Assembly: GCF_017916505.1 (NCBI RefSeq)
Contig: NZ_JAFMSZ010000001.1
Coordinates: forward strand, 434,001-498,000
Origin: Naasia sp. SYSU D00057
Lineage (GTDB): Bacteria; Actinomycetota; Actinomycetes; Actinomycetales; Microbacteriaceae
Length of the DNA stretch: 64,000 bases
Reading direction: 5' to 3'
The notes beneath the pieces were generated by a model, which was not told the DNA's origin, made no database searches, and saw only the letters and a list, made by a program, of their open reading frames with translations. Below are positions 1 to 64,000 of this stretch, in pieces. Position numbers and translations under genes: made by a program. The first letter of the stretch is position 1; each line of letters begins with the position of its first letter.

Positions 1-141
1 GCGCTCCTCCCCGGTGCGTCGGACGGCGAGGTCGCGGTAGATGCGCGCCTCCGCCTGCTCGTCCGCGAGATATCGGCGCCAGCGGCGCACGGTCGCGGGA
101 CTCGGCTCCTGGCGTGCGGACACGGGAGGGGCGGCGTTCAC
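1..141 (-). CDS. VIT1/CCC1-type transporter family protein, N-terminal fragment
   Basis: Only the first 47 codons are inside the window; the gene runs off the left edge. The GTG start at 141 is preceded by a GGGAG ribosome-binding sequence about 9 nt away. The peptide has a short Ala/Pro leader, then a helix of the type RRWRRYLADEQAEARIYRDLA followed by a TGEER turn. This resembles the ferritin/rubrerythrin-like N-terminal domain of actinobacterial VIT1/CCC1 proteins, which move iron or manganese. The assignment rests on this short stretch only; the membrane domain cannot be seen. Confidence 0.55.
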   Translation of the reverse strand, partial: MNAAPPVSARQEPSPATVRRWRRYLADEQAEARIYRDLAVRRTGEER

Positions 142-241
142 CCGTCCATTCTCCCAGGACCACTCCCGGTGCCGCTTGCCGCCTGCCGCGCCCTCCCGCA
201 AGCCCGTGCGGGGGCGGAGAGCGACGCCCTAGGGTCGGATC

Positions 242-976
242 ATGGGCGCCGTCGAACTGATCCTCGTCCGCCACGGCGAGAGCGAGGGCAACGTCGCGGC
301 GGCGAAGGCGGACCGCGCCCGCGCCGACCGGGTCCTCGTCCCGGCGCGTGACGCCGACGTCGTCCTGTCCGCCACCGGTCGCGAGCAGGCGGCCGCTCTG
401 GGCCGGCACATCGCCACGTGGTCGGCGGACGAGCTGCCCGAGTCGGTGTGGGTGTCGCCCTACGCGCGCGCCTGCCAGACCGCCGACATCGCGCTCGAGA
501 CAGCAGGGCTCGACCTCGAGCCGCGCTGGGACGAGCGGCTGCGGGACCGCGAGCTCGGCATCCTCGACGCGCTGACCGGGCGCGGCGTCCGCCGGCTGCA
601 TCCGGACGAGGCCGACCGCCGGCGCTGGGTGGGCAAGCTCTACTACCGGCCGCCCGGCGGCGAGTCGTGGGCGGATGTCGCCCTCCGCCTCCGCTCGGTG
701 CTCGCCGACCTCGACCGCGAGGAGGACGGCCGCCGCGTGCTGCTCGTCACCCACGACGCCGTGATCACCCTCTTCCGCTACGTGTGCGAGCGGATCGAGG
801 AGGAGACGCTGCTCGAAGGAGCGCGTGGCAACCCGATCCGCAACTGCTCCGTCACGCGCCTGGTCCGCCCGTCGGGCGCCGGCCGCTGGACGGCCGCGGT
901 GGTCAACGAGGTCGGCTTCCTCGAGCGCAGCGACGCGCCCGTCACCGAGCACCCGGGGCAGGGCCGTGGCCGCTGA
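242..976 (+). CDS. Histidine phosphatase family protein (phosphoglycerate-mutase-like)
   Basis: A 244-residue protein of the branch-1 histidine phosphatase superfamily. The catalytic RHGE motif is at residues 10-13, so His11 would be the phosphorylated nucleophile, and a second conserved histidine lies in the late VTHDA motif. A long insertion between the RHG motif and the 'SPYARACQTA' helix is usual for the MSMEG-type phosphatases of actinobacteria. The substrate cannot be told from sequence. It overlaps the next gene by 11 nt, which suggests translational coupling with nnrD. Confidence 0.85.
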   Translation: MGAVELILVRHGESEGNVAAAKADRARADRVLVPARDADVVLSATGREQAAALGRHIATWSADELPESVWVSPYARACQTADIALETAGLDLEPRWDERLRDRELGILDALTGRGVRRLHPDEADRRRWVGKLYYRPPGGESWADVALRLRSVLADLDREEDGRRVLLVTHDAVITLFRYVCERIEEETLLEGARGNPIRNCSVTRLVRPSGAGRWTAAVVNEVGFLERSDAPVTEHPGQGRGR

Positions 977-1823
977 GTTCGTCACCCCGTCCGCGCTGCG
1001 CGCCTGGCCCCTCCCCGCCCCGGGCAGTTCGAAGCAGGCCCGCGGCGACGTGCTCGTGATCGGCGGCGCCCGCAAGACGCCGGGCGCCGCGATGCTCACC
1101 GGGCTCGCCGCTCTTCGGGTCGGCGCGGGGCGCCTCTCCCTCGCGGTGGGCGAGTCCGTCGCCCCCGCCGTCGCGGTGTCGGTCCTCGAGTCCGGCGTCC
1201 TCCCTCTCGCCGAGACGGCGAGCGGCGCGGTCCGCGGCGACACGATCGACGTGCTCGCCGACGATATCGAGGGCGCCGGCTGCGTCGTCGCCGGCCCCGG
1301 CCTCGACGACCCGGACGAGGCGGCCGCCCTGGTGCGCCGCCTGGCCGACCTGGTCGGCGACGACACCTCCGTCCTCCTCGACGCCTACGCTTTGGGCACG
1401 CTCGCCTACGAGGAGGAGGCGGCCCGGAAGCTGGCAGGGCGACTGATCCTCACCCCGAACACGACGGAGCTCGGCTTCCTGCTCGGGCGGGACCCGGGCG
1501 ACCTCGCCGACGACACCGCGGAGGTCGCCGAGCGGTTCGGCGCCGTCGTCACGTGCATGAGCGCGGTGGCGGAGCCGGGCGGCCGGCGCTGGCAGATCAC
1601 GACGGGCCACGAGGGCCTCGCGACGTCGGGCAGCGGCGACGTGCTGGCGGGCGCGATCGCGGGGGTATGGGCCCGCGGCGCGGACGCGCCTCAGGCGGCG
1701 TGCTGGGGCACGTACCTGCACGCGGCGGCCGGCGACCGGCTGTCCGCACGCATCGGCCCGCTCGGGTTCCTCGCCCGGGAGCTGCTCGACGAGCTCCCGG
1801 TGCTGCTCAGCGAGCTGGGCTGA
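966..1823 (+). CDS. nnrD: ADP-dependent (S)-NAD(P)H-hydrate dehydratase
   Basis: A ribokinase-like carbohydrate-kinase fold enzyme of 285 residues that dehydrates damaged NAD(P)H hydrates back to NAD(P)H using ADP. The N-terminal 'KQARGDVLVIGG' strand, the TPNTTELGFLLG segment in the middle and the glycine-rich GSGDVLAGAIAG motif near residue 222 (nucleotide phosphate binding and catalytic Asp) are all present. The epimerase domain NnrE often fused to it is absent, so this is a stand-alone dehydratase. The GTG start at 966 sits inside the upstream phosphatase gene, and longer in-frame extensions upstream are out of family. The 3' end overlaps the convergent gene by 17 bp. Confidence 0.88.
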   Translation: MAAEFVTPSALRAWPLPAPGSSKQARGDVLVIGGARKTPGAAMLTGLAALRVGAGRLSLAVGESVAPAVAVSVLESGVLPLAETASGAVRGDTIDVLADDIEGAGCVVAGPGLDDPDEAAALVRRLADLVGDDTSVLLDAYALGTLAYEEEAARKLAGRLILTPNTTELGFLLGRDPGDLADDTAEVAERFGAVVTCMSAVAEPGGRRWQITTGHEGLATSGSGDVLAGAIAGVWARGADAPQAACWGTYLHAAAGDRLSARIGPLGFLARELLDELPVLLSELG

Positions 1824-2643
1824 GCAGGGCGGGGAACACGGCCCGCGGATCCTGCAGGATGGCGGGCACGACGAAGTCGGCGCGCGCGAGCGTCCCGGTG
1901 TACTCGGCCGTGCGGACGAGGTACACGGCGCCCGACTCCACCTGCCGGATCTGGGTGTCGCCCGTCACGGTCGCCCGGTGCAGCACCGCGCCGTTGCCGA
2001 CGAGCGTCGCGACCTCCGTTCCCGGCTCCAGCGCGTCGACGAACTCCGACAGCTGGGCGCGCCACTTGGGGGTGTCGCGGCCCTGCGGCGACCGGTCGGC
2101 GATCGCGACGATGCCCTCGTCACGCCACTCCTCGGCCTGCTCGTCGGTGCGGGGGCGGATCACCCGCAGTGGGATCCCCTCCGGCAGCGGCTCCCGCTCC
2201 CCCGCCTCGGGCCACGCGTAGTCGAGGTCGGGTGGTGTCCCGGGGAACAGCGGCCCGTAGATCTCCGGGTCCTTGCGGATCAGGTTCGACCGGTGGCTGC
2301 GGTGGATCTCCTCGTCCCCGATCCACGGCGGCAGCAGGCCGCGTTCCCCGAGCTCCTCGACGTCGAGGCCGTCCATGCCGGGCGCGAACTCCGCGATGAG
2401 GTCGTGCGTGCTGTCGGCGTGCCCCCGCTCCACCCAGGCGGCCACGTTGGCCAACCCGTAGGCGGTCAGCGCCGGCAGGTGCCCGCGCCACATCCGCGAC
2501 ACCGGATGGCTCTGCCAGCCGTAGCTCGGCAGCAGGATCGCTCGCAGCACCTGCAGGGTCTCGACCCGCTGCTTCCCCAGCCGGGGCGAGTCGAGCACCG
2601 CCGAGCTCTCGGCGAACGACGGGTACGGCAGGAACGTCTGCAT
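1807..2643 (-). CDS. MSMEG_6728-like protein, pyrimidine-dimer DNA glycosylase-type N-terminus
   Basis: The first ~110 residues (MQTFLPYPSFAESSAVLD, then RLGKQRVETLQVLRA and a YGWQSHPVSRMWRGH block) match the actinobacterial MSMEG_6728 family, related to T4 endonuclease V / pyrimidine-dimer DNA glycosylase. At 278 residues it is longer than the bare domain. The central part is charged and the last ~90 residues form a predicted beta-rich module (FVDALEPGTEVATLVGNGAVLHRATVTGD) that looks like a small PUA/EVE-like barrel; that last assignment is my inference. It lies 77 bp downstream of the helicase gene on the same strand, so the two may be co-transcribed in DNA repair. Confidence 0.72.
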   Translation of the reverse strand: MQTFLPYPSFAESSAVLDSPRLGKQRVETLQVLRAILLPSYGWQSHPVSRMWRGHLPALTAYGLANVAAWVERGHADSTHDLIAEFAPGMDGLDVEELGERGLLPPWIGDEEIHRSHRSNLIRKDPEIYGPLFPGTPPDLDYAWPEAGEREPLPEGIPLRVIRPRTDEQAEEWRDEGIVAIADRSPQGRDTPKWRAQLSEFVDALEPGTEVATLVGNGAVLHRATVTGDTQIRQVESGAVYLVRTAEYTGTLARADFVVPAILQDPRAVFPALLSPAR

Positions 2644-2720
2644 GTCAGCCCTCCCGTCGAGCTGCCCGCGTCGGCTGAGGCAGGGGCCGGACCGGCGACA
2701 GGAGAAGGCAGCTCATGGAA

Positions 2721-4511
2721 TCAGTGTCCCGCCATCCTCTTGCGGAGGAGCTCGATGCGCGACTGCAGCTGCGTCACGCTCGCCTGCGCGACGGCCGGAC
2801 CGCCACAGATCCGGCGCAGCTCGGCGTGCACCATCGCGTGCGTCTCGCCCGTCTGCTTGGCCCAGAGTCCGACGAGGCTGTTGAGGAGGCTGCGCTGCTC
2901 CTTGAGGTTGCGGTACATCGGAGCCGGCTCGTCGGCGGGCCGCGGCACCTCGGTGGGAGTCTTCCGCCGCTTCTCCTGCCGCGACTGCCGGTGCCTCAGC
3001 AGCTCGCGGACCTGGTCGGGCTCGAGCAGGCCGGGGATGCCGATGAAGTCGAGCTCCTCGTCGCTGCCGACCTCGGCCTCGAAGCCGAACTCGCCGCCCT
3101 CGTAGAGGACGCGGTCGAACGTCGCGTCCGAGCCCACCGCCTGGAACGCGAACTCCTGGGTGAGACCGTCCGGCGCCTTCTCCTCGCGGTTGGCCGCGCT
3201 GAGGGCGTCCTCGTCGAGGCCGTTCTCGTCCTCGTTCTTCGGGCGGTCGAGGGCGTGCTCGCGCTGCACGTCCATCGCGTTGGCGAGGTTCATCAGGGTC
3301 GGCACGTTCGGCAGGAACACCGACGCCGTCTCGCCGCGGCGCCGGGCGCGGACGAAGCGACCGATCGCCTGCGCGAAGAACAGCGGTGTCGCCGACGACG
3401 TCGCGTACACGCCGACCGCGAGCCGCGGGATGTCGACGCCTTCCGACACCATCCGGACGGCGACCATCCACCGCTTCTCGTTGTTCGAGAACTCGCCGAT
3501 CCGCTCGGAGGCCGCCTTCTCGTCGGAGAGGACGACGGTCACCTCCTCCCGGGTGATGTCCTCGAGGATGCGCGCGTAGGCGCGGGCCGCGAACTGGTCG
3601 GTGGCGATGACGAGGCCGCCCGCATCGGGCACGCCCTTGCGCACCTCGGTGAGGCGCTGGTCCGCGGCGCGGAGCACGGACGGGATCCAGTCGCCCGCCG
3701 GGTCGAGGGCGGTCCGCCACGCCTGCGAGGTGATGTCCTTGGTGTTGCCCTCGCCGAGCTTCGCCTCCATCTCCTCGCCGGAGGTGGTGCGCCAGCGCAT
3801 CGAGCCCGCGTAGACCATGAACATGACCGGCCGGACGACGCCGTCGACAAGCGCGCGGTCGTAGCCGTAGTTGTAGTCGGTGCGCGAGACCCGCCCGCCG
3901 GTCTCGTCCCGGACGTATTCCACGAACGGGATGGGCGCGGTGTCCGACCGGAACGGGGTTCCGCTGAGGGAGAGGCGGCGGGTGGCCGGCTCGTAGGCCT
4001 CGCGGATGGCGTCGCCCCAACTCAGCGCGTCGCCGCCGTGGTGCACCTCGTCCAGGATGACGAGCGTCTTCGCCGCCTCGGTGAGCTGTCGGTGCAGAGC
4101 GGCGTCGGCGACGACCTGCGCGTAGGTGACCGCGACGCCGTGGAAGTGCCGGCCGAACCAGCGGTCCTTGTTCCGGAACGAGGGGTCGAGGTGGATCGCC
4201 ACGCGCTCGGCGGCGTCCGCCCACTGGCGCTTGAGGTGCTCGGTCGGCGCGACCACCATCACCCGGTCGACGGTGCGCCGGGCGAGCAGCTCCTTGGCGA
4301 GCCGGAGCGCGAACGTGGTCTTGCCGGCGCCCGGCGTGGCGGCCGCGAGGAAGTCCTTCGGCTCGCTCTCGAAGTACTTGGCCAGCGCCTCCTGCTGCCA
4401 CGCACGGAGCTTGCCCGCGGTGCCCCACGCGGCGCGCTCCGGGAAGGAGGGGCTGAGGTGCTCCGCTGCACTCGTGCCCGGAACCGGGTCGAAGAGGTGC
4501 GGGGCGCTCAC
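2721..4511 (-). CDS. DEAD/DEAH-box (SF2, ResIII-like) helicase
   Basis: A 596-residue superfamily-2 helicase. Walker A TPGAGKT is at residues 59-65, the DEVH box (motif II) at 154-157, SGTP (motif III) at 183-186 and the arginine-finger motif QAIGRFVRAR at 381-390, giving a complete two-domain motor resembling type III restriction R subunits. No PD-(D/E)xK nuclease motif is evident in the C-terminal ~180 residues, which hold an acidic region and a final coiled stretch. No methyltransferase gene is adjacent, so a restriction role is unlikely; a housekeeping or repair role with the following MSMEG_6728-like gene is the simplest reading. It is divergent from the SGNH hydrolase. Confidence 0.85.
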   Translation of the reverse strand: MSAPHLFDPVPGTSAAEHLSPSFPERAAWGTAGKLRAWQQEALAKYFESEPKDFLAAATPGAGKTTFALRLAKELLARRTVDRVMVVAPTEHLKRQWADAAERVAIHLDPSFRNKDRWFGRHFHGVAVTYAQVVADAALHRQLTEAAKTLVILDEVHHGGDALSWGDAIREAYEPATRRLSLSGTPFRSDTAPIPFVEYVRDETGGRVSRTDYNYGYDRALVDGVVRPVMFMVYAGSMRWRTTSGEEMEAKLGEGNTKDITSQAWRTALDPAGDWIPSVLRAADQRLTEVRKGVPDAGGLVIATDQFAARAYARILEDITREEVTVVLSDEKAASERIGEFSNNEKRWMVAVRMVSEGVDIPRLAVGVYATSSATPLFFAQAIGRFVRARRRGETASVFLPNVPTLMNLANAMDVQREHALDRPKNEDENGLDEDALSAANREEKAPDGLTQEFAFQAVGSDATFDRVLYEGGEFGFEAEVGSDEELDFIGIPGLLEPDQVRELLRHRQSRQEKRRKTPTEVPRPADEPAPMYRNLKEQRSLLNSLVGLWAKQTGETHAMVHAELRRICGGPAVAQASVTQLQSRIELLRKRMAGH

Positions 4512-4627
4512 TTGATGAAACTGTACCGAAGGGCTTCCGGCGACATGCCGTCACGAGCATCTTGGCGCGTCGGGTGCAGGATGGTCGCGGCGCCGGCAGC
4601 GGTCACAGCCGGCCGACGGAGGTGGAC

Positions 4628-5425
4628 ATGACGGAGACGCATCCCTGGCGTCGCTACGTGGCGCTCGGCGACTCGTTCACGGAGGGCATCGGGGACCCCG
4701 AGCCAGGCAGCCCGGGTGGGCACCGCGGGTGGGCGGACCGTGTCGCCGAGGTGCTCTCGGCTTCGGTCGACGACTTCGCGTACGCCAATCTCGCGGTGCG
4801 CGGGAAGCTGCTCCAGCAGATCGTCGACGAGCAGCTGGAGCCGGCCATCGCGCTGAAGCCGGACCTGATCACCCTCTCGGCGGGCGGCAACGACGTGATC
4901 CGTCCCCGGACCGACCCCGACGTCATCGCGAGCCGCCTCGACGGCGCCGTGGAGCGCCTCGCGGCGACCGGCGCCACCGTCGTGCTGTTCACGGGCGTCG
5001 ACACGGGCTTCTCCCCCGTGCTGAACCGGCTCCGGGGCAAGGTCGCGATCTACAACGAGAACATCCGCAAGGTCGCCCAGCGCCACGACGCGCTCGTCGC
5101 CGACCAGTGGGCGCTCACCGAGATCCAGGATCCGCGCATGTGGAACGTCGACCGCCTCCACCTGGCGCCGCTCGGCCACCACACCGTGGCCCGCATGGTG
5201 CTCGCGACCCTGGGGGTCGAGAACGACCTGCAGCCCATGCGACCCGAGCCGCTGCCTCCGCGCACCTGGCGACAGGCGCGCAGCGAGGACCTGGTCTGGG
5301 CGCGCGAGTACTTCGTTCCCTGGGTGATCCGCCGGATCCGCCGCGTCTCCTCGGGCGACCACGTCCTGCCGAAGCGCCCCGAGGCAGCGCCCTACGCGTC
5401 AGGACCGCGGGGCCCCGCGCTCTGA
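4628..5425 (+). CDS. SGNH/GDSL-family hydrolase
   Basis: A 265-residue SGNH hydrolase (esterase/lipase or deacetylase superfamily). Block I is YVALGDSFTEG with the nucleophilic Ser, block III is the GGND motif, and block V is DRLHLAPLGH with the catalytic Asp and His. No signal peptide is visible, so a cytoplasmic enzyme is likely. The ATG at 4628 is chosen because a GGAGG ribosome-binding site lies at 4618-4622, five bases away; the in-frame extension upstream lacks one. The substrate is unknown. It converges on the D,D-carboxypeptidase gene, with a short CGCTTCC/GGAAGCG hairpin at 5430-5444 between them. Confidence 0.88.
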   Translation: MTETHPWRRYVALGDSFTEGIGDPEPGSPGGHRGWADRVAEVLSASVDDFAYANLAVRGKLLQQIVDEQLEPAIALKPDLITLSAGGNDVIRPRTDPDVIASRLDGAVERLAATGATVVLFTGVDTGFSPVLNRLRGKVAIYNENIRKVAQRHDALVADQWALTEIQDPRMWNVDRLHLAPLGHHTVARMVLATLGVENDLQPMRPEPLPPRTWRQARSEDLVWAREYFVPWVIRRIRRVSSGDHVLPKRPEAAPYASGPRGPAL

Positions 5426-5465
5426 GAAGCGCTTCCGGGAAGCGGCGCGGCGGCCCGGCGAGTGC

Positions 5466-6701
5466 TCAGCGGGCCCAGGGCGGGTTCGTCACCCGCCACC
5501 ACAGGTCCGGCGCCTCGATCGTCGCATCGAGCTCGAGCGGCACGGTGATCGTCCTGTCCCCGACCGTGAAGTCGACCCTGCCGACGTCGGCGCCCGCGGT
5601 GGCCTCGGCCACCGGCTCCGTGCTCACCGACGCCGTCACCGGGGTGTCGGACCAGACCAGGGTCGTCGTGGTCTCGGTGGCGACGGCCTCGGCGGTCTCC
5701 CCCCACTCCGTCGAGTAGGTGGCGTACGGGTCGCCCGCGGTCGTGAGGGTGAGCTCCTGGAAGCCGGGGGTCACGCTGTCGAGCAGCGCGACGACGCCAC
5801 GGTTGAGGGTCGCATGGTCGGGCGCGCCGAGGATCACGCCGACGAGCGTGATGCTCGAGTCCCCCACGGTGACGTCGGTCGAGAAGAGCAGGCACGCGCC
5901 GGCCGCGTCGGTCGTGCCGGTCTTGATGCCGTCGATCCCGTCGGTGCCGAGCAGCTTGTTCGTGTTCGCGAACGGGCCGATGTCCGGGATCGTGGCGGAC
6001 GGCGTCGCGACGATCTCCGCGAGGGCGGGCTGGGCGAGCGCCAGCTGGCCGAGCGCTACCAGGTCGGCGGGCGTGCTCGTGTTGCCGGCCGAGAGCCCGT
6101 TCGGATCGACGACAGTGGTGTCCTCGAGCCCGTGGGCATCGAGCCAGGCGCGCGCCGCGGCGAGGTAGCCGTCGACGGAGCCGTACGCCCAGCGGGCGAC
6201 CGAGATGGCGTAGTTGTTGGCCGACGGGATGAGGACCGCCTCGAGGGCCTCCCGCTGCGTCAGGACGGTGCCGGCCGCGACGGGCTGCACCGAGCCGTTC
6301 TGGGCGAGGACCTCGTTGTACGCGTCGACGTCGGCCTGGGTGAAGGCGATGTCCGGGCCCGCCTCGCCTGCTGCCAGCGGCTTAGCCTCCAGCACGACGA
6401 GCGCCGTGACGACCTTGGTGATGCTTGCGATGGGGAACGCGCCCTGGTCCCCGCTCGTCGCGAGCGGGCCCTCGAAGCCGGCGGCTCCGATCGCGCCCCT
6501 CCCGTAGTCGGGGAAGTCGGGCACCGCCGCCGTCGCCGCGGGCACCTGCGGCGCCTCGACCGAGGCCACCGCCTCGGGCACCTCGGACGCTGCCGCGGCG
6601 GGCACGTAGACGCCGCCCGCGAGCACGATGGCGAGACCGCCGAGCACCGCGATCCTCCGGCGGCGGAACACCTGCTTCCGCGTTCGAGGGGGTTTCGACA
6701 C
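5466..6701 (-). CDS. D-alanyl-D-alanine carboxypeptidase family protein (peptidase S11)
   Basis: A 411-residue serine-type penicillin-binding enzyme that trims the terminal D-Ala of peptidoglycan stem peptides outside the membrane. A basic N-terminus followed by a hydrophobic segment (about residues 16-38) serves as signal or anchor. The three active-site motifs are all present: SxxK (S93-ITK96), SxN (S160-AN162) and KTG (K260-TG). The start is uncertain: the GTG at 6701 gives the usual short basic N-region, whereas an ATG 14 codons upstream would add an Arg/Pro leader. It is transcribed away from the bifunctional PBP gene. Confidence 0.88.
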   Translation of the reverse strand: MSKPPRTRKQVFRRRRIAVLGGLAIVLAGGVYVPAAAASEVPEAVASVEAPQVPAATAAVPDFPDYGRGAIGAAGFEGPLATSGDQGAFPIASITKVVTALVVLEAKPLAAGEAGPDIAFTQADVDAYNEVLAQNGSVQPVAAGTVLTQREALEAVLIPSANNYAISVARWAYGSVDGYLAAARAWLDAHGLEDTTVVDPNGLSAGNTSTPADLVALGQLALAQPALAEIVATPSATIPDIGPFANTNKLLGTDGIDGIKTGTTDAAGACLLFSTDVTVGDSSITLVGVILGAPDHATLNRGVVALLDSVTPGFQELTLTTAGDPYATYSTEWGETAEAVATETTTTLVWSDTPVTASVSTEPVAEATAGADVGRVDFTVGDRTITVPLELDATIEAPDLWWRVTNPPWAR

Positions 6702-6847
6702 GCGCCCAGGATAGGCGGGAAGCCTGCTCCGCCCCCGTCGCATCGCGGGCCGGCGCCCCAGATGATTGACCTTCGATCACGATCCGGCGACGCTCCCCGG
6801 AACGGGCCCTGCCGTCAAGTATCCTGTCGGCGGAAAGGGGCCCTTCC

Positions 6848-9382
6848 GTGCCTTCCTCGCGCATCCCGAGCAAGTTCGCCGCCCTCCTCGGCTTCGTCGG
6901 CATGAGTGCCGTCGCCGGGGTTCTCGCGACCGCCGCCATCACGCCCGCGATCGCGGTGTCGAGCGTGGCCGCGTCCGACACGATCGGCCTCTTCGAGGAG
7001 CTCCCCAGCTACCTGGAGATCGGCGAGCTGGCGCAGAAGACCGAGATCTACGCCCGCAACCCGGACGGCTCGCCGTACCTCCTCGCGAGCTTCTTCGACC
7101 AGAACCGTGTCGAGGTGCCGTGGGAGAAGGTGTCGGTCTACGCGAAGGATGCGCTCGTCGCGGGTGAGGACCCGCGCTTCTACGAGCACGGCGGCATCGA
7201 CCTGCAGGGCACGATCCGCGCCGTCGTCAACAACGCGATGGGCAAGAGCGTGCAGGGCGGCTCGTCCATCACGCAGCAGTACGTCAAGAACGTCAACATC
7301 CAGAACTACATCAAGGACGCGACGACCCAGGAGCAGATCGACGAGGCCTTCGCCAAGGCGACCGAGGTCTCGGAGGCGCGCAAGCTGCGCGAGATGCGCT
7401 ACGCCATCGAGCTCGAGAAGCGGTACAGCAAGGAGGAGATCCTCCTCGGCTACCTCAACATCGTCGCGTTCGGCGGCCGGGTCTACGGCATCGAGGCCGC
7501 GTCCAACTACTACTTCGGCACCACCGCCGAGGCGCTGACGCTGGCGCAGGCGGCGAGCCTCATGGCGATCGTCAACAACCCGGAGAAGTTCCGGCTCGAC
7601 TACCCCGACAGCACGACGAACGGCGCCGAGAACGGGTACAACGGCAACCGGGTCCGCCGCGACTACATCCTCGGCAAGATGCTCGACGAGAAGATGATCA
7701 CGCAGCAGGAGTACGACGACGCCGTCGCCGCTCCCGTCGAGCCGAAGATCACCCAGCCCGCCACCAACTGCGAGGCGGCCGGCGGCGCGGGCTTCTTCTG
7801 CGACTACATCACCAACATCTTCAAGAACAACGAGTTCTTCGGCCCGGACCCCGACACCCGCTGGCACGACTTCCGCACCGCCGGCTACGACATCTACACC
7901 TCGCTCGAGGTCGACCTGCAGCGCACGGCCGAGCAGGCGATCATCGACAACGTGCCGTTCACCGACCCGCGGGTCGACATCGGCTCGGTCGCGGTGACCG
8001 TCGAGCCGGGCACCGGCCGCATCCTCGCGATGGCGCAGAACAAGCGGTACTCCGCCGACCCGGCCGTCCTGCAGAGCGACCCGGCCACCAGTGCGGTCAA
8101 CTTCAACACCGACCGCGACTACGGCGGATCGAGCGGCTTCCAGCCCGGCTCGACCTACAAGGTGTTCACGCTGCTCGAGTGGCTCGACGAGGGCCACGGT
8201 CTCAACGAGGCCGTCGACGCCCGGCGCCGCAGCAACTGGGGCACCTTCCGCAACAGCTGCGACGGCAACATGAACGCCGGCGGATACAACCCGAAGAACG
8301 ACGGCGGCGAGGCCGGCGGCAGCTGGACCGCGCTCTTCAACACCGTGAACTCGATGAACACCGGCTTCATCGCCATGGCGAAGCAGCTCGACCTGTGCGG
8401 CATCAAGGAGACCGCACAGGCCCTCGGCGTTCACCGCGCCGACGGAGCCGAGCTGCAGATGAACGTCTCCGACGTGCTCGGCACGCAGGAGATCGCGCCG
8501 CTCACCATGGCGGCCGCATACGCGGGCATCGCCGCCGGGGGCAAGTACTGCGAGCCGATCGCCATCGACCGGATCGTCGACGCCGCCGGCAACGACGTTC
8601 CCGTCCCGCCGCAGACGTGCAGCCAGGCCGTCGAGCCGAACGTCGCCGCGGGTGCCACCCTGGCCCTGCAGCAGGCGTTCCGCGGTGGCACCGGCGCGCC
8701 GTCGGCCGCCAAGGTCAACAGCTCGGTGCCGATGTTCAGCAAGACGGGCACCACCGACAGCGCCGAGGCGACCTGGATGAGCGGCGGCACGTCGCGTGCG
8801 ACGACCGTCGTCGGCGTCTTCAACGCGACGGGGCACGTGAACCTCCGCGACACCCGCATCAACGGCTCCCAGTACGCCGTCCTCCGCCACAACATCTGGC
8901 CGCGGATCATGAAGGTCGCGGCGGACAAGTGGGGCGGCGATCCGTTCGCGGCCCCGACGGGTCAGGTGCTCAGTGGCCGCACGTACGACATCCCCAGCGT
9001 GATCGGCATGTCGCTCGAGCAGGCGAGAGCGGCGATCGAGGACGCCGGCTTCGCGTTCGCCGACGGCGGGCAGCAGGACTCCGACAAGCCGGCCGGCACC
9101 GTGATCGGGACGAACCCGGCCCGCTCCGCCACGGCGGGGGCCACCGTCTCCGTCTACACGAGCAACGGGGCGCTCCGGACCGTGCCGGACGCGGTGTCCG
9201 CCGCGAAGAACGTCGGCGATGCTCGCGCCGCGCTCGGCGCCGCCGGCTTCGGGAACGTGGCGGAGACGTGTGTCGTCGACGCCGCGCAGAACGGCAAGCC
9301 GGTCGCCCAGGACCCGCCGGCCGGCAGCGCCGCGCGCCCCGACACGACGATCACGATCACGGTCGCGAAGGACAAGTGCTGA
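6848..9382 (+). CDS. Bifunctional penicillin-binding protein (transglycosylase/transpeptidase) with PASTA domains
   Basis: A class A PBP of 844 residues that polymerises and cross-links peptidoglycan. It has an N-terminal membrane segment (about 10-40), a GT51 transglycosylase domain with catalytic Glu near residue 106 in GEDPRFYEHGG and the GGSSITQQ motif, then a transpeptidase domain with SxxK (STYK) near 434, SMN near 501 and KTG near 632. Two PASTA modules follow at about 713-775 and 776-844. The GTG start at 6848 follows a purine-rich GGAAAGGGG sequence. This is the PonA-like PBP of actinobacteria. Divergent from the carboxypeptidase gene, so the two may share a regulatory region. Confidence 0.93.
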   Translation: MPSSRIPSKFAALLGFVGMSAVAGVLATAAITPAIAVSSVAASDTIGLFEELPSYLEIGELAQKTEIYARNPDGSPYLLASFFDQNRVEVPWEKVSVYAKDALVAGEDPRFYEHGGIDLQGTIRAVVNNAMGKSVQGGSSITQQYVKNVNIQNYIKDATTQEQIDEAFAKATEVSEARKLREMRYAIELEKRYSKEEILLGYLNIVAFGGRVYGIEAASNYYFGTTAEALTLAQAASLMAIVNNPEKFRLDYPDSTTNGAENGYNGNRVRRDYILGKMLDEKMITQQEYDDAVAAPVEPKITQPATNCEAAGGAGFFCDYITNIFKNNEFFGPDPDTRWHDFRTAGYDIYTSLEVDLQRTAEQAIIDNVPFTDPRVDIGSVAVTVEPGTGRILAMAQNKRYSADPAVLQSDPATSAVNFNTDRDYGGSSGFQPGSTYKVFTLLEWLDEGHGLNEAVDARRRSNWGTFRNSCDGNMNAGGYNPKNDGGEAGGSWTALFNTVNSMNTGFIAMAKQLDLCGIKETAQALGVHRADGAELQMNVSDVLGTQEIAPLTMAAAYAGIAAGGKYCEPIAIDRIVDAAGNDVPVPPQTCSQAVEPNVAAGATLALQQAFRGGTGAPSAAKVNSSVPMFSKTGTTDSAEATWMSGGTSRATTVVGVFNATGHVNLRDTRINGSQYAVLRHNIWPRIMKVAADKWGGDPFAAPTGQVLSGRTYDIPSVIGMSLEQARAAIEDAGFAFADGGQQDSDKPAGTVIGTNPARSATAGATVSVYTSNGALRTVPDAVSAAKNVGDARAALGAAGFGNVAETCVVDAAQNGKPVAQDPPAGSAARPDTTITITVAKDKC

Positions 9383-9396
9383 CGTAGTTCCGCTCC

Positions 9397-9440
9397 CCGG
9401 GAATCGACGAGCCCACTCGAGCGGGCGTCCCGATTCCCGG
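9397..9440. terminator. Hairpin between convergent PBP and methyltransferase genes
   Basis: Perfect 10-bp arms CCGGGAATCG (9397-9406) and CGATTCCCGG (9431-9440) enclose a loop that has its own GCCC/GGGC stem. It lies 14 nt after the PBP stop and 11 nt before the stop of the convergent gene, so it could end both transcripts. There is no strong U-tract, as is common in this group. Confidence 0.65.
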
Positions 9441-9451
9441 AGGGGTCGGCG

Positions 9452-10267
9452 TCAGCGCTCCCGATCCGGACGCAGGGCCCAGAGGGCGACCGCGCTGGCC
9501 GCCGCCACGTTGAGGGAGTCGACGCCGTGGTGCATCGGGATCGTGACGACCGTGTCCGCGGCGCGGAGCGCGGCGCGGCTGAGGCCGTCGCCCTCAGAAC
9601 CGAGAACGAGCGCGACGCGCTGCGGCGCCTCCGCCGCGTAGCGGTCGAGCGTCACGGCGTCGTCGGCGAGCGCCAGAGCGGCGATGTCGAATCCGTGCTC
9701 GTGCAGCAGCGGCGCCGCTTCGCGCCACTCGGGCAGCCGCGTCCACGGCACCTGCAGCACGGTCCCCATGCTGACGCGCACGCTGCGCCGGTAGAGCGGG
9801 TCGGCGCAGCGGGGGGTGACGAGCACGGCGTCCGCACCGATTCCGGCGGCGGCGCGGAAGATGGCGCCGACGTTGGTGTGGTCGACGACGTCCTCGAGCA
9901 CGACAACGAGGCGGGCGTCCCGCAGCACATCGCCGGGCGGCGGCAGCTCGGGGCGGTGCATCGACGCGATCGCTCCGCGGTGCAGGTGGAAGCCGGTGAG
10001 ACCCTCCAGCACCGGGTCCTCCCCCACGAAGACGGGGACGTCGGGGAACGGCTCGAGGATGCGCTCGAGGTCCGGCAGCCACGACTCCTTCGACAGGGCT
10101 GCGCGGGGGCGGTGACCGGCGGCGACGGCCCGCTCGATGACCTTCGTCGACTCGGCGAGGTAGAGCCCGCCCGCCGGCTCCTGCAGGCGGCGCAGGTTCA
10201 CGTCGGTCAGCCGGGTGAAGTCCTGGAGCTCGGGACGGTCGAGCCCCTCGATGGGCACCACCCGCAT
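9452..10267 (-). CDS. TrmH-family (SpoU) RNA 2'-O-methyltransferase
   Basis: A 271-residue SPOUT-fold methyltransferase that would use SAM to methylate a ribose 2'-OH in tRNA or rRNA. An N-terminal substrate-binding domain (about 1-100, LRRLQEPAGGLYLAESTKVIERA) precedes the SpoU domain. The three family motifs are present: motif 1 NVGAIFRAAAGIGADAVLV, motif 2 LVLGSEGDGL and motif 3 IPMHHGVDSLNVAAA, which form the trefoil-knot SAM site. Which RNA and position it modifies cannot be told. The ATG at 10267 leads directly into the conserved N-terminus. Confidence 0.9.
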   Translation of the reverse strand: MRVVPIEGLDRPELQDFTRLTDVNLRRLQEPAGGLYLAESTKVIERAVAAGHRPRAALSKESWLPDLERILEPFPDVPVFVGEDPVLEGLTGFHLHRGAIASMHRPELPPPGDVLRDARLVVVLEDVVDHTNVGAIFRAAAGIGADAVLVTPRCADPLYRRSVRVSMGTVLQVPWTRLPEWREAAPLLHEHGFDIAALALADDAVTLDRYAAEAPQRVALVLGSEGDGLSRAALRAADTVVTIPMHHGVDSLNVAAASAVALWALRPDRER

Positions 10268-10317
10268 GACGCACGCCTTCCCGGACCCCTGCGTAGGCTG
10301 GAGCGCAGGGAGAATCC

Positions 10318-11163
10318 ATGTCCACGCTAGTGCCCCGTCCGACGGCCACCGCCGAGCAGCTCGACGCCGCCGCCGAGCTGCTCTCCGGTCGCAGCATCGC
10401 CGTGCTCACCGGAGCGGGCATGAGCACCGACTCCGGGATCCCCGACTACCGTGGCGAGGGCGCGCCGAAGCGCAGCCCGATGACCTATCAGCAGTTCCTC
10501 TCCGGGCCCGAGTTCCGCCAGCGGTACTGGGCGGGGAGCCACCTCGGCTGGCGCGCCTTCGACGCCGCCCGGCCCAACCGGGGGCACTACGTGCTCGCCG
10601 AGCTCGAGGCGGCGGGCATCGTCAACGGCGTCATCACCCAGAACGTGGACGGGCTGCACCTCAAGGCGGGGTCGCGCCACGTCGTCGACCTGCACGGCAC
10701 CGTCGACCTCGTCCGCTGCCTCGTCTGCGGCCAGACGTATGCGCGCGAGAGCATCGCCGATCGCATCGAGGCCGCGAACCCCTGGCTGGAGCGGCCCGAG
10801 TCGGTCGTCATCAACCCGGACGGCGACGCCGAGGTGGTCGGTGTCGAGGACTTCACCGTCCCCGAGTGCACCGTCTGCGGCGGCATGCTGAAGCCGGAGG
10901 TCGTCTTCTTCGGCGAGTTCGTGCCCGTCGAGAAGTTCGCCGAGGCGAGCGCCCTCGTCCAGCGCGCCGACGCGCTGCTCATCGCCGGCTCGTCGCTCGC
11001 CGTCAACTCCGGGGTGCGCCTGCTCGACCTCGCTCGCCGGCGGAAGCTGCCGGTCGTCCTCGTCAACCGCGGCCCGACGAAGGGCGACGCGAAGGCTGAC
11101 CTCAAGCTCGACGCCGGCACCTCGGAGACGCTGGAGGCCCTCGCCTCCCGGCTCGCCGGCTGA
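10318..11163 (+). CDS. NAD-dependent protein deacetylase of the Sir2 family
   Basis: A 281-residue sirtuin that removes acyl groups from lysines using NAD. The NAD-binding GAGMSTDSGIPDYR motif is at residues 32-45, TQNVDGLH at about 106-113, and the catalytic His is His126. Zinc is held by Cys134/Cys137 and Cys184/Cys187. It lacks the Ala-x-x-Tyr-x-x-Arg pocket typical of CobB-type desuccinylases as far as I can see, so it is closer to the larger class II-like bacterial sirtuins. ATG follows a GGGAG ribosome-binding sequence. It is divergent from the methyltransferase and just upstream of a histidine phosphatase. Confidence 0.92.
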   Translation: MSTLVPRPTATAEQLDAAAELLSGRSIAVLTGAGMSTDSGIPDYRGEGAPKRSPMTYQQFLSGPEFRQRYWAGSHLGWRAFDAARPNRGHYVLAELEAAGIVNGVITQNVDGLHLKAGSRHVVDLHGTVDLVRCLVCGQTYARESIADRIEAANPWLERPESVVINPDGDAEVVGVEDFTVPECTVCGGMLKPEVVFFGEFVPVEKFAEASALVQRADALLIAGSSLAVNSGVRLLDLARRRKLPVVLVNRGPTKGDAKADLKLDAGTSETLEALASRLAG

Positions 11164-11201
11164 ACCGTCCCCCTCCCCAACTCGTCCCGTCCGGAGTGCT
11201 C

Positions 11202-11807
11202 GTGACCCACCTCGTCCTCGTCCGCCATGGCCAGACCGACTGGAACGTGGAGCGCCGCATCCAGGGGACGAGCGACATCCCGCTCAACGACACGGGACGG
11301 CGGCAGGCGCGCGAGGCCGCGAAGCTGCTCGCGCGCGAGCACTGGGACGTGATCGTCAGCAGCCCACTGTCCCGGGCGCGGGAGACGGCGGAGATCCTCT
11401 CGGCGGAGCTCGGCCTCGGCGAGGTCGAGCTGGTCGACGCCCTCCAGGAGCGCAACTACGGCGCCGCCGAGGGCCTCACCGGCGCCGAGGCGGAGGAGCG
11501 CTACCAGGGCCGGGTGCCGGGGCGCGAGAGCCCACAGGAGGTCCTCGACCGCGTGCACCCCGCGCTCGTGGCACTCGCCGAGGAGCACCCGGGCAAGGCG
11601 GTGCTGGTGGTGAGCCACGGCGGGGTGATCGGCACCCTCGTCCGGGACGCCACCGACCACTCCTGGCCCGAGCCGGGCCAGCTCATCCCGAACGGGTCGC
11701 ACCACCGCTTCGCCTACCGGGACGGCGGGATCGGACTCGTCGAGTTCAACGGTCGCCCCTGGGCGGAGCCGGCGATGGAGGTGGCGGGCGATGCAGCCGC
11801 AGGCTGA
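11202..11807 (+). CDS. Histidine phosphatase family protein
   Basis: A 201-residue cofactor-independent phosphoglycerate-mutase-like phosphatase. The signature LVRHGQTDWN begins at residue 6 with nucleophile His9; the SSPLSRARETAEIL helix, the acid-base ERNYGAAEG motif and the late SHGG histidine complete the active site. The order resembles GpmB/CobC-like enzymes, but the true substrate is unknown. The GTG at 11202 has a GGAG site at 11193-11196, making it a better start than the GTG at 11196. The last 17 nt overlap the next gene. Confidence 0.88.
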   Translation: MTHLVLVRHGQTDWNVERRIQGTSDIPLNDTGRRQAREAAKLLAREHWDVIVSSPLSRARETAEILSAELGLGEVELVDALQERNYGAAEGLTGAEAEERYQGRVPGRESPQEVLDRVHPALVALAEEHPGKAVLVVSHGGVIGTLVRDATDHSWPEPGQLIPNGSHHRFAYRDGGIGLVEFNGRPWAEPAMEVAGDAAAG

Positions 11808-12267
11808 GGCGTTCCGCGCGAAGTTGCGCGAGCTCGGCGAGGACGGGAACGTCCGCGAGACCGCGACGAGCGCGCACACGGCGGCGGAGGCGGCCGCCGC
11901 GCTCGGCGTCGAGGTCGCCGCCATCGTCAAGAGCCTCGTGTTCACCGTGACGGCGGACGGCGGCCGGGCCGAGCCGCTCCTCGTCCTCGCCTCCGGGCCC
12001 AATCGGGTCGACCTCGACCGGGTCGGCGCCCACCTCGGCGGCACCGTGGGCAAGGCGGACGCCGCCACGGTGAAGTCCGCGACCGGGTACAGCATCGGCG
12101 GCGTCCCACCGCTCGGCCACCCCGCGCCGCTGCGCACCCTCGTCGACGCCGCGCTCCTCGATCAGGAGCTGCTCTGGGCCGCCGCGGGCACCGCGACGGC
12201 GGTGTTCCCGATCACGCCGGCACGGCTCGTCGAGCTCAGCGGCGGCGAGGTGCTCCGGATCTCCTGA
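11791..12267 (+). CDS. YbaK/EbsC family aminoacyl-tRNA deacylase-like protein
   Basis: A 158-residue free-standing editing domain of the YbaK/ProX superfamily, members of which clear mischarged aminoacyl-tRNAs (for example Cys-tRNAPro). The core lysine region AAIVKSLVF (about residues 45-53), the central LVLASGPNRVDL segment and the GYSIGGVPPLGHP loop are diagnostic. No synthetase domain is attached. It overlaps the phosphatase gene upstream by 17 nt and its 3' end overlaps the convergent fused gene by 32 bp. The amino acid specificity is not predictable. Confidence 0.88.
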   Translation: MQPQAEAFRAKLRELGEDGNVRETATSAHTAAEAAAALGVEVAAIVKSLVFTVTADGGRAEPLLVLASGPNRVDLDRVGAHLGGTVGKADAATVKSATGYSIGGVPPLGHPAPLRTLVDAALLDQELLWAAAGTATAVFPITPARLVELSGGEVLRIS

Positions 12268-14296
12268 TGCGGGCCAGCTCGAGCAGGAGGTCGCCGAGGA
12301 TCTCGGCCGACGCATCCCAGCTGTAGGTCCTTCCCCGCTCGAGGGCGGCGGCGGACCGCCGGGCCCACTCCCCCGGCACCTCGAGCGCCCGCACCGCCGC
12401 GGCGAACGCGGCGGGGTCGTCCGGGTCCGCGTAGAGAGCGGCCTCACCGCCGACCTCGCGGAAGATGCCGATGTCGCTCAGCACCGTCGGCGTGCCGACG
12501 CTCATCGCCTCGACCACCGGGATGCCGAACCCCTCGTCGCGGGATGCGGAGACGAGCGCGGTCGCCTCGAGCAGCGCCTCCCGGTACTCCTCGTCACTGG
12601 CCCCGTCGTGGAAGACGAGCCGGGCCTCGGGGGCGAGGGCGGTGAGCCGCTCGCGCTCCCCCTCCGGCAGGCGGCTCATGAGGTGCAGCTCGTACCCCGG
12701 GAGCAGGGCGGCGGCGCGGACGAGGGTGTTGACGTTCTTGTAGCCGATGAAGGCGCCCATGTAGACGAGGCTGCGCCGGGCGGGCTCCGTGCGCGCCGGA
12801 AGCGGCTCCCGCGCCGTATCGGCCGCGTTCGGGACCACGGTGATCGGCCGGCGGGTGAGCCGGTGCTGCCGCATCAGCTGCTTGGTGGTCTCCGAGACCG
12901 TGACGACGGCATCCGCGCGGTTGAGGAGCAGCCGCTGGGGCCACCAGGCGAGGTGGTAGACGCGCCACAGCAGGCGCAGCCACCACGCGAACTGAGCGGG
13001 CGGCGTCCGGTGCCGGTAGTAGATGAGGTCGTGCAGCGTGAGGACGACCGGATAGCGGCGCCCGAAGGTGCCCATCGTCTGCATGGGGCTGAACACCACG
13101 TCGGGCTCGGTGCGGTTCACCCGCAGCGCCACGAGAGGCTCGAGCGGACTGGTCGGCGACGGGATGCGGTGCCACGGCACGTCCGGCAGCAGGCGCAGCT
13201 GCCGTGGGTCGCTGACGAGAACCGTGAGAGGCATCCGGCGGGCGAGCGCGGCGGTGACGCCCGCGGTGTACCGGCTGATGCCGTCGTGGCGCCCGTCGGC
13301 GCGCAGGTACCGGCAGTCGACCACGACCCGCGGGACGCGCTCGTCGTCCGCGGCTCCGGATCCGCCCGGCGCGTCCGAAGTTCCGTCGGACTGCTCCTCG
13401 CCGAAGAGGAAGCCCTCCACCTCGCGGGCCGCGGCATCCGGCACCTCGTAGTGGATGAGGTGCCCGACGTCCGGCAGCACGGTGAGCGTGGCCTGCGGGA
13501 ACAGGTCCGCGAGCACGTGCTGGTCGGCGACCGGCGTGATGTCGTCCTTCGCGGCCGCGATGAGGTGCACCGGCACCGGGATCCGCGAGGCGTAGACCGA
13601 GACGTCCGAGCCGACGGAGGCGCGGAACGCCTCGAGCACGACGTCGCGGCTGGCGAAGGCGCCGAAGAAGAGGTCGTGCTGGTTGTGGATCCAGCGGCGC
13701 AGAGCGCGGTCGCGGGTCTTCGCCATCGTGACGCTCATCCCGCGGGTGACCACGCGCCAGCGGAGCAGCGCGAAGCCGGGCGTCTCCGGCAGCCGGGCGC
13801 CGAGCCAGTAGTAGAAGACGGCGAGGCGGGTGCCGACGGCGTTGGGGCCGGAGAGGGCGGGCGAGGCGATCGGGTTGATGAGGACCGCCTGCGGCGTCGG
13901 CAGGCCGGCAGCGAGGGCGGCGGAGACGACGATCGTGCCGAACGAGTGGCCGAGGAGCACGGCCGTGCCGCGCAGGCCGAGCTCGTCGAGGAACGCCGAC
14001 AGCCAGGCGCCGTAGCCCTCGATGTCGTGGCGGTGACCCGTCAGCGGATCGGACTCGCCGAAGCCGGGCAGGTCGGGCGCGATCACCCGCAGGCCGGGCC
14101 GGCGGGCGCACAGGGAGGCGACGATCGCCTCGAGGCCGTGGTGGTCGCCGCGGAAGCCGTGCACCGCGACGACGGTGACCTCCGCGCTCGCGGCGGACGC
14201 CCCGTACTCCCAGTAGCGGGTGCGGGATCCGAGCACGGAGGCTTCGGCGGGCCGACCCTCCGCGCTCACCGGGTGAGGGGACGGGACGACCTTCAT
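12236..14296 (-). CDS. Fused alpha/beta-hydrolase and family-4 glycosyltransferase
   Basis: One uninterrupted frame of 686 codons holds two enzyme domains. Residues ~20-297 are an alpha/beta hydrolase with nucleophile elbow GHSFG (Ser118), a candidate acid in DDITP (about 251) and DVGH (His279). A low-complexity linker (about 300-320, Ser/Gly/Asp/Glu-rich) leads to residues 321-686, a GT4-type glycosyltransferase with the D-G-x-S/G-R-Y entry motif and the E-x7-E pair Glu588/Glu596. No signal peptide or membrane helix is obvious. The ATG at 14296 is preferred over an upstream in-frame start. It is divergent from treS, 103 bp away. Substrates of either half are unknown. Confidence 0.85.
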   Translation of the reverse strand: MKVVPSPHPVSAEGRPAEASVLGSRTRYWEYGASAASAEVTVVAVHGFRGDHHGLEAIVASLCARRPGLRVIAPDLPGFGESDPLTGHRHDIEGYGAWLSAFLDELGLRGTAVLLGHSFGTIVVSAALAAGLPTPQAVLINPIASPALSGPNAVGTRLAVFYYWLGARLPETPGFALLRWRVVTRGMSVTMAKTRDRALRRWIHNQHDLFFGAFASRDVVLEAFRASVGSDVSVYASRIPVPVHLIAAAKDDITPVADQHVLADLFPQATLTVLPDVGHLIHYEVPDAAAREVEGFLFGEEQSDGTSDAPGGSGAADDERVPRVVVDCRYLRADGRHDGISRYTAGVTAALARRMPLTVLVSDPRQLRLLPDVPWHRIPSPTSPLEPLVALRVNRTEPDVVFSPMQTMGTFGRRYPVVLTLHDLIYYRHRTPPAQFAWWLRLLWRVYHLAWWPQRLLLNRADAVVTVSETTKQLMRQHRLTRRPITVVPNAADTAREPLPARTEPARRSLVYMGAFIGYKNVNTLVRAAALLPGYELHLMSRLPEGERERLTALAPEARLVFHDGASDEEYREALLEATALVSASRDEGFGIPVVEAMSVGTPTVLSDIGIFREVGGEAALYADPDDPAAFAAAVRALEVPGEWARRSAAALERGRTYSWDASAEILGDLLLELARIRRSGAPRRR

Positions 14297-14399
14297 CGCG
14301 CACAGTCTACGGGCGTCGCACGCGGGCCCCCGCCCCGGCGGAGCGCTTCTCGGGCCGACCGTAGGATGAGGGAATTCGCCCACGTGGAGGGGATTGCCA

Positions 14400-16109
14400 G
14401 TGAGCTTCACCGCACCGATCACGCTGCCCGGCTTGACTCTGGACCCGCAGTGGTACCGCCGAGCGGTCTTCTACGAAGTGATGGTGCGCTGCTTCGCCGA
14501 CAGCAACGGTGACGGCACGGGAGACCTCGGCGGGCTCATCTCGAAGCTCGACTACCTGCAGTGGCTCGGCGTCGACGCGCTCTGGCTGCCGCCGTTCTAC
14601 CAGTCGCCTCTCCGCGACGGCGGCTACGACGTCTCCGACTTCCAGGCGGTGCTGCCCGAGTTCGGCACCCTCGACGAGTTCCGGGAGCTCGTGACGAAGG
14701 CGCACGAGCGCAACATGCGCATCATCATGGACTTCCCGCTCAACCACACCTCCGACCAGCACGCCTGGTTCCAGGCGTCGCGCGAGGACCCCGAGGGGCC
14801 CTACGGCGACTACTACGTGTGGAGCGACACGGACGAGAAGTACGAGAACATCCGCATCATCTTCGTCGACACCGAGGAGTCGAACTGGACGTTCGACCCC
14901 GTCCGGCGGCAGTTCTTCTTCCACCGCTTCTTCTCGCACCAGCCCGACCTCAACTTCGAGAACCCGGCCGTGCAGGAGGAGATCTTCAACATCGTCCGGT
15001 TCTGGTTCGACATGGGCGTCGACGGCATCCGGCTGGACGCGATCCCGTACCTCTTCGAGTCCGAGGAGGGCAACGGCGAGGGCGAGCCGCCGACGCACGA
15101 GTTCATCAAGCGCCTGCGGCGGATGGTCGACGTGGACTATCCCGGCCGCATGCTCGTCGCCGAGGCGAACCAGTGGCCGCGGGAGGTGGCCGCCTTCTTC
15201 GGCTCCGAGGAGGAGCCGGAGTGCCACATGGCCTTCGACTTCCCGGTGATGCCGCGCATCTTCTACTCCCTGCGGTCTCAGACGTCGGGCGAGCTCGTGA
15301 AGATCCTGTCGGAGACGACGGACGTGCCCGCCGGCGCCGCGTGGGGCGTGTTCCTCCGCAACCACGACGAGCTGACGCTCGAGATGGTGTCCGAGGAGTA
15401 CCGGCAGGCCATGTACGGCTGGTACGCCTACGACCCGCGCATGCGCTCGAACATCGGCATCCGCCGGCGCCTCGCTCCCCTGCTCGACAACTCGCGTGCC
15501 GAGCTGGAGCTCGCCCACGCCCTGCTGTTCTCGCTGCCCGGGAGCCCGTTCCTCTACTACGGCGACGAGATCGGGATGGGCGACAACATCTGGCTCGCCG
15601 ACCGTGACGCATCCCGCACGCCGATGCAGTGGACGCCGGACCGGAACGCCGGCTTCTCGGCCGCCGACCCCGGCAAGCTCTACCTGCCGGTCGTGCAGTC
15701 GCTCGTCTACCACTACTCGCTCATCAACGTGGAGGCGCAGCTCGCGCAGTCCCGGTCGCTGCTGCACTGGGTCCGCAACGTCATCCACGTGCGGAAGGCC
15801 CACCCGACCTTCGGGCTCGGCGGCCTGCACGTGCAGGAGACCGATCACGAGTCGGCGCTCGCGTTCGTCCGCTCGTACGCGGGCAGCGGCCACCACTTCG
15901 GCGACCAGCCGGAGGACGTCCTCTGCGTCTTCAGCTTCTCCCACAACCCGATCTCGGTCACCGTGTCGCTCCCCGAGTTCGCCGGCGCGCGCCTCACCGA
16001 CCTGTTCGGCGGTGGACGCTTCCCGGAGGTGGGCGAGGACGGCAAGGTCACCCTGACCCTCGGCACGCAGTCCTTCTACTGGCTGAAGATCACGCGCCCC
16101 GGCGCCTGA
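14400..16109 (+). CDS. treS: Maltose alpha-D-glucosyltransferase / trehalose synthase
   Basis: A GH13 isomerase of 569 residues that interconverts maltose and trehalose. The family regions are clear: WYRRAVFYEVMVRCF at the N-terminus, the FPLNHTSDQH region I, GIRLDAIP with nucleophile Asp213, LVAEANQWP with acid-base Glu255, and FLRNHDELTLEM with Asp323. The length fits single-domain TreS without a fused maltokinase, and no maltokinase (pep2) gene or glgE is in the window. The GTG at 14400 has a GGAGGGG site at 14386-14392; an in-frame TTG two codons earlier is less well placed. It may work with the glgA/glgC genes nearby in storage-glucan turnover. Confidence 0.95.
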   Translation: MSFTAPITLPGLTLDPQWYRRAVFYEVMVRCFADSNGDGTGDLGGLISKLDYLQWLGVDALWLPPFYQSPLRDGGYDVSDFQAVLPEFGTLDEFRELVTKAHERNMRIIMDFPLNHTSDQHAWFQASREDPEGPYGDYYVWSDTDEKYENIRIIFVDTEESNWTFDPVRRQFFFHRFFSHQPDLNFENPAVQEEIFNIVRFWFDMGVDGIRLDAIPYLFESEEGNGEGEPPTHEFIKRLRRMVDVDYPGRMLVAEANQWPREVAAFFGSEEEPECHMAFDFPVMPRIFYSLRSQTSGELVKILSETTDVPAGAAWGVFLRNHDELTLEMVSEEYRQAMYGWYAYDPRMRSNIGIRRRLAPLLDNSRAELELAHALLFSLPGSPFLYYGDEIGMGDNIWLADRDASRTPMQWTPDRNAGFSAADPGKLYLPVVQSLVYHYSLINVEAQLAQSRSLLHWVRNVIHVRKAHPTFGLGGLHVQETDHESALAFVRSYAGSGHHFGDQPEDVLCVFSFSHNPISVTVSLPEFAGARLTDLFGGGRFPEVGEDGKVTLTLGTQSFYWLKITRPGA

Positions 16110-16140
16110 CGGGTCCCGCGCGGCAACCGCTCGCCGCGGT

Positions 16141-16190
16141 GGAAACGTCCTCGCGGCACCCGTAGCAACACCCGCGGGGAGGACGTTTCC
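16141..16190. repeat. Intergenic palindrome after treS
   Basis: Perfect 12-bp arms GGAAACGTCCTC (16141-16152) and GAGGACGTTTCC (16179-16190) enclose 26 nt containing a further GCGG/CCGC stem. It lies 31 nt after treS and 100 nt before the exonuclease gene. It may act as the treS terminator; similar two-tier palindromes occur elsewhere in the window. Confidence 0.7.
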
Positions 16191-16290
16191 GGTGCCGCGA
16201 GCGGAGCCGCGGCGAAGGCGCGGGAAGCCGTTGCGGCGACGCGCGCCCGGCCTCCCGGACGGCGTCGGGGGCGCTTCGTAGGCTGACCGC

Positions 16291-17241
16291 GTGACGAGCC
16301 TCGACGCGCGCTACAAGGCGGCCCTCCCCGAGTTCCCTCTCTTCGAGCTGGACTTCGGGAACGACGAACCCGCGGCAGCGCCGGCGGCCGGCACCATCCC
16401 GACGGCGGAGCGCGCCGCCGAAGCGCCCGTCGCGCCGGCGCCCGTCGAGGAGGAGGTCGTGGGTCCCCCGGCCCTGATCTCGCTCGACGCCGTCGAGGTC
16501 GACGCCACTCCCGTGGTGGATGAGGCGGAGGCCGCCCTGCTCGATGCGGCGGGCCTTCCGGGCTGGGCGGATGCGGTCGGCGTCTTCGACCTGGAGACCA
16601 CCGGCATCGACACCGACACGGCGCGCATCGTCAGTGCCTCGGTCGCGGTCCTCGACGACTGCGGCGTCGTCGTCGAGCGGAAGGACTGGCTGCTCGACCC
16701 GGGCGTCGAGATCCCGGCCGGCGCGTCGGCGGTGCACGGCATCTCCACCGAGCGCGCCCGGCGCTACGGTCGTCCGGCCTCCGAGGTCGTGCCGGAGATC
16801 CTCGCGGCCATCCGCTCGGTCGAGCGGCGGGGCATCCCGCTCGTCGTCTACAACGCGCCGTACGACCTGACGCTGCTCGCCCGCGAGGCGGCCCGCCACG
16901 GCCACGAGCCTCTCGACGGCACCGGCCACGTCATCGACCCGCTCGTGCTCGACAAGGCGCTCGACCGGTACCGCAAGGGCAAGCGCACGCTCGAGGTCAC
17001 CGCGGCCATCTACGGGGTCGCGCTCACCGACGCCCACGACGCGGCGGCGGACGCCATCGCGGCCGGTCGGCTCGCGCAGGCCATGGCCTCCCGCTACTCC
17101 GCCCAGCTCGGCGTCGAGCCGGCCCGCCTGCACGCGATGCAGGCGGACTGGTGCCGCGAGCAGGCCGAGCGCTTCCAGGACTACATGCGCCGCACGAAGG
17201 ACCCCGAGTTCACGGCGGACCCCAGCTGGCCCTGCCGCTAG
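16291..17241 (+). CDS. DEDDh-family 3'-5' exonuclease (DnaQ/PolC epsilon-like)
   Basis: A 316-residue protein whose residues ~94-262 form a DEDDh exonuclease: Exo I FDLETTGI (Asp100, Glu102), Exo II YNAPYDLTLL (Asp192) and Exo III DAHDAAAD (His249, Asp254). All four metal ligands and the general-base His are intact. The first ~90 residues are an Ala/Pro/Glu-rich, apparently disordered extension. The GTG at 16291 has only a weak AGG upstream, so a shorter protein starting just before the nuclease domain is possible, but no well-placed start is obvious there. Its role could be proofreading, RNA turnover or repair. Confidence 0.85.
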   Translation: MTSLDARYKAALPEFPLFELDFGNDEPAAAPAAGTIPTAERAAEAPVAPAPVEEEVVGPPALISLDAVEVDATPVVDEAEAALLDAAGLPGWADAVGVFDLETTGIDTDTARIVSASVAVLDDCGVVVERKDWLLDPGVEIPAGASAVHGISTERARRYGRPASEVVPEILAAIRSVERRGIPLVVYNAPYDLTLLAREAARHGHEPLDGTGHVIDPLVLDKALDRYRKGKRTLEVTAAIYGVALTDAHDAAADAIAAGRLAQAMASRYSAQLGVEPARLHAMQADWCREQAERFQDYMRRTKDPEFTADPSWPCR

Positions 17242-17252
17242 GTCTCACGCAC

Positions 17253-17393
17253 CTCGGCGATTGAGGAGCGCCCCGCAGGGGCGCGTCTCGAAATCCCGCG
17301 ACGCGTCTCAGGACTCTGCCACAGCGGGAGCAGTCCCAGCGCACGTCGCGTGATTTCGAGACGGCCGCTGCGCGGCCTCCTCAATCACCGGAG
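17253..17393. repeat. Long palindromic intergenic repeat, copy A
   Basis: A 141-bp imperfect palindrome. Outer arms are CTC(C)GG(T/C)GATTGAGGAG-type (17253-17266 and 17377-17393); inside each arm is a GC mini-hairpin (GCGCCCC-gca-GGGGCGC on the left, GGCCGC-tgc-GCGGCC-like on the right); then come 19-bp arms at 17285-17303 and 17344-17362 that match at 18 of 19 positions and contain GTCTCGAAATC. Related copies lie at 43611-45023 (interrupted by an IS) and 51978-52113. Confidence 0.85.
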
Positions 17394-17407
17394 TGGCCGG
17401 TTAACGA

Positions 17408-17437
17408 CGAAGGGCGCCCCCGCAGGGGCGCCCTTCG
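17408..17437 (-). terminator. rpmE2 terminator hairpin
   Basis: Perfect 13-bp stem CGAAGGGCGCCCC / GGGGCGCCCTTCG with a CGCA tetraloop, 12 nt beyond the rpmE2 stop codon on the minus strand. A typical intrinsic terminator stem followed by a weakly T-rich sequence. Confidence 0.85.
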
Positions 17438-17449
17438 GATCGGCAGGTG

Positions 17450-17701
17450 TTACTTGCCGAAGTTCTTGTAGCGCGAGTTGAACTTCTCGACGCGGCCGGC
17501 CGAGTCCATGATGCGCTGCTTGCCCGTGTAGAACGGGTGCGAGGCGGAGGAGATCTCGACGTCGATCACCGGGTAGGTGTTGCCGTCCTCCCACTCGATC
17601 GTCTTCGAGCTCGAGACGGTGGAGCGCGTGAGGAAGCTCTCGCCCGAGGCGAGGTCGCGGAACACGACGGTGGCGTAGTCGGGGTGGATGCCGGACTTCA
17701 T
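17450..17701 (-). CDS. rpmE2: 50S ribosomal protein L31 type B
   Basis: An 83-residue ribosomal protein, identified by [23 protein letters not shown] and the [28 protein letters not shown] segment. It lacks the CxxC zinc-binding cysteines of the type A protein, so it is the zinc-independent paralogue (bL31B). Such paralogues are often Zur-repressed, but I see no Zur-like palindrome upstream. The ATG at 17701 has an AGAGGA ribosome-binding sequence. It ends in a strong hairpin and is otherwise monocistronic. Confidence 0.95.
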
Positions 17702-17780
17702 GGCGAACGATCCTCTGGTCTGGATGGAGGGGAAAGGGAAAAGTCTGTGGCCGAAGGGCCGACAGACAAGGATAGCAGGC

Positions 17781-18563
17781 TCAGCCGGCCCGCGCGGCGA
17801 AACGGCCGTCCGTCTCGCTGACCTCGAGCGGGAGGCCGAAGGTCTCCGACAGCCGGTCCGACGTGAGCACCTCGCCGATCGGGCCGGCGGCGACCGCGCG
17901 CCCCTGCGACAGCAGGAGGGCGTGCGTGAAGCCGCGCGGGATCTCCTCGACGTGGTGCGTGACCATGACGATGCCGGGCGCGAACGGCGAGCTCGCGTAG
18001 CCGCCGAGCAGCTGCACGAGCTCCTCGCGCGCCCCGAGGTCGAGGCTCGCGGCCGGCTCATCGAGGAGCAGCAGCTCCGGGTCCGTCATCACGGCGCGCG
18101 CGATCTGGACGCGCTTCTGCTCGCCGTCGCTGAGCTCGCCGAAGCGGCGCCCCTCGAGGTGGCCGAGCTTCCACTCCCCCAGCACGCGCTGCGCGCGGCG
18201 GATGTCGAGGTCCTCGTACTGCTCGTTCCAGCGGCCGGTGACCGAGTATGCGGCGGTGAGCACCACGTCGAGCACCGTCTCCGACGCCGGGATGCGGCGC
18301 GCCATCGCCGTGGAGGCGAAGCCGATGCGGGGCCGCAGCTCGAACAGGTCCGTGCCGCCGATGCGCTGGTCGAGGACCGTCGCCGTGCCGCGGCTCGGGT
18401 GCATGAACGCGGCCGCGATCTGCAGGATTGTGGTCTTGCCCGCACCGTTCGGTCCGAGGACCACCCAGCGCTCGGCGCTGTCGACGGTCCAGTCCACGGA
18501 GTCCAGGATCGTGGTGCCCTCACGGGTCACCGACACGTCGGACAGCTGGAGCACCGTGGTCAT
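17781..18563 (-). CDS. ABC transporter ATP-binding protein
   Basis: A 260-residue ABC ATPase with Walker [10 protein letters not shown] (about residues 37-45), Q-loop region after 'RPRIGFAS', the altered signature LSDGEQKRV, Walker [13 protein letters not shown] and the switch histidine in VTHHVEEI. No permease or binding-protein gene is next to it, so it could be a stand-alone ATPase similar to the ModF/YlmA group (molybdate- or iron-related by name only). It lies between rpmE2 and glgA on the same strand, with 79 and 41 bp spacing, so it may be in a transcript with glgA. Confidence 0.85.
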
Positions 18564-18604
18564 AGGGAAACCCTATCCGCTCGCCCCGCCCCATCCCGGG
18601 AGCG

Positions 18605-19795
18605 TCAGGACCCGCGGATCACCCTCTCGTAGAGGGCCCGCGTGTCGGCCGCGATGCGGGCCCAGCTGAACTCCTCCTCGGCGCGTCGCCGCCCCGCCTC
18701 GCCGTACCGCCGCGCCGTCTCCGGGTCGCTCACGACCTCGGTGAGCGCGGCGGCCAGGTCGTCGACGAAGCGGTCCGGGTCGACCGGCGTGCCGGTGCCG
18801 TCCTGCACCTGCTCGATGGGCACGAGCCGTCCCGTGACGCCGTCCTGCACCACCTCGGGGATGCCGCCCGTGGCGGTGCCGACGACGGCCGCCCCGCATG
18901 CCATGGCCTCGAGGTTGACGATCCCGAGGGGCTCGTAGACGGAGGGGCACACGAACGTGGTGGCCGCGCCGAGGATGGTCGACAGCTCCCGCCGCGGCAG
19001 GAGCCGGTCGATCCAGACGACGCCCGTGCGCTCCTGCTGGAGCACCCGCACGGCGTCGCTCACCTCGGCCATGATCTCGGGCGTGTCGGGCGCGCCCGCG
19101 CACAGCACCAGCTGGACCTCGGGCGGCAGCTTCCGCGCCGCCCGCAGGAGGTACGGCAGGCCCTTCTGCCGGGTGATGCGGCCGACGAACACGACGGACG
19201 GACGGTCCGGGTCGACGCCGAGGGAGCGGAGCAGCTCGTCGTCCTCCACGGCGTTCCAGTCGGTCAGGTCGATGCCGTTGTAGATGACGGAGACGCGGCT
19301 GTCGTCGAGGGACGGGTACGAGCGGAGGATGTCCCGCTTCATGCCCTCGCTGACCGCGATCACGGCGTCGGCGGTCTCGAACGCCTCCCGCTCGATCCAG
19401 CTGGAGATGCGGTAGCCGCCGCCCAGCTGCTCGGCCTTCCACGGCCGCAGCGGCTCGAGGCTGTGCGCGGTGACGACGTGCGGGATGCCGTGCAGCATCG
19501 AGGCCAGCCGGCCGGCCGCGTTCGCGTACCAGGTGTGCGAGTGCACGAGGTCGGCGCCGCCGGCGTCCTGCGCGATCTGCAGGTCGACGCCGAGCGTCGC
19601 GAGGCTGGGGTTCGCGTTCGCGAGCTGCTGAGGCACCAGGTACGCGTGCGTGTCCGGCTCGTCGCGCGGCTTGCCGAAGCAGCGGACCACCACGTCGAGG
19701 TCGCCGCGCATCGCCCGGACGAGCTCCGCGACGTGGACTCCGGCGCCCCCGTAGATCTCCGGCGGATACTCCCTGGTCAGCAGATCGACGCGCAT
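18605..19795 (-). CDS. glgA: Glycogen synthase / alpha-glucan glycosyltransferase (GT4-type GlgA/GlgM)
   Basis: A 396-residue GT-B enzyme of family GT4, the actinobacterial form of glycogen synthase or maltose-1-phosphate synthase (GlgM). The N-terminus MRVDLLTREYPPEIYGGAGVHV carries the nucleotide-sugar loop; FVGRITRQKG binds phosphate; the E-x7-E pair is in YEPLGIVNLEAM. It would transfer glucose from ADP-glucose. The ATG at 19795 fits the family better than the GTG two codons upstream; neither has a clear ribosome-binding site. It is divergent from glgC, whose product makes its substrate, with ~100 bp between them. Confidence 0.9.
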   Translation of the reverse strand: MRVDLLTREYPPEIYGGAGVHVAELVRAMRGDLDVVVRCFGKPRDEPDTHAYLVPQQLANANPSLATLGVDLQIAQDAGGADLVHSHTWYANAAGRLASMLHGIPHVVTAHSLEPLRPWKAEQLGGGYRISSWIEREAFETADAVIAVSEGMKRDILRSYPSLDDSRVSVIYNGIDLTDWNAVEDDELLRSLGVDPDRPSVVFVGRITRQKGLPYLLRAARKLPPEVQLVLCAGAPDTPEIMAEVSDAVRVLQQERTGVVWIDRLLPRRELSTILGAATTFVCPSVYEPLGIVNLEAMACGAAVVGTATGGIPEVVQDGVTGRLVPIEQVQDGTGTPVDPDRFVDDLAAALTEVVSDPETARRYGEAGRRRAEEEFSWARIAADTRALYERVIRGS

Positions 19796-19894
19796 CCCCA
19801 CACGCTAGTAGTGGTTGCGCCCTCCCCCGCAAGGGGTCGCTGATGAGGCGTCACATCCGTTCCCGGCCGGGGTCACCGCCGTTATGGTGAGTCC

Positions 19895-21136
19895 ATGGCA
19901 GGCAAGAAGATCTTCGGCATCGTGCTGGCGGGCGGTGAGGGGAAGCGGCTGATGCCGCTGACCGCTGACCGCGCCAAGCCGGCGGTGCCCTTCGGAGGCA
20001 CGTACCGGCTCATCGACTTCGCTCTGTCGAACCTGATCAATTCGGGGCTCACCCAGATCGTGGTGCTGACCCAGTACAAGTCGCACAGTCTCGACCGGCA
20101 CGTGGCCGAGACCTGGCGCCTGTCGAGCCTGCTGAACTCCTACATCGCGTCCGTCCCCGCGCAGCAGCGGCTGGGCAAGCGCTGGTACACGGGCTCGGCG
20201 GACGCGATCCTGCAGAGCCTCAACCTCATCAACGACGAGAAGCCCGACATCGTCGTCGTGGTCGGCGCCGACCACGTCTACCGCATGGACTTCGAGCAGA
20301 TGATCGACGCGCACATCGAGTCGGGCTGCGGCGTGACCGTGGCCGCGATCCGCCAGCCGTTGTCGCTCGCCGACCAGTTCGGCGTCATCCAGACGAACCA
20401 GCGCCGCCCCACCCGCATCACCAAGTTCCTCGAGAAGCCGAAGAACGCGCGCGGCCTCGCCGACTCCCCCGACGAGGTCCTCGCCTCGATGGGCAACTAC
20501 ATCTTCAACACCGACGCCCTCATCGAGGCGGTGCACGCGGACGCCGAGCTCGAGGGTTCGAACCACGACATGGGCGGCGACATCATCCCCGCCTTCGTGA
20601 AGCGGGGCGACGCCGCCGTCTACGACCTGAACCGCAACGTGGTGCCCGGGGCGACGGACCGCGACCGCTTCTACTGGCGCGACGTGGGGACCATCGAGTC
20701 CTTCTTCGAGGCGCACCAGGACCTGGTGGCGCCGGTGCCGGTCTTCAACCTCTACAACGAGGAGTGGCCGATCTACACGCAGCAGGTCAACTCCCCGCCC
20801 GCCAAGCTCGTCCGCGACGCGCACGGCAACTACGGCACGATGATCGACTCGATCGTCTCGCTCGGCTCCGTCATCTCCGGCGCCCGCGTCGAGCGCAGCG
20901 TGATCGGACCCTGGTCGACGATCGGCTCCGGCGCCGTGGTGACGGATGCGGTGCTCTTCGACCGGGCGCATGTGCACGCCAACGCGGTGGTCTCGCGGGC
21001 GATCCTCGACAAGAACGTCGTCGTCGAGGAGGGCGCCCGAGTGGGCGTCGACCCCGAGCGCGACCGTGCTCGCGGGTTCACCGTCACCGACACGGGCATC
21101 ACCGTGGTGGGCAAGGGAGAGCGGGTATCGGCGTAG
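19895..21136 (+). CDS. glgC: Glucose-1-phosphate adenylyltransferase (ADP-glucose pyrophosphorylase)
   Basis: A 413-residue enzyme that makes ADP-glucose from glucose-1-phosphate and ATP, the committed step of bacterial glycogen synthesis. The catalytic [23 protein letters not shown] motif opens the protein, GADHVYRMD holds the metal-binding Asp, FLEKP and DMGGDIIP bind sugar phosphate, and a C-terminal left-handed beta-helix (about 290-390) carries hexapeptide-like repeats. It is allosterically controlled in known family members. It is paired head-to-head with glgA. Confidence 0.97.
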
Positions 21137-21159
21137 CAGAGGGGGCGGCGCGGCATCTC

Positions 21160-21783
21160 GTGGTGCTCGACGTCGACTCCACCCTCATCGAGGACGAGGT
21201 CATCGAGCTGCTCGCGGACGCCGCGGGCAGCCGGGATCTCGTCGCCGCCATCACCGAGCGCGCGATGCACGGCGAGCTCGACTTCGAGCAGAGCCTGCGG
21301 GAGCGCGTCGCGACCCTCGAGGGCCTGCCCGCCGACGTGGTCGAGGAGGTGCGCGCGCGGATCACCGTCACCCGCGGCGTGCCGGAGCTCATCGCCGCGG
21401 TGCACGAGGCGGGCGGCCGGATCGCCACGGTGTCGGGCGGGTTCCACGAGGTGCTGGACCCCCTCGCCGAGCAGCTCGGCCTCGACTACTGGCGCGCGAA
21501 CCGGCTCGAGGTCGCCGACGGCAGGCTCACCGGCCGGGTCCACGGCGGCGTCATCGACGCGGCCGCGAAGGCGTCGACGCTCATCGAGTGGGCCGACGAC
21601 TGCGGCGTCCCGCTCGAGCGCACCGTCGCCGTCGGCGACGGTGCCAACGACCTGCCGATGATGGCGGTGTGCGGCCTCTCGGTCGGCTTCGACGCGAAGC
21701 CGCCGGTGCGGGACGTGGCCGACATCCTCATCGACGTGCGCGACCTCAGCCAGCTGCTCCCGGTCCTCGGCCTCCGCAGCTGA
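21160..21783 (+). CDS. serB: Phosphoserine phosphatase (HAD family)
   Basis: A HAD phosphatase performing the last step of serine synthesis. Motif I is DVDSTLIEDE (Asp4, Asp6 with the start used here), motif II is TVSGG, and motifs III/IV are AKASTLIEW and VGDGANDLPMM. It lacks the ACT domain found in longer SerB proteins. The start is uncertain: the GTG at 21160 gives 207 residues and begins directly at the first strand, but the purine-rich AGAGGGGG lies 14 nt upstream, which is far; the neighbouring GTG at 21163 is also possible. It follows glgC by 23 bp. Confidence 0.87.
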   Translation: MVLDVDSTLIEDEVIELLADAAGSRDLVAAITERAMHGELDFEQSLRERVATLEGLPADVVEEVRARITVTRGVPELIAAVHEAGGRIATVSGGFHEVLDPLAEQLGLDYWRANRLEVADGRLTGRVHGGVIDAAAKASTLIEWADDCGVPLERTVAVGDGANDLPMMAVCGLSVGFDAKPPVRDVADILIDVRDLSQLLPVLGLRS

Positions 21784-21797
21784 CTTCGCGGACGGGG

Positions 21798-22505
21798 CTA
21801 GTGCCCCATACCGAGGCCGCCGTCGACCGGCAGCACCGCGCCCGAGATGTAGGCGGCGTCGTCGGAGGAGACCCACGCGACCACCTTGGCGACCTCGTCG
21901 GCGGTCGCGAAGCGGCCCGCCGGGATCGCCTTCCTGTACTCGGCCTGCTGGGCCTCCGGCAGCGCCGCGGTCATCTCGGTCTCGATGAAGCCGGGAGCCA
22001 CCACGTTGGCGGTGATGCCGCGGGCGCCGAGCTCCCGAGTCAGTGAGCGTGCCATGCCGACGAGGGCCGCCTTCGACGAGGAGTAGTTGACCTGTCCCGC
22101 GCCGCCGTAGAGGCCGACGACGCTCGAGATGAGCACGATCCGGCCGAAGCGCGCCTTGAGCATGCCCTTCGATGCGCGCTTGACCACGCGGAACGCCCCC
22201 GTGAGGTTCGTGTCGAGGACCTCGGTGAAGTCGTCCTCGGTCATCCGCAGCACGAGGGTGTCGCGGGTGATGCCGGCGTTCGCGACGACGACCTCGACCG
22301 GGCCGAGCTGCGCCTCCACCTCGGTGAAGGCGGCGTCGACGCTGGCCGAGTCGGTCACGTCCGCGGCGACCGTCAGCGCGCCCTCGGGCCCGCCGCTGCC
22401 GGAGCGGGAGGTCACGGCGACCCGGTCGCCCCGCCGTACGAACTCCTCGGCGATCGCGAACCCGATGCCGCGGTTCCCGCCCGTGATCAGAACCGTTCTC
22501 GCCAC
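21798..22505 (-). CDS. fabG: 3-oxoacyl-ACP reductase (SDR family)
   Basis: A 235-residue short-chain dehydrogenase of the FabG type, which reduces 3-oxoacyl-ACP with NADPH in fatty-acid synthesis. It shows TGGNRGIG (cofactor loop), NAG, the catalytic Ser in ISSVVGLYG, YSSSK (YxxxK) and the NVVAPGFIETEM segment. Actinobacterial homologues (MabA/FabG) are often followed by inhA, but no such gene is here; it stands alone between convergent serB and divergent DUF3099. A second FabG elsewhere is therefore likely. Confidence 0.9.
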   Translation of the reverse strand: MARTVLITGGNRGIGFAIAEEFVRRGDRVAVTSRSGSGGPEGALTVAADVTDSASVDAAFTEVEAQLGPVEVVVANAGITRDTLVLRMTEDDFTEVLDTNLTGAFRVVKRASKGMLKARFGRIVLISSVVGLYGGAGQVNYSSSKAALVGMARSLTRELGARGITANVVAPGFIETEMTAALPEAQQAEYRKAIPAGRFATADEVAKVVAWVSSDDAAYISGAVLPVDGGLGMGH

Positions 22506-22582
22506 GCAAGCTCCTCGTTGTCTGGGACCATCCCAGCCTAGGCCTCGGGGTGCCTGCGACCGGCGTAGTCTGGCTGGAGCCG

Positions 22583-22894
22583 ATGAGCAAGCGATCCGAA
22601 GCCCAGTCGATCACGACGCTGCCCCTGTCCCCTCAGGAGGAGCGCAAGTCGCGCATGGTCAAGTACTCGATCGCCATGGGCATCCGCACCCTCTGCGTCG
22701 TGTCGCTGCTGTTCGTGCAGGGCTGGTGGATCCTCGTCATGGTGGCCGCCGCGCTGGTGCTGCCGTATCTCGCGGTCGTGATCGCGAACACCCAGTCGCG
22801 CGGCGCCGTCCAGGCGATGGCCGAGCGGCCGTACGCCGCGCTCCCGCCCGCGCCCCGGCCCGGACCTCCGTCAGAACCCCCGCACATCTCGTGA
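22583..22894 (+). CDS. DUF3099 family membrane protein
   Basis: A 103-residue protein with a charged N-terminus, two predicted transmembrane helices (about residues 22-40 and 45-66) and a Pro-rich C-terminal tail. The pattern SITTLPLSPQEERKSRMVKYSIAMGIRTLCV matches DUF3099, an actinobacterial family of unknown function. ATG at 22583 follows a GGAG sequence. Its TGA overlaps the GTG of the next gene (GTGA), so it is translationally coupled to the small Cys-rich gene and SURF1. Confidence 0.82.
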   Translation: MSKRSEAQSITTLPLSPQEERKSRMVKYSIAMGIRTLCVVSLLFVQGWWILVMVAAALVLPYLAVVIANTQSRGAVQAMAERPYAALPPAPRPGPPSEPPHIS

Positions 22895-23097
22895 CCGCGC
22901 CGCTCGTGTGCTCGCGTGCGGGCTGCGACAGCGCCGCGACCTGCTCGGTGGAGTGGCGCAATCCGCGCATCCACGACGAGAGCCGGCGCAAGGTGTGGCT
23001 CGCCTGCGATGAGCACCGCGACTACCTCCGCGACTACCTGGCCGCGCGGGACTTCCCCGTCGAGGTCGTCGACTCGCTTCCCGAGGGCCGCTCGTGA
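22891..23097 (+). CDS. Small cysteine-rich (zinc-ribbon-like) protein, hypothetical
   Basis: A 68-residue protein with cysteines in CSRAGC, ATC and a late WLACDEH, a spacing suggesting a single zinc site. Similar small proteins sit beside SURF1 in other actinobacteria and are sometimes mislabelled 'acetone carboxylase'. Function is unknown. The GTG at 22891 overlaps the DUF3099 stop by 4 nt and its own stop overlaps the SURF1 start by 4 nt, so the three genes form a tight operon. Confidence 0.72.
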   Translation: MTAPLVCSRAGCDSAATCSVEWRNPRIHDESRRKVWLACDEHRDYLRDYLAARDFPVEVVDSLPEGRS

Positions 23098-23933
23098 GCC
23101 GCTGGCGCTTCGTGCTCTCGGCACGCTGGGCCCGCTATCTGGTGCTCGTGCTCCTGTTCGCCGCCGGCTGCGCGGGCCTCGCCTCGTGGCAGGTGGCCCG
23201 GCGCGACGCGAAGGTGGCGGAGATCACCCGCATCGAGCAGAACTACGATGCCGCCCCCATCCCTCTCGAGGAGGCGCTGCCGGAGCCCGGGTCGTTCACC
23301 GCGGACCGGGAATGGCAACGGGTGGAGCTCACCGGCGAGTACCGGACCGAGGACCAGCTGGTGGTCCGCAACCGGCCGCGCGGCGGCACGCCCGGCTTCG
23401 AGGTGCTGGTTCCCTTCGAGACCGACAGCGGCCGGGTCTTCCTCGTCGACCGCGGCTGGGTTCCGATCTCGGACGGCGGCGCTCCCGCGTCGATCCCCGA
23501 CGCTCCGGAGGGGCCGGTGACCGTCATCGCACGCCTGAAGCCCGGCGAGGGGACGGTCGCGGGTGCGACTACGACCTCGTCGGGCGTGCTGGCGTCCATC
23601 CATCTCCCCGAGGTCGAGCGGGTGCTCGGCACTCCGGTCGAGCAGAGCGCCTATGGCCTGCTCGCCGGCGAGGACCCCGCCCCGGCCGAGCGGCCGGCGC
23701 CTGCCGCGCGTCCGGAGATCGACGAGGGACCGCACCTGTCCTATGCGGTGCAGTGGGTCGTGTTCGCCCTGCTCGGCTTCGGCGGCCTGGTCTTCGCCGG
23801 ACGCCAGGAGTACCGCTACCGGAACGCCGACGACCCCGAGGAGCAGCGCAGGGCGGCGGACCGCGCCGCCAAGAGGGCGGTCCGGCGCACCGACGCCGAT
23901 GAGGAGGACGCCCTCCTCGACTCGGTGCGCTGA
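23094..23933 (+). CDS. SURF1 family protein
   Basis: A 279-residue SURF1-like protein, a family that helps assemble cytochrome c oxidase, probably in heme a handling. It has an N-terminal membrane helix (about 11-32) ending in the GLASWQVARRDAK motif, a soluble extracytoplasmic domain with EYRTEDQLVVRNRPRGGTPGFEVLVPF and VDRGWVP, and a second helix near residues 215-235 followed by a cytoplasmic charged tail. This fits with ctaA and ctaB elsewhere in the window. Confidence 0.9.
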   Translation: MSRWRFVLSARWARYLVLVLLFAAGCAGLASWQVARRDAKVAEITRIEQNYDAAPIPLEEALPEPGSFTADREWQRVELTGEYRTEDQLVVRNRPRGGTPGFEVLVPFETDSGRVFLVDRGWVPISDGGAPASIPDAPEGPVTVIARLKPGEGTVAGATTTSSGVLASIHLPEVERVLGTPVEQSAYGLLAGEDPAPAERPAPAARPEIDEGPHLSYAVQWVVFALLGFGGLVFAGRQEYRYRNADDPEEQRRAADRAAKRAVRRTDADEEDALLDSVR

Positions 23934-23945
23934 GCCCGGCCGGCG

Positions 23946-25544
<1,599 letters not shown>

Positions 25545-25604
25545 AGCAAACGTCCTTTTCTTCGAGAGGGAGGGGGTAACAGAGCCGAAACACCGGCCCC
25601 CTAG

Positions 25605-25610
25605 TATAAA
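25605..25610 (+). promoter_or_regulatory. Candidate -10 element for bioY
   Basis: TATAAA within a rare A/T-rich patch (CTAGTATAAATT), 44 nt before the bioY GTG; transcription would give a leader of about 37 nt. No convincing -35 hexamer was found at 16-18 nt, so the call rests on the -10 only. Confidence 0.4.
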
Positions 25611-25653
25611 TTCCGCCGACGGCCGACCGGCCGGGCAGACCTCCAGGAGAAAC

Positions 25654-26241
25654 GTGTCCTCGATCTCGCTCGTCCGCCGCCCAGTCCTCGTCGATCGTGT
25701 CGTGCCGCGCAGCCTCGTGTCCGACGCCGCCGTCATCGCCGCGGGTGCCGCGCTGACCGCCGGCCTCGCGCAGGTCGCCGTTCCGCTGTGGCCGGTGCCG
25801 ATCACCGGTCAGACTCTCGCGGTGCTCCTCGTCGGCGGCAGCCTCGGCGCCCTTCGTGGCACCCTCTCGATGGTGCTCTATGCCGCGGTCGGCATGCTCG
25901 GCCTGCCGGTGTTCAGCGACGGCGAGAGCGGCCTCGCGACGGTCCTCGGACCGACCGGCGGCTACATCCTCGGCTTCGTGCTCGCCGCCGCTCTCACGGG
26001 CTGGCTGGCCGAGCGCCGCTGGGATCGGAAGTTCCTCGGCGGCATGGTGAGCTACCTCGCCGGCTCCGCAGTCGTCTTCGCGGTCGGCCTCCCCTGGCTC
26101 GCCGCCTCCCTCGGCCTCGACCTGCAGCAGACCCTCACGGCCGGCCTGTACCCGTTCATCCTCGGCGGCGTGATCAAGGCCGCGATCGCGGCGGGCGTCA
26201 TCCGCCTCGGCTGGTTCGCCGCCGACCGCAAGGCCCGCTGA
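25654..26241 (+). CDS. bioY: Biotin transporter substrate-binding subunit BioY
   Basis: A 195-residue integral membrane protein with about six hydrophobic helices. The PITGQTLAVLLVGGSLGALRGTLSM segment and GGYILGF are the BioY signature of the biotin S-component of ECF transporters. No bioM or bioN energising genes are next to it, so it either uses a shared ECF module or acts alone as described for some solitary BioY proteins. The GTG at 25654 follows an AGGAGA site at 25645-25650. It is divergent from the ABC-F gene. Confidence 0.93.
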   Translation: MSSISLVRRPVLVDRVVPRSLVSDAAVIAAGAALTAGLAQVAVPLWPVPITGQTLAVLLVGGSLGALRGTLSMVLYAAVGMLGLPVFSDGESGLATVLGPTGGYILGFVLAAALTGWLAERRWDRKFLGGMVSYLAGSAVVFAVGLPWLAASLGLDLQQTLTAGLYPFILGGVIKAAIAAGVIRLGWFAADRKAR

Positions 26242-26264
26242 GCGGTCTCCCCGCTCACCCTGAC

Positions 26265-26314
26265 CTGCCCACTTCTGTCGCGACTCACAAGCGAGTTGCC
26301 GCAGAAGTGGGCAG
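26265..26314. repeat. Palindromic intergenic element after bioY
   Basis: Perfect 13-bp arms CTGCCCACTTCTG (26265-26277) and CAGAAGTGGGCAG (26302-26314), with an inner GCGACTC/GCGAGTTGC pairing. It lies between the convergent bioY and DUF1761 genes and could terminate both. It shares the GCGAGTTG-x-CGC-x-AGA inner sequence with the element at 34205-34264. Confidence 0.75.
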
Positions 26315-26320
26315 TTCGCG

Positions 26321-26761
26321 TCAAGCGGGAACGCCCTGGGTGACGCCGAAGGCGCCGATGATGAGCGCCATCACGACGAGCGTGACGAGCTCGTAGCCCA
26401 GGTTGAGCAGGGTGAGCGCCCACGGCCGACGGTCGAACGCGTCGTGCGTGATGAAGCGCGCAGCGGTGAAGCCCGCGAACAGGATCAGCGCGGTGATCAG
26501 CGCGTTTACCAGGGAGCTGCCGCCGTAGTAGGCCTGGGAGAGCGACGCCGCGCCGGCGAGCACGAGTGCCGTGACGAAGCTCGCCACGATCGTCGCGATG
26601 TAGGCGGGAACCGGCGACTTCGCGATCTGCTCATCCGTGATGCCGGAGAGGCGCATCCACCGATCGCCCATGACGGGCCGGGAGTACCAGACGAAGCCGA
26701 CGACCATGCTCGACAGCGTTGCGAGCAGGACGGCCCAGAGATTGATGGCGGGAACGGTCAT
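26321..26761 (-). CDS. DUF1761 domain-containing membrane protein
   Basis: A 146-residue protein with four predicted transmembrane helices. The N-terminal INLWAVLLATLSSMVVGFVWYSRPVMGDRWMRLSG is characteristic of DUF1761, whose function is unknown. It is flanked on both sides by palindromic elements (26265-26314 and 26839-26860) and stands alone between bioY and the suf operon. Confidence 0.82.
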   Translation of the reverse strand: MTVPAINLWAVLLATLSSMVVGFVWYSRPVMGDRWMRLSGITDEQIAKSPVPAYIATIVASFVTALVLAGAASLSQAYYGGSSLVNALITALILFAGFTAARFITHDAFDRRPWALTLLNLGYELVTLVVMALIIGAFGVTQGVPA

Positions 26762-26838
26762 GCCCCGACCCTAGCGACCGGGTTCGTCGCTGCCGGGGCG
26801 CAACGACCCGCGCCGTGCCCGCTTCCGCGGAAACTGGA

Positions 26839-26860
26839 GCGCGAGTCGCCGCAGAACCGG
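26839..26860. repeat. Possible half of the small palindromic element
   Basis: A sequence reading GCGCGAGTCGCCGCAGAACC (26839-26858) strongly resembles the right arm of the element at 26265-26314 (GCGAGTTGCCGCAGAAG), but no full matching left arm is present, so it may be a decayed copy. It lies just downstream of the sufT stop. Confidence 0.4.
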
Positions 26861-26879
26861 ACAGGTCAGCGCGAAGAGC

Positions 26880-27211
26880 TCAGATGGCGAAGCCGATGGC
26901 GCGCATCATCTCGCGGCCGTCGTCCGAGATGCGCTCGGGGCCCCACGGCGGCATCCACACCCAGTTGATGCGGAACCGCTCGCAGTGCCCGTCGAGGGCC
27001 TGCGCGGTCTCCTCCTCGATCACGTCCGTCAGGGGGCAGCCCGCCGAGGTGAGCGTCATCGAGATGAGCAGCGCGTCGTTCTCGTCGTCCCAGTTGAGGT
27101 CGTAGATGAGGCCGAGGTCGACGACGTTGACGCCGAGCTCGGGGTCGACGACGTCCTTCAGCGCCTCGGTGATCTCGTCGAAGCGCTCCGGGCTGAGCGA
27201 GACGGTGGCCA

Positions 27212-27212
<1 letters not shown>
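26880..27212 (-). CDS. sufT: Metal-sulfur cluster assembly factor (DUF59/MIP18 family, SufT-like)
   Basis: A 110-residue DUF59 protein, with ALKDVVDPELGVNVVDLGLIYDL and the reactive-cysteine motif TSAGCPLTDVIEEE. Family members help mature Fe-S proteins. It ends the suf operon, its start codon overlapping the sufC stop by one base (TGATG arrangement), which fits co-translation. The cysteine desulfurase (sufS) and scaffold (sufU) genes that often follow are not present here. Confidence 0.9.
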
Positions 27213-27976
<764 letters not shown>

Positions 27977-28000
27977 GGTGCTACCTCGTTCTGGCGACGC

Positions 28001-28330
28001 TCAGGCGTCGATGCGCTTGGGGGCGGGGTCGACGTACACGTCGTCGTCGACGACGGTCACGGCGAATACGGGCACCGGCTCGTAGGCCGGGAGGGTGAGG
28101 GGACGACCGGTGTTCAGCTCGAAGCGCGAGCCGTGAGCCCAGCACTCGAGCGTGTCGTCCTCGACGAAGCCCTCGGCGAGCGAGATGTCGCCGTGGGTGC
28201 ACTTGTCGCCGAGGGCGTGGATCTCGCCGGCGCTGTCGCGGACGACGGCCACCGCGACGTCGCCGACCATCACCCGGAGGGCCTGGTCGACGCGCACGTC
28301 GGAGACGGAGCAGACGCGGACACCGCTCAT
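28001..28330 (-). CDS. Rieske-type [2Fe-2S] ferredoxin
   Basis: A 109-residue small Rieske protein of the non-heme-iron-oxygenase ferredoxin type. Cluster ligands are C44-T-H46 and C63-W-A-H66, with the proline-free short loop of ferredoxin forms. Its position between sufD and sufC is a common actinobacterial arrangement, which suggests a role as electron donor or cluster carrier in Fe-S assembly; that role is inferred from context. Its ATG overlaps the sufD stop by 4 nt. Confidence 0.9.
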   Translation of the reverse strand: MSGVRVCSVSDVRVDQALRVMVGDVAVAVVRDSAGEIHALGDKCTHGDISLAEGFVEDDTLECWAHGSRFELNTGRPLTLPAYEPVPVFAVTVVDDDVYVDPAPKRIDA

Positions 28331-29574
28331 CGGCGGCCTCCGGCGAGCTCGACCTCGATGGCGGCCGTGAGCCGCTCCTCGAGGGGCGCGTAGCCGATCT
28401 TCTGGATGATGTCGGTGAGGAAGCCGCGCACGACGAGGCGCCGCGCCTCCTCCTCGGGGATGCCGCGGGCGCGCAGGTAGAACAGCTGCTCGTCGTCGAA
28501 GCGGCCCGTGGCGCTGGCGTGGCCCGCGCCCTGGATGTCGCCCGTCTCGATCTCGAGGTTCGGGATCGAGTCGGCGCGGGTGCCGTCGGTGAGGACGAGG
28601 TTGCGGTTCTGCTCGTAGCTGTCGGTCGCGACGGCGTCGGGGCCGATGAGGACGTCACCGATCCACACGGTGCGCGCGCCCTCGCCCTGCAGCGCGCCCT
28701 TGTAGTTGACGCGTCCGCGGGTGTTCGCCGCCTGGTGGAACAGGAACACCTGCTGCTCGAGGTGCTGGCCGCCGTCCGCGAAGTACACGCCGAGCAGCTC
28801 GCCGTCGGCGCCGGTGCCCGCGAGGGTGACGGCCGGGTTGACCCGGACGACCTCGCCGCCGAGCGAGACGACGACGTGCTTGAGGGTCGCGTCGCGGCCG
28901 ACCTTCGCGAAGTGGGTTGCGACGTAGCGCGCGTCGTCGTCGAAGTCCTGGACGGTGACGACCGTCAGCGACGCGCCGTCGCCGACGAGGATCTCCACGT
29001 TCTCGCTGAGGAGTGCGGAGCCCGCGTTGTCGAGCACGACCACGGCGTTGCTGAACGGCTTGGCCTCGATGAGGGTGTGCGCGGCGCGGGCGCCGGAACC
29101 GAACTGCGACCGGGTGAGCACGAGCTCGCGGTGCTCCTCGCCGCCGACGGTGACGGCGAGGGCGCCCTCGAACATCGTCCACGCGTTGGCGGAGGCCCGG
29201 TCCTCGGGGATGCCGGCGAGCCCGATCCGCGGGTCGGAGCGGGGCACCCAGGCCACGTCGATGTCCTCGACGGCCGGCGCCTCGAACTCGTAGCGGCTGC
29301 CGTCGAGGTGCCCGCTGATCAGCTCGGCGATGCGGTCGACCGGCGTCAGCTTCCAGGTCGCCTCGCGACCAGTCACCTCCGGGAAGTCGTGCACGTCCGT
29401 CGAGGTGAACCGCTCGTTGCGCGTCTGCACCGGCACGCTGCCGTGTCGGTTCGTCGCGTCGGAGATGATCGCCGGCCGCGTGCCGGTGCCCGTGACCTCG
29501 ACGGCGGTCTCGCCGTCGGGGGTCGCCAGTCCGCGGGTGGTGGTGTCGTTCTCAGTCAAAGTGTTCTCCGGCAC
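28327..29574 (-). CDS. sufD: Fe-S cluster assembly protein SufD
   Basis: A 415-residue SufBD-fold protein that forms the scaffold complex with SufB and SufC. The C-terminal half holds the beta-helix and the conserved GIPEEEARRLVVRGFL motif; the N-terminal ~70 residues are variable. The GTG at 29574 directly abuts the sufB stop codon (no gap), so translation is probably coupled. It lacks the SufB-specific persulfide cysteine region, as expected. Confidence 0.94.
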   Translation of the reverse strand: MPENTLTENDTTTRGLATPDGETAVEVTGTGTRPAIISDATNRHGSVPVQTRNERFTSTDVHDFPEVTGREATWKLTPVDRIAELISGHLDGSRYEFEAPAVEDIDVAWVPRSDPRIGLAGIPEDRASANAWTMFEGALAVTVGGEEHRELVLTRSQFGSGARAAHTLIEAKPFSNAVVVLDNAGSALLSENVEILVGDGASLTVVTVQDFDDDARYVATHFAKVGRDATLKHVVVSLGGEVVRVNPAVTLAGTGADGELLGVYFADGGQHLEQQVFLFHQAANTRGRVNYKGALQGEGARTVWIGDVLIGPDAVATDSYEQNRNLVLTDGTRADSIPNLEIETGDIQGAGHASATGRFDDEQLFYLRARGIPEEEARRLVVRGFLTDIIQKIGYAPLEERLTAAIEVELAGGRR

Positions 29575-30993
29575 CTAGCCGACGCTGCCTTCCATGCCCA
29601 TCTCGATGAGCTTGTTGAGCTCGAGTGCGTACTCCATCGGCAGCTCGCGCGCGATCGGCTCGATGAAGCCGCGGACGATCATGGCCATCGCCTCGTCCTC
29701 GGGCATGCCGCGCGACATGAGGTAGAAGAGCTGCTCCTCGCTGACCTTCGAGACAGTCGCCTCGTGGCCGAGCTGGACGTCGTCGACCCGGATGTCGATG
29801 GCGGGGTACGTGTCGGATCGCGAGATCGTGTCGACGAGCAGGGCGTCGCAGCGGACCGTGTTCGCGGAGTGGTGCGCGTTCGCGTCCACCCGGACCTCTC
29901 CGCGGTAGCCGGCGCGGCCGCCGCCGCGGGCGATCGACTTGGAGACGATCGACGACTGCGTGTACGGCGCCATGTGGATCATCTTCGCGCCGGCGTCCTG
30001 GTGCTGGCCGGGGCCCGCGAAGGCGACGGACAGGGTCTCGCCCTTGGCGCGCTCGCCCGCGAGGTAGATGGACGGGTACTTCATCGTCACCTTGGAGCCG
30101 ATGTTGCCGTCGATCCACTCCATCGTCGCGCCCTCGTGGGCGATGGCCCTCTTGGTGACGAGGTTGTAGACGTTGTTCGACCAGTTCTGGATGGTCGTGT
30201 ACCGGACGCGCGCGTTCTTCTTGACGATGATCTCGACGACCGCGGAGTGCAGCGAGTCGGACTTGTAGATCGGCGCCGTGCAGCCCTCGATGTAGTGCAC
30301 GTAGCTGTCCTCGTCGGCGATGATCAGCGTCCGCTCGAACTGGCCCATGTTCTCGGTGTTGATCCGGAAGTAGGCCTGCAGCGGGATCTCGACGTGCACG
30401 CCCTTCGGGACGTAGACGAAGGAGCCGCCCGACCAGACGGCCGTGTTGAGTGCGGCGAACTTGTTGTCGCCCGAGGGGATGACGGTGCCGAAGTACTCCT
30501 GGAAGATCTCCGGGTGCTCCCGCAGCGCGGTGTCGGTGTCGAGGAAGAGCACGCCCTGCGCCTCGAGGTCCTCGCGGATCTGGTGGTAGACGACCTCGGA
30601 CTCGTACTGGGCGGCGACACCGGCGACGAGGCGCTGGCGCTCCGCCTCCGGGATGCCGAGCTTCTCGTACGTGTTGCGGATGTCCTCGGGCAGGTCCTCC
30701 CAGCTCTGGGCCTGCTTCTCGGTGGACCGCACGAAGTACTTGATATTGTCGAAGTCGATCTCGGAGAGGTCGGCGCCCCACATCGGCATCGGCTTGCGCT
30801 CGAAGATCTGCAGAGCCTTCAGCCGGTTGCGGCGCATCCACTCCGGCTCGTTCTTGAGCGTCGAGATGTTCTCCACGACGGCCGGCGAGAGCCCGCGCTG
30901 AGCGGTGGCACCGGCGGTGTCGGTGTCGGCCCAGCCGAACTCGTACTGCCCCAGGCTCGCGAGTTCCGGTCGGTCGATCAAGACGTCGGACAT
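29575..30993 (-). CDS. sufB: Fe-S cluster assembly protein SufB
   Basis: A 472-residue SufB, the first gene of the suf operon. Key segments are [37 protein letters not shown] (with the conserved His/Glu of the cluster site) and [13 protein letters not shown]. The ATG at 30993 has an AGAGAGGT site four bases upstream; a 19-codon in-frame extension lacks support. No sufR-type regulator gene lies upstream; the 234-bp gap to ctaA is divergent and must hold both promoters. No intein is present. Confidence 0.96.
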
Positions 30994-31227
30994 GTGTACC
31001 TCTCTTCCGTCGGGGCCAACCGGACGGTGGCCCCCGGCATTCCCTCGCACAGCTTTCGCTCAGGCCGAGGAGACTCGCCCGATCCGGGCTCCGGAGCTCT
31101 CGCGCCTAGACTGAACACCACCTCGGGAGGACTCCCGATATCGACGCTGACGTGCCCGAGACGGCATGGGCGGTGTTCGTGACCCCAGCAATGCTACAGG
31201 GACGTTTTCCCGCGCGAAAGGCAGTCG

Positions 31228-32196
31228 GTGGCCCTAGACACCCGGACGGAAGCCCCCTCCCCCGCACGCCTCCGGGCGCGACTCATGCCGACGGGGATCA
31301 CCTCGTGGACCCGGCTGCTCGCGTGGACGAACCTCGTGCTCCAGGGCGTCATCGTCGGCACGGGCGGCGCCGTGCGCCTGACCGGCTCCGGGCTCGGCTG
31401 CCCGACGTGGCCGCGCTGCACGGCGGAGTCGTTCGTCGCGACGCCGGAGATGGGCATCCACGGCGCCATCGAGTTCGGCAACCGGCTCCTCACCTTCGTG
31501 CTCGTCGGGGTGGCGGTGCTGCTCTTCCTCGCGGTCGTGCGCACCGCTCCCACCGGCCGTCGCCTCGTCGTGCCCGCCCTGCTGATCGGTCTCGGCATCC
31601 CGGCCCAGGGCGTCGTGGGCGGCATCACCGTGCTGACCCAGCTCAACCCCTACGTCGTCGGCCTGCACTTCGTCGTGTCGATCGGTCTCGTCGCTCTCGC
31701 CACCGTGCTCGTCTGGCGGGTCTATTTCCCGGTGGCCGACCGCGCCAACGTGGTGCCCGCATCGACCCGTGCCGCCGGCTGGGGTGTCGCGGCGCTCACC
31801 CTGATCACGATCGTGGTCGGGATCATCACGACCGGCTCCGGCCCGCACGCCGGCGACAGCGGCGCCGCGCGCAACGGACTCGACTCGGAGCTCCTGCAGC
31901 ATGTGCACAGCTGGCCCGCCTACGCCCTGTTCGCGCTGACGCTGGTCATGCTCGGGCTGACACGCACCGCGCCGCGGATGCGCCGCTACGTCGTCCTGCT
32001 GCTCGCGACGGAGGTGCTGCAGATCGCGGTCGGCATCACCCAGGCCCGCACCGGCCTGCCGGCCGGGCTCGTCGCCGCGCACATGCTCCTCGCCTGCGTC
32101 GCCACAGGCCTTGCGACCGCCGTCGTGCTCGCCGCACGCCAGCCGGTGCGTGCGGCTCAGCTCTCCCCCACGGACACCGCCGCCTCCCTCCGCTGA
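31228..32196 (+). CDS. ctaA: Heme A synthase (COX15/CtaA family)
   Basis: A 322-residue polytopic membrane protein (about eight helices) that oxidises heme O to heme A for cytochrome aa3 oxidase. The GGAVRLTGSGLGCPTWPRC loop contains the paired cysteines found in type B enzymes; HGAIEFGNRLLT and LQHVHSWPAY hold heme-ligand histidines. The GTG at 31228 follows an AAGG. It faces ctaB 2 kb away, with an exporter operon between them, and is divergent from sufB. Confidence 0.92.
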   Translation: MALDTRTEAPSPARLRARLMPTGITSWTRLLAWTNLVLQGVIVGTGGAVRLTGSGLGCPTWPRCTAESFVATPEMGIHGAIEFGNRLLTFVLVGVAVLLFLAVVRTAPTGRRLVVPALLIGLGIPAQGVVGGITVLTQLNPYVVGLHFVVSIGLVALATVLVWRVYFPVADRANVVPASTRAAGWGVAALTLITIVVGIITTGSGPHAGDSGAARNGLDSELLQHVHSWPAYALFALTLVMLGLTRTAPRMRRYVVLLLATEVLQIAVGITQARTGLPAGLVAAHMLLACVATGLATAVVLAARQPVRAAQLSPTDTAASLR

Positions 32197-32321
32197 CAAC
32201 CTCCGCTCCCGGTGCCTGAGGGACCACCGGGGTCGAGCGACGCGACACGCCCGAGCGCGGGAGGCGCCGACCCCGGTTTGGGTCGCGCTCCCACGGCTTC
32301 CCGCGAGTACCATCGCGGCCC

Positions 32322-33314
32322 ATGGCGTTCGTCGAAGCGGCCGATCTCCACGTCACGTACCACCCGCGCAAGGCGCCGGAGGTGCGGGCGCTCGACGGCC
32401 TGAGCCTCGACGTGCCGGCGGGCACGGTGTTCGGGCTGCTCGGCCCGAACGGCGCGGGCAAGTCGACGACGGTGAAGGTCCTCACGACCCTGATCCGCGC
32501 CGACTCCGGCACCGCCCGCATCGACGGCATCGACGTGCGGGAGCATCCGGACGAGATCCGCCGGCGCATCGGGGTCTCCGGCCAGTACGCGGCCGTCGAC
32601 GAGAACCTCAGCGCCATCGAGAACCTCGACATGGTCGGCCGGCTCTACCACCTGACCCGCGGCGACTCCCGGCGGCGAGCGGACGAGCTCGTCGAGCTGT
32701 TCGACCTCGGCGAGGCGAAGAACCGGCCGGTGAAGGGGTTCTCCGGCGGCATGCGCCGGCGCATCGACCTCGCGTGCGCGCTCGTGATCGCGCCCGCCGT
32801 GCTCTTCCTCGACGAGCCGACCACCGGCCTCGACCCGCGCAGCCGCCTCGGCATGTGGGAGGTGATCGAGCGCCTCGCCTCCACCGGCACGACGGTGCTG
32901 CTGACGACGCAGTACCTCGAGGAGGCGGACCGCCTCGCGGACGACATCGCGGTCATCGATCGGGGCAAGGTGATCGCGCGCGGCACCGCCGACGCGCTCA
33001 AGGCGCGGATCGGCGGCCGCCGGGTGCAGCTGACCCTCGTCTCGCCCGACGACCTCCCGGTCGCGCGGGCTGCGCTCGAGCGGGTGGGCACGGGGACGCC
33101 GGAGGTGTCGGCGGAGGGACGCGGCCTCAGCGTCACCGTCGCCGAGGGGGCCGCCGAGCTGTCGCGGGTCCTCGGCGAACTGGAGTCGGCCGGGGTCGCC
33201 CTCTACGACGCTGGCATGCAGCGGCCGACGCTCGACGACGTCTTCCTGCGGCTCACCGGACACATGGCCGCGGACGAGGACGGCCAGGAGACAGAGGGAC
33301 GGAGGGCGTCGTGA
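32322..33314 (+). CDS. ABC transporter ATP-binding protein (DrrA/daunorubicin-resistance type)
   Basis: A 330-residue ABC ATPase with Walker A GPNGAGKST, the GQYAAVDENLSAIENL Q-loop region, signature FSGGMRRRIDLA, Walker [12 protein letters not shown] and the switch His replaced by Gln (TTQYLEEAD), which is typical for DrrA-like exporters. The C-terminal DUF4162-like domain ends in LDDVFLRLTG. It would energise the following permease; the exported compound is unknown. Confidence 0.93.
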   Translation: MAFVEAADLHVTYHPRKAPEVRALDGLSLDVPAGTVFGLLGPNGAGKSTTVKVLTTLIRADSGTARIDGIDVREHPDEIRRRIGVSGQYAAVDENLSAIENLDMVGRLYHLTRGDSRRRADELVELFDLGEAKNRPVKGFSGGMRRRIDLACALVIAPAVLFLDEPTTGLDPRSRLGMWEVIERLASTGTTVLLTTQYLEEADRLADDIAVIDRGKVIARGTADALKARIGGRRVQLTLVSPDDLPVARAALERVGTGTPEVSAEGRGLSVTVAEGAAELSRVLGELESAGVALYDAGMQRPTLDDVFLRLTGHMAADEDGQETEGRRAS

Positions 33315-34204
33315 GCGCCGAAGACACGATGCGGAGGCCCGGCGCGGCGGCGGTCGCCCCCCACCCGGTGATCGGGGCGGCGCCGGTCCCCCGCGAGCCG
33401 TCCCCGCTCGCCGCCTGGTTCTCGGACGGCTGGATCACGACGCGGCGCAACCTGATCAAGATCAAGCGCGTGCCGGACGTCCTCGTCTTCACCACGCTGC
33501 AGCCGATCATGTTCGTGCTGCTGTTCAGCTACGTCTACGCCGGCTCGATCGAGATCCCGGGCTCCGACTACAAGGAGTTCATCATGGCCGGGATCTTCGC
33601 CCAGACGGTCGTGTTCGGCGCCACGTGGTCCGGCTACGCGACCGCGCAGGACATCCGCGACGGCATCATCGACCGCTTCCGGACGCTGCCGATGCGGCCC
33701 TCCGCCGTGCTCGTCGGCCGGACCAACGGCGACCTCCTCATCAACTGCATCTCGATGGTGGTGATGATCGCCACCGGGCTGGTCGTCGGCTGGCGCGTGC
33801 GGTCGAGCCTGCTCGAGGGCGTCGCAGGTGTGCTGCTGCTGCTCGTGTTCGCCTATGCGCTGTCGTGGGTGTTCGTGTTCATCGGGCTCACCGTGCGCAG
33901 CCCCGAGGTGATCAACAACGTCTCGTTCATCGTCCTCTTCCCGATCACGTTCATCTCGAACGCGTTCGTGCCGAGCGAGAACCTGCCCACCCCGCTCCGG
34001 GTGTTCGCCGAGTGGAATCCGGTGTCCGCGCTGGTGCTCGCGGCGCGGCAGCTGTTCGGCAACATCCCGCCGCAGATGCAGGTCGGCGACACCTGGCCGC
34101 TGCAGAACCCCGTGCTGGCGGTGCTGATCGGCATCGTGGTGCTGCTCGCCGTCTTCGTGCCGCTCTCGGTGTGGCGATTCGGGCGGATCGGCAGCCGCGC
34201 CTGA
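33311..34204 (+). CDS. ABC-2 type exporter permease (DrrB type)
   Basis: A 297-residue membrane protein with six predicted helices and the ABC-2 signature region around FIVLFPITFISNAFVPSENLPTPLRVFAEWNPVS. The first ~35 residues are a soluble Ala/Pro-rich leader. The GTG at 33311 overlaps the ATPase stop by 4 nt (GTGA), so the pair is translationally coupled. It ends 7 bp after its stop at a palindrome and converges on ctaB. Confidence 0.92.
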   Translation: MSAEDTMRRPGAAAVAPHPVIGAAPVPREPSPLAAWFSDGWITTRRNLIKIKRVPDVLVFTTLQPIMFVLLFSYVYAGSIEIPGSDYKEFIMAGIFAQTVVFGATWSGYATAQDIRDGIIDRFRTLPMRPSAVLVGRTNGDLLINCISMVVMIATGLVVGWRVRSSLLEGVAGVLLLLVFAYALSWVFVFIGLTVRSPEVINNVSFIVLFPITFISNAFVPSENLPTPLRVFAEWNPVSALVLAARQLFGNIPPQMQVGDTWPLQNPVLAVLIGIVVLLAVFVPLSVWRFGRIGSRA

Positions 34205-34264
34205 CGCGGGTCGCGCGGACGACGAGCGGCTGCAGACCGTCGCGAGTTGTCCGCCAGACCCGCG
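34205..34264. repeat. Intergenic palindrome between exporter permease and ctaB
   Basis: Outer arms CGCGGGTC (34205-34212) and GACCCGCG (34257-34264) with further pairing GCGGAC/GTCCGC inside, overlapping the gap between two convergent genes. The right half contains GCGAGTTGTCCGCCAGA, resembling the element after bioY. A two-way terminator is likely. Confidence 0.65.
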
Positions 34265-34271
34265 CGATCCC

Positions 34272-35204
34272 CTAGAAGGGAAGCAGCGGGTCGATCGCGA
34301 CCGCGAGGAAGAGGAGCGTCAGGTAGGTGATCGAGGCGTGGAAGACGCGCATCGGGCGCGGCTCCTCCTCGCGGATCGCGAGCGCGTACAGGCGGTGCGT
34401 CTCGTAGACGAACCAGATGCCGGACGCGACCGCGGCGACCGTGTAGGTGATCCCCATCCCGGCGACGGGGATGAGCAGCAGCGAGCACGCGACCGTCGCC
34501 CACGCGTAGAGGATCGTCTGCAGGCCGACGGCCGCACGGGTGCGCACCACCGCGAGCATCGGCACTCCCACCGACTCGTAGTCGTCGCGGTACTTCATGG
34601 ACAGCGGCCAGTAGTGCGGCGGCGTCCAGAGGAACACGACCGCGAACAGGATGAGCGGCGCCCAGTCGACACGCCCGGTGACCGCGGCCCAGCCGATCAG
34701 CACCGGGAAGCAGCCGGCGATGCCGCCCCAGATGATGTTCTGCTCGGTGCGGCGCTTCAGCCAGAGCGTGTAGACGAGCACGTAGAAGAGGATCGCCGCC
34801 ACCGACAGGGCGGCCGCGAGCGGTGTGGTGAAGACGTAGAGCCACACCGTTGAGACGACGCCGAGGATCCAGGCGAACACGAGCGCCTCGCGCGGCGTCA
34901 CCTCTCCGGTGACGAGCGGGCGGCGCTTCGTGCGGTGCATCACCGCGTCGATGTCGCGGTCGAAGTAGCAGTTGAAGACACCCGCCGATCCGGCGCTCAG
35001 CGCGCCGCCGAAGAGGGTCGCGAGCATCAGCCACGGGCTGGGGATGCCGTCGGCGGCGAGGATCATGACCGGGGCGGTCGTCACGAGCAGCAGCTCGATG
35101 ACCCGCGGCTTCGTGAGCGCGAGGTAGGCCTTCGCCTTGGTGCCGAAAGGAATGCGACCGGGCCTCGGGCCCGCGCTCCGACCTTGCTCTACTGCTGTGC
35201 TCAC
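34272..35204 (-). CDS. ctaB: Protoheme IX farnesyltransferase (heme O synthase)
   Basis: A 310-residue UbiA-type prenyltransferase with about nine helices that attaches a farnesyl group to heme B, giving heme O for CtaA. The Asp-rich motif NCYFDRDID (prenyl-diphosphate Mg site) and [14 protein letters not shown] are diagnostic. A GTG start at 35204 gives the short polar N-terminus. It is divergent from tkt, the usual neighbour in actinobacteria. Confidence 0.95.
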
Positions 35205-35289
35205 CGCATCCGATTCTACGGTGCCGCGGCCGCATGACCCCGGACAGGGGCGGCGCTGTCAAGGCCGACCCCCCGGTGGAGGCGGTACC

Positions 35290-35295
35290 TATACT
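35290..35295 (+). promoter_or_regulatory. Candidate -10 element for the tkt operon
   Basis: TATACT followed by TG, about 54 nt before the preferred tkt start. No good -35 hexamer was found at the usual distance; support is limited to the -10 match in an otherwise very GC-rich stretch. Confidence 0.4.
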
Positions 35296-35348
35296 TGAAC
35301 GGGCCTGAGACCGGGCCGTACAACTTCATGAAGAAGGGTCTTCACCCA

Positions 35349-37442
35349 GTGGCAGATTTCCAATGGGACCCCATTGACGACAAGGCAGTGGACACGGCGC
35401 GCATCCTCGCGGCTGACGCGGTGGAAGAGGCGGGCAATGGGCACCCGGGGACGGCCATGAGCCTCGCACCCGTCGCGCACCTGCTCTTCCAGAAGGTCAT
35501 GCGCCGCGACCCGAGCGACAACGAGTGGCTGGGCCGCGACCGGTTCATCCTGTCCGCCGGGCACGCGTCGCTGTTCCAGTACGTGCAGTTCTACCTCGCC
35601 GGCTACGGCCTCGAGCTCGAGGACCTGCAGCACCTGCGCAAGTGGGGTTCGAAGACGCCCGGGCACCCGGAGTACGGCCACACCGACGGCATCGAGATCA
35701 CCACCGGCCCGCTCGGCCAGGGCCTCGCCTCGGCCGTCGGCTTCGCCTACGCGTCGCGCTTCGAGCGCGGCCTGTTCGACCCGGATGCCGCTCCCGGCAC
35801 CAGCCCCTTCGACCACTACGTGTACGTCGTCGCGGGCGACGGCGACCTGCAGGAGGGCATCACGAGCGAGGCCTCCTCGCTCGCCGGCCACCAGCAGCTC
35901 GGCAACCTCGTCGTCATCTACGACAGCAACCAGATCTCGATCGAGGACGACACCAACATCGCCTTCACCGAGGACGTGGCGCAGCGCTACGCGTCCTACG
36001 GCTGGCACGTCCAGACCGTCGACTGGAAGAAGACGGGCGAGTACGTCGAGGACGCCGCCGAGCTCTACCGCGCGATCGAGGCCGCGAAGGCCGAGACGGA
36101 CAAGCCGTCGATCATCATCCTCAAGACGATCATCGGCTGGCCGAGCCCGAAGAAGCAGAACACCGGCAAGATCCACGGCTCCGCTCTGGGCGGCGACGAG
36201 CTCCGCGCGGTGAAGGAGGTCCTCGGCTTCGACCCCGAGAAGACCTTCGTCGTCGACGACGAGGTGCTCGCCCACACCCGCAAGGCTGTGGAGCGCGGCC
36301 AGGCCGAGCACGCCGAGTGGCGGAAGCAGTTCGACGCGTGGGCCGAGGCGAACCCCGAGCGCAAGGCGCTCCTCGACCGCCTGCTCTCCGGCGAGCTGCC
36401 CGAGGGGATCGAGGAGGCGCTGCCCGTCTTCCCGACCGACAAGGCCCTCTCCACGCGCGCCGCGTCCGGCAAGGTCATCAACGCGATCGCGCCGCTCATG
36501 CCCGAGTTCTGGGGCGGATCCGCCGACCTCGCCGAGTCGAACCTCACCACGATCACGGAGGGCGACTCGTTCGTGCCCGCCGAGTGGTCGACCCACGAGT
36601 GGACCGGCAACCCGTACGGCCGCGTGCTGCACTTCGGCATCCGCGAGCACGCGATGGGCGCCATCCTCAACGGCATCGTGCTGCACGGCAACACGCGCCC
36701 GTTCGGCGGCACGTTCCTCATCTTCAGCGACTACATGCGCCCGGCCGTCCGCCTGGCCGCGCTGATGAAGGCCCCGGCCATCTACGTGTGGACGCACGAC
36801 TCCTTCGCCCTCGGCGAGGACGGCCCCACGCACCAGCCGATCGAGCAGCTCACCGCCCTCCGCGCCATCCCGGGCCTCGACGTCGTCCGTCCCGCGGACG
36901 CCAACGAGGTCGCGTGGGCGTGGAAGACGGTGCTCGAGCGCCGCAACGGGCCCGCGGGCCTCGCGCTCAGCCGCCAGAACCTGCCCGTCTTCGAGCGCGG
37001 CGAGGGCGACGCCGAGGGCGAGACCCTCGCGTCGGCCCGCAACGTCGCGCGCGGCGCGTACGTCCTCGCGGAGGCGCCGAACGGCACCCCCGACGTGATC
37101 TTCATCGCCACCGGCTCGGAGGTGCAGATCGCCCTCGCGGCCCGCGAGCAGCTGAAGGGCGAGGGCGTGAACGCCCGCGTCGTGTCGGCGCCGTGCCTCG
37201 AGTGGTTCGAGGAGCAGGACGAGGCCTACCGCGAGCAGGTCCTTCCGGCCGCCGTCAAGGCGCGCGTCTCGATCGAGGCGGGCATCGCCCTCGGCTGGCG
37301 CCCCTGGATCGGCGACGCCGGCCGCAGCGTGTCCATCGAGCACTTCGGCGCATCCGCCGACTACCAGGTGCTCTACGAGAAGTTCGGGTTCACCGCGGAG
37401 GCCGCTGTGGCCGCCGCAAAGGACTCCCTGGCCGCCCTCTGA
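35349..37442 (+). CDS. tkt: Transketolase
   Basis: A 697-residue thiamine-diphosphate enzyme moving two-carbon units in the pentose phosphate pathway. It has [10 protein letters not shown], the [18 protein letters not shown] cofactor motif, and the pyrimidine-domain GIREHAMG with catalytic Glu. The GTG at 35349 (VADFQWDP) matches the length and start of relatives; an in-frame ATG seven codons upstream gives MKKGLHP and cannot be excluded, since the AAGAAGGG at 35330-35337 is 11 nt from the GTG. It heads the operon tkt-tal-pgi-zwf-opcA-pgl. Confidence 0.95.
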
Positions 37443-37477
37443 GCGACCGCAACGCACACACGAAAGAGGGAATCGAG

Positions 37478-38605
37478 ATGACCGACACGGCATCCTCCAC
37501 CACCACCCCGACCGCCGCTCTCTCCGCGGCCGGCGTCAGCATCTGGCTCGACGACCTGTCCCGCGAGCTGCTCGACTCGGGCCGCCTGCAGGAGCTGATC
37601 GACACGCGCAACGTCGTCGGCGTGACGACGAACCCGACGATCTTCGCGTCGGCCCTTGCCAAGGGCGAGGCGTACGACGAGCAGGTCCGCGAGCTCGCCG
37701 CCGCCGGCACGGACGTCACGAGCGCGATCTTCGAGATCACCACCGCCGACGTGCAGCGCGCCTGCGACGTGTTCCGGCCGATCTACGACGCGACCGAGGG
37801 CTACGACGGCCGGGTGTCCATCGAGGTCACCCCGGGCGCCGCGCGCAACACCGAGGAGACCATCACCGAGGCCAAGGCGCTCTGGGCCAAGGTCGACCGC
37901 CCCAACGTGATGATCAAGATCCCCGCCACGAAGGAGGGGCTCCCTGCCATCACGGAGGCGATCGCGTCCGGGATCAGCGTCAACGTGACGCTCATCTTCA
38001 GCCTGCAGCGCTACGCCGAGGTCATCGCGGCCTACCTGACCGGTCTGGAGCGCGCCGCCGAGGCGGGCATCGACCTGTCGACCATCCACTCGGTCGCGTC
38101 GTTCTTCGTCTCCCGCGTGGACACCGAGATCGACAAGCGGCTCGACGCCATCGGCACCGACGAGGCGAAGGCGCTGAAGAGCCAGGCGGGCATCGCGAAC
38201 GCGCGCCTCGCGTTCCAGCTCTTCGTCGAGGAGTTCGCCACGGAGCGCGCCCTCTCGCTGCAGGAGAAGGGCGCCAACCGTCAGCGCCCGCTGTGGGCCT
38301 CGACCGGCGTGAAGTCGCCGGAGCTGCCCGACACCCTCTACGTCGTCGAGCTCACCACCCACGGTGTGGTCAACACCATGCCGGGCAAGACGCTCGAGGC
38401 CACCTTCGACCACGGCGAGATCCAGGGCGACAAGGTCACCGGCGCCTACGCCGAGGCGAAGGGGACGATCGACGCGATCGGCTCGCTCGGGATCTCGATC
38501 GACGAGGTCACGCAGCAGCTCGAGGACGAGGGCGTCGACAAGTTCGTCGTCTCCTGGAACGAGCTCACCGAGACGGTCACGAAGGCGCTCGAGGGCGCCA
38601 AGTGA
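37478..38605 (+). CDS. tal: Transaldolase
   Basis: A 375-residue transaldolase of the longer actinobacterial type. The Schiff-base lysine is in [12 protein letters not shown], with TNPTIF and the C-terminal [11 protein letters not shown] segment conserved. ATG follows GAAAGAGGG. It lies 35 bp after tkt, and its stop overlaps the pgi start by 4 nt. It links glycolysis and the pentose phosphate pathway by moving dihydroxyacetone. Confidence 0.96.
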
Positions 38606-40215
38606 GCGTCCGGATCCTCGCCGGCGGAGCCGCGCGCGAGGCCGTCGACCGCGTCGTGCCGCAGCTCGTCGCGGACAAGGTCGCCTCGGGCATCACGGGT
38701 CAGGACCCCGACCTGTGGGGCGAGGCGGCCCAGTCCGAGGCCGCCAAGCGGCTCGGCTGGACCGAGGCCGTCGCGATCTCGCGGCCCCTCGTCGCCGAGA
38801 TCGTCGCGCTCCGCGAGGAGCTGCGCGCCCGCGACGTCGACCACATCGTGCTCGGCGGCATGGGCGGCTCGTCCCTCGCGCCCGAGGTCATCACCCGGAC
38901 CGCGGGCGTCGAGCTCACCGTGCTCGACTCCACCGATCCGGGCCAGGTGCTCTCGGCGCTGCAGGACCGCCTCGAGCGCACGGCCCTCGTCGTGTCCTCG
39001 AAGTCGGGCTCCACGGTCGAGACCGACAGCCAGCGCCGCGCCTACGAGAAGGCGTTCAGCGACGCCGGCATCGACCCGCGCGAGCGAATCATCGTCGTCA
39101 CCGACCCGGGCTCCCCGCTCGACCAGTCGGCGCGCGAGGCCGGCTACCGCGTGTTCAACGCCGACCCGAACGTGGGCGGCCGCTTCTCGGCGCTCACCGC
39201 GTTCGGCCTCGTCCCCTCGGGGCTGGCGGGCGCCGACATCGCCGAGCTGCTCGACGAGGCCGAGTCCGAGCTCGTCTACCTCGCGGTCGACCAGGAGGAC
39301 AACCCGGGGCTGATCCTCGGTGCGGCGATCGCGGGAGCGACGCCGCTCAAGGACAAGACGGGGATCGTCGCCGACGGCACCCACATCGTCGGCTTCGCCG
39401 ACTGGGCCGAGCAGCTGGTCGCCGAGTCGACCGGCAAGGAGGGCACCGGGCTGCTGCCGGTCGTGCTCGACACGGACGCGCCGGAGCTCACCGACCGTCC
39501 GGAGGACCTGCAGGTCGTCCGGCTCGTCGACGAGGCCACCGTCAGCCGCCACTCCGAGGAGCTCGCGGCCGGCGAGGTCGTGATGAGCGGCACGCTCGGC
39601 GAGCTGATCCTCGTCTGGGAGTACGCCATCGCGGTCGCGGGCCGCCTGCTCGGCATCAACCCGTTCGACCAGCCGGACGTCGAGTCCGCGAAGGTGGCCG
39701 CGCGCGGCCTCCTCGACGCGCGTCCCGAGCCGACCGCGCCCGCCTTCACCGAGGGCGGCGTGGAGGTCCGCGGCACGGACGAGGTGCTCGCCGGTGTCAC
39801 CGACCTGCGGGGTGCCGTAGAGGCGCTCCTCGCGCAGGTTGGCCCGACCGGCTACGTCTCCATCCAGGCGTACGTGGACCGGCTGGCGCTCCCCCGCCTC
39901 GCCGAGACGCGCGACCTCCTCGCGGCGCAGGCGCACCGTCCCGTCACCTTCGGGTGGGGTCCGCGGTTCCTGCACTCCACAGGGCAGTACCACAAGGGCG
40001 GCCCCGCCGTCGGCGTGTTCCTGCAGATCACCGCGGACGCGGCGACCGACGTGGAGATCCCCGGACGGCCGTTCACCTTCGGTCAACTCATCCAGGCCCA
40101 GGCCACCGGAGACGCCACCGTGCTCGCCGAGCACGGACGCCCGGTCCTGCGCCTCAACCTCACGTCCGACGCGGCAACGACGGCGCTGTTCGACGCACTC
40201 AACCCTCGAGCCTGA
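38602..40215 (+). CDS. pgi: Glucose-6-phosphate isomerase
   Basis: A 537-residue SIS-fold isomerase, interconverting glucose-6-phosphate and fructose-6-phosphate. Phosphate-binding segments [13 protein letters not shown] and [12 protein letters not shown], and [16 protein letters not shown] are diagnostic for the actinobacterial branch. The GTG at 38602 overlaps the tal stop (GTGA). Placement of pgi between tal and zwf is seen in other actinobacteria. Confidence 0.95.
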
Positions 40216-40250
40216 CGGGCACTCCGCCCGTCCACGTCAAGGAGTCGTGC

Positions 40251-41789
40251 ATGCCGGTCGCCATCACACCGGACTACAACCCTCTTCGCCTACCGTCCGA
40301 CCGCCGTCTCAACCGCATCGCGGGGCCGAGCGGCCTGATCATCTTCGGGGTCACGGGTGACCTGTCCCGCAAGAAGCTCATGCCCGCCGTCTACGACCTC
40401 GCGAACCGCGGGCTGCTCCCGCCGGGCTTCGCGCTCGTCGGGTTCGCCCGTCGCGACTGGGAGGACCAGGACTTCGAGAAGATCGTCTACGACGCGGTCA
40501 AGCAGTACTCGCGCACGCCCTTCGACGAGGACGTGTGGAAGCAGCTGTCGCAGGGCATCCGGTTCGTGTCCGGCACCTTCGACGACGACGCGGCCTTCGA
40601 CGAGCTGAAGCGCACGATCCACCAGCTCGACGCGGACCGGGGAACGATGGGCAACCACGCGTTCTACCTGTCGATCCCGCCGAAGGCCTTCCCGCAGGTC
40701 ACGGAGCAGCTCCGCCGCTCCGGGCTCGCGGAGCCGAAGGACGGCGAGTGGCGCCGTGTCGTCATCGAGAAGCCGTTCGGCAGCGACCTCACGACGGCGC
40801 GCGAGCTGAACACGGTCGTCGAGTCGGTCTTCCCGGCCGACTCGGTCTTCCGGATCGACCACTACCTCGGCAAGGAGACGGTCCAGAACATCCTGGCGCT
40901 CCGGTTCGCGAACCAGCTCTACGAGCCCATCTGGAACGCGAACTACGTCGACCACGTGCAGATCACGATGGCCGAGGACATCGGCGTCGGCGGCCGTGCC
41001 GGATACTACGACGGCATCGGCGCGGCGCGGGACGTCATCCAGAACCACCTGCTCCAGCTGCTCGCCCTCACAGCGATGGAGGAGCCCGTCTCGTTCGACG
41101 CGCGCGACCTGCGCACGGAGAAGGAGAAGGTGCTCTCCGCGGTGCGCCTGCCGAAGGACCTGTCCCTGTCCACGGCGCGGGGTCAGTACTCCGGCGGCTG
41201 GCAGGGCGGTGAGAAGGTCGTCGGCTTCCTCGACGAGGAGGGGATGAACCCCCAGTCGGTCACGGAGACCTACGCGGCGATGCGCCTCGACATCGACACG
41301 CGCCGCTGGTCGGGCGTGCCGTTCTACCTCCGTGCCGGCAAGCGCCTCGGCCGCCGCGTCACCGAGATCGCCGTCGTGTTCAAGCGCGCCCCGCAGTACC
41401 TCTTCGCCGAGGCGCAGACCACGATGCTCGGTCAGAACGCGCTCGTCATCCGGGTGCAGCCCGACGAGGGCGTGACGATCCGGTCCGGCTCGAAGGTGCC
41501 GGGTGCCGGCATGCAGGTCCGCGACGTCACCATGGACTTCGGCTACGGCCACGCGTTCACGGAGGCGTCCCCGGAGGCGTACGAGCGCCTGATCCTCGAC
41601 GTGCTGCTCGGTGAGCCCCCGCTCTTCCCGCGGCACCAGGAGGTCGAGCTGTCCTGGAAGATCCTCGACCCGGTCGAGGAGTTCTGGTCCACGCAGGGCC
41701 AGCCCGAGCAGTACTACCCGGGCACCTGGGGCCCCGCTTCGGCGGACGCCCTGATGGCCCGTGACGGCAGAAGCTGGAGAAGGCCGTGA
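40251..41789 (+). CDS. zwf: Glucose-6-phosphate 1-dehydrogenase
   Basis: A 512-residue enzyme that oxidises glucose-6-phosphate with NADP+ to 6-phosphogluconolactone. The nucleotide loop IIFGVTGDLSRKKLMPA, the active-site RIDHYLGKE with catalytic His, and VIEKPFG are present. ATG at 40251 has an AAGGAG seven bases upstream. Its stop overlaps the opcA GTG by 4 nt; OpcA is its partner in this group. Confidence 0.97.
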   Translation: MPVAITPDYNPLRLPSDRRLNRIAGPSGLIIFGVTGDLSRKKLMPAVYDLANRGLLPPGFALVGFARRDWEDQDFEKIVYDAVKQYSRTPFDEDVWKQLSQGIRFVSGTFDDDAAFDELKRTIHQLDADRGTMGNHAFYLSIPPKAFPQVTEQLRRSGLAEPKDGEWRRVVIEKPFGSDLTTARELNTVVESVFPADSVFRIDHYLGKETVQNILALRFANQLYEPIWNANYVDHVQITMAEDIGVGGRAGYYDGIGAARDVIQNHLLQLLALTAMEEPVSFDARDLRTEKEKVLSAVRLPKDLSLSTARGQYSGGWQGGEKVVGFLDEEGMNPQSVTETYAAMRLDIDTRRWSGVPFYLRAGKRLGRRVTEIAVVFKRAPQYLFAEAQTTMLGQNALVIRVQPDEGVTIRSGSKVPGAGMQVRDVTMDFGYGHAFTEASPEAYERLILDVLLGEPPLFPRHQEVELSWKILDPVEEFWSTQGQPEQYYPGTWGPASADALMARDGRSWRRP

Positions 41790-42793
41790 TCGTCGACCTG
41801 CCCAACACCACCACCGCCGGCGTCTCGAAGGCGCTCGTGAAGATCCGCGAGGAGGGCGGCGCAGTCGCGCTCGGCCGCGTCCTCACCCTCGTGATCGCCG
41901 CCGAGTCGGGGCGCGAGGAGGAGGCGATCGAGGCGGCGAACGACGCCTCCCGAGAGCACCCGATGCGCGTCATCGTCATCTCGCACGACGAGGACAGCCG
42001 GTCGGACACCGCGCCCCGGGTCGACGGGCAGATCCGGGTCGGCGGCGACGCCGGCGCGAGCGAGGTCGTCGTGCTGCGCGCGTTCGGTGAGGCCGCGAGC
42101 CATGAGGAGACCCTCGTCACCGGTCTGCTCCTCCCCGACGCGCCGGTCGTCGCCTGGTGGCCCGGCGTCGCCCCCGACGTGGTCTCCCAGTCCCCCATCG
42201 GCCGGATCGCGACCCGGCGGATCACCGACGCGTCGACGCAGCCGAACCCGCTCGGGTTCCTGAACCACCTGTCGAGCACCTACGCACCCGGCGACACCGA
42301 CTTCGCGTGGACGCGCCTCACCCTGTGGCGCGCTCAGCTGGCCGCGGTGCTCGACCAGCCGCCGTACGAGCCGGTGATCGGCGTCGAGGTGCACGGTGCG
42401 GAGGACTCCCCCTCGACCGCGCTGCTCGCCGCCTGGCTCGGCCTGCAGCTCGAGGTCCCGGTCAGCCACGAGGTGTCGATCCGCGCCACCGGCTCGAGCG
42501 GCATCCACGCCGTCCGCCTGGTGCGCCGCTCGGGCATCATCGAGCTCGACCGCCCGGAGGGCAACATCGCGACCCTCGAGCAGCCCGGGAAGCCGACGCA
42601 CGACGTGTCGCTCCCCCGCCGCAGCCTCCGCGACTGCCTCGCCGAGGAGCTGCGCCGGCTGGGCCCGGACGACCTCTACGGCGACGTGATTCGCCGCGGC
42701 CTGCCGCGCCTCCGCGGGCCCGTGCACGTGGATGCTGAGCCGATCGGGGCCGGTGCTAGTGTGGCGACACCCTCGAAAGGTGGCCAGAGTTGA
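41786..42793 (+). CDS. opcA: Glucose-6-phosphate dehydrogenase assembly protein OpcA
   Basis: A 335-residue accessory protein that in actinobacteria and cyanobacteria activates or assembles Zwf. The family pattern includes VDLPNTTTAGVSKALVKIREEGGAVALGRVLTLV at the start and WWPGVAPDVVSQSPIGRIATRRITDAS in the middle. GTG start overlaps zwf; its stop overlaps the pgl TTG by 4 nt, so zwf, opcA and pgl are co-translated. Confidence 0.95.
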   Translation: MIVDLPNTTTAGVSKALVKIREEGGAVALGRVLTLVIAAESGREEEAIEAANDASREHPMRVIVISHDEDSRSDTAPRVDGQIRVGGDAGASEVVVLRAFGEAASHEETLVTGLLLPDAPVVAWWPGVAPDVVSQSPIGRIATRRITDASTQPNPLGFLNHLSSTYAPGDTDFAWTRLTLWRAQLAAVLDQPPYEPVIGVEVHGAEDSPSTALLAAWLGLQLEVPVSHEVSIRATGSSGIHAVRLVRRSGIIELDRPEGNIATLEQPGKPTHDVSLPRRSLRDCLAEELRRLGPDDLYGDVIRRGLPRLRGPVHVDAEPIGAGASVATPSKGGQS

Positions 42794-43554
42794 CCAACGA
42801 ACGCCGAGTCATCGTCCACCCGGACACGGAGTCCCTCGTCGGATCCGTGGCCGCACGGTGCATCACGAAGCTCGTCGATCTCCTCGATGAGAACGACGAG
42901 GCGCACGTGGTGCTGACCGGCGGCGGCATGGGCGGCGAGACTCAGCGGGCCATCCGCGACTCCGCCGCGCGCGACACGGTCGACTGGACGCGCGTGCACT
43001 TCTGGTGGGGCGACGAGCGGTTCCTGCCCGCCGGCGATCCGGAGCGCAACGACGTGCAGGCCCGCGCGGCCCTCCTCGACGCGCTGCCGACACCGGCCTC
43101 GAACATCCACGCGTTCCCGGCGAGCGACGAGATCCCCGACATCGACGAGGCGGCCGCAGCGTACGCCGACCAGCTGATGCTCGCGGCGCCGGAGGGCGAG
43201 AGCGTCCCCCGCTTCGACATCACGTTCCTCGGCGTGGGCCCGGACGGGCACGTCGCGTCGCTCTTCCCCGACCGGGAGCGCGTGATGGACCGCGTCGTCG
43301 CCGCGGTGCGCAACGCGCCGAAGCCGCCGCCGGACCGGCTGACCCTCACGCTCCCGACGATCAACACATCGGACCGCATCTGGATGGTCCTGGCCGGCTC
43401 GGACAAGGCGTCCGCCCTCGGCCTGGCACTCGCGGGCGCGACCGCGAACGAGGTGCCCGCCGCCGGCGTCCAGGGCCGCAAGCGCACGGTGTTCTTCGTG
43501 GACAAGAAGGCCGCGGCCGACGTCCCCGAGTCCCTCATCGCCAGCTCCTACTGA
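42790..43554 (+). CDS. pgl: 6-Phosphogluconolactonase
   Basis: A 254-residue enzyme hydrolysing 6-phosphogluconolactone, the step after Zwf. It shows LTGGGMGGETQRAI, WWGDERFLPAGDPERN and FLGVGPDGHVASLFP, which are the phosphate- and substrate-binding signatures. The start is a TTG overlapping the opcA stop (TTGA); with coupling, this weak start is plausible. It ends the pentose-phosphate operon at a strong hairpin. Confidence 0.96.
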   Translation: MTNERRVIVHPDTESLVGSVAARCITKLVDLLDENDEAHVVLTGGGMGGETQRAIRDSAARDTVDWTRVHFWWGDERFLPAGDPERNDVQARAALLDALPTPASNIHAFPASDEIPDIDEAAAAYADQLMLAAPEGESVPRFDITFLGVGPDGHVASLFPDRERVMDRVVAAVRNAPKPPPDRLTLTLPTINTSDRIWMVLAGSDKASALGLALAGATANEVPAAGVQGRKRTVFFVDKKAAADVPESLIASSY

Positions 43555-43560
43555 GCGCGC

Positions 43561-43594
43561 GAAGGGCCCCCGACCACGCGGTCGGGGGCCCTTC
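43561..43594 (+). terminator. Terminator of the tkt-pgl operon
   Basis: Perfect 15-bp stem GAAGGGCCCCCGACC / GGTCGGGGGCCCTTC with an ACGC loop, six bases after the pgl stop. Its stem is nearly the same as that of the rbpA terminator at 45046-45078. Confidence 0.9.
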
Positions 43595-43721
43595 GTCGTT
43601 CCCCGGCCCCGGTGGTTGAGGAGGCCGCGCAGCGGCCGTTTCGAAACCGCGCGACCTGCGTCGAGAACCCAGCGACGCTCGTGGCTGAGTCCGGAGACAA
43701 GGTTGCCTGATTTCGAAGCTC

Positions 43722-44771
43722 CTATTGCGTCAAGGCCTGGAGCACGGGGTGGATTTCGCGGACCAGGTGTCGTTTGAGGAGGCGGATGGCGTCTCGTTTG
43801 GTCTTGCCGCGGGCCATGGTGCGGGCGATGTAATCGACGGTTCTGGGGTCGCGGCGTAGTCGGCCGAGGGCGATGCGGTGGATGGCGGCGTTGCCGTCGC
43901 GGTTGCCGCCCCGGTCGCAGCGGAACCTGGAGCTGTTGCCCGAGGACACCGGAACCGGGGCGATGCCGAAGAGATGCGCCAGGGCTGCCTCGGTGGGGAT
44001 TCGGCGGGTGTTCTGCCCGGCGGCGACCAGCAGGGCGGCGGCGGTGTCCGGGCCGATCGCGGGGATCGCCAGCAGGGTGGGTGCGGCCTGCTCGAGCAGC
44101 GCCTGCAGCTGCTGTTGGAGCTGGCGGGCCTGGTTCCGGCAGTCCAGCCAGCGGGCGGCATGCAGGGCGAGGACGCTGCCCAGCGCCGCGCTGACCGGGT
44201 CAGTGGTCGCGGGCCGGGACGATGCAAGGGCTTGGGCCAGGCGCAGTGCGGTGGGCTGCCGGAACTGCTCCCGAAACTCGGCCGGCGAGGTGACCAGAAA
44301 GGTGCGGATCTGGTTCATGATCTGGGTCTGTTGGCGCACCACCAGGCGCCGGGTGTCGCGCAGCAGCCGGATCGCCTGGACCACCCCGGTGCTGTCTTTG
44401 GGGACTGCGGTCGCGCGGCCGCTGAGCGCGGCGCGGGCGGCGGTGAACGCGTCCGCGGTGTCGGTCTTTCCCCGCCGGCGCCGGTCGGACTTGTCCCCCG
44501 GACTGGTCTCGACCACCCGCCAACCCCGTTCCAGCAGGAACCTGGTCAGCGCCGCCCCATAGGAGCTGGTGCCCTCCACCGCCGCGACCTCGACCGGGCC
44601 GAACGCCTCGACCCAGTCCGCGAGCTGCCAATAGCCGGCCGGGGTGGCTGGGAAGGACCGGTCGGCCAGCTCCCGGCCGGTCCGGTCGAGGACCGCGGCG
44701 TGATGCCGGTCCCGGTGGGTGTCGACACCGACGAACACGCCCTGGGCTGGTGAAGCCTGGTTTGTCATCAT
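43722..44771 (-). CDS. IS110 family transposase (DEDD recombinase)
   Basis: A 349-residue recombinase. The N-terminal RuvC-like DEDD domain has Asp17 (GVDTHRD), Glu66 (VEGTSSYG), Asp104 and Asp107 (KTDTADA). The C-terminal Tnp (Transposase_20) domain has the helix-hairpin-helix AIPAIGPDTAAALL and the serine-containing block SSGNSSRF (about 276-283) followed by GNRDGNAAIHRIALGRLRRD. Both catalytic parts appear intact and the frame is unbroken, so the element may be active. The two tandem ATG codons at 44771 and 44768 are both possible starts; a weak GAGAGGCAGG precedes them. G+C is a little lower than the neighbours. Confidence 0.95.
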   Translation of the reverse strand: MMTNQASPAQGVFVGVDTHRDRHHAAVLDRTGRELADRSFPATPAGYWQLADWVEAFGPVEVAAVEGTSSYGAALTRFLLERGWRVVETSPGDKSDRRRRGKTDTADAFTAARAALSGRATAVPKDSTGVVQAIRLLRDTRRLVVRQQTQIMNQIRTFLVTSPAEFREQFRQPTALRLAQALASSRPATTDPVSAALGSVLALHAARWLDCRNQARQLQQQLQALLEQAAPTLLAIPAIGPDTAAALLVAAGQNTRRIPTEAALAHLFGIAPVPVSSGNSSRFRCDRGGNRDGNAAIHRIALGRLRRDPRTVDYIARTMARGKTKRDAIRLLKRHLVREIHPVLQALTQ

Positions 44772-44988
44772 TGACCTGCCTCTCGAGAAGGTGAAAGGCG
44801 CAGGCCGGGGCGAGCAGACAACTCAGTGAACAGGGCTTGTTGCCGCAGGCTCCTATCAAGTCATGAACGTCCCGGTCTGCGCTGCTTCAGCGCCCGGACG
44901 GGCCGACACTTCGAAATCGAGACAGCCCAACAGGCGTCAGAGACACACCACAGTCAGACCCGCCCGGAACGCCACCATCACATCACTG
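44772..44988 (-). ncRNA. Putative bridge RNA region of the IS110 element
   Basis: The 217-nt non-coding left end upstream of the transposase, the place where IS110-group elements encode a bridge RNA. In element orientation it contains ATAGGAGC (complement of 44849-44856), matching the element's 3' terminus ATAGGAGCT, then TCACTGAG (complement of 44822-44829), the reverse complement of its 5' terminus CTCAGTGA; a short GGC-aacaa-GCC hairpin lies between. Further 5', GATTTCGAAG (complement of 44909-44918) is the exact reverse complement of the chromosomal flank plus core, CTTCGAAATC. A strong hairpin (CGCTG-aag-CAGCG core, 44868-44898) separates the two guide areas. The RNA ends are not known; the left-target guide is not clear. 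Confidence 0.6.
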
Positions 44989-45045
44989 AGACGCCCGCTG
45001 CGCGGGCTCCTCAATCACCGGAGAACCGGAGTCCGGGCGCATGAA

Positions 45046-45078
45046 GAAGGCCCCCGACCGTCGTGGTCGGGGGCCTTC
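45046..45078 (-). terminator. Terminator of the rbpA transcript
   Basis: Perfect 14-bp stem GAAGGCCCCCGACC / GGTCGGGGGCCTTC with a 5-nt loop, 12 nt beyond the rbpA stop on the minus strand. Confidence 0.88.
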
Positions 45079-45090
45079 TTCGGGTCCGTC

Positions 45091-45459
45091 CTAGCTCTGG
45101 GCCGGGATCTTCCCGCGGCGGATGCGGAGCTGCGTGAGCGCCTCCTCGAGCAGCTGTGCCGCCTCCTCCTCGGTGCGACGCTCCTTCACGTACGCGAGGT
45201 GCGTCTTGTAGGGCTCCGTCTTCTGGACGGCGGGAGGGTTGTCCTTGTCGCGACCCGCGGGCAGACCGCTCGACGGCGAGTCGATCACGTCCGGGATCTC
45301 CTCCGCCGGGAGGTTCGCGGCGAAGTAGCGGACGGTCTCGTTGCCGAGCGCGTCCCAGTACGACACGGCCACACGCTCGGCGTGGAAGCCGTGGTCCTGC
45401 TCTCCCATGGGTCCTGCGCCGACGCGGGAACCGCGGATCGCGCTGCCTCCTGATGCCAT
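45091..45459 (-). CDS. rbpA: RNA polymerase-binding protein RbpA
   Basis: A 122-residue actinobacterial transcription factor that binds the RNA polymerase beta subunit region and primary sigma factor and stabilises open complexes. The N-terminal tail SAIRGSRVGAG, the core AERVAVSYWDALGNETVRYFA and the sigma-interacting C-terminal helices ERRTEEEAAQLLEEALTQLR are seen. The core domain lacks the zinc cysteines found in some RbpA proteins. ATG follows AGGGGGAG. It is 29 bp downstream of secG and ends the leftward glycolytic gene cluster. Confidence 0.96.
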   Translation of the reverse strand: MASGGSAIRGSRVGAGPMGEQDHGFHAERVAVSYWDALGNETVRYFAANLPAEEIPDVIDSPSSGLPAGRDKDNPPAVQKTEPYKTHLAYVKERRTEEEAAQLLEEALTQLRIRRGKIPAQS

Positions 45460-45488
45460 TTACTCCCCCTGGGGTGTGCGACGGGGCG

Positions 45489-45740
45489 TCAGGCGCCGAC
45501 GTCGAATCGGGTGATGAGGCCCAGCACAACGATGCAGGCCACCCAGACGAGTCCGAGCACCACGGTGATGCGGTTGAGGTTGCGCTCCGCAACGCCCGAG
45601 GCGCCGAGGTTCGAGGTGACGCCGCCGCCGAACATGTCGGAGAGGCCGCCACCGCGTCCGCGGTGCAGCAGGATCAGCATGGTCAGCAGCAGGCTGGTGA
45701 TGCCGAGCACCACCTGGAGCACGACCGCGAGGATCTCCAC
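45489..45740 (-). CDS. secG: Preprotein translocase subunit SecG
   Basis: An 83-residue membrane protein of the Sec translocon with two helices (about 3-22 and 57-77) and the conserved central HRGRGGGLSDMFGGG loop. GTG at 45740 has AAAGG nearby. In actinobacteria secG usually follows tpiA directly; here a kinase gene lies between them. Confidence 0.94.
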   Translation of the reverse strand: MEILAVVLQVVLGITSLLLTMLILLHRGRGGGLSDMFGGGVTSNLGASGVAERNLNRITVVLGLVWVACIVVLGLITRFDVGA

Positions 45741-45785
45741 GCATTGCCTTTCGTCTGGCGGCCCGGCAGCGCCGGACCGATGTTG

Positions 45786-45791
45786 AGTATA
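45786..45791 (-). promoter_or_regulatory. Candidate -10 element for secG
   Basis: TATACT on the minus strand (AGTATA at 45786-45791), 46 nt before the secG start. A short GCACA/TGTGC inverted repeat lies immediately upstream. The -35 match is poor, so the call is tentative, but it would give secG-rbpA its own promoter separate from the kinase gene. Confidence 0.4.
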
Positions 45792-45866
45792 AGCACAGGT
45801 TTGTGTGCACCGCCGTTCGCCGCACCTGGTCGGGCGCGGAGTCGAGCGGCGGGGATACCCTCCAGG

Positions 45867-47774
45867 CTACCGGCTCGCGCTGCTGAGGACGTCCGTGGCC
45901 GCGATCTTCAGGGTTCCGCCCTCGTCGACGAAGCGGTAGGCGGTGAGCTCGTCGACCACGCTGCCGTTCGTGTAGGTGTACGTGACGACAGCCTGCGCGC
46001 CATCCGGCGGACTCGCGGTGACCTCGCTCACCGACACCGCGCTGACCCCGCTCCAGAACTCCTCGTACCCGCCGCGACCGCCGGCGTGGTTCTCCTGGTA
46101 GTCGACCGTCATCAGCGGCCACGCCGCGTCCCGGTTGCCCGGCATCAGCCCGTAGTACCCGGTGACCGCCTGCACCAGGCGCTCCTCCTGCGTCGGAGGC
46201 GGAGGCGTCGGTGTGGGTGCCGGCGCGGAGGGGGTCGGTTCGGCCGAGGGGGTGGCGGCGGGCTCCTCGCCCGGCTCCTCTGTCGGCTCCTCCGTCGGCT
46301 CCTCCGTCGCCTGCTCGCTCGGCGCGGCCGATGGGCTCTCGGAGGAGGGCGCGCCCGCTCCCCCGGCCTCGCCGTCTCCGCCGGTGGGGATCACCCGGGA
46401 CAGCAGCAGACCGCCGACGACCAGCACGAGGACGGCGGCGACGGCGAGGATCGCGATGAGCGCGCCGCGACGCCGGCGGGGGTTCTCCTCCGCGGTGGCC
46501 GTTGCGGCGGTGGCCGTTGCGGCGGCGGTCGGGACGGCGGCCGCGGGGCGGGGTGCCGGCTCCTGCACCGGAAGCCGTGCGGTGGCGGGGGCGGCGGGCG
46601 TGCGGGTGGGCTCCGGCGGGACCGGAGGCAGCGGGCGCCTCGGCGCCGCGGTGGTCGGTGCAGGAGGCGCGGCGGAATCAGCGGGATCACTGTCCGGCTC
46701 GGGTTCGGAAACGGGCTCGGGCTCCGGCTCGGTGGCGGCTCGGCCGCTCAGCCCCAGGGCCGCGAGACCGTCGTGCTCCTCGCCCGACGCGTCATCCGTC
46801 ACGGGTTCCCCGAGGCGCTGGTACGGCGCGTCGTCGGCGCTCTGTGCGGGCGGCGCCGGTGGCGGCTCGGCTGCGGCTTCCTCGCCGGCGTCGGGCGCGT
46901 CGTCCGCCGCCACGGCGTCGGGCAGGACCGCTGTGGCGGCGTGCTCGCGGCGGGCCTGCTCGGCGAGCTCGGCGAGGTGCGTAGCGGCGTCCTGCATGGT
47001 CGGCCGGTCGGCGGGCTCGGGAGAGAGCATGGCCGTGACGAGCGGGGCGAGCGGGCCGCTGCGGGTCGGCGGGTCGAAGCTGCCGGTGGCGACGCGGTGC
47101 AGCAGCGCGATCGAGTTGGTGTCCATGCCGAACGGCGGGGCGCCTTCGACGGCGGCGTAGAGGGTGGAGCCGAGGGAGAAGACGTCGGAGGCGAAGTCGG
47201 GCCGGCTGCCGCGGGCGACCTCCGGGGCCAGGTAGGCCGGGGTGCCGTGCACCAGTCCGGTCGAGGTGACGGTCGAGTCGCCGGTCGCGTGCGAGATGCC
47301 GAAGTCGCTGATCAGCGCGCTGCCCTGCTCGTCGAGCAGGATGTTGCCGGGCTTCACGTCGCGATGCACGATGCCGAGCCGGTGCGCGGCGGCGAGGGCC
47401 GACGCCACGTCGGCGCCGATCCGCGCCGCGTCGCCGGGGGTGAGCGGCCCGCGCTCCCGGATGACCGCCGACAGCGGGGTGGACGGGAGATACTGCATGA
47501 TGAGGCAGGGCTGCCCCTCGTGCTCGACGGCGTCGAACACGGGCACCGCATGCGGGTGGTGCAGCCGGGCGGTGATGCGGGCCTCGCGCATCGCGCGCTT
47601 CCGGGCGGCCTTCGCCTCGGCCTCGGTGACGCCGAGCTCGGTGCGCAGCTGCTTCACCGCGACGGGCCGCTCGAGGACCTCGTCCCACCCTTCCCAGACC
47701 ACGCCCATGCCGCCGGTCGCGATGAGCCGGACGAGCCGGTAGCGCCCGGCGAGGAGGGCCTGCGGGGCTGTCAC
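45867..47774 (-). CDS. Membrane-anchored Ser/Thr protein kinase (Hanks type)
   Basis: A 635-residue kinase. The cytoplasmic kinase domain (about 10-270) has GGMGVV (P-loop), VAVK with Lys41, HRDVKPGN with Asp139, and DFG at 157-159; all catalytic residues are intact. A long Pro/Ala/Glu-rich linker (about 290-430) leads to one transmembrane helix (about 435-460), then a Ser/Glu/Pro low-complexity stalk with TEEPTEEP-type repeats, and a C-terminal ~100-residue extracytoplasmic domain with an NTF2/SnoaL-like look. There are no PASTA repeats. GTG at 47774 follows AAAGGGGAG. Targets are unknown. Confidence 0.9.
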   Translation of the reverse strand: MTAPQALLAGRYRLVRLIATGGMGVVWEGWDEVLERPVAVKQLRTELGVTEAEAKAARKRAMREARITARLHHPHAVPVFDAVEHEGQPCLIMQYLPSTPLSAVIRERGPLTPGDAARIGADVASALAAAHRLGIVHRDVKPGNILLDEQGSALISDFGISHATGDSTVTSTGLVHGTPAYLAPEVARGSRPDFASDVFSLGSTLYAAVEGAPPFGMDTNSIALLHRVATGSFDPPTRSGPLAPLVTAMLSPEPADRPTMQDAATHLAELAEQARREHAATAVLPDAVAADDAPDAGEEAAAEPPPAPPAQSADDAPYQRLGEPVTDDASGEEHDGLAALGLSGRAATEPEPEPVSEPEPDSDPADSAAPPAPTTAAPRRPLPPVPPEPTRTPAAPATARLPVQEPAPRPAAAVPTAAATATAATATAEENPRRRRGALIAILAVAAVLVLVVGGLLLSRVIPTGGDGEAGGAGAPSSESPSAAPSEQATEEPTEEPTEEPGEEPAATPSAEPTPSAPAPTPTPPPPTQEERLVQAVTGYYGLMPGNRDAAWPLMTVDYQENHAGGRGGYEEFWSGVSAVSVSEVTASPPDGAQAVVTYTYTNGSVVDELTAYRFVDEGGTLKIAATDVLSSASR

Positions 47775-47965
47775 CGAGCTCCCCTTTCCGCAGTCGAGGT
47801 GGAACGAGCCTACGACCGTCGGCGGCACCCCTCCGACGGCTCGACCCGCCTCACGTGGCGTGGTAGGCGGCAGCGGCGCGGGGTCCGCGTGCGTCCCTTC
47901 GGCAGGACCACGGATGCCTCGAGCTCCTGCCCGCGGGACCTGCTCCTTCAGCAGGCGCAGAGACA

Positions 47966-48004
47966 CCTCAGCAGGAGCAACCTGGGCGGTTCCTCCTGCT
48001 GAGG
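47966..48004. repeat. Intergenic palindrome after tpiA
   Basis: Perfect 12-bp arms CCTCAGCAGGAG (47966-47977) and CTCCTGCTGAGG (47993-48004) with a 15-nt loop, within the 270-bp gap between tpiA and the kinase gene. It starts 40 bases after the tpiA stop on the minus strand and could terminate the gap-pgk-tpiA transcript. I see no gene in the rest of this gap. Confidence 0.7.
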
Positions 48005-48044
48005 ATGCGGGGCGCCTGCCGAGGCGGCCCCCGAGTTCGGAGCG

Positions 48045-48826
48045 CTAGGCGCCGACGTGCTTGCGGAAGCGGACGATGCTCGAGAACTCCTTGAGGTCGA
48101 GGCTCGCCCCGCCGACGAGCGCGCCGTCGACGTTCGGCTCCCGCAGGAAGCCCGCGATGTTCGCGGCCTTGACCGAGCCGCCGTAGAGGATCCGGGTCGC
48201 GGCCGCGGTCTCGGGCGAGAGCACCTCGCCGAGGAGGCCGCGCAGCGCGGCGGCGACCTGCTCCGCCTGCTCGGGCGACGCCGCCTGGCCGGAGCCGATG
48301 GCCCAGACCGGCTCGTACGCCACCACGATCTCCGAGTCGGCGGGCACGCCGGCCAGCGCGTCGCGCAGCTGCTTGACCGGGACGGCGCTCGGGCCGAAGG
48401 CCTCCAGGTCCTCGGCGGTCTCGCCGACGCAGATGATCGGGACGAGCTTGTGCCGGAGGGCCGCCTGCACCTTCGCCGCCACGACCTCGTCGGTCTCGGC
48501 GTGGTAGGAGCGGCGCTCGGAGTGGCCGATCAGCACGTACTTCGACTCGAGGGCCGCGAGGAACGCGCCGGACACCTCCCCCGTGTACGCGCCCGAGTCG
48601 TGCTGCGACAGGTCCTGCCCGCCGAACTCGATCTCGTACTTGTCGGCCGAGATGAGCGTCTGCACGGAGCGCAGATCGGTGAAGGGCGGGAAGATCGCGA
48701 CCTCGGTCTCCCGGTAGTCGTGCCCCGCGTCCTTCAGCGTCCACGCCAGCTTCTGCACGAACGCGATCGCCTGGAGGTGGTCGAGGTTCATCTTCCAGTT
48801 CCCCGCGATCAGGGGAACGCGACCGG

Positions 48827-48839
<13 letters not shown>
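48045..48839 (-). CDS. tpiA: Triose-phosphate isomerase
   Basis: A 264-residue TIM-barrel enzyme interconverting dihydroxyacetone phosphate and glyceraldehyde-3-phosphate. Active-site residues are seen in GNWKMN (Lys), GHSERR (His) and [10 protein letters not shown] (Glu); the [12 protein letters not shown] phosphate loop is present. It overlaps the pgk 3' end by 13 bp, so the gap-pgk-tpiA genes form one operon. Confidence 0.97.
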
Positions 48840-50032
<1,193 letters not shown>

Positions 50033-50043
50033 GGAGGTGTCGA

Positions 50044-51156
<1,113 letters not shown>

Positions 51157-51218
51157 CTAGTCCCCGGACGGGAGCCGCGGACCGCGCGGCCCGTGCCCCC
51201 GAATCCCGGGAGCTGGTG

Positions 51219-51845
51219 CTACGACAGGGTGAGCAGTCCGCCCGCGCCTGCCCGAGCCGCCTCGAAGCGCTGCTGGACGTTCGCCCAGTTGACGACGTTC
51301 CACCACGCCTTCACGTAGTCGGGGCGGACGTTCTTGTAGTCGAGGTAGTAGGCGTGCTCCCACACGTCGAGCATGAGCAGCGGGATGCTGAAGGCGGGGA
51401 TGTTGTCCTGCTGGTTGAACAGCTGCTCGATGACGATGTTGCCGCCGATGGTGTCGTAGGCGAGGAGCGCCCAGCCGGAGCCCTGCACGCCCACCGCGGC
51501 GGCCGTGAAGTGCGCCTGGAACTTGTCGAAGGAGCCGAAGCCGTCGTCGATCGCCGCGGCGAGCTCGCCGGTGGGCCGGTCGCCGCCGTCGGGCGACATG
51601 TTGGTCCAGAAGATGGAGTGGTTCACGTGACCGCCCAGGTTGAAGGACAGGTCCTTCTCGAGCTTGTTGATGTTCGCGAGGTTGCCGGAGTCCCGGGCCT
51701 CCGCCATCTGGGCGAGGGCGGTGTTCGCGCCGTTCACGTAGGTCTGGTGGTGCTTGCTGTGGTGCAGCTCCATGATCGTCGCGCTGATGTGCGGCTGCAG
51801 TGCCCCGTAGTCGTACGGAAGCTCGGGAAGCGTGTACTCGGCCAT
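51219..51845 (-). CDS. sodA: Superoxide dismutase (Mn/Fe family)
   Basis: A 208-residue SodA/SodB-family enzyme that dismutates superoxide. Metal ligands are visible in the [14 protein letters not shown] helix, GHVNHSIFW and [14 protein letters not shown] (Asp and His). The metal is more likely Mn than Fe, judging by the GGDRPTGEL type of central region, but this is not certain. It sits between gap and whiA on the same strand, with its own leader of unknown promoter. Confidence 0.95.
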
Positions 51846-51977
51846 ATCCAGTCGTCTCCTCTCGTCGCCCCGGAAGGGCTCTCTCGGAGAGTCCTCCGGG
51901 TCGTCCTCAGTCTATTGAGGCGCGAGGGGCCCTGTGAGCGAACGAGGAGCCCGCTCCCAGGAACGTGCGGATGACGT

Positions 51978-52113
51978 CCGGTGGTTGAGGTGCGAGCGCA
52001 GCGAGCCTCGAAACCACTCTGGGTGCGCCTTTGAACACGCGTGGCTGGGTTCGCAGGCACCTCGCGAGGTTTCGAGACGCCGGCCCAAGCATGGGCCGGC
52101 TCCTCAACCGACG
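51978..52113. repeat. Long palindromic intergenic repeat, copy C
   Basis: A variant of the repeat at 17253-17393. It starts CCGGTGGTTGAGG, has CTCGAAACC after a GCGAGCGCAGCGAGC segment, then a ~45-nt middle, then GGTTTCGAGAC, the mini-hairpin GCCGGCCC-aagcat-GGGCCGGC and CTCCTCAACCG. It lies in the 302-bp gap between whiA and sodA; besides the repeat this gap must hold the sodA promoter, but I cannot identify it. Confidence 0.82.
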
Positions 52114-52147
52114 GGCGCTGCCGACGCTGACGCGTCGGCTCGGGCCC

Positions 52148-53125
52148 TCAGTCGTCCAGGTCGGGCGGGAGGCTCGCCTCCGTGCCCGGGACCCCGAGCT
52201 CCACGGCCTTCTTGTCGGCCATGGCGAGGAGGCGGCGGATGCGGCCGGCGACGGCGTCCTTCGTCATCGGCGGGTCGGCGTGGTGGCCGAGCTCGTCGAG
52301 GCTCGCGTCGCGATGCGCGAGGCGCAGCTGGCCGGCGTAGCGCAGGTGCTCCGGGATGTCGTCCCCCAGCAGCTCCATCGCGCGCTCGACGCGGGCGCAT
52401 GCGGCGACGGCGGCCTGCGCCGAGCGGCGCAGATTCGCGTCGTCGAAGTTCACGAGCCGGTTGGCGGTGGCGCGGACCTCGCGGCGCTGGCGGAGGTCCT
52501 CCCAGTTCTGGCGCGTCTCGGCGGCGCCCATCGCCTCGAGCATGTCGCCGATGGCCTCGCCGTCGCGGATGACGACGCGGTGCACGCCGCGCACCTCACG
52601 GGCCTTGGCGGGGACGCGGAGCCGGCCGGCCGCGCCGACGAGCGCCATCGCGGTCTCGTTGCCGGGACAGGTCACCTCGAGCGCGGCGGAGCGGCCCGGG
52701 TCGGTGAGGGTGCCGCGGGCGAGGAACGCGCCGCGCCAGATGGCGGACAGGTCCTCGGTGGAGCCGGTCGTGAGGCGGTTGGGCAGGCCGCGGATGGGGC
52801 GCCGGCGTGCGTCGAGGAGCCCGGTCTGTCGGGCGAGCGTCTCGCCGCCCTCGATGACGCGGACGACGTAGGTGTTGGTGCGCCGGACGCCGGACGCGGA
52901 GATCACGGCGACGTCGCCGCGGACCCCGTAGAGGTCCGCGAGGTCCTTGCGCACGCGGCGCGCGACCTGCGCGGAGTCCAGCTCGGACTCCACCGCGATG
53001 CGCCCGGAGATCATGTGCAGACCTCCGGCGAAACGCAGGATGGTCGCGAGCTCGGCGGCCCGCACCGTCGTCTTCCCCACCTCGACCTTGGCGAGTTCGT
53101 CCTTCACATCGGCCGTCAGCGCCAC
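52148..53125 (-). CDS. whiA: DNA-binding protein WhiA
   Basis: A 325-residue WhiA: an N-terminal degenerate LAGLIDADG homing-endonuclease-like domain (about 1-220, [37 protein letters not shown]) plus a C-terminal helix-turn-helix domain (about 230-315, [39 protein letters not shown]). In streptomycetes it controls sporulation division; in non-sporulating actinobacteria it probably affects division or metabolism. It follows rapZ by 61 bp. Confidence 0.96.
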
Positions 53126-53186
53126 AGGCCCCGTCCTCTCCCCATGTCCCCCAGTCTCGCATCTTCCCCGCCGAGGGGGCTCCGGG

Positions 53187-54104
53187 TCATTCCCGACCGA
53201 GGTCGCGGTGCTTGACGCTGACGCTGACGCCGGGCTGCGAGCGGAGCCGCTTCGCGAGCTCCTCGACGATCGCCACGGAGCGGTGCCGGCCGCCGGTGCA
53301 GCCGACCGCGATGGTCGCGTGCCGCTTGTTCTCGCGGCGGTAGCCGGCGAGCACCGGGAAGAGCGCGGCGGAGTAGCCGTCGATGAACGCCTCGGCGCCC
53401 TCCTGGCTGAGCACGTAGCCGCTGACGTCGCCGTCGAGCCCCGATCCGGCGCGCAGCTCCGGCACCCAGTAGGGGTTCGGCAGGAACCGGGCGTCGGCGA
53501 CGATGTCGGCGTCCGCGGGCAGCCCGTACTTGTAGCCGAAGCTCGTGAGCGTCACGCGCACGCCCGGCTCGTCGGCCTCGCTGAACAGCTCGCGGATGAC
53601 GGTCGCCAGCTGGTGGATGTTGAGCTCGGAGGTGTCGACGACGATGTCGGCCTGCTCGCGCACGGCGGCGGTGCGGTCGCGCTCCTCGGTGATGCCGTCG
53701 AGGATCGTCCCGTCGCCCTGCAGGGGGTGCGGGCGCCGCACCTGCTCGAAGCGCCGCACGAGGACCGCGTCATTCGCCTCGAGGAACAGCACCTTCACCT
53801 GCGTGCCGGCCTTCAGCTGCTGGACGAGGTCGCGCAGCTCGGAGAAGAGGGCGCCGCCACGGACGTCGACGACGACCGCGATGCGGGGCAGGCTCTCCCC
53901 CGCGTGCTCGGCGACGTCGAGCAGCGGCACGAGCATCTGGGGCGGCAGGTTGTCGACGACGTACCAGCCGAGGTCCTCGAGCGCGTTGCCGACGGTGCTG
54001 CGGCCCGCGCCGGACATGCCCGTCACGATGAGGACCGACTGCCTGCCGCGCGCCGACTCCGAGGACGCGGTGGTCATGTCCGCCGCTGTGCTCTCCGCGC
54101 TCAT
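53187..54104 (-). CDS. rapZ: RNase adapter protein RapZ
   Basis: A 305-residue nucleotide-binding protein of the RapZ/YvcJ family. A P-loop GMSGAGRST (Arg in place of the Walker Lys is normal in actinobacteria) and VVDNLPP open the protein, and the C-terminal [20 protein letters not shown] block holds the RapZ signature. The first ~20 residues are variable, so an ATG ten codons in is an alternative start. It lies between uvrC and whiA as usual, but the yvcK-type gene that often separates rapZ and whiA is missing. Confidence 0.95.
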
Positions 54105-54194
54105 CCGCTGCTTCCGCTCGGTGTTCGCTCCCAGGCTACCCGCCGAGCCGGGCTCGTGCGGCGCGGAGGAGGCGAAAGGGCGCGGAGGAGCCGG

Positions 54195-56117
54195 TCAGGC
54201 GCGGAGGCGCTCGTGGATGGTGGCCGCGAGCTGGGGGCCGATGCCGCGCACCTCCTGGATCTCCTCCGGCGTCGCCTGCTTCAGCCGTGCGACGGAGCCG
54301 AAGTGCTTGAGGAGCTCCTTCACGCGGGCGGCGCCGAGCCCGGGGATCTCGGTCAGCACGCTGGTGATGTCCTTCTTGCGCCGCGCCCGCTGATGCGTGA
54401 TCGCGAATCGGTGCGCCTCGTCACGGATGCGCTGCACGAGGAAGAGCGCATCGCTGTTGCGGGGCAGGATGACCGGGTAGTCGCTGCCCGGGAGCCACAC
54501 CTCCTCGAGCCGCTTCGCGATGCCGGCGAGGGCGATGCCCTCCACCCCGGAGTCGCGGAGCGCCCGGGCGGCGGCCTCGACCTGCGGCTGCCCGCCGTCG
54601 ACGATCAGCAGGTTCGGGCGGTAGGAGAACTTGCCCGGGCGCTTGGTCGCGGGCGTCGGGTCCTCGCTGAGGTCCTCGTCGTCGTCCTCCGCGTCGCCGT
54701 CGGGCGCGGTGACGGCCGCCGGACCGGCCTCGGCGGCTGCCAGGTAGCCGAGCCGCCGGCTCAGCACCTGATAGAGCGACTCGGTGTCGTCGGTGGAGTC
54801 GGCGATGTTGAAGCGGCGGTACTGGTCCTTCCGGGGCAGCCCGTCCTCGAAGACCACCATCGACGCCACGATGTTGGTGCCCGAGAGGTGCGACACGTCG
54901 AAGCACTCCATCCGCAGTGGGGCCTCGTCGAGCTCGAGCGCCTCCTGGAGGTCGGTCAGCGCCCGGCTGCGCGTGACGTAGTCCGCGCTCCGCCGCGTCT
55001 TGTAGAGGTTGAGCGCCTGCTTCGCGTTGAGCGTGGCCGTCTGCAGCAGGGCCGCCTTCTCCCCGCGCTGCGCGGCGCGGAGCTTCACGCTCCCCCGCTC
55101 CTTCAGCTCGCTCAGCAGCTGCTCGAGCGCCTCCGCGTCCTCGGGCAGCTCCGGGACGATGATCTCTTTCGGCGGCGGCTCGCCGCCGTCGTACGCGCTC
55201 GTCAGGACGGAGTCGACGAGCTCGCCGAGGCTGACGTCGAGCTCCTTGTCGACCACCCAGGAGCGGACGCCGCGCACGCGGCCGCCGCGGACCCGGAACT
55301 GCTGCACGGCGGCCGCCAGCTCGTCGTGCTCGATGCCGAACACGTCCGCCTCGACCGTCTCGGGCAGCACGACCGCGCTCGACTCGAGCACGTTCTCGAG
55401 CGCGCTGATCCGGTCGCGCAGCTCGGCGGCCCGCTCGTAGTCGAAGTCGGCCGCCGCCTGCTTCATGTCGCGGGTCAGGCGGGAGATCATCTTCGGGTCC
55501 GGGTTCGCCATGAAGGCGACGAACTCGTCGACGATCGCCCGGTGCTGCGCGATCGTGACCTTCATCGAGCAGGGCCCGCCGCAGCGGCCGATCTGGCCCG
55601 GGAAGCAGGGGCGTCCGCTGTCCATCGCGCGCTTGTAGCTCGAGTCCGAGCAGGTGCGGATCGGGAACGCCCGGATCATCTGGTCGATGGTCTCGCGGAC
55701 CGCCCAGATCTTCGGATACGGGCCGAAGTAGCGGGCGCCCGGGATCTTCCGGTTGCGCGTCACCATCACCCGGGGCGCCTCGTCGCCGAGGGTGACCGCC
55801 AGGTACGGGTACGTCTTGTCGTCGCGGAACTTGACGTTGAAGGGCGGGTTGAACTCCTTGATCCAGGTGTACTCGAGCTGGAGCGCCTGGAAGTCGCTCG
55901 CCACCGTCGTCCACTGCACGCCCGTCGCGGTGGTGACCATGCGGCGGGTGCGCTCGTGCAGCGTGTGCAGGGGCGCGAAGTAGTTGCTGAGCCGCGCGCG
56001 GAGGTTCTTCGCCTTGCCCACGTAGAGCACGCGACCGGACGCGTCGGAGAACCGGTACACGCCGGGGTCGGTCGGGATCTCACCGGCCTTCGGCCGGTAG
56101 CTGAGCGCCTGTGCCAC
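54195..56117 (-). CDS. uvrC: Excinuclease ABC subunit C
   Basis: A 640-residue nuclease that makes both incisions in nucleotide excision repair. It has an N-terminal GIY-YIG domain (GVYRF ... [13 protein letters not shown]), a Cys cluster ([12 protein letters not shown]), the UVR motif ([17 protein letters not shown]), an RNase-H-like 3' domain ([13 protein letters not shown]) and tandem helix-hairpin-helix motifs at the C-terminus. An acidic linker is seen near 450-470. GTG at 56117 lies 8 bp after uvrA, so the two are co-transcribed. Confidence 0.96.
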
Positions 56118-56125
56118 GTCCGGCG

Positions 56126-59011
<2,886 letters not shown>

Positions 59012-59193
59012 CAAAGAAGTGTAGGTCGGACCCTCCGACACTCGGTCCCGTTTCGCTGTGGGCGGTTCTCCGGCGCGGCCGGGAATGCGGCGACGGGTTC
59101 GGGCGCCGGAACCCGTTCCGGAGGCTCGCCGCGATCGGCATTGGGACTTCCGGCCGTGCCGGGCGGACGGTCCGCCCCCGTACCGTGCGCGGC

Positions 59194-60309
59194 ATGCCGG
59201 GGAACGCATCGGGGTCGGAGGAGAAGCGCCGGACGCGACCCGCTCCTCTCCGTCGCCGCCTCCGTCGGGCGGTCGCCGCCCTCCTCCTCCCGCTCACCCT
59301 CGGCGCCTGCACCGACTCCGGCCCCGGGCCCTCGGTGCCGACCGGAACCACCACCCTCCGGATGGCGCACGTCGACCCGGATCCGGGCACCGATGTGCCG
59401 GCGCGATGGTTCCTGCGCACAGTGGACGGCCTGTCCGAGGGCACCCTGCAGGTGGAGTTCGAGGGCTCGTGCTGCGGGGAGGGTGCGGACGCCGAGCGCC
59501 GACTGATCGAGCGCGTCGCCGACGGGGACTACGACCTCGGCTGGGTGGGCACCCACGCCTTCGCGGGCGCGGCGACGGAGGCGCTGGCGCCGCTCTCCGC
59601 ACCGTTCCTGATCGACAGCTACACCCTCCAGCAGGCGGCGCTGCAGAGCCCGATCGCGGGCAGGATGGCCGCGGCGGTCGCCGATGCCGGAGTGATCGGC
59701 ATCGCGCTCCAGCCCGGGATGCTGCTCCGGCCCATCGCCTCCGACGCCCCACTGCGCACGCCCGCCGACTGGCGCGGGATGCGCGTGCAGATGCCGCCGT
59801 CCGAGCACCACGCCCTCGCGGCAGAGTCGCTCGGTGCGGAGGCCGTCCGGCTCGGTCCGGCCGACCTGGAGCGGGCTCTCGCAGATCGCGACGTCCGCGC
59901 CGTGGTGGACTCCCTCCCCGCTCAGGCCGGTGCTGCCGCGGTTCCGGAGTCGCGGATCGTCCTGGAGCACGTGATCGGCGCCCGGATGTCGGTTCTCATC
60001 GCCGCCCCCGACGCGGTCTCCCCCGTTCACGGCGAGGTGCTCCGCCGCGCCGCCGCCTTCATCGTGTCCCGCACCCGCCAGCTCGCCTCGGTCGAGGCCG
60101 ACGCAGTCGCGCGGATCTGCGCCGCCGGCGGGCGCTTCGCCGAGGCGGAGGCGGCGGATCTCGAGGCTCTGCGGTTCGCGACCCGCTCGGTGTCGGAGGC
60201 CATCGGGAGGGCCGAGCCGGCGCCCGCACAGCTGGGCGCTCTCCAGGAGCTGAAGACCGTCACGGCTCCCGAGGACCCTCCCCCGGTCCCGGACGGCTGC
60301 CGCGACTGA
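59194..60309 (+). CDS. DctP-like (TRAP-type) substrate-binding lipoprotein
   Basis: A ~371-residue exported protein with a basic N-terminus, hydrophobic core and lipobox LTLGAC (Cys39). The mature part follows the TRAP substrate-binding pattern: [11 protein letters not shown] at the start, [15 protein letters not shown] and [32 protein letters not shown]. No TRAP small or large membrane subunit gene is nearby. The ATG at 59194 and GTG at 59185 are both possible; neither has a clear ribosome-binding site. It is divergent from uvrA and ends ~100 bp before the GntR operon. Confidence 0.82.
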
Positions 60310-60368
60310 CCCCGGTTCGGGCGTGCCCTCGGCGCCCGCCCCTTGCGGGGCGAACCTCCGCGTTGCTA

Positions 60369-60392
60369 GGTTCACTACTCAAGTAATGAACC
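60369..60392 (+). promoter_or_regulatory. Operator of the GntR (YtrA-type) operon
   Basis: Inverted repeat GGTTCACTAC (60369-60378) and GTAATGAACC (60383-60392) around TCAA; 9 of 10 positions pair. It is 18 nt before the GntR ATG and overlaps a possible -10 (TAGGTT, 60367-60372) with a -35 TTGCGG at 60343-60348, 18 nt apart. It is the natural autorepressor site for the regulator encoded next. Confidence 0.68.
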
Positions 60393-60410
60393 CATGAAGA
60401 AGGGCGGGGC

Positions 60411-60770
60411 ATGTTCGACGACGGACGACCTCTCTTCCAGCAGATCGCCGACCTGCTGGCGGACGGCATCGTCGCGGGTCGCTACGCCGAGGACGCCCAG
60501 GTGCCCTCGACCAACGAGCTGGCCGGCTTCTACCGGATCAATCCCGCCACGGTCGGCAAGGGCGTCAACGTGCTCGTCGAGCAGGGCGTGCTGCACAAGC
60601 GCCGGGGGCTGGGCATGTTCGTCTCACCCGGTGCCCGCGATCGACTGCTGAGCGAGCGCACCGAACGCTTCCGCGACGACTACGTCATCCCGCTGCTGCG
60701 CGAAGCCCGCCAGCTCGGCCTCACCGCTTCCGACATCCACCGACTCATCGATCAGGAGGACCACTCATGA
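60411..60770 (+). CDS. GntR family transcriptional regulator, YtrA subfamily
   Basis: A 119-residue repressor-type protein with an N-terminal winged helix (LFQQIADLLADGIVAGRYAEDAQVPSTNELAGFYRINPATVGKGVNVLVEQGVLHKRRGLGMFV) and only a short C-terminal dimerisation helix pair, which defines the YtrA subfamily. Such regulators usually control the ABC genes that follow. ATG follows GAAGAAGGGCGGGG. Its TGA overlaps the ATPase ATG by 4 nt. Confidence 0.93.
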   Translation: MFDDGRPLFQQIADLLADGIVAGRYAEDAQVPSTNELAGFYRINPATVGKGVNVLVEQGVLHKRRGLGMFVSPGARDRLLSERTERFRDDYVIPLLREARQLGLTASDIHRLIDQEDHS

Positions 60771-61669
60771 CCGCTCCCGCCGCCATCGAGGTGATCGGGG
60801 CGACCCGGCGCTTCGGCAGACGGAACGCCGTGGAAGACGTCAGCTTCACCGTGCCCGAGAATTCGGTGACGGGGCTGCTCGGCCGCAACGGCGCGGGCAA
60901 GACGACCATCATGTCGCTCGTCTCCGGTCAGGACCGGCCCACCTCCGGTGAGGTGCGGGTGTTCGGCGAGCAGCCGTTCGAGAACGGCCGGATCCTCTCC
61001 TCGATGAGCTTCGTGCGGGACAACCAGCGCTACCCCGAGGACTACTACCTGCGGCACGTGCTCGATGTCGCGCCGCGGTTCCACGAGCGATGGGACGCCG
61101 AGCTCGCCGCCCGGCTCGTCGACGGGTTCCGCCTGCCCGCGAAGCCGGTGGTGAAGAAGTACTCGCGCGGTCAGCTCTCCGCGCTCGGCATCGTGCTGGG
61201 GCTTGCCTCCCGAGCGCCCATCACGATCTTCGACGAGCCCTACCTGGGGCTCGATGCGACCGCACGGGCGATGTTCTACGACGCCCTGCTGCAGGACTAC
61301 GCCGAGCACCCGCGGGCCGTCCTGCTGTCCACCCACCTCATCGACGAGATGGAGTCGCTCCTCGAGCGCGTCGTCATCGTCGACAAGGGCCGGCTGATCC
61401 GGGAGGACTCGACCGAGGACCTCGCGGGCGCGGCCTTCACCATCAGCGGGATCGCCGCGGCCGTCACGGGCTTCGTCGACGGCCGGCGGGTGCTCCGCGA
61501 GCACCGCGTCGGCGGGCTGCTCTCACTCACCGTCGAGGGCGCCCTCTCCCCCGCCGAGAAGGCGGAGGCGCGGGACGCGGGACTCGACCTCGCCCCCGCC
61601 CGACTGCAGGAGCTGGTCGCCGCCTACGGCGCCGACCTCGCCAACGAGAACGAAGGAGCCCGCGCATGA
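60767..61669 (+). CDS. ABC transporter ATP-binding protein of the GntR operon
   Basis: A 300-residue ABC ATPase with Walker A GRNGAGKTT, a signature degenerate to KYSRGQLSALGI, Walker B ITIFDEPYLGLD and STHLIDEME for the switch. This altered signature is typical of YtrB-like ATPases in GntR-linked operons. It overlaps both the regulator and the permease gene by 4 nt. The transported substrate is unknown; in other species such operons respond to cell-wall antibiotics. Confidence 0.9.
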   Translation: MTAPAAIEVIGATRRFGRRNAVEDVSFTVPENSVTGLLGRNGAGKTTIMSLVSGQDRPTSGEVRVFGEQPFENGRILSSMSFVRDNQRYPEDYYLRHVLDVAPRFHERWDAELAARLVDGFRLPAKPVVKKYSRGQLSALGIVLGLASRAPITIFDEPYLGLDATARAMFYDALLQDYAEHPRAVLLSTHLIDEMESLLERVVIVDKGRLIREDSTEDLAGAAFTISGIAAAVTGFVDGRRVLREHRVGGLLSLTVEGALSPAEKAEARDAGLDLAPARLQELVAAYGADLANENEGARA

Positions 61670-62394
61670 GCGCCGTCGCCCGCATCCCCTCTCCCGTCGA
61701 CGTCGTCCGGATGCACGTCGTCAAGCGCCGCGCGGTGTTCGTCACCCCGCTCCTGATCGTGGCCGCCGTCTTCGTCGTAACGACGATCATCTCGCTCGCC
61801 CTGCAGCGGCTCGGCACGCCGATGGAGGACGCGGCGGCCGCGGACGGCGCCCGCAACAACCCGGCGGTCGCCTGGGCGCTCAGCGGCTTCGTGGTCTCGC
61901 TCGGCGTCATGGCGGTCTCGACCGCGTTTCCGTTCAGCCTCGCGCTCGGCACCACCCGCCGGAGCTTCACGGTGGGCACCCTCCTGTCGAACGCGGTGAT
62001 CGCCGCCTACTTCACCGCGATCTTCGTGGCACTGCTCGGCCTCGAGCTGCTCACCGGGCACTGGTTCGCCGGCATCCACCTCGTCGACGTGTACGCGCTC
62101 GGCGCGGGCGACGTCCGCTACCTGGTGCCGATCGTGTTCCTGGGCACCCTCGCGCTGATGTCGATCGGCTCGGTGTTCGGGGCGGCGTGGATCCGCTTCG
62201 CGGCTCCGGGCGCGGCCACCCTCGGCGTCGCGCTCGGCGTGGGGCTCGCTCTGGCGCTGCTGCTCGCCGCCCCGGTGCTCCCGGACATCGCGGCCGCGTT
62301 CCGGGTGTGGTGGCTGGCCGTCGCCGCCGTAGCCGTCATCGCGCTGGCCTCGGCGGGGACGCTGCTCTTCCTCCGGGGTGCGTCGGTCCGGTGA
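61666..62394 (+). CDS. ABC transporter permease-like membrane protein of the GntR operon
   Basis: A 242-residue protein with six predicted transmembrane helices (roughly 30-50, 71-93, 105-127, 145-168, 178-200, 211-232) and a short N-terminal tail. It has no strong family motif beyond its position after the YtrB-like ATPase. A loop between helices 1 and 2 is rich in Ala/Asp/Gly. It is probably the membrane partner of the ATPase. A palindrome at 62400-62459 follows immediately. Confidence 0.82.
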   Translation: MSAVARIPSPVDVVRMHVVKRRAVFVTPLLIVAAVFVVTTIISLALQRLGTPMEDAAAADGARNNPAVAWALSGFVVSLGVMAVSTAFPFSLALGTTRRSFTVGTLLSNAVIAAYFTAIFVALLGLELLTGHWFAGIHLVDVYALGAGDVRYLVPIVFLGTLALMSIGSVFGAAWIRFAAPGAATLGVALGVGLALALLLAAPVLPDIAAAFRVWWLAVAAVAVIALASAGTLLFLRGASVR

Positions 62395-62399
62395 GCACG

Positions 62400-62459
62400 A
62401 GTGCCCGTTCCGGCGCGAGGTGCCCTCTCTGCGAGGCACTCCGCACCGGAACGGGCACT
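62400..62459. repeat. Intergenic palindrome after the GntR-ABC operon
   Basis: Perfect 14-bp arms AGTGCCCGTTCCGG (62400-62413) and CCGGAACGGGCACT (62446-62459) with an inner GAGGTGCC/GGCACTCC pairing. It begins 6 nt after the permease stop and ends 28 nt before the convergent uvrB stop, so it can serve as a two-way terminator. Confidence 0.78.
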
Positions 62460-62487
62460 TCTGCGTCGGCGGCCGGTCGGGTCGAGG

Positions 62488-64000
<1,513 letters not shown>

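Follow-up and report, generated by a model that had tools for sequence, protein, structure and literature searches.

Bridge RNA-guided recombinases were discovered as a kind in 2024. In the sections of PMC11208160 drawn on here, bridge RNAs are predicted for 85.7% of the elements in the IS110 group and 93.0% of those in the IS1111 group. For IS621 the paper describes a circular form in which a junction promoter for the bridge RNA is created, and a reliance on the left guide, the right guide being short (PMC11208160). According to the parts of Hiraizumi et al. used here (PMC11208158), strand exchange is followed by pairing of the handshake bases, which lie after each right guide, with the opposite DNA partner; in IS621 exchange is hindered where these bases pair with their cognate DNA; and target and donor of IS621 have a CT core in common, of which the T is almost invariant. 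That IS110 elements can target REP sequences had been described by 2006 (PMC1525189, in the portion consulted).

The window analysed here is a 64,000-nucleotide stretch of the genome of Naasia sp. SYSU D00057. It holds what we regard with high confidence as an IS110-group insertion sequence, composed of a DEDD-serine recombinase and a bridge RNA whose four guides pair with a REP-like target and with the joined ends of the element. Neither bridge RNAs throughout the IS110 family nor IS110 elements that target REPs are new, and the locus is an unusually complete further example. The element and its protein-coding side comprise:

43716-44988, minus strand: whole IS110-group element, 1273 bp, with the shared C counted once, at the left end; junctions taken from intact REP copies.
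43722-44771, minus strand: transposase/recombinase of 349 amino acids with the DEDD residues D17, E66, D104 and D107 and the serine S277.
43718-43726, minus strand: left-donor sequence AATAGGAGC, overlapping the transposase stop codon TAG (43724-43722).
43728-43733, minus strand: -35-like box TTGACG in the right end, which in a circular form would be joined to the left end.

The protein has the two parts that mark the IS110 family, a DEDD RuvC-like domain and a Tnp domain with a catalytic serine. It matches the Pfam families DEDD_Tnp_IS110 (E 2.4e-24) and Transposase_20 (E 1.4e-14) and scores 184.3 bits with NCBIfam NF033542 ('IS110 family RNA-guided transposase'), for which the cut-off is 140. 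Among profile matches to solved structures ISCro4 (9t56) is best (E 1.5e-20), with IS621 at E 1.2e-19; the catalytic residues align with those of both, and D17, E66, D104, D107 and S277 are unchanged across an 18-sequence alignment. The first-pass annotation, which had called an IS110 element from the letters alone, is borne out by these matches.

The 3.36 Mb genome contains one full-length copy of the element; two further matches are weak and short. The left non-coding end (44772-44988, 217 nt) holds the RNA, and the right end is very short, extending 6 nt past the stop codon (43716-43721). The left junction reads GGGCGTCT-C-AGTGATG and the right junction AATAGGAGCTT-C-GAAATC, so that the base common to both ends is a single C (44988/43715). 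Intact copies of the host repeat read GTCTCGAAATC, and therefore the T preceding CGAAATC belongs to the element and not to the flank. An earlier right flank, CTTCGAAATC, was rejected as pure chromosomal flank since it includes element bases. Judged from these sequences, the pre-insertion site was most likely GGGCGTCT-C-GAAATC, and the element runs from AGTGATG to AATAGGAGCTT with a shared C. An intact REP is recovered in this way with C alone shared, which indicates insertion at a specific site without target duplication. Joining of the ends at CT, as first annotated, is contradicted by the intact GTCTCGAAATC copies, of which the genome has 55 exact ones (backwards-pattern control, 0) and in which only the C is shared. 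In the orthologous intergenic region of eight congeners neither the window's REP (searched as a simple pattern) nor the element was seen, nor an empty site; the empty site was therefore taken from paralogous REP copies. Phages gave no match at E 1e-40.

The target is a REP-like palindrome of the host, and REP-like sequence lies at or close to the element as follows:

44988-45021, minus strand: left half of the interrupted REP-like palindrome.
43705-43715, minus strand: right part of the interrupted REP-like repeat (CGAAATCAGGC).
43609-43648, plus strand: neighbouring uninterrupted REP-like copy in the opposite orientation.

The palindrome stem pattern has 61 genome matches at up to 2 mismatches, against 5 for the backwards-pattern control, and intact copies mostly run on as GTCTCGAAATCAC or near variants. 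Two palindrome types occur. Counting wobble, the left guide fits the GGGC type at 8/9 positions and the commoner GGCC type at 7/9; the element's site is a GGGC-type copy, which represents one event. For the recombinase and its RNA the target stretch would be GGGCGTCTCGAAATC. The REP-like repeats often form inverted pairs ∼ 60-75 bp apart, resembling BIMEs (for example C11:451285 and C11:451352 of the window's genome, G000), and within the window they are found at 17363-17384 and 43616-43637. The element appears to interrupt the second member of such an inverted pair.

Relatives were collected for comparison. A scan of genome contigs with the single transposase protein yielded no confirmed relative; in the profile scan with alignment A1, the best 80 of 503 matches were kept. 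Genomes were sampled from the order (396), the family (398) and the class (394), with E limits of 1e-60, 1e-60 and 1e-75, respectively. Among the reported matches the best relative has ∼ 50% amino-acid identity, and no near-identical copy at a second site was seen among those from the sampled order, family and class genomes. There were 150 loci with a transposase frame, 57 of them without the left-donor motif or shortened; of the 93 others, 17 dropped out at end-finding. The 76 loci kept form 36 clusters at 75% identity. Some of them (L042, L043 and L045) probably have a misplaced left end, and the scores are lower for it. The element ends in relatives were placed via the donor guides, and family counts of donor-guide pairing are thus partly circular; the bases used in the target-guide and handshake tests played no part in the placing. 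A right-end subgroup carrying TTAGAAGGGCGTC in place of ATAGGAGC consists of L095, L102, L118, L141, L143, L149 and L151, mostly from proteobacteria.

The non-coding RNA and its predicted architecture are:

44802-44968, minus strand: bridge RNA core with target-binding and donor-binding hairpins, predicted by model R1.
44921-44938, minus strand: upper hairpin of the target-binding loop, from the single-sequence fold and model R1.
44834-44846, minus strand: upper hairpin of the donor-binding loop, from the single-sequence fold and model R1.

Folding of the single sequence alone gives two long hairpins with internal loops. Covariance model R1 was built from 24 aligned relatives with the window element left out, and its consensus consists of two stem-loops; the 24 sequences are those retained from 32 candidate stretches, the longer and odd ones having been omitted. 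In the window the model finds 44968-44802 on the minus strand (86.5 bits, E 3.9e-17) as the sole match at E ≤ 1, and in the whole genome there is a single match at E ≤ 0.001. The proposal of a bridge RNA upstream of the transposase is thereby supported by a model that had not seen this element. Matches at E ≤ 1e-4 were obtained in 89 of 90 sources, that is the window and 89 loci, 24 of which form the training set and match by construction; L063 was the sole failure at this limit. Rfam at the gathering threshold gave no match.

Within the consensus fold 91.6% of alignment cells are paired (shuffled mean 74.8%, reached in 0/500 shuffles) and the covariation score is 0.510, compared with 0.191 in shuffled alignments (0/500) and 0.073-0.165 for slid versions. 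Two-sided changes are found in 17 of 27 pairs, a number also reached by 5/500 shuffles. As things that would speak against its reading, the first-pass annotation had named pairing of the matched segments in stems and a right-target guide that stays unchanged in relatives at unrelated targets. The matched guide segments sit in the internal loops of the two hairpins of this covarying structure, not in stems, and in relatives the right-target guide changes along with the right flank. No relative with the same 44909-44918 segment, suitable for a direct retargeting test, was found among those collected.

The guides and handshake bases were assigned as follows:

44940-44948, minus strand: left-target guide GUGUGUCUC, pairing with the flank GGGCGTCTC; placed by model columns.
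44912-44918, minus strand: right-target guide GAUUUCG, pairing 7/7 with CGAAATC, positions C0 to +6.
44909-44911, minus strand: target-loop handshake bases AA and G, pairing with the element's own 3' end (T43716, T43717, C43718).
44849-44856, minus strand: left-donor guide AUAGGAGC, 8/8 with the element's 3' end.
44824-44829, minus strand: right-donor guide UCACUG, 6/6 with CAGTGA at the element's 5' end.
44822-44823, minus strand: donor-loop handshake bases AG, pairing with target bases T44989 and C44990.

The three strings quoted in the first-pass annotation, ATAGGAGC, TCACTGAG and GATTTCGAAG, were all found on the minus strand where it had placed them, and its order of donor guides, left then right, holds. 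The 189 nt from 44802 to 44990 were shuffled by swapping segments, a procedure that roughly preserves dinucleotides and may mix incompletely, which favours retention of strings. Shuffling reproduced ATAGGAGC (44856-44849) in 3/20,000 cases, TCACTGAG (44829-44822) in 121/20,000, both of these jointly in 0/20,000 and GATTTCGAAG in 0/20,000. The 10-nt match GATTTCGAAG (44918-44909), which had been read as a guide to the chromosomal flank over its whole length, divides in two: with the shared C counted, seven bases do pair with the flank, and the final three with CTT at the end of the element itself. For the left-target guide, which the first-pass annotation had left unclear, the suggested candidate at 44956-44965 has to be replaced, as it is paired in a stem; the guide placed by homology is 44948-44940. 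This segment pairs with the left flank at 8/9 positions (7 Watson-Crick, 1 wobble, 1 mismatch), namely at -8, -6, -5 (wobble), -4, -3, -2, -1 and C0.

That target guides and flanks belong together was evident across the 36 clusters. With the register left free, so that the best match anywhere in the loop region counted, own flanks scored higher than permuted ones, at 7.39 versus 6.29 on the left and 7.29 versus 6.26 on the right (0/5000 permutations each); the window's own right flank ranked 1st of 36 and its left flank 8th, the best left match lying in the stem where the first-pass annotation had sought the guide. With the register fixed (shared base = 0), the left guide covaries with the flank from -8 to -2 (0/5000 shuffles at each position) and at -1 (16/5000), with no covariation at -9 or +1, while the right guide covaries at each position from +1 to +5 (0/5000) and not at +6. 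C0 is nearly invariant over the 36 clusters and hence uninformative. In this register the window's left guide fits its own target best of 36 (8/9, next 6), as does the right guide (7/7, next 5), in agreement with the original claim that the element sits in its predicted target. A qualification comes from cluster L035, with five copies in one genome, which has a constant right guide and right flanks that diverge beyond +1, and the left flank CCACCGA is identical in 5/5 copies; some members therefore lean on the left guide.

Since the target is palindromic and REPs are insertion sites of several IS110 elements (PMC1525189, in part), one might suppose that the recombinase reads the REP as a DNA structure and that the RNA handles the element ends only. 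We consider this extremely improbable, because flanks follow guides across clusters and relatives with other guides occupy other repeats or genes. In hosts of the same family, L005, L037 and L038 lie in other REP-like repeats and have other guides; the pattern CTMCTCGACCWACGG has 28, 4 and 28 matches in their genomes, respectively, and 0 in that of the window, and in G336, G461 and G559 the repeats that it matches hold relatives with other guides. An independent check of the boundary model came from the L012 cluster, where the joined flanks yield a transposase frame containing [YF]DNA in 14/14 members. In all 14 (L012, L016, L017, L020, L024, L031-L033, L040, L041, L044, L112, L121 and L152) the element interrupts a transposase gene, each time at the same codons of the DDE region. 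Pairing of the target with RNA guides thus remains the preferred reading, and the guides appear to track the host's repeat repertoire: L005, L030, L037 and L038 are in REP-like repeats other than the window's, with left guides to match. Such same-family relatives with different guides in different host repeats mean that retargeting can be followed in nature.

At the crossover, target and donor agree at C0 in 34/36 clusters, at -1 in 1/36 and at +1 in 4/36, where 9.5 would be expected by chance. The two exceptions at C0 are L043, whose left end is probably misplaced, and L012, which truly has T at the left junction. The CT dinucleotide of IS621 is thus not shared here, C being the only common base, and we regard the CT core as a trait of IS621 and its orthologues rather than a requirement for every IS110 element. 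A single shared base is backed for L005 and L038 by intact CTMCTCGACCWACGG copies, 28 in each of their genomes (G336 and G461; controls, 0), with the qualification that L038's own joined flank departs from the pattern at its last base; the junction is also at the shared C in the multi-copy clusters examined. Defining the core of the relatives as the pair of bases left of the shared C had been considered and was dropped, as intact sequences show one shared base. In IS621 numbering C0 would be position 8 judging by the RNA sequence near the handshake bases and position 9 judging by the distance to the upper stem. As a separate observation, the left-donor guide stops before the shared C: the following bases (44848-44846 in the window) pair at C in 0/36 clusters and at donor -2 in 1/36 (+2 wobble).

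The bases after the right guides read the opposite partner. An anchor was usable in 32 of the 36 clusters. In these, the target-loop bases form Watson-Crick pairs with donor -1 in 30 clusters and with donor -2 in 28, compared with 3 for target -1 and 7 (+15 wobble) for target -2 on their own side. The donor-loop bases behave likewise: target -1 is paired in 29 clusters and target -2 in 27, compared with 1 for donor -1 and 4 (+5 wobble) for donor -2. Crosswise covariation is clear at -2, both for the donor (28/32, shuffled mean 17.6, 0/5000) and for the target (27/32, shuffled mean 13.9, 0/5000); it is weak at target -1 (161/5000 shuffles), and donor -1 is uninformative because it is always T. 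The window conforms, AA pairing with the donor TT and AG with the target CT.

One alternative takes the upstream region for a structured leader or an antisense regulator of the transposase, and the end and flank matches for mere relics of past recombination. It is very improbable in our judgement: guide positions covary with flanks over 36 clusters in precisely the two internal loops, handshake bases covary with the non-cognate partner, and a plain leader predicts neither. Rather more speculative is how far the crossover departs from IS621. We tentatively suggest, as a possibility that falls short of being probable, that this mostly actinobacterial clade is a single-base-core variant in which the top strand is exchanged directly after the C and the handshake reads two bases leftward, crosswise. 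If so, the core rule derived from IS621 would be narrower than thought, which matters for choosing recombinase tools.

Base -1 of the window is T in both target and donor, the sole such case in 36 clusters, and discrimination between the two therefore rests on -2. Taken with the IS621 handshake data, which suggest hampered exchange in such a case (PMC11208158, in part), this could make the window copy a poor mover. It might even be a decayed, immobile copy that retains the ancestral architecture, as the presence of one copy only in the genome and the mismatch in the left-target guide would also allow. We think this unlikely, if worth keeping in mind, given the intact reading frame with all catalytic residues, the intact RNA fold and guides, the 7/7 right-target guide and handshake bases that fit both partners.

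The course of events that we favour is as follows. The gene, the RNA fold, the guides and their covariation, the target and the junctions are read directly from the compared sequences; circle formation, transcription, catalysis and the timing of handshake pairing are modelled on IS621. The DEDD-serine recombinase would excise the element as a circle, whose joined ends would make a promoter for the upstream bridge RNA. TTGA[CT] is present in the right end of 33/36 clusters, and in a circle the left end would come within reach of a promoter; no -10 box is obvious. The left-target (44948-44940) and right-target (44918-44912) guides of the first hairpin would then pair with the host REP-like palindrome, and the left-donor (44856-44849) and right-donor (44829-44824) guides of the second with the joined element ends. 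Strand exchange would take place at the shared C (44988/43715), with the two or three bases beyond each right guide then pairing with the other DNA partner as a handshake.

The first-pass annotation had held readable guides in an actinobacterial element to be new. This is not supported: the guides of ISAar29 are already assigned in published work, and the pattern is readable in many actinobacterial relatives. By the naming convention we take 'Aar' to denote Arthrobacter aurescens, and ISAar29 hence to be actinobacterial. Among the papers listed in our literature searches none dealt with IS110 elements in actinobacterial REPs, which is weak evidence of absence. What gives the locus its value is that all four guides and both pairs of handshake bases are assigned in a naturally occurring bridge RNA, and this in a clade remote from IS621.

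ISAar29 and five other diverse elements are shown by Durrant et al. (2024; Extended Data Fig. 10c, PMC11208160) with a predicted bridge RNA carrying target and donor guides, according to the figure legend. In ISEc21, an IS110-type element with a seekRNA, an upstream non-coding RNA sets the target, as in the window; judging by the description in the cited part of PMC11187229, it targets DDE codons of IS3-family transposases, which resembles the L012 cluster and differs from the window. ISCro4, the best profile match (9t56), has an IS110-type transposase like the window's with low sequence similarity, the comparison being one of proteins only. With IS621 of E. coli the window shares an upstream two-hairpin RNA with the same guide order, handshake bases after each right guide and the DEDD-plus-serine recombinase (PMC11208160; PMC11208158), as well as a REP as target (PMC1525189), in so far as these are described in the sections cited. 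The two are nonetheless distant in protein (profile E 1.2e-19), and model R1 does not recognize IS621's own RNA (best 5.7 bits, E 1.6). They also differ at the crossover: IS621 has a CT core and the window C only, and the left-donor guide of IS621 reaches the core C, whereas that of the window ends before the shared base (PMC11208158, in part, for IS621).
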